Below, piece after piece: positions 1 to 64,000 of a stretch of DNA of 64,000 nt (position 1 is the first letter of the stretch; every line of letters starts with the position of its first letter). This DNA comes from Hesseltinella vesiculosa (lineage: Eukaryota; Mucoromycota; Mucoromycetes; Mucorales; Cunninghamellaceae), in NCBI GenBank assembly GCA_002104935.1, contig MCGT01000025.1:62001-126000 (forward strand), written 5' to 3'. The notes under the pieces are model-generated. The model worked only from the letters and a program-made list of their open reading frames with translations. It made no database searches and had not been told where the DNA came from. The position numbers and the translations under genes are program-made.

Positions 1-132
1 TTCTATTGATATTTGTTTTCCATTCTTTTTTTCCCACTTTCAACTAAAGGCTAAAAGGTAAAGCTGAGTTTCTATCCGCCATGAAACAGGCGCGTGGAAA
101 AAGGCTCACCTCGTTTTTTTTTTTTTTAAAGC
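1..132 (+). promoter_or_regulatory. Upstream region of the G-alpha gene (cut by window edge)
   Basis: T-rich, with a run of 15 T immediately 5' of the G-alpha ATG, a pattern shared by many promoters and 5' leaders here. No TATA box or other defined element could be supported. The promoter may extend beyond the window start. Confidence 0.4.
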
Positions 133-1262
133 ATGGGCTGTTGCGCTTCGACACAAGCTGGCGATGGAGCCGGCAAACTACGAACGGAAGAAATCGACAA
201 TCAGCTTCGCATGGACCGTATCCAAATGGAAAATGAAGTCAAACTGTTGCTGCTGGGTGCAGGTGAATCGGGCAAATCGACCATTTTGAAGCAAATGAAG
301 CTGATTCACGACGAAGGGTTCTCTCAAGATGAACGAGTCGCCTATATCGATATTATCTACAGCAACACTCTCCAGTCCATACGAGTCATCTTGGAAGCCA
401 TGGAAGATTTGGATATATCTCTTGGTGTTCCTGACAACCAGACCCATGTCCAAACCATCATGGGCCTGCCCAGTCAAATCTCCAGCGATGACATGTCCAG
501 TCATGTTGTGATTGCCATCAAGACCTTGTGGGCCGATCCAGGCGTCAAAGAAGCTTTTAGCCGAAGTAGTGAATATCAGCTCAACGACTCGGCCTCCTAG
601 TAAGCCAGCCTCTTCGTTCAAAAAAAAAAAGAACCGTCCCTCATTTTTTTTTTTTGAAAAGCTACTTTGATTCGATTGACCGCATGACCCAAACGGGTTA
701 TGTCCCTACAGATCAAGATGTGCTCCGATCGCGAGTGAAAACAACCGGCATCACAGAAACCAAATTCAAGGTGGGTGAATTGATTTACCGCATGTTTGAT
801 GTGGGTGGCCAGCGCTCCGAGCGCAAGAAATGGATTCATTGCTTTGAAAACGTCACTGCCATCATCTTTATGGTGGCGATCTCTGAATATGATCAGGTCT
901 TGGTGGAAGACGAAAGCGTCAACCGTATGAAGGAAGCCCTGCAACTGTTTGACTCGGTGTGCAACTCTCGCTGGTTCGCCAAGACCTCCACCATTCTCTT
1001 TTTGAACAAAACTGATATTTTCAGACAGAAGCTCTTGACCAGTCCCCTGTCAGAAGAATTCCCTGACTTCCAAGGCGGCACGGACGAAGCAGCTGCCCGA
1101 GACTTTATCATGAAGGAGTTTGCCACCCTCAACGATTCCCCTAACAAGCATCTCTACACCCATTTCACCTGTGCCACCGACACCGAACAGGTGGAGTTCG
1201 TCATGACGGCTGTCCATGATATCATCTTGCAATCGAATTTGCGGAACGTCGGTTTGTTGTAG
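133..1262 (+). CDS. Heterotrimeric G-protein alpha subunit
   Basis: GTP-binding alpha subunit that couples seven-transmembrane receptors to effectors at the plasma membrane. Two exons, 133-599 and 662-1262, encode about 355 aa; the 62-nt intron joins as codon TA|C and restores the conserved YYFDSIDRM. Seen: MGCCAS N-terminus (Gly2 for myristoylation, Cys3 for palmitoylation), P-loop GAGESGKST at residues 42-50, switch I with Arg (RVKTTGI), switch II DVGGQRSERKKW with the catalytic Gln, the NKTD guanine motif, and TCATDTE. The C-terminus is NLRNVGLL, so the Cys four residues from the end, target of pertussis toxin in Gi-type and many fungal alphas, is Val here. Length and motifs are complete. 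Which fungal Gpa subgroup it belongs to, and which receptor or effector it serves, cannot be read from the sequence. Confidence 0.96.
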
Positions 1263-1733
1263 GCTTGTCTTCCACTTTTTTTCTCCCATTGGCTTGGCTA
1301 GCATAGGCTCCCATTTCTGCCCTTGCCCTCCCTGTTTGTAGATTTGATTCCCTGTACTTATCTTTCTTTCTTTGAAATCCATTCCCTCTACTGTACTCCT
1401 ACTTTAATAAACCTGGCTTTTATCTCAACAAACCAATGCAAAGCCCTTTCGGCGTTCATTGGATCTACCATGCGGTGGCCATGCCCCTGAGTTTTTTTTT
1501 TTTTTTTGGCTACAACGAAGGTTGGCTCCTCATTGCAAAGCAAATCAACCTTCTGGACCAAAGTTCTTTTTTTTTCTATTTATTGTAACAAAAAAGACGC
1601 CAATGGTGGTTCATTGCTTTTTGAACCTGACTCGTGAATCAGCCAATAAGAAAGCAACGGGCAAAGAAAAGAAAAAAAAAAAAAGACACCGCGTTTTTTC
1701 CTTTTTGTCTTTCACCCGTTTATTGTTATTATT
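1263..1733. other. Intergenic region, G-alpha 3' end to RAD21
   Basis: Holds the G-alpha 3' UTR and the RAD21 upstream region. There are T runs at about 1491-1507 and 1566-1575 and an A run near 1674-1684. No gene is supported; the open frames here are low complexity. No ATG beginning the canonical kleisin N-terminus (MFYS) was found upstream of the chosen RAD21 start. Confidence 0.5.
1406..1411 (+). terminator. Polyadenylation signal for the G-alpha gene
   Basis: AATAAA lies 144 nt after the stop codon, in a plausible 3' UTR. Assigned by motif and position only. Confidence 0.5.
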
Positions 1734-3703
1734 ATGGTGGCGGTCGATCAGCTTCAAAGCAATGCAGGATTATCCAAGGTTTGGCTTGCTTCTCATTACG
1801 AGAACAAGATCACTAAATCGCAATTACTCAACACTGACCTGAATTCGGCCATCGGTAAAAAAGAAAAATAAAAAGCTTACAATATTGTTTATGATCCAAC
1901 GGGGATTGTGACTCAATTTTATGAATTCTTTCCTGTAGAATACCTTTCCAACCTGGAAAGCGAAGAACCCATCGCCCTAAGAGTGTCCGGCCAACTGTTG
2001 TTGGGTGTCGTCCGTATCCACTCTCGAAAAACAAAGTACCTTTTGGAAGATTGCAATGGAACGTTGTCCAAAATCAAGATGGTGAGGGTTTCTTTTCTTA
2101 GCCTCCCCTGACTGACTCATCTCTTTGCTCACCGATCCTATTCCCTCTTCTTATAAGGTTTTCAAACAAGGCAATGTCAACATGGCCGACACTTCGCGCA
2201 CAAAAGCCAATGTAGAAACCATCACATTGGCTGAGACCTTGAATGATATCGATTTGCTGTTGCCCGATCCTTCTGCTGTCCTGTAAGTCACCAGGGTATA
2301 GTGTCGCCGTTGCCAAGTAACATTGATTTTTTTTTGGTTCACTAGCAACGACGATGGCCGAGACTCAATGTTTGACAGCGCCACCCAGGATTTCTCCAAC
2401 AGCTTTTTTGACATCAGCGCCGAGCATGGCCGTTTGCTGGACAGTGAGCAAGACCTGGACAATCTGATGAACGATATCGAAATGGGTCGTCGTGACCAAG
2501 ACCCAGCCCTCGAACAGTCCTTCTCGGCTGATTTGGATTCACCTATGAACAAATTGCAGATCAATGACCAACGCAACGTGGACGAAGACATTGGTGATTT
2601 TGGTGAACTCGATTTCGACTTTGATTTGGGCGACGACCTTTCCCAACGTGAACAAACACCCCGCCCTGAATTCCATCTGCCTGCCATGGATGACAATCTT
2701 GATGCCTCACTAGATACATTGATGCAAGACGGTAGGTCTCCCCGCCCATCTCACGGAGCCGCAGCAAACCAGGCTCATGCCTTTTTTATTAGGTATTGTT
2801 CCAATGGCCGACTCAAATGCCCTCATGTTTGGATTGGATGACGACTCATCCATCACGCAACAGCAAGCCAGCTCTGGTCGTCGACGAAGGCATCTGGCTG
2901 TGGACCGAGTGACCGAAATTCCGCACGACGATTTGCAAAGCTTCATGCAAGATACCTCCCACATCGTGCGAAAGGTAGGATGAAAAGCCATCACCTATCT
3001 GCCTAAAAATCGGTATTGCTTTTTTAGGATAACAACGACGAACAACCCAGCGTAGCCCAAGCTACTCACCTCGATTTGGACCAATCTACCGTGGTTTTAC
3101 TTGGCTCCAACGTGAATGCCATGGTCAAACGCTGGAACCAAAAACGTCTTCAGTCGTTCATGGACATCAATGAAATGCAAACGGACGCTGACCTGAACGC
3201 CTTGAATCCTGTCACACCTCGCCCTGATACAAACCGATTCGATGAGCTCGACTATGATTTCGACATTGATGATGACAGCCCCATGAATGATATGCCCGCT
3301 GCCGCCGCTACTCCCGGTGTGGTAAGTTCGCCCTGTTTGTTTCTTCACTGGTTCGTGCTAACGGAGATGCCTTTTTGACCAGCCTTCTCATTTGTTGGAA
3401 AGTGACTCGCTCGGTGAGCTGGGTGGCACCTACAACTCTGACATTCCAAACGGCCAGTATGAGCCTCTTGATTTCATGACACAGCAGTCAACGTTTGGCC
3501 ACCACACAACCGAAACAAACAACTCGATTCAAGACAAACTCCAAGCTCATCCTGTGCTCCAATTCACCGACTTGGCCCCTCCTGCCACCACCACGCGAAC
3601 CGACGCTGCCCGTCTCTTCTTTGATGTCCTTGTCCTGGCCTCCCGAAATTCGGTGTCTGTCAAGCAGACCGAGCCTTATGGCCCCATTGAAATCTCGGCT
3701 TAG
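1734..3703 (+). CDS. RAD21: Cohesin kleisin subunit RAD21/SCC1
   Basis: Kleisin that bridges the SMC1-SMC3 heads and is cut by separase at anaphase. Seven exons: 1734-1854, 1939-2081, 2158-2282, 2346-2731, 2793-2974, 3028-3321, 3383-3703; about 523 aa. The N-terminal kleisin domain is clear: [18 protein letters not shown], then [19 protein letters not shown] and KYLLEDCN. The middle is acidic, with [12 protein letters not shown] and a similar [10 protein letters not shown]. The C-terminal winged helix that binds SMC1 is present ([20 protein letters not shown]). The start ATG gives [10 protein letters not shown] before the conserved GLSKVW and lacks the usual MFYS opening; an upstream first exon was searched for and not found, so the 5' end is the weakest part. 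RAD21 is preferred over meiotic REC8 because of the C-terminal sequence, but REC8 is not fully excluded. Confidence 0.88.
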
Positions 3704-3872
3704 CCCTCACTCCACATTCCCCATGATTATTTGCTTTGAGAAAGAAAGCTCAGTAAACTTGTTCTTCATGAAAAACGATCCATCGCGACCCCGCGCCTGA
3801 AAAAAAAAATTCCGTGCGCTTGGTCTTTTTCCTCTTTTTTATCTTTTTTTTTTTTTTTATCCTCATTTGATC

Positions 3873-6379
3873 ATGCCACCTGTAACAAAGCGGCCTTATG
3901 ATGTAATGGGAACAGACAGCCTTGTATGATTTGCTCATCTCCATTTGCATTTCTTTTCTTTTTACTTGTTACAGCTGACAGCATTGGCATGGAATGACGA
4001 CCATTCACGGAACGATCAAGACATCTATTGCTACTGTGGCAAAGGCTTCAATTCGTAAGTGCTTTGTGCAGCATCGGGCCCACCGCCTGACATTACTTCT
4101 TCTGAAATCTTCGTGCAGGCACAAATCTATGGCTCAGTGCAACCAATGCCGGCAATGGTACCACTGTGGTAAGACTGCACGGGAAAAACAACAACAACAA
4201 CAACAAACTGATTCTTTCTTCTCGGTAAGGTTGCATGCCTTGTCTAGAGAAACGGCCATTGATGTTTGGCGATGTGTTTTATGATTTCGTATGCTCGATC
4301 TGTAGTCAAGGTGAAGAAAAGTTTGGCCATGACACCCTTTCTTGGTCTGGAGCCGTCCAGCTCGTTCTCTACCATTTGACACGGCAGAAACGGCTGGGTA
4401 CCGGGAAACAGCAAGACCGTTATTACTTCCGGTTCACCAGCGAAGTCTGTGAATGGCTGGAAAACGAATGGGACCGTCTCTTGAAAGACCGGCATAGTAA
4501 GTTGCTGTTTCGGGAGCTTGGGATCCAAATGCCGCCTGCTCTTTCATTCACACTCGCTTCGCTTTTAAAGAGTCAGCTACTTGGCGAAATACCGTGGCCA
4601 GCTGCCTGTCGACCCATCCAAAGCTGTTTCTCAGTGGGGCTGCCGAGTCTTCCTATGGCAAAGGTTGGTGGGCCCTGACGTCAGAGGACCCGCTGACAAG
4701 GCATGACCACGTCTCTCGTACGGTTTGCTATCCCGGCCCTCTCATTCGTTCTGGCTAATGCTTCCCCTTTCTAGGCGACTCTTCGGCCAAAGATCCAGAT
4801 CAAAAGGTCAAAAAGAAGCTGAAGCGACGCACAGCCAAACCTGAAAGTGACATGGACGCTGCCGATGCCACGCCAACCAAAAAAGCCAAAATGCAACCCG
4901 AGAACGAACTTTCTACCAATGAAACCACCGCCACCGCCACAGCTGCGACAGCTACCAAACCCAAATCAAAGGCAAAGGGAAAGGAAAAGGCAACCACACC
5001 CGATCAACCTCCAGTAGCTATGGATCTGGACGACAAGGTATCCACGCCGGACGTCAAGCCTGCCAAGGCGCCTGAGCAAAAGAAGCCCAAGGTATGGCGC
5101 CAAAAAAAAAAAAAAAAAAGCGATGTAACTATCTGCTCATGTTTTTTCCTCCTCGTCCTCACAAACAGAGCAAGCCTGACCCCTTGATGATGGATGCGCA
5201 GGACGAGTGGAACGCGCTACAAATCCTCGAGCATGCCCCCAGGGAACTGACGCCTCAAGAAATGCGATTCCGGCGCAAACTCAAATTGCGAAGGGTAAAT
5301 CGTCACGCTTTGCTGCTCTTTGCTAACCCTCCTCGCTCTTTCTTAACAGATGAAACGAAACCTGCACCTCAAATTGTTTGATATTGACCAGGTGGTCGGA
5401 GCCCATCTTCGATCCAAGACACCAATGGAACCGATGAGCACCGAGACTCCTTTATTGGGCGACATGGCAGTGCCTACGTCGAGAAATGTCACAGTGGACC
5501 GTGATCAACTAAGCCATGGTACCAAGTACGAAAACTCATTTGTATCCCGGTTGTGTGGGGCTCCGCGCCTTGCCAGCACGTTGACCGCCAAGGAGCCTTG
5601 GCTGTCCGCATGGAACGGCCGCAAGCTGCGGCCATTTATCCGCCGCGACTTTGAAAACAAGACGGCCCGCATGGCGCTGCTGGAGCAGATCAAGTGTGCC
5701 ACTGGCCAACCTAGCCGTGCCAAAGCCATAACGAACCGGATGACCATGCCCGGCAACGATACCAGTATCGACTATGTCTACTTCCAGCCCCAGCATTTGG
5801 ACCAGGCAAACCTGCTGCTGAGCCGCTGCTTCTGGGATGGCATTGATGTGTCCGAGTCGCTCCAGTTCCCAGAATTCAGTGTCCTGGCCATGTACAAGCG
5901 CTGCGTCGTCGGCTGTGCCTTTATGACCCCGATGGCCTATATCACCTACTTTGCTGTCCTTCCTGGCTGGGAAGGAGCAGGCATTGGCCAGTAAGTCCCA
6001 CGTTTGGAGAACGAAAAAGACCTGATCTCTCTGTGTTTTCCTTCCCTCTAGGTTCATGCTGTATCATCTCTTCCAGGTAAGGTGATTAAAAGTACGAAAA
6101 AGCTGACTGACCTGCGCTTTTTTTTTTTTTTTTTTTTGCAATGCTTAGACAATGATCAGTAAGGACGTCACCTTGCACGTGTCGGCAAACAACAATGCCA
6201 TGGTAAGCACTTGGGCATTGGCGCAGAGCTGTAAAAATTCACGCCTTTTTGTCTTTTAGATCCTGTATCAAAAGTTTGGGTTCAAGCCTGAGCAGTTTGT
6301 TGTGAATTTTTATGACAAGTACTTGCCGGAGCAAAGTGGCTTCAGCAAGAATGCTTTCTTTTTGCGCCTTCGCCGATAG
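3873..6379 (+). CDS. KAT14: PHD-finger GNAT histone acetyltransferase, KAT14/CSRP2BP type
   Basis: Predicted acetyltransferase of the family whose animal member KAT14 belongs to the ATAC coactivator complex. About 11 exons (3873-3902, 3975-4054, 4119-4168, 4230-4496, 4571-4717, 4775-5091, 5169-5294, 5350-5990, 6052-6076, 6149-6202, 6260-6379) encode about 618 aa. A PHD finger sits at residues 29-78: C29, C31, C44, C47, H52, C55, C75, C78. It is followed by a WSGAVQLVLYHL helix region and ATWRNTVASCLSTHPKLFLSGA, both matching the KAT14 N-terminal half. A Lys/Ala-rich low-complexity linker follows, then the GNAT domain: FFAVLPGWEGAGIGQ-like acetyl-CoA loop (seen as YFAVLPGWEGAGIGQ), KDVTLHVSANNNAM, LYQKFGF, ending AFFLRLRR exactly as in the animal protein. 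The 4230 acceptor was chosen because it restores His-x2-Cys. The donor at 4718 is chosen by frame and is less certain. Confidence 0.88.
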
Positions 6380-6687
6380 CGTCTCCATACCCCTCACCCC
6401 TGACTAGTAAATCACTGTACACTTCTAATGAAACGTTTTGGACCCGACTTTTCTGTTATTCCGTTTTGTTCAGATGTCATGACCAGGCACCGAGGCGTAT
6501 CCCAAGTCAGCCGAGAAAAAGAGACAAGCGCAGCGATTTTTTTTTCTTAGCCTGGGGCGATGCCCAATCAGTCTGCACCAAGATTCGCATTTTTTTTTTT
6601 ACGACTCGCAAGTCATGGAGAGGGATACCACGGGGTTTATTCTTTTTTTTTTTTTTTTAAAAAAAAAAAAAATACAGAGAGACGTGA

Positions 6688-7645
6688 TCAAGTGCGTAGC
6701 CAGTACATGAGGATCAAAATGACGCAGGTGGAGATGACACCGGCCATGATCAGAGTGTCGCGCTTTCTTCTGGTATTGATGCGGTGAATGAGATTATTGA
6801 TGCTTGGTATTTGGCCAATGACGCCACGAAGTCGATGGTTGAATCCTTGAATCGATCGTCCTTGGTTTGAGATATCCTGTCGAGTTGCATATGCTTGGCT
6901 GGGTAAGAGAAAAAAAAAAAAGGAAATGGGTGAGCATCGCACGGCCAGCAATGTGTCACAAGAGAGGCGCTTACTCTATGATCATGTCCGTCATGCGGTG
7001 TGATTGTTCGATCCTACCACGCTCTGATAGGTAATAATCGGCGGTCTGGTCACCAGCGTTGTATGTCCTGATTTCATCCTCGACTTGGGTCATTAAATTC
7101 ATGCGGTCCCTTGCAGCCTTCATGTTTGCCTGCGAAAGAGGGTAAGGGGTGTGTTATTTTGACGTGTGTTCTTACCTTGACTTTGCGAAATTCCTTGGTA
7201 TAATCATACAAGATATTTTTGTGGCGTTCCAGCATATGCAACATGGAAGGGTTTGTGGGGGTGGCACTAGGTCGATCCAAGACTTGACTCATTTGTGCTA
7301 TGGTTTCTTCAAGCTATGGAAGGAAGGCATGGGTGAGAAAATGGGGCGTCGGTTGATTTTGACAAGGGCTGGCTTGCAAAAACTTACATTCTGCAAGAGT
7401 TGTTCGATTTCTAGCTCCTGGCCTGCCTTGTTATTGTCCGAAGAAGGGCTGGCTTGGCGCGAAGTGGATGCACCTAGTTTTGCCAGTGTCGACAGCTTGA
7501 GTTCCAGTTCGTTTTCAATTTGGCGTGCTTGGCGTCGTAGGTCATCCCATGAAAGAAGAGGCTCCATATCGATGGAGACGCCATCCCTATTGTTCATGAG
7601 CGGTGCAAGAGTGGGCGATGCTGACATTTTTGATCGGTTATTCAT
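6688..7645 (-). CDS. GOS1: Golgi SNARE GOS1 (GOSR1/GOS28)
   Basis: Qb-SNARE for ER-Golgi and intra-Golgi vesicle fusion, tail-anchored in the Golgi membrane. Four exons on the minus strand, approximately 7388-7645, 7176-7313, 6973-7129 and 6688-6898; about 253 aa. Seen: SWDDLRRQARQIENELELK near the N-terminus (Habc start), a heptad-rich SNARE helix (YYLSERGRIEQSHRMTDMI, then RSIQGFNHRLRGVIGQI), basic RRKRD, and one C-terminal membrane segment (TLIMAGVISTCVILILMYWL) followed by RT. The first ATG is at 7645; a second in-frame ATG at 7627 has better initiation context and may be the true start. It is divergent from PEX6 with 425 bp between them. Confidence 0.9.
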
Positions 7646-8070
7646 GGAGAATAAGGAATCAACTAAAACGACACAATGAAATGGGATGGAATTACAGCTT
7701 GATGAAAAAAAAAAAAAGAAACTGGTTGCTCATGAAAAAAAAACCGCCGCCTTTTTTCTTGCTTGTCGGTCACATGCTTTTTTTTTTTTCTTCTTGTTGT
7801 CTGGAAAACTAGAAGCATCCTTGGGTCCATTTTTTCTTTCTTTTGGAAATGACAGGGAACAATCGAGTCCATTCCTAACAACAGCAAATCCTCTCGGGCT
7901 GGAATGCGCACGCTTTGATTTTCATAAGGGAAAAAAAAAAAAGGTACCCCACCTTTTTTCTACATTGCGTGATGATTGGTTTAAGCGGCCTTTTTTGCTT
8001 CCCCGCTGCCTTTTTCATGACAAACACAATTCTGCACCCTTCTTTTTTTTTTTTCTTCAACAGTAAAACG
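7646..8070. promoter_or_regulatory. Shared divergent promoter region, GOS1 / PEX6
   Basis: Region of 425 bp between two divergently transcribed genes, with repeated A or T runs (7705-7717, 7780-7789, 7929-7940, 8043-8054). It must hold both promoters. No TATA box or factor site could be assigned. Open frames here consist of homopolymers and are not genes. Confidence 0.45.
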
Positions 8071-11000
8071 ATGGCCACTTTTATTGATGCTCGACTGCAA
8101 GTGTTAAAAGGCGGTCACGATAACCAAACAGTCCTTGTGTCTCCTGCGCTGTGGAAGCAGCTGGATGCCGATCAAGGTAGTTTATCCTGACTCTCTCTCG
8201 GCTGTGAACCTTTCTGACATTTTCACCCATTGTCTCTCACTCTCTCACTGCATGTTGTGTAGGAACAGTGGCTCTCTCCATTCAAATCCCAAGCTTGGTT
8301 TCACCCGTTCCGGTCGGTGCTGAGCAAAAAGTCACTCTCACTTCCTTCTTAGCCTATGCGCAATGCCATTCAAAGGTAAATGCGTTTTAAGAGACGAGGC
8401 CAAAGCGCTCACGATCGTTTTGACATATTGGAAAGGATGCTGGTGCGGATTCTTTCGTTTACATTGGTGACACCCTTTTAACATCCGTCTACAGCCAAGA
8501 TGTGTTGAATCAACTGGACCAAGAGCAACAAAGCGAAGACGATGATGTCGATGAGGCTGCCACTTCCGTGCTAGTCAAGCCTGTCAGCCTGATAGAGTTG
8601 GATGAAGTGATCCTGGGCGCCTTGGATCAAGCTGGCTATGATTATACGCAACAACGTAAGCATTGGTAGATAGCAAAGGGTCACAAGAGCGTACTCATCC
8701 CGTTTTTTTGTAGACCCAGAGTTGCTGGTGGACCTGGTCAAGTCGCCGTTGATTTTGCGCAGTGGTGGGCGATACCACTTGCAAGGATTCGACTTTCAAG
8801 TCCTGATGACCAGTCCCGTCCAACAAGGCCATGTGGTCTCGGACAAGACTAAATTCTTTGTGGTGGATATGGTCGACGAAGCCAGCAACCCCTCTTCTCC
8901 CCTGGTCAGTACGCCTCCAGCCTTGCCTCTGGACATCACCACCCTTTCGCTCCAGCCCGACGCCAAACGCACCATCCACGAACCCCAGGAATTCACCGCC
9001 CATGTGCTGTCCCGACCATGGCCCGAAGCCCGTTTGTTCCCATTGCCCCACGTACAACAGGACGATGAAGCGCGTGTGTACGTGGACGTGCATGCGTTGG
9101 CCCGTCTGCAGGTGTTCAGCGGAGACTGGGTGCTGGTCACCGCGACCGACAATCACAAGTCGCGCCTGTGTCAGGTATTTGGCATCGACCTCGGCCATCT
9201 GGATCAAGCCTATGTGCCTCCTGTGCTTTATTACAATCTCGGCCTGCCTCTGCCACCGGCCGCCACCTCTCCCACCCTGTCGTTGACCCGCCTGGCTATT
9301 GCACCACCTGCCGAGGGCCCCGCCTTGGCCACAGCCGTCACTGTCGCCCGTATTGCCTGCCCCTCGCTGATGGACAAGTCTTTGCAAGGTGCCTTTCTGG
9401 AGTCGCTGCGTGACTGGTTTGAAACCAAGGACCGCATTGTATGCAACGGGGATGTGATCTGTATTCCCTTGGACGAAGAAGCCGTGCGCCTGGGCCAAGA
9501 CACGCACGGCCAGCCCACCACCCTGGGCTATTTCAAGGTGACTCAGCTGGAAAGCAAGGAGGCTGCTGATACCGCCACCATCCACCCCTCCTACTACGGC
9601 CATGGCCGCCGTATCGTGCCCAGCGAAACGCAATTGGTCCAGACCGGCGTCGAGTCCTCGCGTGTGCCTATCGGCCACCTGTCGCTTTACTATGATCTCG
9701 TGGAAAAGCTACCATTGCACCGCAGCCCTGTCGAAGCACGCCAGTCCCTGACCGAATTGGTCACGTCATCACTGCATCCCTTGGGCCGCAATGTGTCACT
9801 GTCCTGTAACGCCTTGATCCATGGGCCACGCGGTGGGGGCAAGGCCAGCCTGATCCGTGAGGTGGCGGAGGACATGGGTGTCCACCTGTACGAGTTCTCC
9901 GTCTACAATATCGTGTCCGACACCGAAGCCAAGACCGAAGTGCACCTGCGCGCCAAGTTTGACAAGGCTGCTTCCTTGGCACCCTGCATCATCCTGATAC
10001 GTGGCATTGAAGGCCTTGCTAAAAAGAGTGCGGTTGTCGAAACTGGCCAGGGTAGGGAGAGGAAAGAAAATCAAAAAAAGGCAGACCCAATTCATCCTTT
10101 TCTTTTCATTCTTTTGTTTGTTTAGAACCTCTGCTGGCCACCGTTTTGCAAGAATGTATCCAGGCAACGACAACAAAGGATGCTCCGGTGATGGTGATGG
10201 CCACCACCAGCGATATTGACCAGTTGCCTTCGAGTGTTTTGGGCTGTTTCCGTCATGAAGTGGCCATGCATGCCCCCGACGAAGCCACCCGTCTGTCGAT
10301 CCTGACCAACCTCATCCAAGACTGCCCTCTGGCCCTTGACGTTTCTTTGGCCAGCCTGGCCACCCAAACAGCCGCTTTGGTTGCCAAGGACCTGGTCGAC
10401 CTGGTCGCTCGCACCGGTGTGCTGGCGTTACAGCGCATCCAACGCGCAGCGTAAGTTTGCCCAGCAAAAAAAAAAAAAAAAAAAAATGAAAAGCATGTGG
10501 TACACATCTCTCACACACTCTGAATGCGTGTCGTTGGTGTAGATCACAAGCAAAGACAGATGATATCCGCGCAGCTGGCATCGCCTTGACGGCCGCAGAT
10601 TTTGATGCAGCATTGAATGCGGCTCGTGCCAGCTACTCTGATTCCATTGGTGCTCCCAAGGTAAAACAAAGTGGGTCCTCTCCTGGCAGAATCTGACCAG
10701 GACTTTTTTTTTTTTTTGGAACGGCAACCTTGCAGATTCCATCAGTGACTTGGGACGACGTGGGTGGCATGGCCCATGTCAAGGATGATATTTTGGATAC
10801 CATCCAGCTGCCATTGGAACACCCCGAGTTGTTTGGCAACGGCTTGAAAAAACGCAGCGGGATCCTGCTGTACGGGCCTCCGGGGACCGGCAAGACCCTG
10901 CTGGCCAAGGCCATTGCGACATCCTGTTCGCTCAACTTTTTCTCGGTCAAGGGTCCGGAACTGCTCAATATGTATATTGGTGAATCAGAAGCCAATGTGC

Positions 11001-11975
11001 GCCGTGTGTTCCAGCGCGCTCGCGATGCCAAGCCGTGTGTGATTTTCTTTGACGAACTGGATTCCGTGGCTCCTAAACGTGGTGAAAAGGGCGACTCTGG
11101 TGGCGTCATGGACCGGATTGTCAGCCAGCTGCTGGCCGAGTTGGATGGGATGAGCGATGGTTCTAGTGGAGCTGGTGATGTGTTTGTCATTGGAGCCACC
11201 AATCGGCCGGATCTGTTGGATCCAGCGCTGCTGCGACCTGGTCGGTAAGTCAGACAGCCCCGTGGCCTGGCCCGAGCCTCATTTTTCTTTGCCCTGTAGG
11301 TTTGACAAGTTGCTGTACTTGGGTGTGAGTGATACCCACGAGGCCCAATTGCGCATTATTGAAGCCTTGACACGCAAGTTCCGCTTGCATCCTGAACTGG
11401 ATTTGGCGCGGGTCGCTGAACGATGCCCCTTCCATTACACTGGTGCCGATTTCTATGCGCTGTGTACCGATGCCATGCTCAAGGCCATGACACGTGTGGC
11501 CAGCACCATCGAAGACAAGGTCAAAGGCTTGAATGAGACGCGCGACACTCCCATGACTGCCCAATACTACCTGTCACATCTGGCCACGCCCGAGGATATC
11601 ATGGTGCAGGTGGAAGAAGGCGACTTTGTGCGGGCTTTAGACGAATTGATTCCGAGTGTGTCCGCCACCGAGCTAGCCCACTATTCGCGTGTCCGTGAAA
11701 AATTCGAACAAGTGCAGGAGGACGAGAGCGATGACGATGACACTACGTTTGAAAAATCCACACCCTCCCTCGCCCCATCACCTCCTGGCACGGTCTTGCA
11801 GGACGTGCAAGAACAGCCCCAACCCAGTGCTTCCAGCCTCCAAGAACAGCCCACCTCTGCCAGTCCTGCCCAAGCACAGCCCAAACCTACGGCGTCCAGC
11901 AAAGCCAAAGGCAAAGCCAAGGCAAAAGAACAAGATCCTCCCAAACGCAAGGACAAAGGAAAAGGCCGCGCTTAA
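8071..11975 (+). CDS. PEX6: Peroxisomal AAA+ ATPase PEX6
   Basis: Type II AAA+ ATPase that with PEX1 extracts ubiquitinated PEX5 from the peroxisome membrane. Eight exons (8071-8176, 8263-8375, 8436-8655, 8714-10051, 10126-10450, 10543-10660, 10736-11244, 11300-11975), about 1134 aa, the usual PEX6 size. Two divergent N domains come first. The D1 ring has a degenerate Walker A (GPRGGGKAS), as is typical of PEX6. D2 has [10 protein letters not shown], Walker A GPPGTGKT, Walker [10 protein letters not shown], sensor motif [19 protein letters not shown] and FDKLLYLGV, which is characteristic of PEX6 rather than PEX1, CDC48 or NSF. The C-terminal ~100 residues are an acidic stretch and then a Ser/Pro/Gln/Lys-rich tail ([10 protein letters not shown]) not usual in the family. 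All introns keep frame. The large fourth exon is GC-richer than its surroundings. Confidence 0.95.
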
Positions 11976-12407
11976 TTTCTCATTTGAACATACCTGAATC
12001 CCAAACCAGCTCGCCCCTTTGTACCCCCTTGTACCATACTAAAAAATGAACCCAATTGTGTTGGAGATTTGGAAAAAAATGCGGGGAGCAGGGAAAGCCG
12101 TTTTGCTGCAGGTCGTATTGCATGTACACTTTTTTTTTTTTTTTTCATTCTTCATTTGCCAGGGGGCCCAGCTTGAAGATTTCTCAAACTCTAATAAAAT
12201 ATGTACAAGCATACCAAAAGCAATCTCTCATCATTCCGTGCAAAGAAACAGAGCCCCTTTGTTGTTAAAAAAAAGGAGGGGAGGAAGAATTCCAGCGTTT
12301 TCTTCTGGATTGAAAGAAAAAGGGCAAGTGGCCATAAAAACAGGACAGGATGGTTTTTTTTTATTCTTTTCTTTTCCTTTTAGCTTTTCCGTCCCAAGGT
12401 TCCCTTT
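11976..12407. other. Intergenic region after PEX6
   Basis: PEX6 3' UTR and the upstream region of the next gene. It contains T runs (12130-12145, 12355-12362). AATAAAATATG near 12192 may be a poly(A) signal. No gene is supported. Confidence 0.4.
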
Positions 12408-13199
12408 ATGTTTTCCCATATCAAAACTGACGACTTCACAAAGAGTGTGGCCAAGCACTTGAAGTTTACCCAAAAGCAATGCCTGCAGGCTCTTGGTGCT
12501 GTGCTGCTGCTGTGTGTCACCTTGTCTATGATCAAGATCGAGCCCAAGAGCGTTGGTCCCCTTGGCTACTACATTGGCTATCCTTTCTTGCATCCTTTTA
12601 CTGAAGAACCCTTCCAACGCAGTGCCATTCGCCGCTACAACGAATACCTGCGTCTGTTCACCACCAACTGCATCTGCCGAAAGACGCTGTTTGGCTCTAT
12701 CAACCAAGACGGCTACAAGATCGGCTGCCACGACTTCTTTGACCAGCCCAACTGTGTTGTCTATTCGCTCGGTAACAACGGTGATTTCCAGTATGAAAAC
12801 GACGTGTTCAGCCGCTATGGCTGCAAGATCTACACGGCCGACGTCAATGACCAGCCTTTGACTCCTCCCTTTGCTACTTTCCGTCGCGCCAAGATCGGAA
12901 ACTGCCCTGAGTGCCTGTCGTTCCAAAACATGCTGCGATTGGACGGCAACCTGAACACCACCATCAACTCGCTCAAGATCGATATCGAAGGCTCGGAGTG
13001 GCAGACGCTCGACAGCGTCTTCTCCGAAAACGTGATGCAAATCCAAATGGAAATCCACCACCCTGACCATGACAAGATGTATGAATTGAGCAAGTACACC
13101 GACGATTTCTGTCTTGTGGATGTCAACCCCAACGTCATGGCCACCGACGTTGTTGAAGTTGTCTTTTTGAACAAGAAATTCATGGCCGACATCTCATAA
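12408..13199 (+). CDS. FkbM/METTL24-like methyltransferase-domain membrane protein
   Basis: Single-exon gene of 263 aa. A hydrophobic segment at about residues 24-41 (QCLQALGAVLLLCVTLSMI) follows a short basic N-terminus, predicting a type II membrane protein with a lumenal domain. The lumenal part resembles METTL24/FkbM-type folds: NCVVYSLGNNGDFQYENDV (a Gly-rich SAM-loop-like motif), CKIYTADVND, LKIDIEGSEWQTLDSV (the conserved DIEGxEW) and IQMEIHHPD. Several Cys residues (C69, C71, C86, C93) fit an oxidising compartment. Substrate unknown; activity is inferred from motif resemblance only. The lack of introns contrasts with most neighbours. Confidence 0.75.
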   Translation: MFSHIKTDDFTKSVAKHLKFTQKQCLQALGAVLLLCVTLSMIKIEPKSVGPLGYYIGYPFLHPFTEEPFQRSAIRRYNEYLRLFTTNCICRKTLFGSINQDGYKIGCHDFFDQPNCVVYSLGNNGDFQYENDVFSRYGCKIYTADVNDQPLTPPFATFRRAKIGNCPECLSFQNMLRLDGNLNTTINSLKIDIEGSEWQTLDSVFSENVMQIQMEIHHPDHDKMYELSKYTDDFCLVDVNPNVMATDVVEVVFLNKKFMADIS

Positions 13200-13239
13200 A
13201 TCCCAGCCCCTCTCACCCCCTGTCATTCTCATTCCTCCC

Positions 13240-13245
13240 AATAAA
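13240..13245 (+). terminator. Polyadenylation signal for the METTL24-like gene
   Basis: AATAAA 41 nt after the stop codon. Confidence 0.5.
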
Positions 13246-13617
13246 AAATGCTATTCTTTCAAAATCAAGCTACGCCTGTCCTCTTTTTCTTTATGTAGCC
13301 CTATGGATGGTCAGAATGATGGTTGCTACTGGACAAGGACTTTCCGAGTCTGTCCCTTTCTCATCCATAGGCACTTCAATGGATGCTGTTGCTGCATGCC
13401 TATTTTTTGCCTGTCACTTTGGAGTAAAGAAAAAAAAAGGAATGGGCGGGAAAGCAGAAAAATAAATGGGCAGTGGCGAATCTTTTTATGGACCGAGTCG
13501 AGTCGAGTTTTTTTTTTTTTTTTTTTTTAGAGAAAATGCAATTGGGCTTTTCTTCGTTTTTATTGTTACATTCTTTGGCATTTGTATTGGTTCGGAAAGG
13601 TCGTGAGGCAACATGTT

Positions 13618-14388
13618 ATGACGAGGTAGGAAATTGACCTGTGGCCTATTGTCTGCCACAATAGGCGGGTCTGTCCCTTTTTTTTGGCGGCCAAAAATTT
13701 GGCAGACACCCAACGGCGGCTCTCATTGGTCGATGCGCTTTTGAAAAAAATCGTGTCGCACCTTTTTTTTTTTTTTTGTTTTTTGTTTTTTTGTTTTTTT
13801 TTTGTTGTTTACATCTTTATTTTTCCTGCATCTTTTGCAAACCCACAAGGTTCTTTTTTGTGCTCGCCTATTATCCATTACCCTTTTTGTTATTTTTTTT
13901 TTTCCTGGTCCTGAAATGGTAGGTCGAAAAAAAAAAAAAAAAAAAAAAGACGTTTCTGACTGGCCACTTTTGAATAGGAGGCATTTGAAGCTGATCACAA
14001 GGTAGGGTACAAGAAGCCTGTGATACATGTGCGCGCACGGGCCGAACCGTATTTGAACAATTTGCGTCTGCGGGCACGATGCTTCCGAGAGCAGCAAATG
14101 GAATACGAGCAAGAGTTTGCCTTTCATTCTATGCTGCGAAAGAAGCGAAAGCTGCGACAGCTCAACCGTTCCCTGCTGGGGAACGAAGTCGACGCCGAGC
14201 TTGGCTCGCTCATGTCCTGTATGAATCTTCAAGAAGAGCCATCGCCAACTGCCATTCAAAGCCCTGCCCCTCTGGAAACCTACTTTCTGACAATGCAAGA
14301 CCAGAACTCCACCCTGTCTTCTCCTTTGGCAAGTCATTCCAGCACCTCGGATGATGACCTCGGCAGCCACATGGATGTGTCTTCGTAA
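13618..14388 (+). CDS. Hypothetical basic protein, tentative three-exon model
   Basis: Not recognised. The last exon (13978-14388) is convincing: it opens EAFEADHKVGYKKP, continues VRARAEPYLNNLRLRARCF, a Glu/Gln-rich stretch and LRKKRKLRQLNRSLL, and ends Ser/Thr/Asp-rich. A middle exon (13665-13752) reads AAKNLADTQRRLSLVDALLKKI, and a minimal first exon (13618-13625) supplies the ATG; all three join in frame to give about 168 aa. Weak points are the short first intron (39 nt), the weak donor GTGTCG at 13753, and the 225-nt second intron made largely of T and A runs. Charged helices suggest a nuclear or complex-bound protein, but no function is proposed. Confidence 0.45.
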
Positions 14389-14852
14389 ACCCCCTCCTTT
14401 TTTCTCTAACTCGCTTTGCATCTTTTTTTTTTCCTCTCCCATATGAAACATAATAACTGAAATGTATAATTACCCCCCCCCTCCCATATCTGTTTGATTC
14501 CCCACTTTGTCTTTGGGATCCTCATTTTAATTGGACCCAAGCCATTTATAACAAATAAAAGAGTGCATCATGACCTCACAGGTCATGTCTTTGATTTTTA
14601 TCATGAAGAAAGTAAGGCGTATTTCTTTGGCACAGCCCCTTTGGGTAAGTAAGAAAGAGCCGAGGCGATGAGCAATGAAAAGAATGCAATGGATCGAGCA
14701 TGTGGGCATCATGAATGCCATGGGCAAACGAAAAAGTCATCTTTGGGCTGCCAAGGCAAGCTTGGGGCACAAAGAGGTCACTGAAGCGGCGTTGCCCAGG
14801 GGCGGGCAGAGGCACCTATTTATTATGATAGACTGTAGAGGGGAAAGAGTGA
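14389..14852. other. Convergent 3' region
   Basis: Lies between the 3' ends of the preceding plus-strand gene and LCB1 (minus). Includes a C run near 14474-14482 and the inverted pair TGACCT / AGGTCA at 14571-14585 (palindrome TGACCTCACAGGTCA). No gene is supported. Confidence 0.4.
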
Positions 14853-16721
14853 TTAAAAGATGGAGTCCATTTTCCACTTGTTGGACAAGACCTTGAGGAT
14901 GGCAGACTTGATGACACCGGCGGCCTTGTCGTTTTCTTTTTTGGTCAGGCCATTGGTGACATAGATCTTGATGGAGGGACGAGGTAGGGAGCGTTCCTGG
15001 TCGTTGACATATTTTGTGCGGGTGACCAGGACGCCTTGCGAGGCACATTCGTCGACGATTTCCTGCAGTAACCGCTCTTCCTGCTCGCGATTGGAGCAGC
15101 CACGCTGGGACAGGACCGAGGGTTTGATGCGGACATGCATAAAGGGGACCATGGACAGCTCAGGGTTGGTCAACAAGTCGAGCTCGATCAGGTTTTCTAG
15201 GTTCTTGTGGTTGAGCAGTTGGCGGAAGGATTGCGAGCGTTCGCGGAGATCTTTGAGCATGGTGGGTTGTTGGTTGATCATTTTGATGGATTCTTGCGAA
15301 GCAATGGCAAGCATGGCAGGCAGCGAAGCAGAGAAACAGTAGGCAAGGCCCGACAGACGTTGGTGATCGACGACTTCGACGCTGCCGGCGCAGAAGCCAC
15401 CGCTTGAGCAAAGAGCCGTCGACATGGAGCCAACGATCATATCGACTTCCTTGGGCTAATGAAGAATAGAATGAGCTTTTGTCTTCCATACAAGCGACTT
15501 ACATCGACACCAAAGTGATCCGTCAGACCTTTGCCACGACGGCCCAGCACCCCAATGGATTCACTTTCATCCACAATCAATCTGTACTTGAACTTTTTCT
15601 TCAGATCGATCTAAAGATGTAAAGAGGGGTAAGCGGCTTTTTGCGAGCGGCGAGGAGGGTTGGGTTTACCAGTTGAGGCAAGGGAGCAATGTCACCTTGG
15701 TTGGCAAACAAGCCTTCGGTGACAATGAAGCGACGAGTTAACCGCTTCTTGTTCTACAAAAGAAAAAAAAAAGTGATCAGCGGGTGGGCAGTAGGCAGGG
15801 TGGTGAGCCTACACGAAGGGTATCCTTGTGAACTTCATTCAGCACACGTTCCAAATCATTCATGTCATTGTGTTTGAACCAGCGAATGTTCGAGCGGGAG
15901 ATTTGTACACCCTTTTGAACAGCAAAGCTGACGCCGTCATCGCTAATGAGAGAAAAAAAAAACAAGCAAACCATTAAACGGTCGAGCAGCCAAAGAAAAA
16001 AAAAATAGGAGGTGGCAAGGAGGCAGACTTACACAACCAAAAGGTCGCCACGCTTGGAAAAGGCAGGGATGACAGAGGAGATGGTGGAGAAGCCTTGGGC
16101 ATAAAGAATGGCATCGTCCATGCCGAGGAAGCGGGCAATGTCACGTTCGAGCTGCATGTGGACGTCAAGGGTACCATAGAAACCAGGAGGGCCACAAGTG
16201 CCGACACCGTATTCCTTCAGGGTGTCAATGGCCTTTTCACGAATCAGTTCGGAGCCGACAAAGTTGAAGTAGTTGGTGGTGGCCAGGTTCATCAGAGGTT
16301 TGGCATAGCCATTGACTTTGGTTTTGGGTGTTTGGGCACCTACAATCAGAGGGGTCTTTTCCAAGTTGAATCGATCATAGTTGCTCAGCTTGGGCACCAA
16401 TGGTTCAGGTTGCCATTCTTCCACCAGTTCGTCAATTTCCTGTGCGACATGAGTGAGTGAGGGGCAAGTGTGTGATGTTTCCATTACCTTTTCAGTGAGC
16501 TTGACCGCATTATCATGAGGTTTATACTTCTTTGACAGCATGTATTTGATGGCAAAGAACACCAAGAACAGTTCCAAACAGATGCGGAATGGGTCATCTT
16601 GGTACGAAGTCTTGAGGTAGCTGATGGCCAACGACGACCCGGGAATAGCAATCACCAGATCATACATGGAATGTATCGTTGAATTGATAAATGCATGGTC
16701 TGCTGTCAGCGTCTTTTCCAT
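14853..16721 (-). CDS. LCB1: Serine palmitoyltransferase subunit 1
   Basis: Non-catalytic partner of LCB2 in the first step of sphingolipid synthesis (serine plus palmitoyl-CoA to 3-ketodihydrosphingosine) at the ER. Six exons on the minus strand: 16488-16721, 16033-16439, 15813-15942, 15670-15753, 15503-15610, 14853-15455; about 521 aa. A membrane segment lies at residues ~45-62 ([16 protein letters not shown]). The fold-type I aminotransferase domain shows [56 protein letters not shown] and [19 protein letters not shown]. In place of the PLP-lysine motif of LCB2 it has [14 protein letters not shown] with no Lys, which identifies LCB1. It is divergent from the MIM2-like gene with a 176-bp gap. 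Confidence 0.95.
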
Positions 16722-16897
16722 CTTTCTGAAGTGATTAAAAAAAAAAAATAAAGGGAAAAAGAGAAACCGTCGGGGATGGGTTCCACTGATTGAAAAAAAA
16801 AGGTCCCGCTGAGTTTTTTTTCAGTGTCACCGAGCTTCTCTTCTTGTTGTTTTTCTCACTTTCGAAATCATTGTAGATAGACATTTGGCTGAAAAAG
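16722..16897. promoter_or_regulatory. Compact divergent promoter, LCB1 / MIM2-like
   Basis: Only 176 bp separate two divergent start codons, so regulatory elements are probably shared. A runs at 16737-16749 and 16792-16801. No specific motif assigned. Confidence 0.45.
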
Positions 16898-17289
16898 ATG
16901 AGCACAGCCGATGACAAGACACAAGAAAGCGAGTTTCTACGAGAACCTGAGGATTACAATATCGATACCATAGATGATGCGCCAGATGGCTATTATGACG
17001 ACGATGACAGCGACTATTCCTATGATGCCGAGGCTGAATGGGAAGAAAGCAAGGCTCAGATGCAAGCTCTCTTTTCCATGGTTGTGTTTCCTTATCTTGG
17101 CAAATTCCTAGGCCGCAAGTTTTCGTTTTGGCGTAAGCTTCCAAAAAAAAAAAGAGAACGATCTGACGTTTTTCGGTTCATTTGTTCTTTTCAGTGTGGG
17201 CCCGCTATTCTCAATCGCCAAGGACATGGGAAGCCTCTTCTTTGCTGACATTCCAATGGCTGAATGCCTTGAACCGTATTAGCCAATAA
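16898..17289 (+). CDS. Small acidic single-pass protein, probable MIM2-like outer-membrane insertase subunit
   Basis: Two exons, 16898-17132 and 17195-17289, about 109 aa. The N-terminal half is strongly acidic (DGYYDDDDSDYSYDAEAEWEE), followed by MQALFSMVVFPYLGKFLGRK and FSFWLWARY. An acidic cytosolic tail, one short hydrophobic segment and a GKFLGRK/WxWARY signature is the pattern I associate with fungal Mim2, a subunit of the mitochondrial outer-membrane MIM insertase. The match is from family memory, not an alignment, and a TOM-receptor-like protein is the alternative. Codon TT(G/T) phase across the intron is correct and the conserved motif spans the splice site. Confidence 0.6.
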
Positions 17290-18200
17290 ACAACATACAC
17301 CTGTATACCATTCTCTTTTTTTTATTTCTACACGAGTTTCTCCCATGGGTCGCCCAGGTTTTCTTGAGGCTGTCTATGGCTTTCAGGGAGAACTGGGCCA
17401 AGACAGATGGGTGGGCTTTTGCCTCTCGCCGGGAAGAGCGGCCAGATCAGCTTTATGAGACGGAATAGGCAAGGATGAGTTTATTGTGAATGGCTTCTCG
17501 AAACACGTTTATGCCCTCATCAAAGCCCAATGCGGTTTCCCGTTGCCAATGGACGACGCTGATCTCCCAATTTCTCACCTTGCGTGGTGGGATGAAGATG
17601 ACAACTCAGGCAATCGAGTGAAGAGCAAGAGTGCTGCCAGCAAACATGTTTTTCGCCAAGCAATGGCTATGAGAACTTGCTCCTGTGCAAGCAAGTTGAT
17701 CCATTTACTCAAACATGATTCATTAAAAAAAAGGTTCCAAGCACAAAACCATAGGAGAAGGGCGACGGTGCAGTGGTGAGGTTCAGTGAGAGGGGAGCTG
17801 ATGCCAAGCTTCTTTGCAGCTCAAGTCCAAATGCCAGACTTTTTCTTCACTGTCAGAGTCTGTGTCACGTGCGTAGGTCAATAGGGGACGCCTCTCACAT
17901 TTCGGGCAGAAAGTCCAGGAAGCACGAATGTTGAGAAGGCCAGGGCTTCTTACACATTCTGACCTGTGTGAGCCGTTTGCACTAAAAAAAAAAAAGAGAT
18001 TTGATTTGCAGCTGTGGACAGGGAAAGTCCAAACGGCAAGCGGGATTTTTTTTTCCTGGCACACCCTTTTTTTTTTTTTTTCCTACCTCTTTTTGCATTC
18101 CCCTCTTCATTTTTGCAACAAGCAAGAGTTGAAAAAGTCTCCTGTTGTATTATTTATTATTTATGTATCTTATCATTTAACGTCACCGACACCCATTGCC
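17290..18200. other. Long intergenic region with one orphan coding-like stretch (minus, about 17783-17986)
   Basis: Mostly noncoding. On the minus strand, after a T-rich acceptor-like tract ending near 17987, there is an open frame reading ASWTFCPKCERRPLLTYARD, then DTDSDSEEKVWHLDLSC, ending at a stop at 17783. It has a CPKC pair and normal composition, but no ATG or donor could be linked upstream. An 11-T run lies near 18067-18080. The part next to 18200 is the SCH9 upstream region. Confidence 0.35.
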
Positions 18201-20448
18201 ATGAACTCTTGGAAATTACCCGGAACAAAGAGTAAGATGAGAATATGACGCATGCGGATGGCAGATGAAAAAAAGGAAATAAAAAAATGGGGTTGATGAG
18301 GACAAGTAAAGGAGGATCCATAAACAACAAGAAGAAACAGAACAGACGATGAATAGCTTGGCCATGATGAGACAAGAGCCAGCGTGGTAAAGATGGGGAG
18401 CAAGATGACTCATCAAGCCTTTTGTAGAAAAAGAAGCCAAGGAACGAGAGGCCAAGGAACGAGAGGCCAAGGAAGCGGCGGCGGCGGCAGCAACGACGCT
18501 GGCCAATGTCTCATCACCTCTCAGCAATGGCCATTCATCCACCACCACCACGCCTCAGTTGACCTCGGGCACATCGACGCCTCGCACGTCCATGTCGTTG
18601 CCCCGCAGCGAGCCTCACTCCGGCATGTTATTGATCCGAGTGTGCGATGCTCGTGGTATAAGTGTGCCCAGTGATGTCACGCTGCCCAGCCCGCCTCCCT
18701 CACAGCCTTTGCCACCTCAACAACAGAGAAATCGGGACTCTCTGACAAGGAAACAGCATTGGTGGTTGCCGTATGTGGTGCTGGAATTTGACAAGAATGA
18801 GATTTTGGTCGATGCTCTGGCTGGTGACACACAAAATCCCATTTACCAGTACAGAGCTCATTTGTAAGCAAAAAAAAAAAAAAAAAAAAAAAAAAGGCAA
18901 GGGACTCACCCTTAAAATCAGTGATGTATCCAGAAGCTCGGATGTGACGATTTCCATGTATTTACGGCCCCCTCCCAACAAAGATCCCAAGCAGCAGCCT
19001 ACCGACTACTTTTTGGGCAGCGTCAAGCTCCAGCCCAACTTTGACTCGACCAGAATGGATGATCAAGTATTACAAATGACGGGTGGCACAGGCATGATCC
19101 ATGTCCAACTTTGCTATAAGCCTCAGCAGGTAAGAAGGCAAACGAGACGATCGGCTATTGACCGTCGTGTTTTTCCAGCAAGCTCAACCTATTGCGTTTG
19201 ACTCGTTTGTGTTGCTGCGGGTGATCGGCCGTGGCAGTTTTGGCAAGGTGTATGTGGTGCGCAAAAAGGATACAAACCGAATCTACGCAATGAAGGTGCT
19301 TCGCAAATCTCGTATTATTTCCCGTTCCGAGGTGACACATACCATGGCTGAAAAGACCGTGCTGGCCAAGATTCGGAATCCATTTATTGTGCCTTTGAAG
19401 TTTGCCTTCCAGAGCCCAGACAAGCTCTATTTGGTGCTCGCCTTTATTAATGGTGGCGAACTGTTCCACCATTTACAAAAAGAAGGTCGGTTCAATGAAG
19501 AGCGGTCGAGATTCTATACGGCCGAGCTGTTGTCAGCCCTGGAATGCCTCCATGATTTCAATGTGATTTATCGGTGAGTGGAAAAAACGGGGAAAGCCAC
19601 GTGGCTTTCCCCGAGGGCTGGCCCATGTTGGCCCCAAAAATAGCCACCACGTTTTTGATCTTTTCATTGGGCTGACTTTTCTTTTTTTTTTTTTTTTTCC
19701 CTTTAGAGATCTGAAACCCGAAAATATCTTGATCGATTACAATGGTCATATTGCATTGTGCGATTTTGGTCTGTGTAAACTGGATATGAAAGAAAATGAA
19801 CGCACCAATACGTTTTGTGGTACGCCGGAATACCTTGCCCCTGAATTGTTACTTGGCCAATCCTATCAAAAAATTGTCGATTGGTGGACCCTCGGGGTGT
19901 TGTTGTATGAGATGTTGACGGGCCTACCTCCCTTTTATGATGAAAATACCAATGAAATGTACCGCAAGATTTTACAAGATGAATTGCGTTTTCCCGATGA
20001 CATTACGGAAGATGCAAAGTCCTTGTTGAGAGGGGTAAGAAAAAAATTTTTTTTTTTTTCCTCCCCCTCACCTGACCCTCTTTTTTTTTTTTTCTTGACC
20101 GCTTTGTTGAACCAGTTACTTACTAGGGATCCTGTACAACGTCTAGGCTATAACGGGTCAACGGAAATCAAGAGCCATCCATTTTTTGCTTCTATTGATT
20201 GGAAATTGCTGATGCAGAAAAAATTACAGCCGCCGTTCAAGCCGTCGGTGGAAAATGCCTTTGATACATCCAACTTTGATGAGGAATTTACCTCGGAAGC
20301 GCCTTTAGAATCGGTAGTCGATGAATCCCAAATCTCTCGGACCATGCAAGAACAATTTGTCGGCTTCACCTACAATCCAGCCAATGATGGTGTGCTAGGG
20401 GAAAGCTATACGCCCTCGGGGGTCAGTGGAAGTCAGCCTCGTTGGTAG
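18201..20448 (+). CDS. SCH9: SCH9-family AGC kinase with C2 domain
   Basis: Ser/Thr kinase of the SCH9 family, a TORC1 effector controlling growth, ribosome synthesis and stress in fungi. Six exons: 18201-18231, 18428-18863, 18922-19129, 19179-19573, 19707-20034, 20116-20448; about 576 aa. The start MNSWKLPGTK resembles other SCH9 N-termini and joins in phase across a 196-nt intron to a KERE-repeat coiled stretch. A C2 domain follows (GMLLIRVCDARGI to VQLCYKP, ~residues 60-225). The kinase has GRGSFGKVY, AMKVLRKS, RDLKPENILIDYNGHIALCD, DFG, activation loop TNTFCGTPEYLAPELL and the AGC tail with hydrophobic motif QFVGFTYNP, the predicted TORC1 site Thr. YPK is less likely because of the C2 domain. 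An intron at 18864-18921 contains a 26-A run. The phosphodiesterase gene follows 480 bp downstream on the same strand. Confidence 0.93.
18437..18482 (+). repeat. Short in-frame tandem repeat in SCH9
   Basis: A 15-nt unit (AAGGAACGAGAGGCC) occurs twice in tandem, then in partial form, coding AKERE repeats followed by a GCG/GCA run (poly-Ala). Length variation here would stay in frame. Confidence 0.7.
18870..18895 (+). repeat. 26-bp poly(A) run inside a SCH9 intron
   Basis: Direct count from the sequence. It sits in the 58-nt intron between the two C2-domain exons and takes up almost half of it. Confidence 0.8.
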
Positions 20449-20928
20449 TTTTTTTTTATGATCCGTAATAAATTTTTTTTTTTGGGAACAATGAAAAACC
20501 CCATTTTAAGGAATGGCAAGGTGGGATCAAAGGCACAAAAAAGTGACAAAGAAAAGAAAAATAAATGTAACGTGAACGGCGTTTTGATTGGTCAAAAAAC
20601 ATGAGAGAAAAAAGCGACCTGACTTTTGCCGCGGGGATTGAATGAGCAGGCAAAAAGAAGAAAAAGGCTGTGTTCCGTTTTTTTCTTTTTCTTCTCTTTT
20701 CCTTTTCTTCCTGCCCACTTTTTTTTTTTTTTTTTTTTCTCTCTCTTCTTTACTTGCTTCATTTCTTTGGCTCCCCCAACCATTTCAGTTCCTCCTTTTA
20801 ATTAATATATGATCCTTTGTATTTAATTCTCTCTTTTTTTCCCAGCCTATCACACTCTTTTTTTTTTTTTGATCACCAAACCGCCGCTTTCGGTCCTACT
20901 TGTTTTGCTTCTCAACTTTTTTTAAACG
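20449..20928. other. Intergenic region SCH9 to phosphodiesterase
   Basis: SCH9 3' UTR (AATAAA near 20467) and the phosphodiesterase promoter, T-rich with 18-T and 11-T runs (around 20719 and 20858). A TTAATTAATATATG stretch lies near 20799. No gene is supported. Confidence 0.45.
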
Positions 20929-23327
20929 ATGGATTCAGCACAGTGTTCATTATTTTTGATAACACCTCAAGATACTTTATCACCTGTCTTTCCTTATATC
21001 GACATGCTACGCTCGGTATTTAAGCAGGGTAAGGGAAGAGGGTAGAGTGAAGTCTTTCAAAAGCAACCGATGAACCCTTTTTTATTGCCATGTGCGCACA
21101 TACACTTACTTGTTTATTTGGGGGGGGGTTTAGTGGGCGTAATACAGGACGACGATCTCTCGTTACGAAGAAAATACCCAAACAGTACTCTCTTTTTTTT
21201 GGATTTGGATTTATTCGACGACGATCAAGCTTCCATCAGCTCGTCGGGTTCCACCTGCACGTTTACGATGGATAATCGGCTGACCTGGGCAAAACGGATT
21301 ACCCAGTCCTTAGCTCATCACCCTGTCATTGGTAAGCGTCTTTCAAGCTGACTGTATCTCATGTTCTTCTTTAGTTTGTTCTTCTGAAACCAACAGCTCG
21401 TTCATGTTGGATTGCTTGCATGCGGGTGCTGCTGATTATCTTTTGAAGCCTTTGTATCTGCCTGTGATCCAAACATTATTCCTGGTAAGTCCCCTTTTTT
21501 TTTTTTTTTAATTCCATGTGTCCCCCCGTCTCTCCTTTTTTTTTTTATGATCCTACCATGGTTCTTTTTGCAAAACTTTTTCTAAATGTGCTCATTTTCT
21601 TTTGCCCTCCCACCAGAAATTGCATCGCCGACAAGAAACCGAATCTGCTCCAGCCGGACCAACGCCGTCCAGCAATCAAACCACCCCTCTAGACCTGTCC
21701 ACCTCCTCTCCTGCCAATGAACTGCATTTAGACGACGACTATGTGTTTCTGCAACACGATGACGTTCACCACCGTGTCAAGAACTTTGTTTCCAAAGATA
21801 ATCAGTCAGTGACCTCGGTCTAAAAGAAAATGGCGCACCTCCCTTCTTTACTAACCACCCTTTTTTCATTAAGATTGACCAAAGCCATGATGGATATCTA
21901 TGCCCCTCCTTTACCCTTTCCAGCCAAATATATACCTCTTTCAAGGTAGAGAAAAAGCAAAAAAAAAAAAAAAAAGACTCATCCCGCGTTTTTCAGCCGT
22001 CAAGCAGACGAACTCAAACAAAAATTGGACTCTTGGGATTTCTCTCCTTTTGATTATCATCAAGATGAATTGATTCATTGCGTGTATTTGATGTTTGAAA
22101 TGGCCATGGCTTCTCCTGATCTAGCCCACATCATCTGGTCGCAAGGTATGGAAAAAGGAGGACCGGTGAAAAAGTCTCATATTTTTTCGTCTAGACCAAT
22201 GGTACGATTTCATCATTGATTTGGCCAATGCATATCATGACGATAATCCTTATCACAACTTTGCCCATGCCGTGGACGTGATGCAATGCATGTATTACCT
22301 GCTGTGTCAATTGAACTGCTTCCCTCACAAGCAAAAGAACAAAAAACGCACGGCCGCTCGTCTGACCGGCAAACAGGTCTTCTCCATCCTTCTCTCGGCC
22401 ATCGGACACGATGCTGGTCACCCGGGGGTCAACAACATGTTCCTCATCAACTCAAGGACCCCTCTGGCTGTCATGTACAATGATCGCTCCGTGCTCGAAA
22501 GCCTGCATTCCATGACCTTGTTCCAACTGATCAAAAAACACCGCCTGGACCAGAATTGGACCCCAGACGACTATCAGCAATTCCGCCAAACCATCATCTC
22601 CAGCATCCTCGCCACCGACATGGCCCTCAACAATGACTATGTGTCCAAGTTCCGTCACGCCACCGCCGCCACCGACGACCCCATGCTGCTGTGCTCCGCC
22701 CTCATCAAATGTGCTGACATTAGCAACGTCACCCGTCCTTTTGCCCGTGGCCGCCAATGGGCCCTCCTGCTCGTCGAGGAATTTGCTTCGCAGGGCGATC
22801 TAGAAAAAGAACTGGGCATGCCCGTCCAACCCACCAACGACCGTACCAAAATCGTCCTGGAGGATTTCCAAATCAGTTTTATTCGCTTTGTTGCCTTGGA
22901 TCTGTTCAATGCGGTGGTGACCTGGCTGCCAGGTAAACGTGAAAAAAAAAAAAAGGTTGGCGTGACACGCCTGACCTCCTTTATTTTTTTAGAGTTGGGA
23001 TTTACTGTGGAACAGATGAAACAGAACTTGCAACAATGGGAATTCGAGAAACAACAACGGACATGTCAATCGTTGCCCACCACCACCTTTGCCAACACCA
23101 CCGCCGGCACCAAGCGTCGTCTCTCCTATTGCTTAGAAGCATCCACCCCACCTTCCTTGATCAACGGCTTTCCCACCTCAACCACCCCAGCCCCCACCTT
23201 TTCCAATTGTCACTTCCCAGACGACTCTGCTTCGAAAAAGTCTCGGTTTTCTCCAGCATCCTCCCCCACCCCGACCCTTTCCACCGCATCCACCGCATCC
23301 TCCACCTCGTCCTGTGTTCTCCAGTAA
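20929..23327 (+). CDS. Cyclic-nucleotide phosphodiesterase with N-terminal receiver-like domain
   Basis: Class I phosphodiesterase expected to hydrolyse cAMP. Eight exons: 20929-21028, 21134-21331, 21375-21484, 21617-21804, 21874-21945, 21997-22145, 22195-22932, 22993-23327; about 629 aa, all junctions in frame. Residues ~7-135 look like a response-regulator receiver: beta-1 SLFLITPQD, acidic QDDDLS, beta-3 STLFFLDLDL with phospho-acceptor candidate D57, beta-4 PVIVCSSE (S102/S103), beta-5 GAADYLLKP with K124. The beta-1 acidic pair is not intact. The catalytic domain has YHNFAH (H293, H297), HDAGHPGVNN (H344, D345), IKCADISNVTRP and the invariant Gln in LEDFQISFI. A basic insert (KQKNKKR) separates the first two metal motifs. 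The tail is Ser/Thr/Pro-rich. The arrangement matches Dictyostelium RegA; animal PDE8 is the other receiver-PDE relative. Confidence 0.88.
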
Positions 23328-24671
23328 CGCCTGGTTGCCATTCATTTTTTTCTACTACTCATTGTTTGCCACTTTCATCTATTTTTTTTTTTTTTCATCC
23401 TGCATGTCTATTTGTATTTTGTTATAGTCCCCCCCCCTCTCTCGCATCCTTTTTATCCCTCCTCTCGCTCTCCCTTTTGTCACCGGGACCCAGTAAAAAA
23501 AAAACCATTCCAGTCCATATTTCCCGAGCGTCTTTGCTAAGATACCGAAATCGTCACTAGGACGCCAAAAACACTTTTCTTCTCCACACTTTTTTGATTG
23601 TTTATTTGCTGTGGTGAACTTCTTTGTTTGTTTATAAACATCCTCTTGTCAGATGAACCACGGCCATGCGTTGACAAGGGAAAGAAGGTTCAGCACCTGT
23701 TTGGGTTGCATGGCCAATCCGGCCACGTGCTGGACCAAGCTTTTTTCAAATGGGAGCCATGGTCACTTGTGCCACCTATCCAAAAAAAGTCACATGCCTC
23801 AAGTTCCACGAGGAATCTGTTGAAATGGGGGAGGCGATGTTCATCCCACAAAAAAGGGTGGGAGGGGGTCCTTGTTTGTCACGACGGCAAGTGGCTCGTT
23901 CTTTTATGCCTTGACATCATCCACGACCTATTGGATGAAGGAGCCGGCATGGCAATGGACTGAAAAAAAAAAAAAGAAAAGACGGGAGGCATGTATAAAA
24001 CTGGAGACTCCCCAGCGACGAGCCCTTCTTTTCTTGTGCTCATGCCTTTCCCAATGGACGAGATGAAGCTGGAAAGAATCCTCTCCACCTAAAATGCCTG
24101 GCCGATCATGGATGCATTTACGTCAAAGCGTTCGAAAAATGGCTCGCTCTTTGCCTAAGCTCAAGGTGACAGCAACAGCGGTGCCTCCCTGAGGACGGAT
24201 TCTTTTTAGATCTCCTCGTTCCGTCACGACAAGTCGCCTGTCAATTTCGATGATGACAAGGGAAACGACCCCAACCCAGCCATCAGGCTGACCAAGAACC
24301 AAGCTCCATCCTGGTGCACGTCCTCTTCCCCCACGCCTTCTTGCCTGAAAAGCAGGAGATTCACCCTTGGCTTGGAGAAACCCTCTGTTGGACGACGCTT
24401 TCTGACAAGCCCCCCCCCCCCCAAAAAAAGGAGACCCTTGCCAGCATGACGTTCCAGACATCGACGACCAAAAGTGCATCCCAGCACCTGCAAGTCTTTC
24501 CTCGTTCTCATGCTCCTAATAAAAAAACAAGCTGAAACAAGTCAGGCTTCTGCTAAAAAAACGCGGGCGCCAGAAAATTCCTGAAACCTTTTCTTTTCGC
24601 CTTTCCCCCTTTTTCTATCGATACCCACCAACCGTTCCTTCCTTCTCTCTCTCTCTTCTCATCTCGTTACG
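23328..24671. other. Long intergenic region without a supported gene
   Basis: Phosphodiesterase 3' UTR, then about 1 kb of mixed sequence with T and A runs, a C run at about 24410-24422, and a pyrimidine tract leading to the VMA13 start. A minus-strand open frame at 24123-24479 reads like low-quality coding sequence but has no recognisable domain and no convincing start. Nothing firm is called. Confidence 0.4.
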
Positions 24672-26547
24672 ATGTTGGCAGGTGACCCCTTTGTTCCCAC
24701 TCTCCCCATGACCCATCATTCGGTTATTCAGCACTCTTATTTTGACGACACCATCGCCACCATCAAACAAGTGACGATCCCATGGCAGGTAAACGCTCAT
24801 CATCCTCTCCATCGAGCATTCAGCTCGTCTTTCGCTGTCTACTGGCACCTGTTTTTCTATGCTTCTCTTTTTTCATTTTTCTTTTTTTACGCCTCGCCTT
24901 TCACTAAGGATTACCAACGAAGTGGATTGCTCACCTTTGATGAGGTGGCCATGATACAGCACGTGGAAAATGCATCCGCTCAAGAAATTGATTTGATCAT
25001 GCAAGAGGTAAAATGCCATGGCTCAGAGTGCCTGACTCTGACGTCTATCTTTGACAGCACGGGTTACATTACGCTGGCCTGTATCTGGATTTGATGGGTA
25101 AACTGGCCCGCATCGATGCTGTAAAAAAGGTGCTGGTCATGATCCAAGAAATGCTCAACAGTAAGCTGTCCATCATGCATCCAGCCAAACCTCCCCCCCT
25201 CCTTTTTTTTTTTTTTTTTCCAGGTGACGAAGAAGGCCGCATCGCTCTTTTTCATCAAGCCAGCACCCACCGGCCTGATTATCCATTCCAGCCTTTCCAC
25301 AAGTAAGACAAAACCAAGACACGGCACATCTGACCATTGTTGACAGAGCCCTGCCCATCAATGACGAATTCATCGGTCTCCAAGCAAGTAAAGTCCTCAC
25401 CCTGTTACTCACGTAAGTAGGAACATTGGGAGGGCTGGGCTGACCGTTCCTTTCAGATCAACGGACCGTCAGGACCAAGACATTGCGGATTTGTTTCGAT
25501 GGATGACATTTCAGCTACAACAACAAAATGCTTACGTGGTCGACATCCATATTCAAATGCTGACCTGTCTCTTCCATGTGCCTGACTATCGCTTGGTGTT
25601 CTGGAACTCCTTGCACGCGCCCGACATGCAAGTCCACGGCTGCTTGTCCCTCACCCCACTCACCCCTTTCCTCTAGGCTGGTGGCGATTGTCAAGCAGGG
25701 CAACCAGGACCCGCAAAAAGTGTACGAGACCTTGTTCGCCCTGTGGCTGCTGACGTTCCACCGCACCGTGGCATCCCAGCTGAATCAGAAATTCGACCTC
25801 CTGCCTACGCTGATCGACATTGCCAAAAGTGCCGTCAAGGAAAAAGTCATTCGGATGACCATGGCCATCTTTCGCGTAAGAGTCACAGCTGGCAAAACCC
25901 TCCGCTTCTCTTTAATTTCTCTCACCCATGGTTAGAATCTGATCGATCTCGCCCCTCGACAAAACTTGGCCGCCATGCTGGTCGGCGAACTCCTGACCTT
26001 GGTCCAGCATCTGAGCACCCGACGATGGCAAGATCAGGAGCTGGTCGAGGACATCCAATGCATCCAAGAACAACTGCAAGAGAACTTCCACAGCCTGACC
26101 ACCTTTGAAGTCTATGCATCCGAAGTCGAAACAGGCAAGCTCGAATGGTCACCGCCTCATCAATCCGAAACGTTTTGGCGTCGTCATGCCATCAAGTTGA
26201 ACGAGGACGATGATCGGCTGCTCAGGTAACCAGAGGAACCAGCCAAGTCAAGGCATCTCATTTTTTTTTTATAAAGGCAATTGACTCGGTTGTTGGTCAC
26301 GTCACAACAACCCAAGGTGCTGGCCATAGCCTGCCATGATCTTGGCCAATACGCAAAGCATATGTCCAAGGATGGCAAAAGGTAACACAAAGAGGGTGAA
26401 CAAAAATCCCAATCTCACTTTTTTACAAGTCAACTAGAAAAAGTCGGTGCCAAGCAAAAGATCATGGAATTGATGACCCATCACGATCAACAAGTACGTT
26501 ATCAAGCCTTGACAGCCACTCAAAAGTATTTTGCCATTATCTCCTGA
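24672..26547 (+). CDS. VMA13: V-type ATPase V1 subunit H
   Basis: Regulatory subunit H of the vacuolar proton pump; activates the assembled pump and inhibits free V1. Ten exons: 24672-24788, 24909-25007, 25058-25160, 25224-25302, 25347-25412, 25457-25627, 25677-25875, 25936-26225, 26277-26381, 26430-26547; about 448 aa. Seen: IPWQDYQRSGLLTFDEVAMI near the N-terminus, HEAT/armadillo helices (HGLHYAGLYLDLMGKL), FHVPDYRLVFWNSL, LENFHSLTTFEVY-like segment (QENFHSLTTFEVYASEV), SETFWRRHAIKLNE, VLAIACHDLGQYAKHM and KQKIMELMTHHDQQVRYQAL, the standard subunit H C-terminus. The intron at 25628-25676 must use a GC donor (GCAAGT) to keep frame between NSLHAPDM and LVAIVKQG. It has more introns than most genes here. 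Confidence 0.95.
25628..25676 (+). other. GC-AG intron in VMA13
   Basis: Exon ends ...GACAT, intron begins GCAAGTCC and ends CTCTAG. The nearest GT donor (25632) puts the downstream helix out of frame, whereas GC gives AT|G and continuous subunit H sequence. Confidence 0.8.
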
Positions 26548-27618
26548 ATAAAACGACCGGTCCGGCCACGATCGAAGCTGCGTTGCGTCTGGAGGTTAGG
26601 GCCTTTTTTTAGTTGAGAAAGAAGAATCGGCCTGAAGCAAATGTCGTCTTGAAATGGACAGGATGGCTGTAGGTATCATGTGGTTGGGTTTTCCAATAGG
26701 TCATGATGCTTTGGGATCCTCGGCCGACGGCAGTCCTTTCATTCCTCCGAAAAAGCACAGTCTTTTTTGTTCTTTTTCTGCTGCTTTCTCTTGCATCCCC
26801 CTTTTCTTGATTTTATGACCGAAGCGTCTCTTTTTCTTCCAAAGACCACCTCGCAGATTGGGAATCAAAGGGAAAACCTTAAAAAAAAGAAAGGGAAAAA
26901 ATCAACTCCGTCCAAAGAACTTATGCAGACTATTTTTTTTTCTCATTGCAAAAAGTACTTTGTTTATGTACTGCACCTCATGACTGTAGCAATAAATAAG
27001 ACAAGTGACATCTTCTGCTTCTTGACATTTCTGTTCCTCATTTTTGGATGGGCTTTTGCTTCATGTGAATTGGAAAATAGCCAACGTGGTCTGGTTTTTT
27101 TTTTTTTTTGGTGGCGTCCTCTTCTGTGCAACCGCACCACATTTTCGTATTTTGTATAGTGGGACAAGACAACTCTATCTGTTTTTGGGTAGAGTGAATT
27201 TTTTTTATTGATGTCATAAGAAGGGACGTTCAAGATGTTGGTAGGGAGCAAATCAAAGAGGAAGGAGATGGAAAAAAAAAAGGGGCGGCGTGTCTTTGGC
27301 AACAAAAACAGCAAGGAGACACATACACACTAACAGCCCAAGCGTCAACTTTTGGTGGAATGACTTGTTTGAATTAAAATCATAAAAAAACACACACTCT
27401 CTTAGCATGTGTCTTCTTCTTTTGATTTGTTTGAGACTGAAGTTGGGCTGGCAGTCAAATTTTTGACATTGGGTTGCTCACCTGACAACCTGCTGGAAAA
27501 AAAAAAAAAGCTGAAAGCCATTTTTTTTTTCTTATCTTCCTTCTCTTTCTTTTCATCCCATCCTACTCTCTCTCTCTCTCTCTTTTTTTTCATATCACTA
27601 GGTGTTGATCTTTATACC
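26548..27618. other. Intergenic region after VMA13
   Basis: About 1.07 kb with no supported gene. There is an AATAAA right after the VMA13 stop (26546), A and T runs throughout, and a (CT)-rich tract (about 27565-27584) just upstream of the next start. Frames here are homopolymer-driven. Confidence 0.4.
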
Positions 27619-28250
27619 ATGTTACGTGTTCAAGGCATTTTACAATTGGAACCTCTCTGGCTTCGACCAACCATTCCGACTTTGCCCGCCGACTCGTCGA
27701 TTCCCAACTATCAAACCCTCGTGCAAGGTAGGCTTTCCTTCCATGTCCTGATGAAAGTGAAACTCATCCCATTACTTCACTCCTAGAACCCGAGTCTTAC
27801 ATAGTGGAGGAGGAAGAAGCCCTGCCCGAACAAGAGGAAGTCGTGCCTGGCTATCAAGAAATCATCGAGGACCATGAAATCCACACCACCTCTGTGACCA
27901 AGATAAAGGAAGAGGAAGTCGTGTTGCTGATGGAAGACGACGACGACGACATGGACAAACAGGAAATCTCCCAGGAAGACGAAGACCTCCAAGAAGCCAA
28001 GGAACCCTTCACCCCATTGAAGACCTCCACCGAGCAAGATGACCTACCCACAAGAAATGACTCCTCCCTGTCCATCTCCTCCTCCAACCAACCACCAACC
28101 CCCACCTCCACCACCTCCACCGGCCCTTTCCGCCGTCTGCGTCGTGACTCCAAGTTCAATGAACGTCGCAAGAGCGTCACCAGCAAATTGAAGCGGGCTT
28201 TCTCTGCCAACACCACCACCTCCAAACGAAACTCCATCGTCATCAACTAA
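27619..28250 (+). CDS. Hypothetical acidic protein with basic C-terminus
   Basis: Not recognised. Two exons, 27619-27727 and 27787-28250, about 190 aa. The N-terminus MLRVQGILQLEPLWLRP is compact and hydrophobic; the middle is Glu/Asp-rich (VVLLMEDDDDDMD); then Ser/Thr/Pro; the C-terminus is basic (FRRLRRDSKFNERRKSVT, SKLKRAFSAN), with RRxS-type sites that could be phosphorylated by basophilic kinases (inference). Codon usage resembles neighbouring genes and the splice keeps frame. Probably a lineage-specific, largely disordered protein. Confidence 0.6.
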
Positions 28251-29512
28251 AATTCCCTCCAGATCTTCATTGATCGTCCCTCCCGCCCCCTTTTTTTTTT
28301 AGTGGAGCTAACTTTTTTGATTCAGTATTACCACCTCATCTAACATTCCCCCACTCTCCTGCTTTTTTTTTGTTGTATGATCTCTCTTTCTTAACTCGCA
28401 GTGCCTCATCTATACGAATATTATATTACCTCCTCCTTTTTTTTTTTAATACACAATGCCAACAGTTTCTTTTTATCCTTTTTCTTTTGTGGGGATGAAA
28501 TAATGAGATTTGGTGTGGCACTGAAGAAAACCACTTTTTTCTTTTTAAACTCAAGGTTTTTTTTTTTGAAGAGCATGGATCAATTGAGCAACGCCAGTGT
28601 GTAACCCTGTACCTTTTTCTGCTCTTGCACCTTTCTACCTTGAGGCTGAACTTCTTCTTTTTTTTTCGCTTACGTTTGCTAGGGAGACCCTGTGTTGGAA
28701 AGCGTTCTGACAAACACACAGAAATCAACCAGTCTCCGGCATCAAAAGCGGCATCAAAAAAAGGGAACCTCCACATCAGGCGCAGGCTAAAGTTTGCGCT
28801 GCTTTTTCTCTCCTATCAACGAAAGAAGGACGGCTTGGCCAGCGTGTCAAAGCCGTTTTTGTTCAAGCACGCTGGTGTATAGGTCACCTTAGGCCATTGG
28901 CAGGAACGACCACAGCAAAATCGACGGCAACAGCATCAGCTGCAATGGCAAATGTTCCACTGACACTGCACACTGCTCAGCTTTGAGCCCTTCCATCCAC
29001 AGCCAACACCACACCAGCGTTCATTCCCCGAGGACCTTTCGCAGCGTTTGGTGAAATGCTGCGCGAAGAGATGTGCAAAAAAAAAAAAAAAAAAAAAAAA
29101 AAAACCAACAACCGTCAATGCCAGCTCCCTAAAATAATAATAATAAAAACACATCAAGCGATGATCACGTAAAGAGGAGACGAAAAGGAAGATCGAGCCA
29201 GAGCCGGCCGATAGGGACAAAAGAGTGGGTGCAGCACGCCAGCTTCGTAATGACGACGAAGCTCGAACTGTCCAAGCTGGGGCCTGGTAATTGGATGACA
29301 TCATACAATACAAAAACAACAGTGTTTATTGGTCATCAATGGTCATCAATGGTTCATGAGGGGATACAGTTAATAAAAAAAAGGGATGGTTTGCTTTGAT
29401 GGTAACGAGAAGACATGGGCAACGTAGGTGGAGAGAAAATAAATAAATAAGGGCTAGGCTGGTAAAAAGAGAAGTAATGTACAGGGTGAGGGAAGGAGGA
29501 TGGATGGGTGGA
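28251..29512. other. Convergent intergenic region
   Basis: Lies between the 3' ends of the acidic protein gene and the minus-strand PPxY membrane protein. Contains several T runs, a 28-A run, an AATAATAATAATAAAA microsatellite (29133-29148) and a small direct repeat at 29330-29352 (TGGTCATCAA twice). No gene is supported. Confidence 0.4.
29077..29104 (+). repeat. 28-bp poly(A) run
   Basis: Longest A homopolymer noted in the window, counted directly. Intergenic. Confidence 0.8.
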
Positions 29513-30838
29513 CTACTGGCCACGCCTGAAGCGATCCAGCGAGATATCATCGGCAGACCTTCGTCGTCTTGGCGGCGGCAGGACAAAGAGTGGGGCATTG
29601 GGTGTGTAGGCAGGGGGAGGGATGTCTGGGGTGGGAGGGACCGCCAGTTCCTCTTCCGCAGAGTCTTCAATGGAGCCAGCCAGTGATTTTTGACAGGGTG
29701 AGGTAGATGATGGATTGGAGTGGGACGAGGTATCAAAAGTAGGAAGGGTCGGGTAAAGGCGAGGATAGGGCTGCTGTGATGAAGAAGAGGAGGCAGCGGC
29801 AGCCAGGGCTTGTAGTTCGATTTCTTTGGCAGAGGGTGCCGACGGCAGAGGGGTTCCCGAGGACTCCGAGACAGGCGAACGCTGTTGCTGGTGAATGGTG
29901 TAAAGCTGCCGTTCAGGTATCTCGTTGTTGGACAGATAGGGTGCCAGCGGTGCTGATGCTTCGAGGCTGCTGTTATAGAGCGTCAAAGGAGGGGGAGGCA
30001 GCACAGCCAAGGCTGTCTGGGGCGCGGCAGGTGAAGAGGCGGAGGCGGACGGTGAGGGAAGAATGGCATGGGCAGAGGAGGGAGATGTCGGGGAGGAGTC
30101 GAGTGTTTGTCTCGAGTGGTTGCCGAAGGAGGTCGGCATGGAAGGTGCCCGCCCGTCCTGGGAGAGAGTAGGCGAGGCGGGTGACAGGGTGGAGAGTGGA
30201 TATTCATGTGCAGCCGTATTGTCGAGTGAATGTGGCGAAGAGGAGTTATCAAAGGGGTCAGACAGGGACCGCTGATGCCTGTGGCGAGGTCTGTGCACAG
30301 ACAGAGGAGGAGGATGAGGGAGGTCGTGGTCAGCGTGGTCGGGATGGTAGCATTTATGAAGTCGCTGACGTTGACGGTTTCGATAACGGACGTAAAAAAT
30401 GGCAGCAGCAATGACAGCACCCATACCAACACCACCAACAACAGTGCTGATGGCAATGAGTTTCCTCACTTCCGCGGCAGCGTCTTTCGAGGCCTCTTCA
30501 GCAATCTGGCCAGCGTTGGGGTCGCCGACGTCTGTTGGCTGTGCACCCCCATTGGTGCCCATTTCGTAAAAGGTATTGCCGTTGCTGGTAATGATAATGA
30601 TGGTGGTAAAATCGGTGACGACGCTGGAAGGGGCAATGGTTGGTTTTGGGGATGGGCTCGTTTTGCCCATGGCGGAATGGTGTGTGGCGTCAGGGTCGCT
30701 TGGGGTAGGAATGTTACCGTAGTCGCCTCGTTCGACCAAGTCATGGGTGGGGGCTGCTTGGCCGAGCACCAATGACAAAAACAAGAGACAAAGGACCAGG
30801 TACACTTTTGCCACTCGTCGTGGCATGGATCGTTTCAT
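29513..30838 (-). CDS. Single-pass membrane protein with Pro/Ser-rich cytosolic tail and PPxY motif
   Basis: Single exon, 441 aa, unrecognised at sequence level. It has a signal peptide (residues ~10-28, VYLVLCLLFLSLVLG, then AAP), a short Thr/Pro-rich ectodomain of about 95 residues, one transmembrane helix at ~127-150 (LIAISTVVGGVGMGAVIAAA), a basic stop-transfer RYRNRQRQR, and a ~290-residue cytosolic tail rich in Pro, Ser and His. Near the end is PPAY (residues 408-411), a WW-domain ligand such as those bound by Rsp5/NEDD4 ubiquitin ligases, then RRRRSADDISLDRF. The architecture resembles fungal Mid2/Wsc-type sensors or Rsp5 adaptors, but there is no WSC or other named domain. Function is not assigned. 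Confidence 0.7.
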   Translation of the reverse strand: MKRSMPRRVAKVYLVLCLLFLSLVLGQAAPTHDLVERGDYGNIPTPSDPDATHHSAMGKTSPSPKPTIAPSSVVTDFTTIIIITSNGNTFYEMGTNGGAQPTDVGDPNAGQIAEEASKDAAAEVRKLIAISTVVGGVGMGAVIAAAIFYVRYRNRQRQRLHKCYHPDHADHDLPHPPPLSVHRPRHRHQRSLSDPFDNSSSPHSLDNTAAHEYPLSTLSPASPTLSQDGRAPSMPTSFGNHSRQTLDSSPTSPSSAHAILPSPSASASSPAAPQTALAVLPPPPLTLYNSSLEASAPLAPYLSNNEIPERQLYTIHQQQRSPVSESSGTPLPSAPSAKEIELQALAAAASSSSSQQPYPRLYPTLPTFDTSSHSNPSSTSPCQKSLAGSIEDSAEEELAVPPTPDIPPPAYTPNAPLFVLPPPRRRRSADDISLDRFRRGQ

Positions 30839-31573
30839 TTCGAAGTCGAGGTTCTTTATTTTTTTTTCTTTCCCGCTTCAGGTTGGCTATTGCGGAAAAC
30901 GGATAAAACGATAGAAGGAGGTGTTGAAGTGGAAGATGGCTGGAACAAAGGATGGCTGGAATTTGAAAAAGAAAAAAAAAGAAAGAGAAACAAAAAAAGC
31001 TGAAAAAAAGGGGAACGAGAGAAAAAAAAAACATGGGAGTTGAAGAGCCGATATTTTTTTATTGGAGCACAGGTTACACAACGAAAATTTTCGGGTAGTT
31101 TCCCAGGATTTTGCTCAGAGATGTGACAACAAAGTTACGTGATTGATATTTTGTGTGGTTGCTAGAATCTAAAGAAGCTTTTATCGCATTGGACATGGGC
31201 GCTTATTTGATGAACAGCATCTTTTGCTTTATTTAGCAATGCAGGTATATAATTAGTGGAAATGAGCAGTTCCCCTCCTTGGCCATTTCTTTTGCAGGTC
31301 ATTTACCAATAGCCCTCTTTTGCTGCAGGCTTTTTGTAAAAAAAAAAAAATAAAAAAGTACAATGAAAGCCATCCGTGTAACGTCACAGTTTAAGAAAAA
31401 GCCAGATTCGGCCTAGCCCAAAATTAAGTCAGCCCTCGGGTTTGCAGAGGCAAAAAAGGGAACCTCCAAGAAGCATCTCTCATCCTGTGGGTGAACCGTC
31501 CTCCAGTGTCAAAAAAAGCCGCAGGGATCTTTTTTTAATTCAAAAATGAAGACAAAGCGCGAGGCAAAGAAAT
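30839..31573. other. Intergenic region upstream of the PPxY protein and downstream of eL22
   Basis: Promoter of the minus-strand membrane protein at the left and 3' end of eL22 at the right. A-rich near 30960-31033, AT-rich after 31080. The minus-strand open frames are Phe-rich artefacts of A runs. No gene is supported. Confidence 0.4.
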
Positions 31574-31985
31574 CTATTCTTCATCTTCTTCATCGTTGGC
31601 GATGTTGAAGTAACGAAGTTGGAAGGTTTGCTTGTCAGAAGCAATGACACGGAGCCAGTCACGGACTTGGTTCTTCTTCAAGAACTTCTTGGTGAGGTAC
31701 TTGAGGTAACGCTTGGAGAAGGCGATGCTGGCAATAACAACGATCTTGTTGTCAGAGCGAGTGATGGTGACGGCTTCACCCAAGTTGTTGGTACGGCCAT
31801 CAACCTTGATGCGATCATGAAGATACTTTTCCTATTGGGTGCAAAAAAAAAAATAAGCATCGAACGGATGGTTCCCAATGAGATCTTACAAAGGCAGCAA
31901 CGTCAAAGATCTTGTCGTTGGCAGGGGCAGAGCAGTCAATGACGAACTTGGACTTCTTAACAACAGAGGACTTGATGGGGGCCAT
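31574..31985 (-). CDS. RPL22: 60S ribosomal protein eL22
   Basis: Component of the large ribosomal subunit near the exit tunnel. Two exons on the minus strand, 31890-31985 and about 31574-31831, 117 aa, the normal eukaryotic length. Seen: [70 protein letters not shown], and an acidic tail ending EEDEE. Codon use is strongly biased, as expected for a highly expressed gene. The 57-58 nt intron contains a 10-A run. Confidence 0.96.
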
Positions 31986-32437
31986 TGCTATGGATGTAAT
32001 GAGAGGAAGAAAGAAGAAGAAAAAAAAGGGGAGTCAAATTTTTTTTTCTTCAAGACGCCCGCACGGTTAAGCCACATTGCTGCCTTTTTTTTTTTTATTC
32101 GTCCATCCTTCCCCGTAGCAGCGATTGGTAGTAGCAACGATTCTATATTCTTTTCGACTCTTTCCCTATCCTATACACGTCTTGCCTGATGAAACCTTGT
32201 TTAAGGCCCATGCTTCAGCATCACAGCTGGCTACCTCACCGTCTTCGATTGATGCATCCACTGCCTGGTGTTCAAACACCGCCTATTTCGACATTGCCTG
32301 TGGGATGAATGTTAGGGAGGCACCATTCATGAGCACTTGTATGCCCTCCTTTTTTTTTTTTTTTTGTTTTTTCCCTCTCTTTCTTTTTCGTTTGATGCCT
32401 TTTCTTTTCTTTTCTTTACTTCTTTTTTCTCTTCAGG
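31986..32437. promoter_or_regulatory. Divergent upstream region, eL22 / dynein light intermediate chain
   Basis: Region of 452 bp between divergent starts, rich in T runs. A pyrimidine-rich tract ending CTTCAG abuts the second gene's ATG and could be an acceptor if there is a 5' UTR intron. No defined promoter element. Confidence 0.4.
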
Positions 32438-34322
32438 ATGAAGCCAAACAGTGATACGTGGACGACACTGCTGCAAAGTGTCACGACATCCAAAACCATC
32501 CAAAACAAGCATATCCTCATGCTCGGTAAACTCCACTTTCCGCCCCCTCCACGCTTTTTTTTTTTTCCCTCGATGATTGACGAGAAAGCCGTAGGGGACT
32601 CGAGTTGTGACATGGCTGGTTTTATTGATGCGTTGAAAACGACCAAAGAAAAGCAACGGCCGCCCGAAAACCTCAGATTGGCCCAACCTGTGCCAACCAC
32701 GCCCACGTACTCTGAACCCCAAGAGACATCCCAGCACAACGTTCCACTGGCCCTTGGTTATTCTTATATGGATATTAAGGATGATGAAAACGAAGGTGTG
32801 GTAAAGAGAGGGGTTGCAGTGTAAAAAAGGGGGTGTGTGCTGATTTTTATTTTTTTTTTGTTCGACAGTGCTTATGAGACTGGACATGTATCAATTGACT
32901 GACCCGGCATATTTATCGCTTTTACAATTTGTGCTGACTCGGGAAAAAATCGATGACCTGATGGTGTTTATCATGTTGGACATGTCACGGCCGTGGGCTC
33001 TGGCCGAACGGCTGCAAGACTGGCTGTTTTTACTACACAAGGCGGTGGTACAATTTAGCAACCACGAAAAGGACCATCCGGAAGTGCTCGACAGGCTTGG
33101 GCAAAAGTGTAATTGCAGAACGTGGAAAAACATCATCCGTTTATGCAACGGCTTTTTTCTTCTCAAACAGTAGCTCACGCCGTCACCAGCTATGCTTCCC
33201 ATCAAATGTACAGCACAAGCGAGAAAGTCTTGTTGCCATTGGCGGAAGGATGCTTGACTACAAATTACGGACTGCCTGTGACATTGGTGGGGTGCAAGGT
33301 ACATGCAAACGCCAAAATAACCGGCGACATCCCCAAGTGACCTCAGCATTTTTTTTTTTTAGTGCGATCAGCAGGCTGCGATCCAGAAAACACACGGGTA
33401 CAAGGATGAGCAATTGGATTACCTGCAACAAGTGCTGCGCATTGTCGGATTGAAATGTAGGTTTAGGGGATGCATTGGCCAATCTCACCTGACTGACAGA
33501 CCCGGTTTTCTTTATCGACCCCACCAGACGGAGCAGCTATTTTTTACACGAGTACATCCGAGCCAAAACCGTATCTTACGATCAAGAACTACCTGTTACA
33601 TCGCCTGGCTCCAGTCTCTTTGACATCCACCTTACCAGAGTTGGAGCCGCAGGTGCTGGAGACTGACACCCTTGCCATCCCCTCTGGCTGGGACTCGTGG
33701 GGTAAAATCAGAATTCTCCAGGGAGACACTGACTGTGGAAGACTGGCACAAGCATGGGACATGGACATGGCGTCCCGTCAGGATCAATTGCCCATGTCAG
33801 ACGATGGTTTTTTGTGCCTCTTTGGTGAAAAAATCCAAGATAATCCGCTGGACCTCCAGGTAATGCGATTCACAAAAATTATCCTCCTCTCTTTTAACCT
33901 GCTCCCGTCCTATTTTTTTCCATGCTCAGCCAACCACTTTAGCGCAACGAGGGCTGCTGCCATTGGTTATCAGTGAAGATGAACAGATGCTCTATGAACG
34001 CCACTTTGAAACTCTACAGCGCGGTTCCTACCAACAGCGTCCCTCCCAAGGAAATCTCTATCCCACGCCTAGCACGCTGGAACAGGAGCAGGTAAGTGCA
34101 AGAAAAAGAGTCAGAGCGTTGTAGATACTTACCATCCTACTTTGACAGGATTGCGACACAGAGGTCTCCACACCGAATCCCAGCCCAACGCCCAACCTTG
34201 CATCAGCCAACACGCCAGGAACCAATGCCTCGAATGAAGTGCTCACCAATTTTTTCAAATCCCTGCTCTCCAAACGATCCTCGGTCTCCTCAACCACCAT
34301 TCCGACCCATACCACATCATAG
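32438..34322 (+). CDS. Cytoplasmic dynein light intermediate chain
   Basis: Subunit linking the dynein heavy chain to cargo adaptors. Eight exons: 32438-32525, 32595-32795, 32869-33108, 33171-33298, 33363-33456, 33528-33859, 33930-34091, 34149-34322; about 472 aa. The G-protein-like fold shows HILMLGDSSCDMAG at the P-loop position, without GK[ST], then LALGYSYMDIKDDENE, NYGLPVTLVGCKCD and YGAAIFYTS. IPSGWDSWGKI follows. The C-terminus carries EVLTNFFKSLLSKR, equivalent to the animal amphipathic helix that binds Hook, BICD and other adaptors. Loss of the nucleotide-binding lysine is known for fungal members. The gene ends 45 bp from the convergent thymidylate kinase stop. The donor at 33109 (GTAATT) and acceptor at 33170 are inferred from frame. 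Confidence 0.88.
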
Positions 34323-34367
34323 ATACAGTACTCACCAGCGACTGAAAATAAAGCGCCCGACCCTTTT

Positions 34368-35249
34368 TTACTGCGTTTCTTTCCATAATCCAGATCGCAC
34401 CGGTCCAGGCGCAGGGAGCTCATTCACAATCGTAAGCATGGCTGTGTGGACTTGATCTTTGGTTTGAGAAGCATCCACCATCTTGGCAAAAATGGATCAG
34501 CTCTTGATTCCATTTCTTCCACCGTTACCGACGCCCCCGATGTCTTACCTTCCAGGTATCATCCATCAGCTTGTCAAATTCTTTTCGTACTTGCATCTGC
34601 AGTTCCCGCTTTTCGTAGCGCTCTTCACCAAATCCACCACGTTTCTCAGCCTCGTCCATAGTCAGGTCTAAAAACATCACAACATCAGGCACCAGCAGGC
34701 CTACATCGGGACCGCGGCACCACTCAAAATCAAGTCCCTAAGACAGTATGGACAGATAAGCTTCTTGGTTTCGCCTTTCAGCTCGGTTTACCTTTGCAGC
34801 TGAGAAAGCAACGCCTGAAAAGGCATATCTATCGACAATCAGCGTTTTTCCTTGAGATAGCTTTTCCTTGAGAGCATCCCTATTGTTGCATTGGCAATGG
34901 CAAGGTAAAAAAAAAAGGGGGGGGTGAGCTTGGTCAAGAGGGAAACGACCGGCGGTTCTTACATGGCCTCCCATCGATTGGCAGAAAACAAAAGATGGAT
35001 CGCATGATCATCGAGGTGGGAGGTTTGCTTCAGGTAGCTGTCAATCATCTTTCCTGTTTGAGTTGTTCGATCTCATCGTCGATAAACGGCAGGTGAGCTA
35101 ACAGGCAAAGGTCCCTCTGTAGATTTACCTGGGAATTTGACAAGTTCGGCATCCTTTCCGTGCTCCTGTAAGCTCTGGACAAGTCGCTCGCATTGAGTGG
35201 TCTTTCCTGATCGATCGCAACCTTCAACAACAATTAAATGACCTCGCAT
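34368..35249 (-). CDS. CDC8: Thymidylate kinase
   Basis: Phosphorylates dTMP to dTDP for DNA synthesis. Five exons on the minus strand: 35129-35249, 34963-35071, 34792-34879, 34549-34737, 34368-34481; about 206 aa, the usual size. Seen: P-loop [17 protein letters not shown], substrate motif [44 protein letters not shown] (the DRY/H motif), PDVVMFLDL, and the GGFGEERYE lid segment, then TWKMVDAS. All intron phases agree. Its 3' end faces the dynein chain gene with only 45 bp between stop codons, so 3' UTRs must overlap. Confidence 0.95.
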
Positions 35250-36613
35250 TTGTGAATGACTTAAAATACTGTCAGAAGAAAGAAAAAGTTAGCGTGTCCA
35301 AGCGCGGCCGTCTTTTTCTTTGGCCAGCCATCGGACATTGCTTTTTTTTTTTTTTTTTTAGGCTGGGGGGTTTTCTATTCCCTTCACTCCCTGTCAAGCT
35401 GTCCCACAGAGAATCACATTGGGCCCTTGAGTTGGCTTCAGCACTCTGCCAATCTCCTTGACCCTCTCCAGGCAGTCCTATCTACTGTCACCATTAGTTC
35501 TTGGCCCACGCTGCGTCCTGGCACACCGTCAGTATCCTTTCTCTCGCCATTGGCATCATTTTTTGCATGAATGCGCCAGTGGCCATTTTCCTGGAGCCAG
35601 CGTGACCGCCTCCGTCAACAAGTCCATCTACATGCCACGTAACAAAGGCAAACTTCTCTCTCCCCCGTAATCATAGGACACCTCTTTGCCTTGGTCTCCT
35701 GTTGCCCCAGCCAGCAGAAAGCCAAAGTGTTCTGCGGAGACCGAATCTGGCCATCCAAATTACAGTAAAAAAATGGTAGACATTACACAGCACGTTTGAG
35801 TGATTGGATCGGTGAGAATTTTTACGCAAGTGCGCAGATGCCTGGAGGATGGTGACACGGAAAAAGCCCGGCCGTTTGATCAAAATCACCCAGCTAACTT
35901 TTGATCAGTTTCGTTTGATCACCTCCGATCTCCCCCGCTTAAAAAAATGAAAAATCGGCCATTTCCGCCAGGGGATTGCCAGGTGATCTGATCGAAAACG
36001 ACAGAGCAAAACTACTCTAAATAAATCCACTCCAAATTTTGCATACCAGTGCAAAATGATAAGCCATGATCATGATTAGATGACAGCTCTCTCAGACAGC
36101 AAAAGGAAGAGGTAGAAGGTTGAGGCTAGGTATCGAAGGCACTGCGCGGGAAGCTGGGTTGTCATCGGTACTGTAATAATTCCACAAAGTGCCAACCTTG
36201 TCTCCTCCATGTGTTCGTAGCCACCTCCCCACCGCCAATACACATGGGGAGGCAAAGGAAGGTTTGATTCAAATTAAACAAAACCAACCCAACAGGGCTA
36301 CCGATGGCCCAGCTGATCAGAAGATGACGCCTTTTTTCTTACGCCCAAAACCTACCAATATTTTCTTCCTGCCTCTTTTACAAATGTCCTTCTATTTCTT
36401 CCTTCGTCTTCCTTCTACCTCTTTTCCTTGCACCACTACAGGCACACGGGTAATGAAATTCGTGGCGCTGCACCGGTCTTCTCTCCATCATGCAGTCATT
36501 TCTGATTGGCCCGCCAAATTGGCTGATGACAAAGCAAGCACCCGCACTTTTTTTTTTTACATAAAAGCTCTCTTTCACATTGGTCATTCATATATCCTTT
36601 ACTCAACAACATC
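35250..36613. other. Long intergenic region upstream of the glutathione transferase
   Basis: About 1.36 kb. It includes the thymidylate kinase promoter at the left and the transferase promoter at the right (T-rich from 36330; TACATAAAAG near 36560 is a possible TATA-like site about 50 bp before the ATG). TTTGATCA elements recur near 35873, 35900 and 35915. No gene is supported. Confidence 0.4.
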
Positions 36614-37282
36614 ATGGCAGCACAGCAGCTGACGATTATTGGGGCCCACATGTCCACGTACACCCGAACCATTCGCATGGCCTTGAACTTCCACGGAGTC
36701 ACCTATAAACATATTCCTCTCTTTCCCCACACCGAAGAGCTGAAGAAATACACGCCATTTGGCAAGGTGCCTGTGATGCTTTTGCCTGGCCACCCCAAGC
36801 CTGTGCTAGAGTCAAATGTGATGCGCGTGTACATTGATGGCACCTATGGCTCGGCATTGGCGCCCTCGACCCTTGAGCAGCAAATGAAAATGACATTGCT
36901 GATCAGCATTTTACAAGACCAGCTGTTTCCCCATGTCATCCTCGGCGTGACCAAGGTGCGTCTTTTTGCTGAAAAGAAAGGCACGCCCGAGGCCGAGATT
37001 GTAAAGCGTCTGGAGCAGCCCTTGGAGAAGGCCGAGAAGATCATCACGTATTTGGAAAGCTTGGTGGCCGACACCCGTACCCAGTTCCTCTGCGGTGACC
37101 AAGTGTCCTGGGCCGATCTTTACTTGTACCCTTGCATGGACGACCTCTTCTCGTTGCCCGAAGCCGAAAAGTTTAAGCAGTGGGCGCCTACCCTTCTTGC
37201 TTGGCATGGGCATTTCAAGGCCAACAATCTGGCTCAGGAAACGATATCTGGTACGGTGGCCGAGACTCGGGCCTCCCTCTAG
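36614..37282 (+). CDS. Glutathione S-transferase family protein
   Basis: Single exon, 222 aa. An N-terminal thioredoxin-like domain (residues 5-80: TIIGAHMSTYTRTIRMALNF, FGKVPVMLLP, VLESNVMRVYID with the Glu-Ser pair that contacts the glutathione gamma-glutamyl group) is followed by an all-helical C-terminal domain with LCGDQVSWADLYLYPCMDDL. Likely a cytosolic detoxification or stress enzyme. The class cannot be fixed; the catalytic residue is probably Ser14 or Thr15/Tyr16 (inference). Intronless, unlike most neighbours. Confidence 0.85.
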   Translation: MAAQQLTIIGAHMSTYTRTIRMALNFHGVTYKHIPLFPHTEELKKYTPFGKVPVMLLPGHPKPVLESNVMRVYIDGTYGSALAPSTLEQQMKMTLLISILQDQLFPHVILGVTKVRLFAEKKGTPEAEIVKRLEQPLEKAEKIITYLESLVADTRTQFLCGDQVSWADLYLYPCMDDLFSLPEAEKFKQWAPTLLAWHGHFKANNLAQETISGTVAETRASL

Positions 37283-37448
37283 ATAAAAGGCAGATGGATG
37301 TGGATTTATTTTCTTGGTGGCTATCAAGTAGATGGAGGATCTAGCAATGAAAACAGAAGCGTACACCAGCCGAAATAAAAAGAAAATTGAGAGTGGTTAT
37401 TTACATTGTACATGAGCGGTTGGGAAAAGGGGAGCAGAGAGGAAATGA

Positions 37449-39020
37449 TCATTTTTGGTAATCGCGATCGACCAAGCTAGCAAATGTTTCAATGAGAGAG
37501 CGTTGTTCGTTCGACATGGTGCGTGGCAAGTCGATCTTCAAGGTGACGATCTGGTCGCCGCGGCCTGAGCTCTGTAGTCGTTGGATGCCTCGGCCACGTA
37601 GCGCGATCTTGTCGTCGGCCTGGGAGCCTTTGGGGACCTTGAGTTCCACATCGCCATCAATGGTTGGAATCCGTACTTTGCCACCCAGAAGAGCCTTGTA
37701 GAATGGGATTTTGGTATCCAAAAATACGTCTGTGTCTTGTCGCTTGAAGATCTTGGATGGCTGGATCTGTGAGATCAAAAAAAAAAAAAAAAAAAAAAAG
37801 AGGGCGGGGGTGAGCTGCTTTCTTGTAGGTTGGCAGGGTTGACTTGCATTCAAAGTCACAAAAAGGTCACCAGGAGGACCATTCCCTTTTAGCGGGGCAT
37901 CGCCTTCATGGGGAACCCGGATGCGGGAGTTGTTGTCAACACCAGCAGGGATATCGACGAGAACAGATTTGGGTTCACGGACCTTGCCCAGGCCGTTGCA
38001 GGTGTCGCATTGACCACCAGGAGGAATCGATTGACCTTGCCCAGCGCACGTGCTGCAAGTTGTTTGCATGTGGAAGCCGCCCATCTGCACGGTTTGCACA
38101 CCACTGCCATGGCACGTCTTGCATAGATCCCTCTTGATCCCTTGTTTCATACCCGAGCCGCTGCAGGTCGAGCAGTTGATCACCCGCTGCACCGACACTG
38201 ATTTCTTGGTGCCTTTGCACGCTTCCATAAAACTGATTGTCAAAGGGGCCTGGAGAAAAGAAAGGTCAAAAAGGATGCAAGCCGGTGCCGACGCCCATTT
38301 ACCTGGATGCTTTCACCCGAGAGATTTCTAAACGGATCACCGCCGGCGTGCGCGCCAGCATCGGTGTAGTTGGTACCACCACTGTAGCCTCCTCCAGAGA
38401 AGAATTGGCCAAAAATGTCGTTGGGGTCAAATCCGCCAGGGAATCCATGGCCGTCCGTCGATGTGTAGCTGTAGAATCCGCCTTGGCTTCCGCCTGGGGG
38501 GGTTGGGCCACCAGCGCCTAGAAGGAATAAAAGTGAGCGTTCTGTTCTGATCTGTCTGACCGACCTGTACCTTGGAAACCAAAACCAAACTGGTCAAATT
38601 CGGCACGTTTCTTTTCGTCTGACAGCAGTTCATAGGCTTCTTGCACTTGGGTAAATCGAAGCCGAGCGTCTTTGTCCTTGTTTGTATCCGGGTGGTATTT
38701 CTTCGCCAGCTAATAATAATAATAAAAAAGGTTCAGCATGATGACTGCAGAGGAAAGAGAACTTGCAGCATAGTAGGCTTTTTTGATTTCGCTTTGGGAC
38801 GCTGATTTAGGCACGCCTAGGCATTCATATGGGTCTCTTCTTTCAGCGGCAAGGCGACCTAGAAGGCAGACGGTCAGGCTCAAGGTTATCGCTTGTTTTT
38901 TTTTGTTTCGCTTACGGGTTGAATGAAACACGCGACGCTGCTATGACGGTAAAAATTAATGAAACATTTGCATGCAAGACATGGACAACTTACACATGGT
39001 GGACCCAGGCATGGCACCAT
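37449..39020 (-). CDS. MDJ1: Mitochondrial DnaJ-type co-chaperone, MDJ1-like
   Basis: Hsp40 partner of mitochondrial Hsp70 in matrix folding. Seven exons on the minus strand: 38994-39020, 38916-38940, 38767-38858, 38571-38709, 38303-38517, 37848-38249, 37449-37766; about 405 aa. A short basic N-terminus ([16 protein letters not shown]) fits a mitochondrial presequence. The J domain has [20 protein letters not shown] and HPDTNKD. A Gly/Phe-rich region precedes four zinc motifs [32 protein letters not shown], then the C-terminal substrate domain ([20 protein letters not shown]). Two introns (38710-38766 and 37767-37847) need GC donors (GCAAGT) to keep frame. The first two tiny exons are the least certain part. 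Confidence 0.9.
37767..37847 (-). other. GC-AG intron in MDJ1 (second of two)
   Basis: Coding strand reads ...TTGAAT|GCAAGTC and ends CACAG|ATCCAG, giving FVTLN-IQPSKIF, the normal DnaJ sequence. A GT donor 4 nt later would break the frame. The intron also holds a run of about 23 A on the plus strand. Confidence 0.8.
38710..38766 (-). other. GC-AG intron in MDJ1 (first of two)
   Basis: Coding strand reads TATGCT|GCAAGTTC and ends TATTAG|CTGGCG, restoring [14 protein letters not shown] across the J domain. No in-frame GT alternative exists. Confidence 0.8.
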
Positions 39021-39491
39021 GGTATTTAAGAGTGACAGGCCTGCGTTGAAGGTTTTGTCAGTGTTGGATGCCTGAACATGGAGCCTGCTGGCACGCCTTT
39101 TTACCTTTTCTTGGTGGTCTGGAGAACTTTGACGTTAGGCGACCATTCAATTGTACTGATGCAAGTTTCAATACATGACGTTGCATTGTAAAAGGTGTGT
39201 GAAGGAAAGGAAATAAAAAAAAAGAGCCAGACATATGGCGGCGCTGAAAAAAAAAGCAGATGGATTTCATCAATGCGACATGGTCAAAGCCAGTCAATTT
39301 CCTTGCCTCGGCTTGTGCAACGTCAGAGAGGTCGATGTTGCCATTGTTTCCTTGGAAAAATCTGCCATTCGTGGCACAGGAAATCGAAAAGGATGCAACG
39401 CGGTGGAAAAATAAAAAAAAAGCCTGGTTCTCCCTCTCCGCGCCATTTTTTTCTTCTTCTCTTTTTCGTCTTCTTCATCTTTATTAACTCC
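39021..39491. promoter_or_regulatory. Divergent upstream region, MDJ1 / UBR7
   Basis: 471 bp between divergent starts. An A-rich patch (39214-39255) and a pyrimidine tract (39448-39475) lie before the UBR7 ATG. No element assigned, no gene supported. Confidence 0.4.
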
Positions 39492-40902
39492 ATGCAAGAC
39501 ACTGTTACAGCTGTAGATATTGTCGATGCCCAGCAACAATTAGAAAAGGAGGCTCATGAATCCCTGCCTGGCAAATTTGAAAAATGCACATTTCATTTAG
39601 GCTACGTACGCCAGGCTTTGTTTGCATGCAAAACATGCTCGACCCCAGACAACAAGGAGCCTGCCGGCATGTGCTACAGCTGCTCCATGGCCTGCCATCC
39701 CAATCATGACCTCCTGGAGCTCTTCCCCAAACGACACTTTCGTTGCGACTGCGGCATTCCCGGCAAGTTTGGCGATTTTCCTTGCAACCTGAATGGCCAC
39801 GACAAGCAGCACGTCACCAACGACGAAAACATTTACAATCACAACTTTAGCGGACGTTACTGCAGGTACCATCCTTTTCTATTGTTGTCGCTCATGATGC
39901 TCATTCATTGCCGTTGCTAGGTGCAATGAAATCTATGACCCTGCCAACGAAAGCGACGTCATGTACCAAGCAAGTTTCACCCTTCTTTTTTGTCTTCAGG
40001 GTCCCTGAACTAACCGTTTCGTACCTATAGTGTATTCTCTGTGAAGACTGGTTCCATGAACGATGCATTGGCAAGGTAGGCCTCACTTTGTGGTCAGCGC
40101 TTTTTTTTTATGACTTGTCTTTCAGATCCCCGAGAAAATTGCCAATTTCGAAAGCTACGTGTGTCGATCGTGTACCACCAAACACCCTGTGCTTCTCCAG
40201 CACAGTGCAACATCTAACCTCGCCATCGCTCTGCCTGGTCAGCCACTTCATCGATGGATGAAGCCCAAAACCACCGGCAATCCGAGCAACCACAACCAAC
40301 CAACGGAGGACGCAGGCCCCAGCACCGAGCCATCCTCCCAAAATACCCAAGCCAAACGTTCATGGGACGAGGCCTTTGACAGTTGTCGACAAGGTAAAAA
40401 AAAAAAAAAAGCATGCAATTTGCGTCCAACCGTGTCCCACCTTTTTTTTTTAATCACAGTCACCCGTGATTGGCAGGACGAAGAACAAGTGGAGCTGTTT
40501 TTACAAGACGGCTGGCGAGAGAACTTGTGTCATTGCAGCGCAGTAAGATAGACAAGGTTTGGTATGGTAGTGAGTGAGCTGATCCCTTTTTTATAGTGCT
40601 CAGCCATGTACCGAGAGCACAAAATCGAGTATGTCCTGCAAGAAGAACACACTGTGGAACCCGAGGACGACGAAGACGCTGGCAAATCTTTGCTGGATAT
40701 TGGCATGGAGCAATTGGTGAAAATGGACCGAGTCAAAGCATTAGATAGCATCCGCTTATACCAAACGTTTGCAGATCAATTCAAAACCTATCTCAAGCAA
40801 TTCCAAGTGTCTGGTAAAAAGGTGGTGACTGAGCAAGACATCCGTCAATTCTTTGCCGAACGTGAGCGCGAGCTTGACCATCGTCACCAAGAGACAAAAT
40901 AA
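39492..40902 (+). CDS. UBR7: UBR7-type UBR-box and PHD protein, putative E3 ligase
   Basis: Homologue of UBR7 (fission yeast mlo2), a putative ubiquitin ligase linked to chromatin in animals. Six exons: 39492-39865, 39921-39969, 40031-40075, 40126-40393, 40460-40542, 40597-40902; about 374 aa. The UBR box (residues ~35-125) shows CTFHLGYVRQALFACKTC, GMCYSCSMACHPNHDLLELF, FRCDCG and FPCNL. The PHD finger follows: YCRCNEIYDP, CILCEDWFHERCIGK, YVCRSCT. The C-terminus has DGWRENLCHCSACSAMYREH. The intron at 39970-40030 uses a GC donor (GCAAGT) between YQ and CILCEDW, right inside the PHD finger. Confidence 0.93.
39970..40030 (+). other. GC-AG intron in UBR7
   Basis: TACCAA|GCAAGTTT ... CTATAG|TGTATT. 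Phase 0 on both sides; the GT four bases later would give phase 1 and destroy the PHD finger. Confidence 0.8.
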
Positions 40903-41077
40903 AACGCCGCAGTGGGCAATTTTTTTTTTTGAGAAGGAAGGGGGCCCAATCAGCACGCAAGCTGCGACCAAGCCACTTTGTTTTCAGCACCTTTTTCTTT
41001 GAACACAAATTTTTTTCTTCCCTCTCGTTTTTTTTTTCTTTCTTTTTTCCTCCTCTTCTCTTCCTGTCCAAACAGAA

Positions 41078-42039
41078 ATGTCGACTTTCGAAAAGGTAAA
41101 GCCATCCTATAGTTCTTATGTTTGCCCTGGTTTCGTTGAAAAAGAAAAGAAGAAATAGCGACCTCGTTTGTTACCAGCATTGCATTTGCCTTCGACCCCA
41201 TTTTTTTTTTTTTTGTTTTGGACCGAGACGTTGTTGACCAGCAAATGTCAACTGAACACTGTCCATCAACTCCATAGGCAACGTGCCACTCGTCTTCAAC
41301 AAACCATCCACCTCTTTTTTTTTCAGCTAACCAGGGCAAAAATAGGACGTTCCTAGTTTGTGGAGTACAAAGGAAACTGAAACCTTTTCTCTGTTTTTAG
41401 GTTGTTGTCATTGACGGTAAGGGTCATCTTCTCGGTCGTCTTGCTTCCATTGTCGCCAAGCAAGCTCTCAATGGCCAAAAGGTGGTTGTCGTTCGTTGCG
41501 AAGCCCTGAATGTGTCTGGTGAATTCTTCCGCAACAAGTGTAAGTGAGCATCGTTTGCCTTGCCCATCCCACTCACTCGTTTTATAGTGAAGTACCATGC
41601 TTACTTGAACAAGCGTTGCATTGTCAACCCTAACCGTGGTGCCTTCCATTTCCGTGCCCCCTCCCGCATCTTGTACAAGGCCATCCGTGGTATGGTTCCC
41701 CACAAGACTGCTCGTGGTGCTGCTGCTTTGGACCGCATCAAGTTGTTCGAAGGTGTGCCCACCCCCTATGACCGTGTCAAGCGTGTTGTTGTGCCCTCTG
41801 CTCTCCGTGTCTTGAAGTTGAAGCCCGGTCGCAAGTACACCACCATCGGTCGCATCTCCCACGAAGTCGGCTGGAAGTACCAAGACGTCGTTGCCAAGTT
41901 GGAAGACAAGCGCAAGGCCAAGTCTGCCGCTTACTACGAACGCAAGAAGGCTTTGATCGCCCTCCAAAAGAAGGCTGTCGAATCCAAGGCTGATGCCGTC
42001 AAGGACATCAACGCTTCCCTCGTCACTTTGGGTTACTAA
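41078..42039 (+). CDS. RPL16: 60S ribosomal protein uL13 (L13a/L16)
   Basis: Large-subunit ribosomal protein. Three exons: 41078-41095 (only MSTFEK), 41401-41539, 41588-42039; 202 aa, the normal length. Seen: [93 protein letters not shown]. Codon use is highly biased, as for a strongly expressed gene. The 18-nt first exon followed by a 305-nt intron is the common layout of fungal ribosomal protein genes, where the first intron often boosts expression (known generally, inferred here). Confidence 0.97.
41096..41400 (+). other. Long first intron of uL13
   Basis: 305 nt, several times the local norm. Checked for box C/D snoRNA boxes (RTGATGA / CTGA), because vertebrate L13a introns carry snoRNAs; no convincing C box was seen. 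CTGA occurs at about 41251 and 41377 but is unpaired. T-rich tracts at 41202-41218 and 41313-41323. Confidence 0.6.
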
Positions 42040-42144
42040 GAAGTCTTGTCGCGCTTTTGTGATTTGATTTTTTTTTTTTTACTCTCGCTTGTTCCCATCC
42101 ACCCGCCCCTTTTGATCGCTCCTTCCTCCCTCTGTAAACATTTG

Positions 42145-42150
42145 AATAAA
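42145..42150 (+). terminator. Polyadenylation signal for uL13
   Basis: AATAAA 106 nt after the stop, only about 30 bp from the stop codon of the convergent minus-strand gene. Confidence 0.55.
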
Positions 42151-42181
42151 AAAGAATTGTTTGTTTGAGGCCGAAATTGTT

Positions 42182-43033
42182 TCATTTTAGATCGAGCATC
42201 GCCTTCCATGGGCCAAAACAGCGTCGGAACACAAGAAGGATCCATCGCAACAGCGGACTGGACGGCAGCATTGCCGAGGATGATCGGGCGCAGGCTGTCA
42301 ATGTGAACGGGTGAGAGGTCTGGGCGGAGGGGAGTTGCCTTAGCAGTTGGAGCAGAGATTCGTCGGTCAGCGAAGCATTCATGCGCCAAACCAAGTCTGG
42401 TGTGTCTTGTTGGGGTTCGTCTGTCATCGAAATCACAGCTGCATCCATCGGTGACGCCTCCACTCTGAAGCCCAGCACGGTCTTGAGGAGTAAAACGTAT
42501 TGCACAATCGTTTCAGGGCCATTTTGAGTCAGCACGCTGGTGTCCATGTGCCACTGGGCTAGTCGAGGCTTGTACAGCTGGAATGTCAAAAACCCAACCA
42601 GGCCCCGTAAGAAGGGAATCGAGCCCACATTGGTTGCATGCTGCTGCATAAATGCTTTGACGCGAGCAACTCGTTCGGTATTGTCCAAAGGCTCACTGCT
42701 TTGCAGGCCATCCGTCGCTGCCAGAGCATCATGGAGGGTCTGGATCAGTTGCTGTTGCTTGCGCTTATGCCATTGTGTCCGAGCTAGCCGTTTGCCATCC
42801 ACAAGCGCTGCCCACGTAGCCGAGGGCAAGACATACTGCTGTTTTTGTTCATGGTCGACTTTAGTGAATCCTAGCTGTGTCAAAGTGATCGCTCGGTCCG
42901 AGCTGGCCTCGTTCAGCGTTACTGTGTAGCCATCGGTGGTTGTCTGGCCGCAGCCTTCTATAAATAAAACAACATCATTGGCATCCGAATCCCCATCAAA
43001 TGCCTTGGCAACCAAGGCTTCCCAAGCCTCCAT
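42182..43033 (-). CDS. Hypothetical protein, 283 aa, unrecognised
   Basis: Single exon on the minus strand. It starts MEAWEALVAKAFDGD and ends AMLDLK. Composition is normal for a folded protein, with alternating predicted helices and strands (VVLFIEGCGQTTTDGYTV, QYVLPSATWAALVDGKRL, SIPFLRGLVGFLTFQLYK, ETIVQYVLLLKTVLGFRV). No motif I can name, no signal peptide. The frame stays open upstream to 43171 but without an ATG. Fold, and whether it belongs to a conserved fungal family, could not be decided. It is convergent with uL13. Confidence 0.6.
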   Translation of the reverse strand: MEAWEALVAKAFDGDSDANDVVLFIEGCGQTTTDGYTVTLNEASSDRAITLTQLGFTKVDHEQKQQYVLPSATWAALVDGKRLARTQWHKRKQQQLIQTLHDALAATDGLQSSEPLDNTERVARVKAFMQQHATNVGSIPFLRGLVGFLTFQLYKPRLAQWHMDTSVLTQNGPETIVQYVLLLKTVLGFRVEASPMDAAVISMTDEPQQDTPDLVWRMNASLTDESLLQLLRQLPSAQTSHPFTLTACARSSSAMLPSSPLLRWILLVFRRCFGPWKAMLDLK

Positions 43034-43569
43034 TTCTGTTGTCAATGGAAAGAAATAATAAAAAAGATGGGACCTGGGCTCCCCGCTTCTGTGTTTGGCA
43101 CACAGTCTCCGCCCCGGCCGATCCTTGACGCAGACAGGCCCCTTTTTCCTTTTTCTCTGGCCACTTGCCAAGATTTTAAAAATAGCATCTTTCCTACAGT
43201 GTGGCGTATAGTTCTATGGCTATTGTTTGATTCCAAGAACCCGGAGTGATTTCTTGGATCTGATTTTGCTGCAAGCAAAAAGTGAGCCGTTGTCTTTTTG
43301 AATAGGCATCCATGAGTCCTTTTTTTTTTTTTTTGGGTACTTTTCCTCGTTCTATGTTACAGCTGTATCCAAGGATCATATACATAGCTTCTAGATGTAG
43401 CCAACCCATACGGTTTACAGGCGACAAACGAATGCCAATGTTGCAAACCTTGAGACGCCAACCTTGGATTCTTGGCAGCCATCGGAGCCTACAAATAGCA
43501 GGCTTTTTTTTTTTTTTGGGCAAGGACTGTGCACTTGTACTTTTTTTCCCACTTTACCACGAACGCATT
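43034..43569. promoter_or_regulatory. Divergent upstream region, 283-aa protein / YSC84-like
   Basis: 536 bp between divergent starts with two long T runs (43320-43334, 43504-43517). No gene or defined element. Confidence 0.4.
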
Positions 43570-45513
43570 ATGAGCGATCTCACAAGTAAGTCATCCTTAT
43601 GACGAAAAAAAAAAGCCATGAGCTCACCTTGTTATCTTTCTATGCATAACAGAGGACATCAAACGGGCAGAAACGATCCTTCATTCGTTCACAGGTAATA
43701 CTGCTGCTGAACACTAGCATATGAGATAACGTCGTTTTCTATCATAGACTCTAGTTTGAAGGCAGACATCAAGACCATTATCCCTCCTTCGATCTTAGCA
43801 AAAGCTCATGGGATTGTGTTTATTCGCCTGTACCGAGCCGGGTTTCTGATTTCAGCAAAAGGCGGCACGGGTATTATCATTGCAAGGTAAGACGTCCGCT
43901 TTTGACCTGTCGTCATTGCTCATTTCTTTTTCTTTCTTTTTTTTTTTTTTTTTTGGCATGGGCAGAATGCCTGATGGCAGTAAGTGATGCAACAAGACTC
44001 TGGCCTTTGTGGCTCAGTGTTCTCATATGATTTCCTTGCTTTCTAGGCTGGTCGGCTCCTTCTGGTGTCAGCATGACGTCAGTCGTAAGTCAGTGGGTGT
44101 GGTCAGGGCCACTTTCTTACGCAGCACCTATTTTTTTTTTTTACTGCTATGTACAGGGTGTAGGGCATTTGATCGGCGGTGAAATCATCGATTCAGTGAT
44201 CGTGATGAACTACCGTGGTGCTGTCAAGGCCTTTTACGATGCCGGCGGACAGATTCAACTGGGCGTTGGTGTCTCCATTTCAGCTGGACCCGTTGGCCGA
44301 GCTGCGGAAATCGCAGCTTCCGCCGGTTCCAAGCATGTGGCTGCTACTTATGCTTATAGGTAAACAACTGAAACAGTAAACAGAGTGGCTCAATGACTCC
44401 CTTTCTTTTATGACGGCAGCGCATCCAAAGGGTTGTTTGTCGGTAAGAGAGTAAACCACGTGCCACAAGACCCACCAACCTCACTTCTCGTCTCTCGCAG
44501 GTTACTCGTTTGAGGGGTCTCGCATCACAGAACGAGCCCAGATCAACGCTTCCTTTTACGGCCGTCCCATCACAGCCGCCGAAGTCTTGAATGGCGCTGT
44601 GCCTCCTCCTATGGCTGCCAAAGGCTTGTATGACAAGCTGTACGCCTTGGGAGCTGCTGGCCCTCAGCCAGGGGTGGTGTTTGGACCCGTCAAATCAGCT
44701 CAGTACTCAATGCCTCCCTCCCCTTCCTCCATCACCACGCCAGTCTCGCCATTCCCGCCTCCTCTTCCTCCCCACCCAACCGCCGGCAAGCAGCCCCACA
44801 GCTTCAGCGTCGTGCCCACATCACCAACCAACAGCGTCAGTTCGGTTCCGGACGGAGGGAAGGCTGCTTCTGCCATGGGCCGCACCTCTCTACAGCCCTC
44901 CGCCTCCATTCGCAACCCGCCTCCCACTAACCCTCGTCTGGCCAACAATCAAGCGGCGGATGCTGCGTCGTCCCCTCACGTCGCATTTATGGAAGATCTC
45001 GTCGAACCTCCACCATCGTACGAGACTGCCGTTGGCTCACCCATCCCTCCATCGGCGAATGCCGCGCCTGGGCCTCCCACGACCACCATGGCCTCGCTCC
45101 CTCCTCCCTCTGCCGCCTCGGAAAAAGCAGCCATGGCAAACACCCTGTCCAACCCTACCCCCGCCAGTGTCCCACCTCCACCACCTGCAGCCACGCCTGA
45201 TGTTCTGGTGCCTATTCTGATGCCCACCACAGCCCCAACTGCTGCCGCCCCACTCACAACCGTACCTGGTCCTCTCCTCGATACCAACACCACCAGCCAT
45301 ACCCAGCCTACCGTCGATGCTTCTACGCAAAAAGGATTTGTGGTTGTTGCTAAATATGACTTCCATGGTCAGGAAGCCACCGATCTCTCGTTCATGGCCG
45401 GCGATTATATCATTGTCACCAACTGGACCGAGTCAAGGGACAGCTGGTGGCATGGTGTTGTTGGTAACCGAAGTGGCAACTTTCCTGCAAACTACACAAA
45501 CGACATGGAATGA
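43570..45513 (+). CDS. YSC84/SH3YL1-type SYLF-SH3 actin-patch protein
   Basis: Lipid- and actin-binding endocytic protein (yeast Ysc84/Lsb3, animal SH3YL1). Eight exons: 43570-43585, 43653-43694, 43748-43886, 43966-43979, 44047-44084, 44157-44359, 44420-44442, 44501-45513; about 495 aa. The SYLF domain occupies residues ~6-225: IIPPSILAKAHGIVFIRLYR, FLISAKGGTGIIIAR, WSAPSGVSM, GHLIGGEIIDSVIVMN, QLGVGVSISAGPVGR, SKGLFVGYSFEGSRI. Then comes a long Pro/Ser/Thr-rich linker with many PPP stretches, and a C-terminal SH3 domain (VVVAKYDFHGQEATDLSFMA, DSWWHGVVGNRSGNFPANY). One exon is only 14 nt and others 16 and 23 nt; every junction keeps frame. Confidence 0.94.
43966..43979 (+). other. 14-nt internal micro-exon in the YSC84-like gene
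   Basis: AATGCCTGATGGCA lies between GGGCAG and GTAAGTG. It supplies MPDG, joining IIIAR to SWSAPSGV as in all SYLF proteins. Skipping it would shift frame. Confidence 0.85.
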
Positions 45514-45807
45514 TCGCCAGCACCCTTCTTTTTTTCATCCCGCCGATGATCTTTGTCATTTTTTTTTCCAAATCAGCGCATTTTTTTTTTTTAATCTTGC
45601 TTCATACCGTTTTACTCATTCTATTCAGCTCTAAATAAAACCGTGCTACTTGATCGGGTAGCCATAGAATCTTTTCATGAAGAATAAGGTAGGCAACGAA
45701 AACAGAAGCGCCGTCTGCTCGGCCATTCTCTTTTTTTCTGCTGCTTGGTCTGCACGCAAAAACCCGTCACCTTACTTCAACGGCTGGCGAAGGAGCTGGT
45801 CCAGTAG
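45514..45807. other. 3' region of the YSC84-like gene
   Basis: 3' UTR with T runs. It holds a possible short first exon (ATGAAGAATAAG at 45677-45688, followed by GTAGGC) for the tentative gene that starts at 45808. Confidence 0.35.
45634..45639 (+). terminator. Polyadenylation signal for the YSC84-like gene
   Basis: AATAAA 120 nt after the stop codon. Confidence 0.5.
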
Positions 45808-45998
45808 ATGTCAGAAACAAATATCGTCATGTCAATGCTGCAGGCGATTCAGGAGCCCGCCGTTGGCACGGTTCGCGAGACTAGCGGAAAAACATCGTTT
45901 GAAAGGGCATTCGGGTCTGCTGCTCCTTGGGCGCTATGCATATCTGTGCTCATTGTGAGCAAAATTGAACTCCGGATCCCCCTCTTATTTTTTTTTTC

Positions 45999-46037
<39 letters not shown>

Positions 46038-46171
46038 GATGTTAGCCAGAAGAATCATCGACTTTGATGGATCTTTGGTTGCATGCCATTGTCGAATATT
46101 CAAAAAGTTTGGGGAGCGGAAGAGGTGGCACACGTTTTTTTTTGAATGCCCGGCTGACCTGGTCCACGTAG
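45808..46171 (+). CDS. Tentative small two-exon gene, product unknown
   Basis: Exon 1 (45808-45954) reads MSETNIVMSMLQAIQEPAVG and on to APWALCISVLI; a GTGAGC donor and a GTTAG acceptor bracket an intron containing the (CT)n repeat; exon 2 (46046-46171) reads PEESSTLMDLWLHAIVEYSK before a stop. Joined length 90 aa, in frame. An extra 5' exon (45677-45688, phase 0) is possible. Composition is helical and non-repetitive, but nothing is recognised, the 3' part runs into a T homopolymer (FFL), and it could equally be a decayed gene. Low confidence. Confidence 0.3.
46002..46034 (+). repeat. (CT)n microsatellite
   Basis: About 16 uninterrupted CT units, counted directly. Confidence 0.85.
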
Positions 46172-46760
46172 TTCTTCCGCATTCGTGATTTTCTTTTGGG
46201 AACTTTGTGGTTCCATGGAAAAGAGAGAAAAAGACCATTTCATTTCTGTGGGGTGTGGTTGAAATGGCCATGATACGGTTTGTCATTTTTTTTTTTTCAA
46301 AGTGGACAATGTGCTATGGCTGCTGAGCAAGTGGGGATGATCGGCGAGGGAGGCATCCCCAAGGTTTCAATCTATTGGAAACACCAATGACAAGGAGTGG
46401 GTCACCGAGGTCATGGGAGATTGGGTTCCCGCCCATGTTTCAACCAAAAAAAAAGATCTTTCACCCACACAGTCCATGTTATCTTGAGCATTTTTTTTCT
46501 TTATATAAAAAAAGAGGGGACAGGAAAAAAAAAAAGATAATTATAACAACAGAAAAAAGGAAGAAGACTATCAAGGGAAAAAAAAAAAAAGAGAAAGTGG
46601 ATAGCCAATAAGAATATGTAAAAAGGAAGAAAAAGAAAAGAAAAACTACGGCAGGACAGGAGATGTGTACAGGAAAATAAAAAGTTGCGGTCAAGGGAGG
46701 TTTGGAGGAGAGAGACGGGTGAGGGGGGTAAAAAAAAAAAAAGAGGAGCAAGGAAAGCGA
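46172..46760. other. Intergenic, A-rich region at the 3' end of the Ser/Pro-rich gene
   Basis: No supported gene. From 46440 on the plus strand is A-rich with many short A runs (mirror of a T-rich 3' UTR of the minus-strand gene). Confidence 0.4.
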
Positions 46761-47717
46761 TCAAGTGACAGGGACGCCAAAGAGGTTGTGAAGGCGACGG
46801 TTTGGGTCATCCATGGGGTGTCTTTGGATGGGACGATCGCCGATGGTACCAAGCGGATAAGTAGAAGAAGGGCCAGCCATTCCCAACCATTCCAACGAAG
46901 GGGCACGAAGCGGAGGTGGAGGGAGGGAAGCGTAGTAACGGCGAGGATCGATGACGAGATCCAAAGGTGAGGAAGGATGGCGAAGGGAAAAGGAGGCGTC
47001 GTGAAGTGGAGAGCAGGGTTCGGATCGAGATTTGAGTTGATAGGCAGGCTGGTGCCAGCCATTCCAGTGACCACCGGTCCAAGAGCGCATGAAATTCAAA
47101 AACCTGGTTTTTTCTTCGTCGGAAACAGCAGAGGGGAGGTCGTTCCAGAGCGATGGTCGAGGAAAAGGTGGAGGGGCGTCGTCGGGAGGTGTGCAGAGGG
47201 TGTTAGAGGTCGGCGGTGACGAAGATGCGGATGAGATGGAGGATGCGGATGTGGAGGAGGTGGATGAGGAGGATGAGGATGAGGATGAGAAATGAGCCGC
47301 AGCGGAGAGAGGTGGGTCGGTGGCGGTGGGAGGGGAGTGGATTAATGATGCAGATGGTGGAATTGGAATAGACGGTGAATGGGTAGGTGTTGTAGGTGTA
47401 GGTGGAATCGTGGAGGGAGTATGCTGAGGTTGTGAAAGGCTATGGTCGGATATCAAACTAGGCGAGGATAACGGCACAGACGACATGGATTTTGGTCGTA
47501 GAGGAGGATGTTTTTTATCACTGGCCTTTGGTACCATGGATTTCAACCGTTCGATTTCTTGTTGATAGTTGATGGACGTTTTCATACCGGCAAAAGGATC
47601 CATATCCGGGGGTAAAGGCCGACTGGACGACTTGCGTTTCCCATCCGATCCCCGTCGTTTATCCGAATCTTCAGACCAACGTTGCTTGCTTCTTGACAGT
47701 CGTTTGCTTTCCATCAT
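46761..47717 (-). CDS. Hypothetical Ser/Pro-rich protein, 318 aa
   Basis: Single exon on the minus strand. The N-terminus is basic (MMESKRLSRSKQRWSEDSDK), then DPFAGMKTSINYQQEIERLK; a long disordered Ser/Thr/Pro block includes a run of about 9 Ser (TCC/TCT codons); the C-terminal third is richer in aromatics (EEKTRFLNFMRSWTGG, HWNGWHQPAYQLKSRSEP, DPRRYYASLPPPP) and ends LHNLFGVPVT. The conserved-looking C-terminal segment suggests a short binding domain, but I cannot name it. Probably nuclear or cytosolic; no signal peptide or membrane segment. Confidence 0.6.
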   Translation of the reverse strand: MMESKRLSRSKQRWSEDSDKRRGSDGKRKSSSRPLPPDMDPFAGMKTSINYQQEIERLKSMVPKASDKKHPPLRPKSMSSVPLSSPSLISDHSLSQPQHTPSTIPPTPTTPTHSPSIPIPPSASLIHSPPTATDPPLSAAAHFSSSSSSSSSTSSTSASSISSASSSPPTSNTLCTPPDDAPPPFPRPSLWNDLPSAVSDEEKTRFLNFMRSWTGGHWNGWHQPAYQLKSRSEPCSPLHDASFSLRHPSSPLDLVIDPRRYYASLPPPPLRAPSLEWLGMAGPSSTYPLGTIGDRPIQRHPMDDPNRRLHNLFGVPVT

Positions 47718-48592
47718 TCAGGGAAAGGAAAATAAAAAGAGTTCAACAATAAAATAAAAAAGAGGCGTAGGGTAGCGTTTCTAAACAGGTGTAGAGTGGT
47801 GTAGTTATAGAGGGTGATACGTGCAATAAATAAGAGGAATACGAGTATTTACAAAAAAAAAAAAAAAAAAGGTGTTGTGTGTCGTTGGAGGGTGATATAA
47901 AACAAAGATAAAGGAATCCAAAAAATAAGAGAGATATTGTAATTGTTTAGAACAACAACAAAAAAAAAAAGATGCGAGTAGGGTAGGTGATGAGAAAAAA
48001 AAAAGAAGGAGGGATTGTAATACACACAAACTAACAAAAGTCAAAAAGTTGTTGTTGTATAAATACGAATGAAAGGTTAATGGGATGAAAAAGGCATGAT
48101 ATGGGGTAACAACACAAATCGTTCCAAAGGACGAATGGATTTCAAGTAAATTCGGTAAGGAGAATAAGTAAGAAGAAGAGAGGATGGGATGGGATGAAAA
48201 GGGCAAAAAAAGAAAAAAGAAAGAGCGAGAGAGAAAGAGAAAAAAAACACAAGGCGAGAAAAAAAAAAAAAATAACCGTCGGTGCGGGCTCTCAAAATTA
48301 CCAAATTTGGCTTCACTGCGAAAACGGGAATCCTGAGTGGCTTTCATGTCATTGGCCTCCTTGCAAAAAAAAAAAAAAAGATCATCGACTTGGCTATACA
48401 CGTGCTTTGAAAAAAATAAACAACAAACACGGGCTTGTATCACCCTTTTTTTCTTTTCTTTTTGTAACGATGGTCAATGCGACAGTTCCCAACCTTTTTT
48501 GTTTTGCCTCTTCTAAAGAGGGGGGGGGGGTCAATGATAGGGCAGGGAGCTATTTTTGGGCTGCATGATGAATGCGAAAAGATGGACGCTTT
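47718..48592. other. A-rich intergenic region
   Basis: 875 bp, strongly A-rich on the plus strand with 18-A (47851-47870) and 15-A runs and a GGATGGGATGGGATG repeat (48182-48196). It is the promoter/5' leader of the Ser/Pro-rich gene and the 3' end of the next minus-strand gene. A G run of 10 lies at 48520-48529. No coding signal. Confidence 0.45.
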
Positions 48593-49381
48593 TTACTTGG
48601 CATTGATGTCTCTAAATTCGCCTTCAATAACGCGGCCATGAGGCTGTGTAGGCTGCAGAGGGACTTGTTGCTGGAAATAAGGTGAGGACAGGATGATTTG
48701 TTTGAGCTGGATGTGGCCGGTGTCGTCGTTGACGACGGCCTGGCAGGAAATCATGCATCCGCCATTGTCGGCCTCGTTGGCGGATTCCATCCAGAAATCA
48801 AAGGTCAGCTGGGTGTGCATATGGGTTTGATGGTCGGGAGTGGTTGTGGAGGTGGTCAAGGAGCTTCGGGCATGAGTGGGCAAAAAGGACAGGTCGTTGA
48901 CGTGGTCCAGTTGAAAATGGTCGGTCAAGACATGGCGACCTTGGTCCGAGGAAGCCCATTGCTGGATACAGTGGATGACGTTTGCGCGGACTTGATCCTC
49001 GGCTCGATGCTGACCAACCTTGGTTTTCAGTGCTGCGTACAAGGATTGAGTGTTATTGGCCGTCAGCGGTAGATACTGCCACCATTGCGTCGTCTTTCGC
49101 CACAGTCGCCAGGCCATAAAAGCAGCCACGCCGCCACACAGAAAGAAAAAGCTCGGTCCAAAGGCCAAGCCGGCCAACACACTGGTGCCTACAACCCCAG
49201 CCAACACGGCTCGTCGTTGTGTAGGTGAAGCTGTCATCAAGGCGACAGGGATTTTCCACCAGTGAAGCTGACGCTGTTGGAGAGCATAGCTGGGTCTGTA
49301 CAAGGGTGAGGTTCGGGTGGCATGGGCGATGGTCGGACGGAGAGCTGTGGATCGTATTAGCGTTGATGTATAACGTTGCAT
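48593..49381 (-). CDS. Putative mitochondrial inner-membrane protein, unknown function
   Basis: Single exon, 262 aa from the ATG at 49381. The N-terminus is Arg/Ser/Thr-rich with no acids (MQRYTSTLIRSTALRPTIAH), a good mitochondrial presequence. Two adjacent hydrophobic segments (AVLAGVVGTSVLAGLAF and FFFLCGGVAAFMAWRLW, residues ~58-92) form a hairpin. The remainder is a soluble domain with TFDFWMESANEADNGGCMIS and IQLKQIILSSPYFQQ. The overall layout recalls TIM44-like/NTF2-like mitochondrial proteins, but no diagnostic motif was seen, so no function is given. A non-ATG in-frame extension (GTG, 49390) was not used. Confidence 0.65.
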   Translation of the reverse strand: MQRYTSTLIRSTALRPTIAHATRTSPLYRPSYALQQRQLHWWKIPVALMTASPTQRRAVLAGVVGTSVLAGLAFGPSFFFLCGGVAAFMAWRLWRKTTQWWQYLPLTANNTQSLYAALKTKVGQHRAEDQVRANVIHCIQQWASSDQGRHVLTDHFQLDHVNDLSFLPTHARSSLTTSTTTPDHQTHMHTQLTFDFWMESANEADNGGCMISCQAVVNDDTGHIQLKQIILSSPYFQQQVPLQPTQPHGRVIEGEFRDINAK

Positions 49382-49474
49382 GGTCGTCACGAAGAAAAAG
49401 AAGAGAAAGAGGTTTTTTTTATTTTATTTTTTTTTATTTTTGTGCACACCTGCTTTAAAAAAAATTCCGACAAG

Positions 49475-50212
49475 TTACAGATCTTTTTTGATGTCTTCAA
49501 ACTTAGCTTTGATGGCATCCATGTTGGTTTCCATGGGTTTCCAAGACAATGACAGACCAGCATTGGCATCTGGCTTTTGAATCACATGAAAGTGGACATG
49601 CGGCACAGCCTAAATCAAAAATTAACATTAAAAAAAGAGTTGTCCTACATCCTTCGTCGCTTGCCTGATTTGCTAATGGGCCATTGTTCTAGAAAAGAAG
49701 TGAGTGAGGCATAAAAACGGTCAAGACAAGTTACCTGCAAGACATTGTATTGGTCAAACTTTGCCGCTTTGGCTATTTTTTTAGCAATGGGCAAAACGTC
49801 CTGGAGATATTCGTCGGGTAATTGGTGCATGAATTCGGCATGATCTAAAAAAAAAAAAAAGGTCAGCCTGGGAATTTCTTGCGCACTCGCTCAAGCTTAC
49901 ACTTGGGGATCACCAACTATTTGAAACAAAAGAGTGTGTGAAAAAGTGTCAGCCAGCTTGTTTCCTGTGGTCATTTACCGTGTGGCCTTCGCTGAGAGGC
50001 TCAATGTCCATAAAGGCAAAGCTACGATGGAATGATGAACGAGTGCAAGCAAGGCAAGGAAAGCTTACCTCTTGTCGGTTTCCATCAGTTGGAAGGAGGG
50101 AATCTTGCCACTGGAAAAAAAGTCAGACGCGTCTTGTGGGCATGAAGGAGGACTTTTACGTTATAATCTTGCAAAAAATACAGTCATCGCTGAGATGTTG
50201 ATGAGTAGACAT
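49475..50212 (-). CDS. HNT1: HIT-family nucleotide hydrolase (HINT/HNT1)
   Basis: Histidine-triad purine nucleoside phosphoramidase. Seven very small exons on the minus strand: 50160-50212, 50069-50110, 49979-50021, 49901-49916 (16 nt), 49735-49844, 49665-49688 (24 nt), 49475-49609; 140 aa, normal for HINT proteins. Seen: DDCIFCKIITGKIPSFQ, FAFMDIEPLSEGHTLVIPK, HAEFMHQLPDEYL, YNVLQNNGPLANQ and the catalytic triad AVPHVHFHVIQKP. The 24-nt exon encodes NNGPLANQ, and its following intron (49610-49664) needs a GC donor (GCAAGC). All phases sum correctly. It is divergent from eIF5. Confidence 0.93.
49610..49664 (-). other. GC-AG intron in the HINT gene
   Basis: Coding strand CAG|GCAAGCG ... GATTTAG|GCTGTG. 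Both sides phase 0, giving ANQ-AVPHVHFH. No usable GT donor. Confidence 0.8.
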
Positions 50213-50749
50213 GGTACGAATGGTGGAAGCTGATGTCAAACAAGAAAAAGAAGAACGTAACGCAAGCATGCAAAAGAAAAAGAGAAAAAAGAAAGCTTGA
50301 AACCCACCGTCAAAGAAACAGCGTGTGACGGTGATCGGAGCGGGAAAATGGATTGCCGTGTAGGCTCAAAAATCTTTTCTTTTTCTTGTTGCGTTTTTTT
50401 TTTGTTTTTCTTTTTTTTATTTACACATTAGCTTTTTTATTCTTTTTCCCCTTTGTATAAAAAACTAGTAATCCACCTCCTCCCTTTACCTCTTTACTCC
50501 AAAAAGGTCAATAGTTTTTTTTAGTAATAACTTAGTTCATGCATCTTTTATTTGACTGGATTCGATTCTCCAAACACGACGATAGTATAGAACATCAACA
50601 GTTTCCCAAGATCAAGAAGAAGCAACAAACCACCTAATATCTCTCTTTTTCTCTTACTCTCCAGAACCTCTTCATCATTTCTTTTTTTTTATCCCCATTT
50701 TCTTTTTTAACTTCCTTTTTACAAAGACTTTATCCCCCTTCCTATTAAC
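50213..50749. promoter_or_regulatory. Divergent upstream region, HINT / eIF5
   Basis: 537 bp between divergent starts; strongly pyrimidine-rich on the plus strand over the last 350 bp, as expected for a highly expressed translation-factor gene leader (inference). TATAAAAAACTAG near 50455 is a possible TATA element for eIF5. Confidence 0.45.
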
Positions 50750-52089
50750 ATGGCTGCTATCAACGTTCGTCGTGATGTGAAAGATTCTTTCTATCGGTAC
50801 AAGATGCCTCGTCTCATCTCAAAGGTAATGTTTCTATCACCAACAGGATCATCACTCATCCTCTTCCCAGGTCGAAGGCAAAGGCAACGGTATTAAAACC
50901 GTCGTACCCAACATGGTTGAAATCGCTCGAGCTCTTTCTCGTCCTCCCTCTTGTAAGCCCCAATAGACAAAAGGAGGAGAACTGACTTTTTCGATTTAGA
51001 TCCTACCAAGTATTTTGGTTGTGAACTTGGTGCCCAAGTCAAGTGTGATGACAAGAATGAACGGTATATTGTCAATGGTGAACATGACGCAGAAAAGCTA
51101 CAGACCGCTCTTGATGGATTTATCTCCAAATTTGTGTTGTGTGCTTCCTGTCGCAATCCTGAAACCGACATTGTAAGGTCTGACTTTCCCCAATCACCGC
51201 TGATTTTTTTTTTTTTTTTTTGATGGCTCAGATCGTGAAGGGTGACGATATTTTGATGGATTGCAAAGCCTGTGGTGCTCGCAACTTGGCCGACATGCGT
51301 CATAAACTGTCGACCTTTATTCTCAAGAATCCCCCTGCGGTGGCCTCCAAGAATGCCCGTAAACAGCGCAAGGCCGCCACTGCTCAAGCCAACGGAAGTG
51401 GTGAGCAAGCCGGATTTGTGCAAGATGACGAAGCATCAGATGATGACATCATCTCCCAACGCATCAACAAAGAAGCTGCTGGCTTGAGCATGGAAAGCAA
51501 GTTGGCCAACGAAGACTGGTCCGAAGACACCAGCGAAGCCGCCGTTGCCCAGCGCATGAAGGAACTGTCCGTCAAGGGCGTCGGCGCCTTTGCTGCCGAG
51601 GACGACGAAGACGAAGGCGAAAACAAATACGAAGCCTTTGGCGCTTGGCTGGATGAGCAGACCGATCCGTCCGACGAAGACATCCTGGCCAAGGCCGAAG
51701 AACTCGAAGTGCTGGGCAAGTACAAGGCCTGTCAAGTGCTTGTGCAATGTATCTTTGACGAGTCCATCGGCACCCAAATCCCCAAGCGAGCCAAGCTCTT
51801 GCGCAAGTTTGTCAGTGGCGAAAAACACCAAAAGGCCGTGCTCGGTGGATTGGAACGCCTGGTTGGTCTGGAATACAAAGATGCGCTGATCAAAAAGGTG
51901 CCTGGTATCCTCATGAAGCTCTATGACGTTGACATTATCGAAGACGATGTGTTTTTGAAATGGGGTGAAAAGCCCTCCAAGAAGTATGTGGACAAGGAAG
52001 TGTCCAAGCTAGTCAAGAAAGAAGCCAAGCCCTTCCTCGAATGGGTTGAAAATGCCTCTGAAGAAGAATCGGATGAAGACGACGAATGA
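50750..52089 (+). CDS. TIF5: Translation initiation factor eIF5
   Basis: GTPase-activating protein for eIF2 in start-codon selection. Four exons: 50750-50824, 50871-50952, 51000-51172, 51232-52089; 395 aa. The N-terminal domain opens [20 protein letters not shown] with the Arg (residues 7-8 region) needed for GAP activity in the family, then [32 protein letters not shown]. The zinc ribbon is [12 protein letters not shown] and CKACGARN. An acidic linker precedes the C-terminal W2/eIF4e-type HEAT domain ([14 protein letters not shown] segment seen as [38 protein letters not shown]) and AA-boxes ending EESDEDDE. Complete and normal length. Confidence 0.96.
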
Positions 52090-53637
52090 TCCTCATATCC
52101 TTAAAAAAACACAATAAACCTCGTTTAGCAAAGTGAAAAAAAAAAGGGGACGATCTGTGGTTTGCCTTGATGTTTTACAAAAAGGTTTTTGAAAACAGGT
52201 CGTGGCCGACGTTACATAGGAGAGGGAGGGGGAGGGGTTAAAAAAAAACCTTTATTTCATTTGGCTCGATTGATTGCCTTTATCAAAGAAAAGGAGGTCG
52301 ACCCCTCCTTCCCAATCAATGGCCCTGGCATTCACTAGATCTAGAACCACTACGCTATTTTTTTTTTTTTTTTAATACAACATGCTGTATTTTTTCCACC
52401 AGCTGCATGGCACAGGGCAAAACGCAAAACCAGCATAGCGTTGCCCAGTTTCAAGTGCACTCACTTCTTTTTCCTTACCAACATTCTGCCAAGGATCTCA
52501 TCCATGGAATAAACAAAGGGATACCACAAAGAGAAAAAAAAAATCCTGAACTGTCTGGCCAACCCATTGATCGATGGGGAAAATGTGACAAGCAGGTCCC
52601 AGAAAAAAAAAAAGGGGGGGGGGGCCGGTGGGGTTGACAGCGGAATGCGGCTTCCACTTTTTCAGCAGCAACTTCCCAAGCAGCCAAATAAAAAAAAAGT
52701 TGAACATGTGCACAAACGCGTCAGGTGCATCACCTATTTTTGACTTGCCTTTTATTTTTAGTGCCTTGCGCCTTGAAACCGGTCTTCTTGACCAAAACCT
52801 TAAAAACTTTGACAATCCTTTCATTGCGCCAGCACCGGCTACCTTTTTGACGAAATAAAAAAGAGCTGAACTATCTCTCTCTTTTACTCCACCTATCACT
52901 TACTCCGTGCACTGCTGTGTAGAAAAACCACCTCATTGTTCTTTTTTGGTTTTCTGAATGTTGTAAAAGGGCATTGCTGGGTGCAATTTGCCTCGGTCGC
53001 AAAAATAAAAAAAGAGACAGCGCTGTGTTACCTGCCATGTTGGGCCAGATCGTGACACCGACATGCCCCTTCATCAAATCAAATTTCAACTTTGCTACCA
53101 TGACCCATCCTGTCATGACAACCACGGTTATAATGATCTTTTCACTATTCTTTATTCATGCTGATTGCTCCTACTTTTTTTTCTTGCATGCAAAAGTCCT
53201 TAAAAATGACCTCTAATTAAAATCGTTTTGGATGCGCCACAAAGGGGACCTGTCATCCAGGACCCCTTTTCAATCTCCGCATTGACAAATCACAAAAACG
53301 TTGTTAAGCCAAATTGCTGCATTATAAGAGGGAAAAATAAGACGACCTCCCTCTCATTTTAATAATGTCATCCACCACTTCCCCTTGATTATTTTAATAA
53401 ATCCAAGTTTTAGAAGGTGTTGTGATTGAATGTTTTTGTGAATGTCTAAATCAAGCAACTCACAACCTATTTTTACGTGATAAAAAAAAAAAATAAAAGC
53501 AAGAAAAAAAGCCTTTTTGTTTTGTGTAACCATTGCCTCTTTTTTTGGATGAACCCAATTTTTTTTTTTTTTCGTTTCTTTTCTTTCTTTTTCTTGTTGA
53601 CACTTTTTTTATTCTTTAAAGAGGTCGGTACCTTGCA
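52090..53637. other. Longest intergenic region: chitin synthase upstream DNA
   Basis: 1.55 kb between eIF5 and the myosin-chitin synthase. Contains A, T and G runs (G run near 52614-52622), an inverted CTCATTTTAATAATG/TTATTTTAATAAATC AT-rich zone near 53357-53400, and a T/A-rich last 170 bp. Minus-strand frames near 52700-52890 (KGLSKFLRFWSRRPVSRRK) lack support. No gene is called; a large promoter is plausible. Confidence 0.45.
52113..52118 (+). terminator. Polyadenylation signal for eIF5
   Basis: AATAAA 24 nt after the stop codon. Confidence 0.5.
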
Positions 53638-56600
53638 ATGGGGAAAGCCAAAGAAAATCAAACGGATCTGACTGATGCAAAAGACATCAAGAGCTGTTTA
53701 CAAACACGTTACGCAAACCATCAGCTCTACACCAACGTTGGCACTCGTCACCTTATCGCTGTCAACCCATATAAAGCCTTAGCCTATAATGACGATCAAA
53801 CCAGTTTGGATTATGTAGCCATTTACAAGGATAGCCAGCACCAACTTCAGTTGGATCCTCACCTTTTTGACCTCATCAATCGAGCCTATTATTCCCTACG
53901 ACGCACTGGCGATGATCAACTGGTCATTTTAACGTAAGCTCCCCCCTTTTTTTTTTTATACATGCCCTTTTTCTTTAAACATTTTGTTTGTTCCTATTCA
54001 GCATAAGCTGGGTATTTTTTTTTTTTTTTCCCCTGTCTCCTCTCTTATCGCTGCCCCCCCCTTTTTTCTTTGTCTTCTTTATACCCTTGCCCTTCCCTAC
54101 CCTTTGTCCTTGCATGAATGCTCAACATTTTTCTTATTTCCCTGACATAGTGGTATTTCTGGCAGTGGCAAATCGACATTACGGCCCTTGATTCTCAAAC
54201 ATCTGGTTCGACTTGGCAGCCACAAAAAAGAAACCAAGGTTCAACAGCAACTTGTCCAGTCTCAATTGATCCTTGATGCTTTTGGTCAAGCTGCTACGCC
54301 CAATAACCGCACTCGGTCGCTTTTTGGTTACTATGGTGAAATCCAATTCAGCGAACGTGGTCGCCTTGTTGGTTGCAAAACTTTGCATTATTGCCTGGAC
54401 AAAAACCACGTGATTCGAACGGATGCACCCAACTTTGCCGTCTTTTATTATTTAATGGCTGCCCTGGACCCTCACGAACGCCAACTCCTCCAGCTGTCTT
54501 CTGATCCATTGCACTATCGCTATCTCAAGGTCGCTCGATCCTCGCTCCCTCTGACCTCTCAGGCCACCACCCAATATCAACAACTGCTTGTAGCGTTCAA
54601 ACTCTTGGGCATCCGCAAAGAACAGGTCGCTCGACTCCAACAATTGCTTGCTGCTCTCCTGCATCTGGGCAACTTGGTCTTCGTCGACCCTTCCCCCGCC
54701 TCTGCCAATGGTCAAGAAGCCGCCTACGTCAAAAACACCGAGATCTTGGAGCTCGTCGCCGACTTGCTGGGTGTCGATCCCCGTGCCTTGGAAAACGTCC
54801 TGACCTTCAAAACCACCATGATCCGACGCGACTTCACCACCCTGATCCTCAATGCTCAGCAAGCCGGCGAACAGCGGGACGAGCTTGTCAAGGTGCTGTA
54901 TTCGCTGCTCTTCTCCTGGCTCGTCGAACGCATCAACCGAAAAACCTGCCAGGATCAATTCTCTAACTACATCGGGGTGCTCGACTTCCCTGGCGCCCAG
55001 CTTCCTTCGCCTGCCGCCGGCTCCTTCCACGACTTTTGCGTCGGCTTGGCCAACGAACGCCTCCACGGCTTTTACCAACAACGTGTGCTGCAGTCCACCG
55101 CCGTTGAGCCCGCCGAAGCGCTCGACCTGCCATCCCTGCCCTCGGCTGCCGACTCACAAGCCTGCTTGGAACTGCTCACCCGGTCCTCCAAAGGCATCTG
55201 CACCATCCTCAATGACATGACGGACTCCGTCGACTCCGGCAAGCGCACGCTTTCCGACAACCATTTCATGGACTCGATCATCAAGTACAACAACCAGCAC
55301 GACTCCTTTTCCGTCAAAACCTCCTCCACCAGCGCCCGCCACTTTGCCATCAGCCACTATTCCGGTGCTGTCGCCTACGATCCTCGAGGCTTCTTGACCG
55401 CCAACAGCAACCAGCTCTCTGTTGACTTTGTCTCCTTGTTTCGGGGCAACGACGATACCTCGGCCTCCTGGAACACCTTGGTCGTCGAGCTCTTTTCCGA
55501 CGACATCCTTGCCACCAATGCCCACCCACGCCACCCCAACACCATCGCCGCTGCCCAACAATCGTCCAAGCCAGCACGTCATCCCTCTGTCCGCAAGAGT
55601 CTCCGTCGCAACCAGAACGCATCCAGCCCAGCCGAAAAAGAAAGCCCTGCCTCGTCCTCCTGCCTGACCCAACAGTTGCAGACCGCCCTGGACGAACTTT
55701 TCAGCTCGATCGAAGAAGCCACCCTGTGGTCTGTCCTTTGTCTCCAGCCCAATGATCAGCAAAACCCCACGCTCTTTGACAGTCGCCGTGTCCAACAACA
55801 ACTCGAGATCTTCCATGTCGCCTCCTTGGCTGAGCAAATGAAATATCTGTATGTTCAACATCTGCCACACGATCTTTTCTTGGATCGCTACGCACCTGTC
55901 TTCCGCTCACTTGCGCTAGATCCTCAACGTCTCCGCCGTGCCCTTTGTGACCAGGTTGTCCAAGCCTTTGGCTGGCAACATGAACAAGCCTTGGTTGGCA
56001 ATTATTCGGTAAGCCATCCTCCTCCTCCCCCCCCCCAAAAAAAAAGGAAGGGGGTTAAGGAGCGGCAAGAGGATTTGGAAACAATGAAAAAAAAAAAGTG
56101 GCATGTGTGAAAGGGGTTCTGAAACAATGACGATTGACTTTGTCTCCTTTTTTTTTTTTAGGTGCTGCTGGCAGAATCGGCTTGGGTGCAATTAGAAAAT
56201 CAACTGCGACAATTGGAAAAGGAAGAACAGCGACAAGACCGTGACCTCGTCAAACAAGGCTCCGCCGTCATTGAAAACAACATGGAAGTCATGTCGTCTT
56301 CAAGTTCACAACTACACCTGTCCAATGCCGCTGCCATGGCCACTGCCTCGGGTCTGCCAGCACCCGTCCAGCCTTTCAACAACACGGATGATCGCCGCTC
56401 CTTTTATTCGGAAGAAGAAATGCTCGACGACAATGCCCACGGAGGTGCCAGCGGTGGTCAATCCTTCTACGGCAGCTCAGACTATGATCCTTCCACTTTC
56501 AATACCTCAGACCCCAAGGCTCAACATCCGGCAATGTACTATCCCCAATACCAAGATCAGCCTGGAGCTCCTGTGGCTGAAGAAGAGGAAGAAGATGGCA

Positions 56601-59600
56601 AAAAGACGGTGTCCCGCCAACGTCGCCAATGGCTTTGGTTTGTGTGGGCTGTCACCTGGTGGATCCCAGGCCCATGTTTGCGCTGGTGTGGCCGCATGAA
56701 GCGCAAGGATATCCAGATTGCCTGGCGGGAAAAGGTGGCTCTTTGTTTTATCGTCTTTATCATGTGTGCCTTTGTGATTTGGTTCCTTGTTTTCTTTGGC
56801 GAATTGATCTGTCCTCATCAAGATGTCTTTGCCCCATCCGAACTTGCTAGCCACAGTGACAAGGACAAGGCCTATGTCTCGATCCGTGGCGAAGTCTTTG
56901 ACCTGACGTCCTTTGCTCCACGCCATTACCCGCCCAACATCATCCCCATGAACTCCATTTTATCTTATGGTGGCCAAGACGTCACTCCCTTGTTCCCTGT
57001 GCAGGTAAAAAAAAAAAAAAAAAAACCAATGTTCTGATGTCGCTCATGACAGGTGTCGGCGCTCTGTAATGGCATCACTGGGAACGTGTCTCCGTTTGTG
57101 TCGCTGGACTATCAAGTCAACTACACCGATAAGAACGCCCAGTACCATGACTTCCGCTACTCGACGGACGTGTACAATGCCAACTGGTATTATGATCAGC
57201 TCACCATGCTTCGACAGCAATACAAGATCGGCAACATGGGCTACGACTTGCACACCATCAGTGCCCAAGCAAACGCAGCCACCAACGTCAACGGCATCAA
57301 TACCATCCGCAACTGGGCCATCATCGACGGCCGGGTCTATGACATGACCTCGTACATCCTGGGCGGCCGCTATACCAGTGCACCTCCTGGTCAGGCTGTG
57401 CCCGGCAATGTCGACACCAACTTCATGGAAGATCAGGTGGTCTCCCTCTTCCGCCAATTTTCAGGCACGGACATCACCGACCAGTTCCGCCAGCTCAACC
57501 TGGACCCGGCTGTGCGCTACAATCAGATCGTGTGCCTGCGCAATCTCTTTTATGTCGGCATCGTCGACACCCGCAATTCAGCCAAGTGCCAGTTCTCCAC
57601 CTACCTTCTGCTGATCGTGACCTGTTTGATGGCCAGCGTGATTCTCTTCAAATTCTTGGCCGCTCTGCGCGTCGGCTCACCCCGCTCGCCTGAGGAACAC
57701 GACAAGTTTGTGATCTGCCAAGTGACCTGCTACACCGAAGACGAAGAATCGCTGCGCCTGACGGTGGACTCCATCGCCAAGCTGACCTACGACGACAAGC
57801 GCAAGCTGCTATTTATTATCTGTGACGGTATGATTGTCGGCAGCGGCAACGATCGTCCCACGCCCCGCATTGTGCTCGATATTCTTGGGGTGGATCCTCA
57901 AGTCGACCCGGAGCCGCTGTCGTTCCTCTCTGTCGGTGAGGGCCAGCGTCAACACAACATGGGCAAGGTCTACTCGGGCCTGTATGAAGTCGGCGGCCAT
58001 GTGGTGCCGTACCTGGTGGTCGTCAAGTGCGGCAAGCCCTCCGAGCGCCAGAAACCCGGCAATCGCGGTAAGCGCGACAGTCAGCTGGTGCTGATGCAAT
58101 TCCTCAACCGGGTCCACTTTGACGCGCCCATGAACCCCCTCCAGCTCGAGATCTTCCACCAGATGAAAAACGTCATTGGCGTCAACCCCAGCTTTTACGA
58201 ATTTGTGCTCATGGTCGATGCCGACACCGAGGTGATGCCCGATGGCCTCAACAACCTTGTGTCGTCGGCTGTCCACGACTCCAAGATCATCGGCATCTGT
58301 GGCGAAACCACCTTGGCCAACGAAAAGGACACCTGGGTCACCATGATCCAAGTCTACGAGTACTTTGTCTCTCATCACATGATCAAGGCCTTTGAATCGC
58401 TGTTCTCCTCCGTCAGTTGTTTGCCTGGCTGCTTCACCATGTACCGGGTTCGCACCGTCGATGGCAAACGGCCTCTGTTTATCAGCAACGAAGTCATCAG
58501 TGACTACTCCATCAATGAGGTCGAGACCCTCCACCAAAAGAACCTGCTGCACCTCGGCGAAGATCGGTATCTGACCACACTCCTGCTCAAGCACTTCAGC
58601 AACTTCAAGACCAAGTTCACCGCCGATGCTCAGTGCCGCACCAACGCACCCGACCTCTGGAGTGTGCTGGTGTCGCAGCGCCGCCGCTGGATCAACTCGA
58701 CCATCCACAACCTGGGTGAGCTCATCTTCTTGCCTCGGCTGTGTGGCTTTTGCTGTTTCTCCATGCGCTTTGTGGTCATGCTGGACCTGATCAGCACCTT
58801 GGTGATGCCTGCCCTTGTCGGCTATCTTGTTTACCTGATCTACCAGATCGCCACATCTACCGATTCTGTGCCTATCATCTCCATTGCCACCATTGCTGGC
58901 GTCTATGGTCTCCAGGCGATCCTGTTTGTCATCAAGCGCAAGTGGGAGTATGTCATCTGGATGGTGGTGTCGATTTTTGCCATCCCGGTCTTTTGGTTCT
59001 ACATTCCCATCTACTCTTACTGGCACTTTGATGACTTTTCCTGGGGCAACACGCGAATTGTGATGGGCGACAAGGGCAAGAAGATCCGTGTGCAAGAAGA
59101 AGGTCATTTTGATCCTCGCTCCATCCCGGCCATGACCTGGTCGGAATACGAAAAAACCATCCTGGCGGATGAATGGAACAATGGCTTCAACGACAACATG
59201 TCGCAGGCCAGTAGCACCGGCTACACCAACTACTCGGCCTCGCGCTACATGAACAACGGCAACAACAGCTCCGGTCGCCTCCCCGACTACATGAGCGACA
59301 GCATGAGTGCCCATTATACCTTGAACAACCCCAGCCTGCCCAACAACAACAACAACAACAACAACCATGCCAGCAGTCTCGGCCTCTCGGGTCGCACCCA
59401 CTCTGGCTTCTTCACCATGGATGGCAGCATGATGATGCCCGGCAATGCTTCGGCACCCATGGTGCCTCCTCCACCTCCCATGCCATCTTATGACCGTCCT
59501 GGCACACCTGCCGGCGACCTTCAGAGCCGTTACTCGATGCACTCCATGTCCAATGCCATGCCACCGTCGTCTGCTAGCCGTGCCAACAGCCGCCAATCGC

Positions 59601-59803
59601 TGGCCTTGGAAGCCGATGATACCCACCCTCGCAACGAAGACCTCTTGGAAGAAATCCAGCGTATCTTGCGTTCCTCTGATCTCACCCAAATCACAAAGAA
59701 ACAAGTCCGTGAACAGCTTGAGCAAACCTTTGGTGTCTCCATGGCCTCTCGCAAAAATTACATCAATGCCTGTATAGAAGATATCCTCCAAGGCCGACTC
59801 TGA
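53638..59803 (+). CDS. Chitin synthase with N-terminal myosin motor-like domain (class V/VII type)
   Basis: Membrane enzyme adding GlcNAc from UDP-GlcNAc to chitin for the cell wall. Four exons: 53638-53933, 54151-56008, 56162-57004, 57053-59803; about 1915 aa. Residues ~1-720 are a myosin motor-like domain with P-loop GISGSGKST (100-108), but switch I reads NNRTRSLFG (150-158) and switch II VLDFPGAQ (375-382), so key Ser/Arg/Glu residues are missing. Two membrane segments lie at ~875-893 and ~910-933, then a cytochrome b5-like region. The catalytic core has MVDADTEV (~1388), LGEDRYLTTLL (~1502) and QRRRW (1541-1545), followed by membrane helices, an Asn8 run and a C-terminal DEK_C domain (LLEEIQRILRSSDLTQITKK). 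Complete and intact. Known motor-chitin synthases move to or dwell at hyphal tips. Confidence 0.95.
59342..59365 (+). repeat. (AAC)8 coding repeat, poly-Asn in chitin synthase
   Basis: Eight AAC codons in tandem, in the low-complexity linker before the DEK_C domain. Confidence 0.85.
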
Positions 59804-59982
59804 TGCTTGTATTTTTTTCCTCCTACCTCTCATCTTTCTATTTTGATATTGCATCTTCACTTTTTTTTTTTTTTTTTTAATAAAATTAAAAAAAAATGTA
59901 GTTTTTAATTTTTTTTTTTAAAAAAAAAAAAAAAACCATGCCAGTTCGACAAAAGAGGGGAAGAAATGGTGCTGGGGAATAT
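59804..59982. other. Convergent 3' region, chitin synthase / ZIP transporter
   Basis: 179 bp between stop codons, almost wholly A/T: T runs of 17-19 nt (59862-59878), AATAAAATTAAAA at 59879-59891, T9 and A16 runs. Poly(A) signals for both genes probably sit here. Confidence 0.5.
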
Positions 59983-61103
59983 CTAATCTAATTCGTTCCA
60001 GGAAATGGCTACCATCAAGCCCACACCGATGAGCATGGCATAGAATTCCATAAACGCTTGACGACGATCCTTCTGCAGCTTGCCCGACATTTCCAAAAGT
60101 TCCGGAATGACCCCCACTGTGGCGATATATAGGAAACCGCCGGCAGTAAAGGGAATCACAAGATCCCCCCAGCGCAGTTCCGTGCCTAACAAGCCAGGTT
60201 CGTCCTTGGTATGCAGCTTGCCCGATGCAATGGAAGCCTCTTCGATCAAGATGCCGATGATGGTGCCAAGGAAGGCGCCGATGGCGGTGGTGAATTGAGC
60301 AAGCATGGCGCGTTTCTTGGAGAAGCCAGATTGGATCAGGATGGCATAGTCACCGACTTCATGGGGGATTTCGTGGAAGAAGACAGCCACGGCTGTGGTG
60401 GCCCCGACAGCAGGCGAGGCGTAAAACGAGGCGGCCATGGCCAGGCCGTCGGTCATGTTGTGGGTAAAGTCAGCAAACAAGTTCAAGTAGGCGCTCAGCT
60501 TGACGCCATTGGCAGGCTCGGCTGTCTTGACGGTGGTATCATCGGCAGTGTTCTTTTTGCGCTGACGCAGGCCGTCGCGCCCATCGTCTTCCTTGGTCAC
60601 GGCCACGGCATCATCGTTTTTCTTGTGGTCATGGTGATGGTGATCGTGGCTGTGTCCGCTGCCGCCATTCAGCACCCGCATCATCTTGTCCATCACAAAG
60701 AAGAAAAAGAACCCGGCAAACAAGCCAACACCAAGCAGCACGTTTTTCTTGTTGTCATGGACCATAGGCATGGCGTGATCGTGATCATGTGAGTGTTCGC
60801 CCAAAAACGTATGGGGCAGCAAGTGCAGGAACACATCCCCTAGCAGACCACCTATTTTTAACAAAACCGAGACTGGTTGAGAAAAGGACCGAGCAAAAAG
60901 AAAATGATGGTTCTGGGAGAGATGATTTTTTTACCAACAGCAAAGCTAACGAGAACATTCAAGGCACCCGTGTCAATATTGGGAGGGACAAAGTACAGCA
61001 GCAAGTTGGGGAATATAGAGATGTACGCTGTGGCCAACAAGGAATTGACCATGGCACTGCCTGGAAACAAAAAGGCAAACGCCTGGGCTTGAAGACTTGA
61101 CAT
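59983..61103 (-). CDS. ZIP-family zinc transporter, KE4/SLC39A7-like
   Basis: Moves Zn2+ into the cytosol, in the KE4 group out of ER/Golgi lumen. Two exons on the minus strand, 60935-61103 and 59983-60851, about 345 aa. Seen: first membrane helix LLATAYISIFPNLLLYFV, LNVLVSFAVGGLLGDVFLHL, HSHDHDHAM, GVGLFAGFFFFFVMDKMM, the His-rich cytosolic loop GHSHDHHHHDHKK, LNLFADFTHNMTDGLAMA with metal-site His/Asn/Asp, the family signature FFHEIPHEVGDYAIL, IGAFLGTIIGILIEEA, FTAGGFLYIATVGVIPEL. The start MSSLQAQAFA at 61103 is the first ATG in frame with the core; KE4 proteins often have a longer lumenal N-terminus, so an upstream exon (a frame open from 61337) remains possible. Confidence 0.88.
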
Positions 61104-61731
61104 GGCGCTTGCAAGAAATAAAAGAGACGCTTGGAAGAAAGAGAAAAAAAAAAAAATGGACACCTTTTGGAAGCCCATTTGCTGATTGCTAGCACACGCA
61201 AAAGCTTCATCACCCGCACCAATGATATCGTCCAAAAAAAGGAGGCTCACAAAATAGCCCCTGGGAGGCCAAGAAGCTACAGGAAAAATGTAGTGCAAGA
61301 GCGGGAAGTAACAGCGCCATTTACGAGCGTGGTCCATTTTTGTAAACGACTACAATGACGACAAGTGTATCCAGACAGTTGCTTAACAACACCAGCATTG
61401 AATGTTACAGGACCACGGGCCAAATTGAGATGGATGGCGCTGGACAAGTCACCAACCTGACGAGCTCATACGTTGGTAGCCACCGCCTGTAGTATTCTGG
61501 TTTATGGCTGAACTAATTTTCAGTCAGGCTGTCACTATTAAAAAAGCGAGATGCTGCCAACCATCCATCCTCTGCTGTTTCCTGGGTGACAGGTTGAAAA
61601 ACTCGGCCAACGATTGGCCGAGCCAAGTCATGTGACGCAGGTACGGGGCTCCAAGCCTGGGTTTTTTTTTGTCGCCATTTTTTTTCATTTTCGGCATTGA
61701 AGCTTTTTTTTTTTCTCCTTCTTTTCAAATC
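61104..61731. promoter_or_regulatory. Divergent upstream region, ZIP transporter / SWIB protein
   Basis: 628 bp. On the minus strand 61164-61337 there is an ATG-initiated frame (MDHARKWRCYFPLLHYIF) ending at a GTGTCC donor-like site whose phase does not fit the transporter exon. T runs precede the SWIB gene. An inverted pair GGCCAACGATTGGCC sits at 61606-61620 and contains CCAAT boxes on both strands (ATTGG / CCAAC). Confidence 0.4.
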
Positions 61732-62453
61732 ATGGACGTTCAACAATTCAAACCTCAAATCCTGGGTAAGCTTGGTCCTATGCAAGGCTATTGTTCGTTT
61801 TTTTAAACCCCCACTTTTTTGAACAATAAAAGAAATTCTTCGAGTTGCTGATTTAGATACAATCACGTCCAAGAATGTTCGTAGCCAACTGCAAGAACGA
61901 ACTGATGAACCTTTAGGAGATTACAAGAAACCGCTGAACGCATTGATTATGCAGTGCTTAGATGAAATCAATCCACCAGTCCCCACCTCGGAAAAGACGC
62001 CATCGCCTCCCAAATCCTCGGCGCCTGCATCCAAACGAAAAACCGAAGCCGACGAGAATGACAAGAGTCGAAAGAAACCAGCCAAGAAGCGAGTCGTTGA
62101 CAAATCAACTTTGGAAAAGAACCCATTCACAAAGACCTGGAAGCTCAGTGACACCCTAGCCTCCATTGTTGGGGAATCCGAGGTAAAGGATTTAGCTCTA
62201 TTTTTGTAGGGTCCTCACTCTTTTTTTTTTTTTTTTTCTTTTTGCTTGCAATTGACGACAGCTGTCAAGGCCGGGTGTAGTGAAGATGATTTGGAAGTAT
62301 ATCAAGGAAAACGACTTGCAGGATCCAAACAAAAAGACCGACGTGCTTTGTGACGACAAACTTCGAACTCTCTTTGAAGGTGCCGAGCGAATGAATTGCT
62401 TTACAATGAACAAATATATCAGCAAGCATCTCTCAAGCTTGCCCACTGAATGA
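61732..62453 (+). CDS. DEK_C and SWIB/MDM2 domain protein (UAF30/TRI1-like)
   Basis: Chromatin/transcription protein related to yeast UAF30 (RNA polymerase I upstream activating factor) and TRI1. Three exons: 61732-61765, 61833-62182, 62262-62453; about 191 aa. Residues ~5-60 form a DEK_C-like helix bundle (LRVADLDTITSKNVRSQLQE). A Pro/Lys-rich linker has a nuclear signal (KRKTEADENDKSRKKPAKKR). The SWIB domain follows: PFTKTWKLSDTLASIVGE, LSRPGVVKMIWKYIKENDLQ, DDKLRTLFEGAERMNCFTM, ISKHL. Phases agree. UAF30 versus TRI1 cannot be separated by eye. Confidence 0.92.
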
Positions 62454-62779
62454 TAAAAAAAAAAAAAAAGGTTCACCCCACATGGTCAAAAAGCGACCCT
62501 TTTTCATTGTGTTTGTGCCTAACAAAAAAACAGAGATCTACATTTGGCAGTGTAGCGAGAGAAAAAAAAAAAAAAAAGGCAAATGACATTCCCAAGTTTG
62601 TGTATGTTTTTTTTCTGTAACCTTTGAGTTTCTCCTCTTTCTTTTTTGTTGCAAGAGGAGGCTGTGACTTTCCCGCAAAGTGTCATTCCCCCCCTTTTTT
62701 TTTCTTTACCCTGCACTTTTTCGCTTCCGATTTTTTTTTCTTCTCCTTCTTTCTCGTCTATTTTTTTTTTTTATCAACG
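62454..62779. other. Intergenic region after the SWIB gene
   Basis: 326 bp with A13 (about 62456-62469), A15 (62561-62577) and several T runs up to the next ATG. No gene. Confidence 0.4.
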
Positions 62780-63660
62780 ATGGCCACACGTCCAAGGTCG
62801 ACCAGCATAACACGCAAACCATACTATGTCCCGCCTTCGGGCATGATGAGCCCACCCACACCTATGGCCAGCCGCCGTTATGCGTCACATCGCCTGAGCA
62901 ACGCCTCGATGACGTCCACGTCCTCTTACAGCAGCTACCACTCGACAGGAACACACGCCTCGGCCCATTATCCACCCACTTCACATCCATCATTGATGCA
63001 GCGCATCCTGAACACGGTCGAACTCATCTTCACCAACCTCATCGATACGTTGATTTTCACCTCCGCTATCTTCCTGACGGCTTATCGCTACTGGGCTGGC
63101 AAGCAGATCGATAGCCATGACTCGCCGTTTTCTTCGTCACCTCTATCATCACCCCGTCCCTCTCACAGTTTTCATCCCACCTATCCTTCTCCTCCCTCAC
63201 AACATGCATATGCACCACACAACCAGCTTTCTTCACATGGTGTCTACGAGGCCCATTCGCATGGAAACGCCGACATGAAACGTCAGGACCCACCCATTGG
63301 CTCTTTTCGCCCTGAATTATCACTGGTTGTGACACCACCCACCACTCCCAAATGGAGAACTTCCGATCCAGCGTGGTCAGATTTGAAACACCCAGCCATG
63401 GATATACCTCAAACGCAATCCAATCCTGCATGCAAGAAAAAGGTAAAAAAAAAAAGTTGAACACAAGAAGCATGTGCTAATTAACTCATCTTTTTTTATT
63501 TTTGTCAAACAAGGAGAAACCCCAGGCTCCGGATCAAAGCGACCAAGACGACGAAGAAGATGACGACCGAGTCAACCGAATAGAAGAAACTCTTCAAGCT
63601 TTGATTCGTCAAGGTCAAGAAGCACTTTCATCCACCATTGATTGGGAAGGATCGTTGTAA
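62780..63660 (+). CDS. Hypothetical protein with one membrane segment and acidic C-terminus
   Basis: Not recognised. Two exons, 62780-63442 and 63514-63660, about 269 aa. The N-terminal 75 residues are Ser/Pro/Tyr/Thr-rich (MATRPRSTSITRKPYYVPPS). A conserved-looking amphipathic/hydrophobic block follows (MQRILNTVELIFTNLIDTLI and FTSAIFLTAYRYWAGK, residues ~75-112), probably membrane-inserted. Then a Ser/Pro/His-rich linker, a basic KKK, and a C-terminal helix with acidic lead (DQDDEEDDDRVNRIEETLQA, LIRQGQEALSS). It may be an ER or lipid-droplet associated fungal protein, but that is a guess from layout only. Confidence 0.65.
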
Positions 63661-64000
63661 TAAAAAAACAGTCTCTTTTTTGTTATTGTCATCCGCCCTT
63701 TTCATCACGTTAGACTTTACAATTTTCCCATGTTTGAACCCTTCATCGGTCGAACAAGCTTTTTTTTTTTTTTTCAATCTTTCACTCGCTGAACATTTTT
63801 CAGACGGCACCCCTCCTCTTTTATGCTCCATTTGTCCAAATGGTTGCATTTCCAGCCATTTCTTCATGCACAACCATCCTTTTTTTTTTTTTACTCCTTG
63901 ACTCTTTTGCACTCCCCACTGCTTCATTTGCCCAATGACCAGCATCATGCTTGGTCCAGGCCACATGATGTTGTTTCGAATTAAAAATATCATTTATTTG
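63661..64000. other. Right-edge intergenic region
   Basis: The stop codon overlaps TAATAAAAAAA, a likely poly(A) signal. T runs at 63757-63772 and 63880-63892. No gene is supported up to the window end; AATTAAAAATATC at the edge is AT-rich. Confidence 0.4.

Follow-up and report, generated by a model that had tools for sequence, protein, structure and literature searches.

The gene at positions 20929..23327 (forward strand) of the 64,000-nucleotide stretch of DNA analysed here (the window), from Hesseltinella vesiculosa of the Mucorales (Cunninghamellaceae), raises two questions: does a fungal phosphodiesterase carry a receiver domain at its N-terminus, as the initial annotation proposed, and could a histidine-kinase relay act through this domain on the breakdown of cAMP?

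Gene structure

The gene comprises eight exons (20929-21028, 21134-21331, 21375-21484, 21617-21804, 21874-21945, 21997-22145, 22195-22932 and 22993-23327, all on the forward strand), which are separated by seven GT-AG introns and upon splicing specify an uninterrupted 629 amino acid protein ending exactly at 23327. The start methionine is shared by 50 of the 58 non-redundant homologue rows with letters at that position, and cysteine is found at position 6 in 52 of 58. A scan of the 64-kb window against Rfam gave no match.

The same genome encodes a second phosphodiesterase, P0008, a database protein which is encoded exactly at locus L035 and whose splicing was located by script as a single exact path, giving a gene model from sequence. 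The introns of the window gene fall after residues 33.33, 99.33, 136.0, 198.67, 222.67, 272.33 and 518.33, and those of P0008 after residues 39.33, 98.33, 135.0, 203.67, 226.67, 276.33 and 537.33; alignment column and phase are equal in seven of seven. Intron 1 (21029..21133) and intron 2 (21332..21374), both in phase 1, lie inside the receiver domain and are matched in the paralogue, the third common intron lies near the domain end, and P0008 has three additional introns in its catalytic part. On this sequence comparison the idea that the receiver exons form a separate transcript, which had been raised as a possible failing of the proposal, can be rejected, and we give hardly any weight to it or to the related view that an error in the gene model produced the fusion. 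The window model, too, was derived from sequence alone and its intron 2 measures just 43 nt, but the P0008 counterpart is also short (46 nt) and full-length fusions are predicted in many genera.

Catalytic domain

The catalytic core occupies residues 292-526 (22251..23015, forward strand), with the intron at 22933-22992 splitting it. PDEase_I (PF00233) was matched here with an E-value of 4.1e-72 and 243.2 bits against a cut-off of 24.8, over positions 1-237 of the 238 in the profile, which indicates a complete catalytic HD domain; the motifs HNFAH and GHDAGHPG are present in the translation. For this part the best solved-structure match by sequence is the yeast enzyme caPDE2 (PDB accession numbers 6cpt and 6cpu), and the product of the gene probably breaks down cAMP. 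The linker and the N-terminal helices of the catalytic region, assigned from the Pfam scan and the predicted model, take up approximately residues 145-291 (21641..22250, forward strand). Between the receiver and the catalytic core no PAS or other Pfam domain was listed at E<=10, in a search where the HMMER filters remove most matches above approximately 0.1.

The N-terminal domain

Residues 1-144, approximately, specified by exons 1-3 and the start of exon 4 (20929..21640, forward strand), form a domain which Pfam, a family profile and fold prediction all assign to the receivers. Within residues 1-145 Response_reg (PF00072) was matched with an E-value of 2.3e-5 and 24.9 bits, below the Pfam gathering score of 30.2 bits, and only residues 85-128 were aligned. 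Among the 34 family members scanned, 32 matched the same model at E<=0.01, the best at 3.5e-9. The family profile, when compared with the PDB, found the receivers of ARR1 (E-value 1.7e-9), D, S and K being aligned in register. Fold prediction for the orthologue P0001 (68% identical) gave a receiver of the (beta-alpha)5, CheY-like type, and the structural matches listed, 50 per search, were all receiver or receiver-like domains as judged by their titles. Among the latter we count the N-domains of CpaE and TadZ. A search of a viral structure library found nothing at E<=0.001; receivers were among the weaker matches. The VIA whole-length fold comparison was uninformative on the N-domain because its 50 listed rows were filled by catalytic domains, with caPDE2 absent among them.

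The claim that a receiver-like fold precedes a class I phosphodiesterase in one chain is thus upheld by both Pfam models and by the fold predicted for the orthologue. That the resemblance is a generic alpha/beta match with no receiver behind it is highly improbable: the window protein taken alone does fall under the gathering score, and three ascomycete N-termini gave no Response_reg match, but against these stand the matches in 32 of 34 members, the register of D, S and K with ARR1 and the uniform titles of the structural matches, which also rule out a chance resemblance.

Active-site residues

In receivers an acidic pair (DD) holds Mg2+, an aspartate takes the phosphate, and threonine and lysine bind the phosphoryl oxygens, as described in the review PMC12632262. 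The translation and the family alignment agree with the initial annotation in placing the equivalent of the phospho-acceptor Asp at D57 (21202..21204), that of the conserved Thr/Ser at S102 (21380..21382) and that of the conserved Lys at K124 (21446..21448), with Tyr121 at K-3. The place of the Mg2+-binding acidic pair, at the end of beta-1, is taken by T12-P13 (20962..20967; all four sites on the forward strand). The warning that this might be a pseudo-receiver was therefore justified: with both acids absent, the domain is one by the definition given in the same review, under which the loss of any one of the five active-site residues suffices (PMC12632262).

Residues were counted over the rows with a letter at the position concerned; the groups were assigned manually, using names, the tree and resemblance, with unlabelled metagenome rows included, and 40 of 238 rows, in which the N-terminal cutting motif was missing or too early, were left untabulated, giving 198 aligned rows. 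Mucorales group 1, which includes the window protein, has D in 50, E in 7 and Q in 1 of 58 rows at position 57, S102 in 62/63 and K124 in 51/64, with an acid at position 12 in 2/55 and at position 13 in 1/55. Group 2 (Mucorales and Umbelopsidales) has D57 in 33/33, S in 31/33 and K in 33/33, with an acid at 12 in 3/30 and at 13 in 13/30. In Glomeromycota D57, S and K are each present in 9/9, with an acid at 12 in 8/9 and at 13 in 0/9. Mortierellomycota have D57 in 23/23, S in 22/23 and K in 23/23; at beta-1 only two of their rows have letters, Asp in one. The four rows from Calcarisporiella, Jimgerdemannia and two Dimargaritales all combine D12, D57, S and K (4/4). The Pde2-type proteins of Ascomycota differ in that the first acid is kept in 54/54 (an acid at 13 in 18/54), D57 in 44/59 and Lys at position 124 in 0/63; S102 was left out for this group since it has inserts there.

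Among 124 columns, ranked for conservation over 64 non-redundant non-ascomycete rows, S102 stands at rank 5, D57 at 7 and K124 at 11, and positions 12 and 13 come far down the list, at ranks 110 and 91. The retention of D, S and K with release of the metal site is the reverse of what is seen in aspartate-less receivers. DD, D57 and K are combined in only one of the 198 rows, P0111 (Fennellomyces sp.), which also has the Ser; on these residues its phosphodiesterase is a candidate for a true phospho-receiver. Since its sister rows P0092 and P0095 carry Asp-Gly, this may be a reversion.

Other positions are conserved as well. An acid at D+2 (D59 in the window protein) occurs in 120/128 non-ascomycete rows (54/58, 29/33, 9/9, 5/5 and 23/23 by group) and in 24/59 of the ascomycete ones, compared with 2/10 receivers of the same genome as read by eye; as the rows are related by descent, we regard this as a lead and not as a test. 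The residue at K-3 is aromatic in 64/64 rows of group 1, 33/33 of group 2, 9/9 Glomeromycota and 5/5 further rows, and is Val in 23/23 Mortierellomycota and 58/63 Ascomycota. Cys113 is kept in 57/64. On the alpha4-beta5-alpha5 face G117, P125, T133, F135, L136 and R140 (55/64) are conserved, which suggests that this face may be a docking surface.

Distribution and phylogeny

The closest orthologue among the best 120 of 1920 relatives is P0001 of Gongronella butleri (68% identity over 97%). With this as the best match, these 120 include no Hesseltinella vesiculosa entry near 100%; the public protein set thus seems to lack the window gene, though it contains the paralogue P0008. PF00072 is precomputed beside PF00233 in 25 of the same 120. 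A third search, with 120 of 1077 relatives listed, extended to Mortierellomycota, Glomeromycota, Endogonales, Dimargaritales, Tremellomycetes and Pezizomycotina, two of the listed Pezizomycotina proteins being named BcPDE2. A region search with P0112 found only six proteins, all from Glomeromycota. One relative, P0121 of Diversispora eburnea, is predicted as a phosphodiesterase fused to a PF00928 domain, perhaps through a fusion of gene models.

Response_reg was found, below the cut-off, in four of four N-termini from outside the Mucorales: Mortierella-type (Pfam E-value 0.01), Dimargaris (3.4e-4), Funneliformis (5.5e-6) and Jimgerdemannia (5.1e-4). It was found in none of three ascomycete N-termini, so that the assignment of the domain to Ascomycota rests on the family profile. 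This profile (A2), built without ascomycetes and used at E<=1e-3 with the database size set to 72, matched 63/63 ascomycete N-termini and 0/370 shuffled sequences, and a profile-profile comparison of the family with ascomycete N-termini gave a probability of 98.4 and an E-value of 4.1e-15 over 140 columns. Since 0/11 Tremellomycetes-type rows were matched by A2, our statements on spread do not extend to Basidiomycota; four Tremellomycetes proteins (P0163, P0168, P0179 and P0215) have long N-termini with short stretches that resemble the receiver profile by eye. In H. vesiculosa itself there are five class I phosphodiesterase loci, and the receiver domain was detected in three (the window gene, L035 and L034); in L032 and L033 neither sequence queries nor A2 picked up a receiver domain, which leaves its absence there unproven. 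As related enzymes of several fungal phyla carry the same domain, it looks to be an old and little-noticed control part and no oddity of a single species.

A tree of the catalytic domain was made by a quick method from 70 rows (four of 74 were dropped for lack of the cutting motif) and rooted by choice on Ascomycota; 24 of its 67 inner branches are open. The window protein pairs with P0001 (SH-aLRT 99) in a clade of six orthologue rows (100), which is nested in a 32-row Mucorales clade (100). Those lineages in which D12 is retained (Glomeromycota, Calcarisporiella, Endogonales and Dimargaritales) fall outside a 49-row Mucorales/Umbelopsidales clade (100), and the simplest reading is that D12 was lost within the latter group.

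By fold, caPDE2 (6cpt, 6cpu) is again the best PDB match among the 50 listed by Foldseek, and it was aligned over 621-629 columns, nearly the whole chain, compared with 340-391 in the other 48 rows. The rmsd of this alignment is 19.2 A, which means that the domains of caPDE2 and of the model are differently placed. Its N-domain has diverged too far from that of the window protein for a sequence match with either profile, one stretch reaching -2.2 bits. The statement in the initial annotation that yeast PDE2 lacks the receiver part runs counter to the Foldseek result and is unlikely given the ascomycete relatives; we regard it as doubtful. With caPDE2 as the closest solved structure in the catalytic domain and an N-terminal domain in common with ascomycete Pde2-type proteins, the window gene appears to specify a fungal Pde2-type phosphodiesterase, and this forms part of the explanation that we favour below.

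Possible regulation by the N-terminal domain

The fusion of a receiver (REC) to a phosphodiesterase is itself known. RegA of Dictyostelium is described as a response regulator with a cAMP phosphodiesterase output which is activated by a phosphorelay (PMC3783435), and RegA-like proteins with this fusion are reported from Physarum (PMC4758236). As in the window protein, the receiver is followed by a class I phosphodiesterase in one chain; the difference, with RegA compared by its description, is that the window receiver lacks the acidic pair and its phosphorylation site is incomplete. Animal PDE8A and PDE8B are described as joining a REC domain at the N-terminus, about whose function little is known, to a class I catalytic domain specific for cAMP (PMC8880502, PMC13095499), and again resemble the window protein as far as a comparison of REC by description goes. 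PDE8 also has a PAS domain, absent from the splice form PDE8A2 (PMC13095499), whereas Pfam listed none in the window protein. Most fungal pseudo-receivers are found in Rim15, and the authors of the 2025 review know of only one published characterisation of a fungal pseudo-receiver, that of Rim15 (PMC12632262). Rim15 likewise has its pseudo-receiver attached to a signalling enzyme, but this enzyme is a protein kinase, and ascomycete Rim15 generally has Glu for the D that the window protein keeps while lacking the acidic pair.

Among fungi the fusion is not particular to H. vesiculosa, at least 25 relatives having both Pfam domains; titles and the beginnings of abstracts in the open-access literature, to which our survey of papers was confined, gave no description of the architecture in fungi.

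On balance we favour, as the most likely reading and with moderate confidence, a Pde2-type phosphodiesterase with a docked regulatory pseudo-receiver which came down from an ancestor early in fungal history, on the grounds of the gene structure, the orthologue fold, the residue pattern and the spread over several phyla. The N-terminal domain retains the receiver fold, the half of the active site made up of D, S and K, and a strongly conserved alpha4-beta5-alpha5 face, and lacks the pair that holds Mg2+. Through this face it may pack against the catalytic part or a partner, and could in this way set the activity, stability or location of the enzyme without efficient phosphotransfer from a Ypd1 relay; the kept residues might serve as a structural network of hydrogen bonds or charges, or as a weak switch. 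Some points sit uneasily with such docking. D57, S102, K124 and the aromatic residue at K-3 (64/64 and 33/33 in the two groups) are conserved beyond the needs of a pure scaffold, and bacterial pseudo-receivers are reported to keep D, T and K each at only about 65% (PMC12632262). The interdomain contact is one that we infer: the linker (residues 150-189) of the joint model is of low confidence, and caPDE2, at 19.2 A rmsd, has its domains differently placed.

The retention of D57, S102 and K124, together with the Tyr at K-3, also speaks for a RegA-like enzyme. In such an enzyme cAMP breakdown would be switched on, perhaps at a low rate, when D57 receives phosphate from a histidine-kinase/Ypd1 relay, and D59 would assist in binding Mg2+. 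This mechanism ranks second, and we consider it unlikely. The excess of acids at D+2 (120/128 against 2/10) likewise favours it, although these rows share descent, the receivers compared are few and only 24/59 ascomycete rows are acidic there; moreover, loss of DD need not abolish phosphorylation (PMC12632262). Relay parts are present in the genome, namely 15 exon-wise matches to Response_reg, two to cyclases and one to HPt. The exon with the HPt match reads HFLKGSSAAIGL, which we take to be the phospho-His motif of Ypd1. Against this mechanism, the window protein has neither acid, conservation at positions 12 and 13 is among the lowest of all columns, and DD, D57 and K come together in P0111 alone. 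With the pair missing from the window protein, and an acid so rare in group 1 (2/55 and 1/55), efficient phosphorelay control is not expected, and the proposed relay control of cAMP breakdown stays hypothetical. A pseudo-receiver that responds to a ligand or to redox state, or control by Ser/Thr phosphorylation, in either case independent of D57, seems distinctly unlikely. Such mechanisms are known in bacterial pseudo-receivers (PMC12632262) and the conserved Cys6 and Cys113 would suit them, but the conservation of D, S and K is left unexplained and the ligand, partner or modification is hypothetical.

A broader and rather improbable history would have the fungal Pde2-type enzymes descend from a phosphorelay-switched, RegA-like enzyme whose site has since eroded differently by lineage. 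Mucorales would have lost the acidic pair, Pezizomycotina the Lys and yeasts the sequence resemblance, with Glomeromycota, Endogonales and Dimargaritales keeping D12, D57, S and K, and P0111 all five. Perhaps the D+2 acid of Mucoromycota permits a slow Asp switch, in which case the Ypd1 relay would act directly on cAMP.

Whether this relay has a direct effect on cAMP in any fungus thus becomes a testable question. Recognition of the N-domain as a pseudo-receiver in several phyla assigns it to a fold and marks out a surface and five residues to probe. Natural variants are available for comparison: P0111 has the full set of five, the window protein has three, and the ascomycete rows lack the Lys.

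Neighbouring genes

Just upstream, at 19567-20445 (forward strand), lies a gene that includes the C-terminal part of a protein kinase with a Pkinase_C domain (AGC type), which ends approximately 480 bp before the start of the phosphodiesterase. A G-protein alpha subunit exon (573-1259, forward strand; E-value 2.8e-84), possibly of a cAMP-pathway gene, is approximately 20 kb away. At 54146-59800 (forward strand) a myosin head in one frame is followed by Chitin_synth_2 and DEK_C domains in another, perhaps representing a single gene for a myosin-motor chitin synthase.
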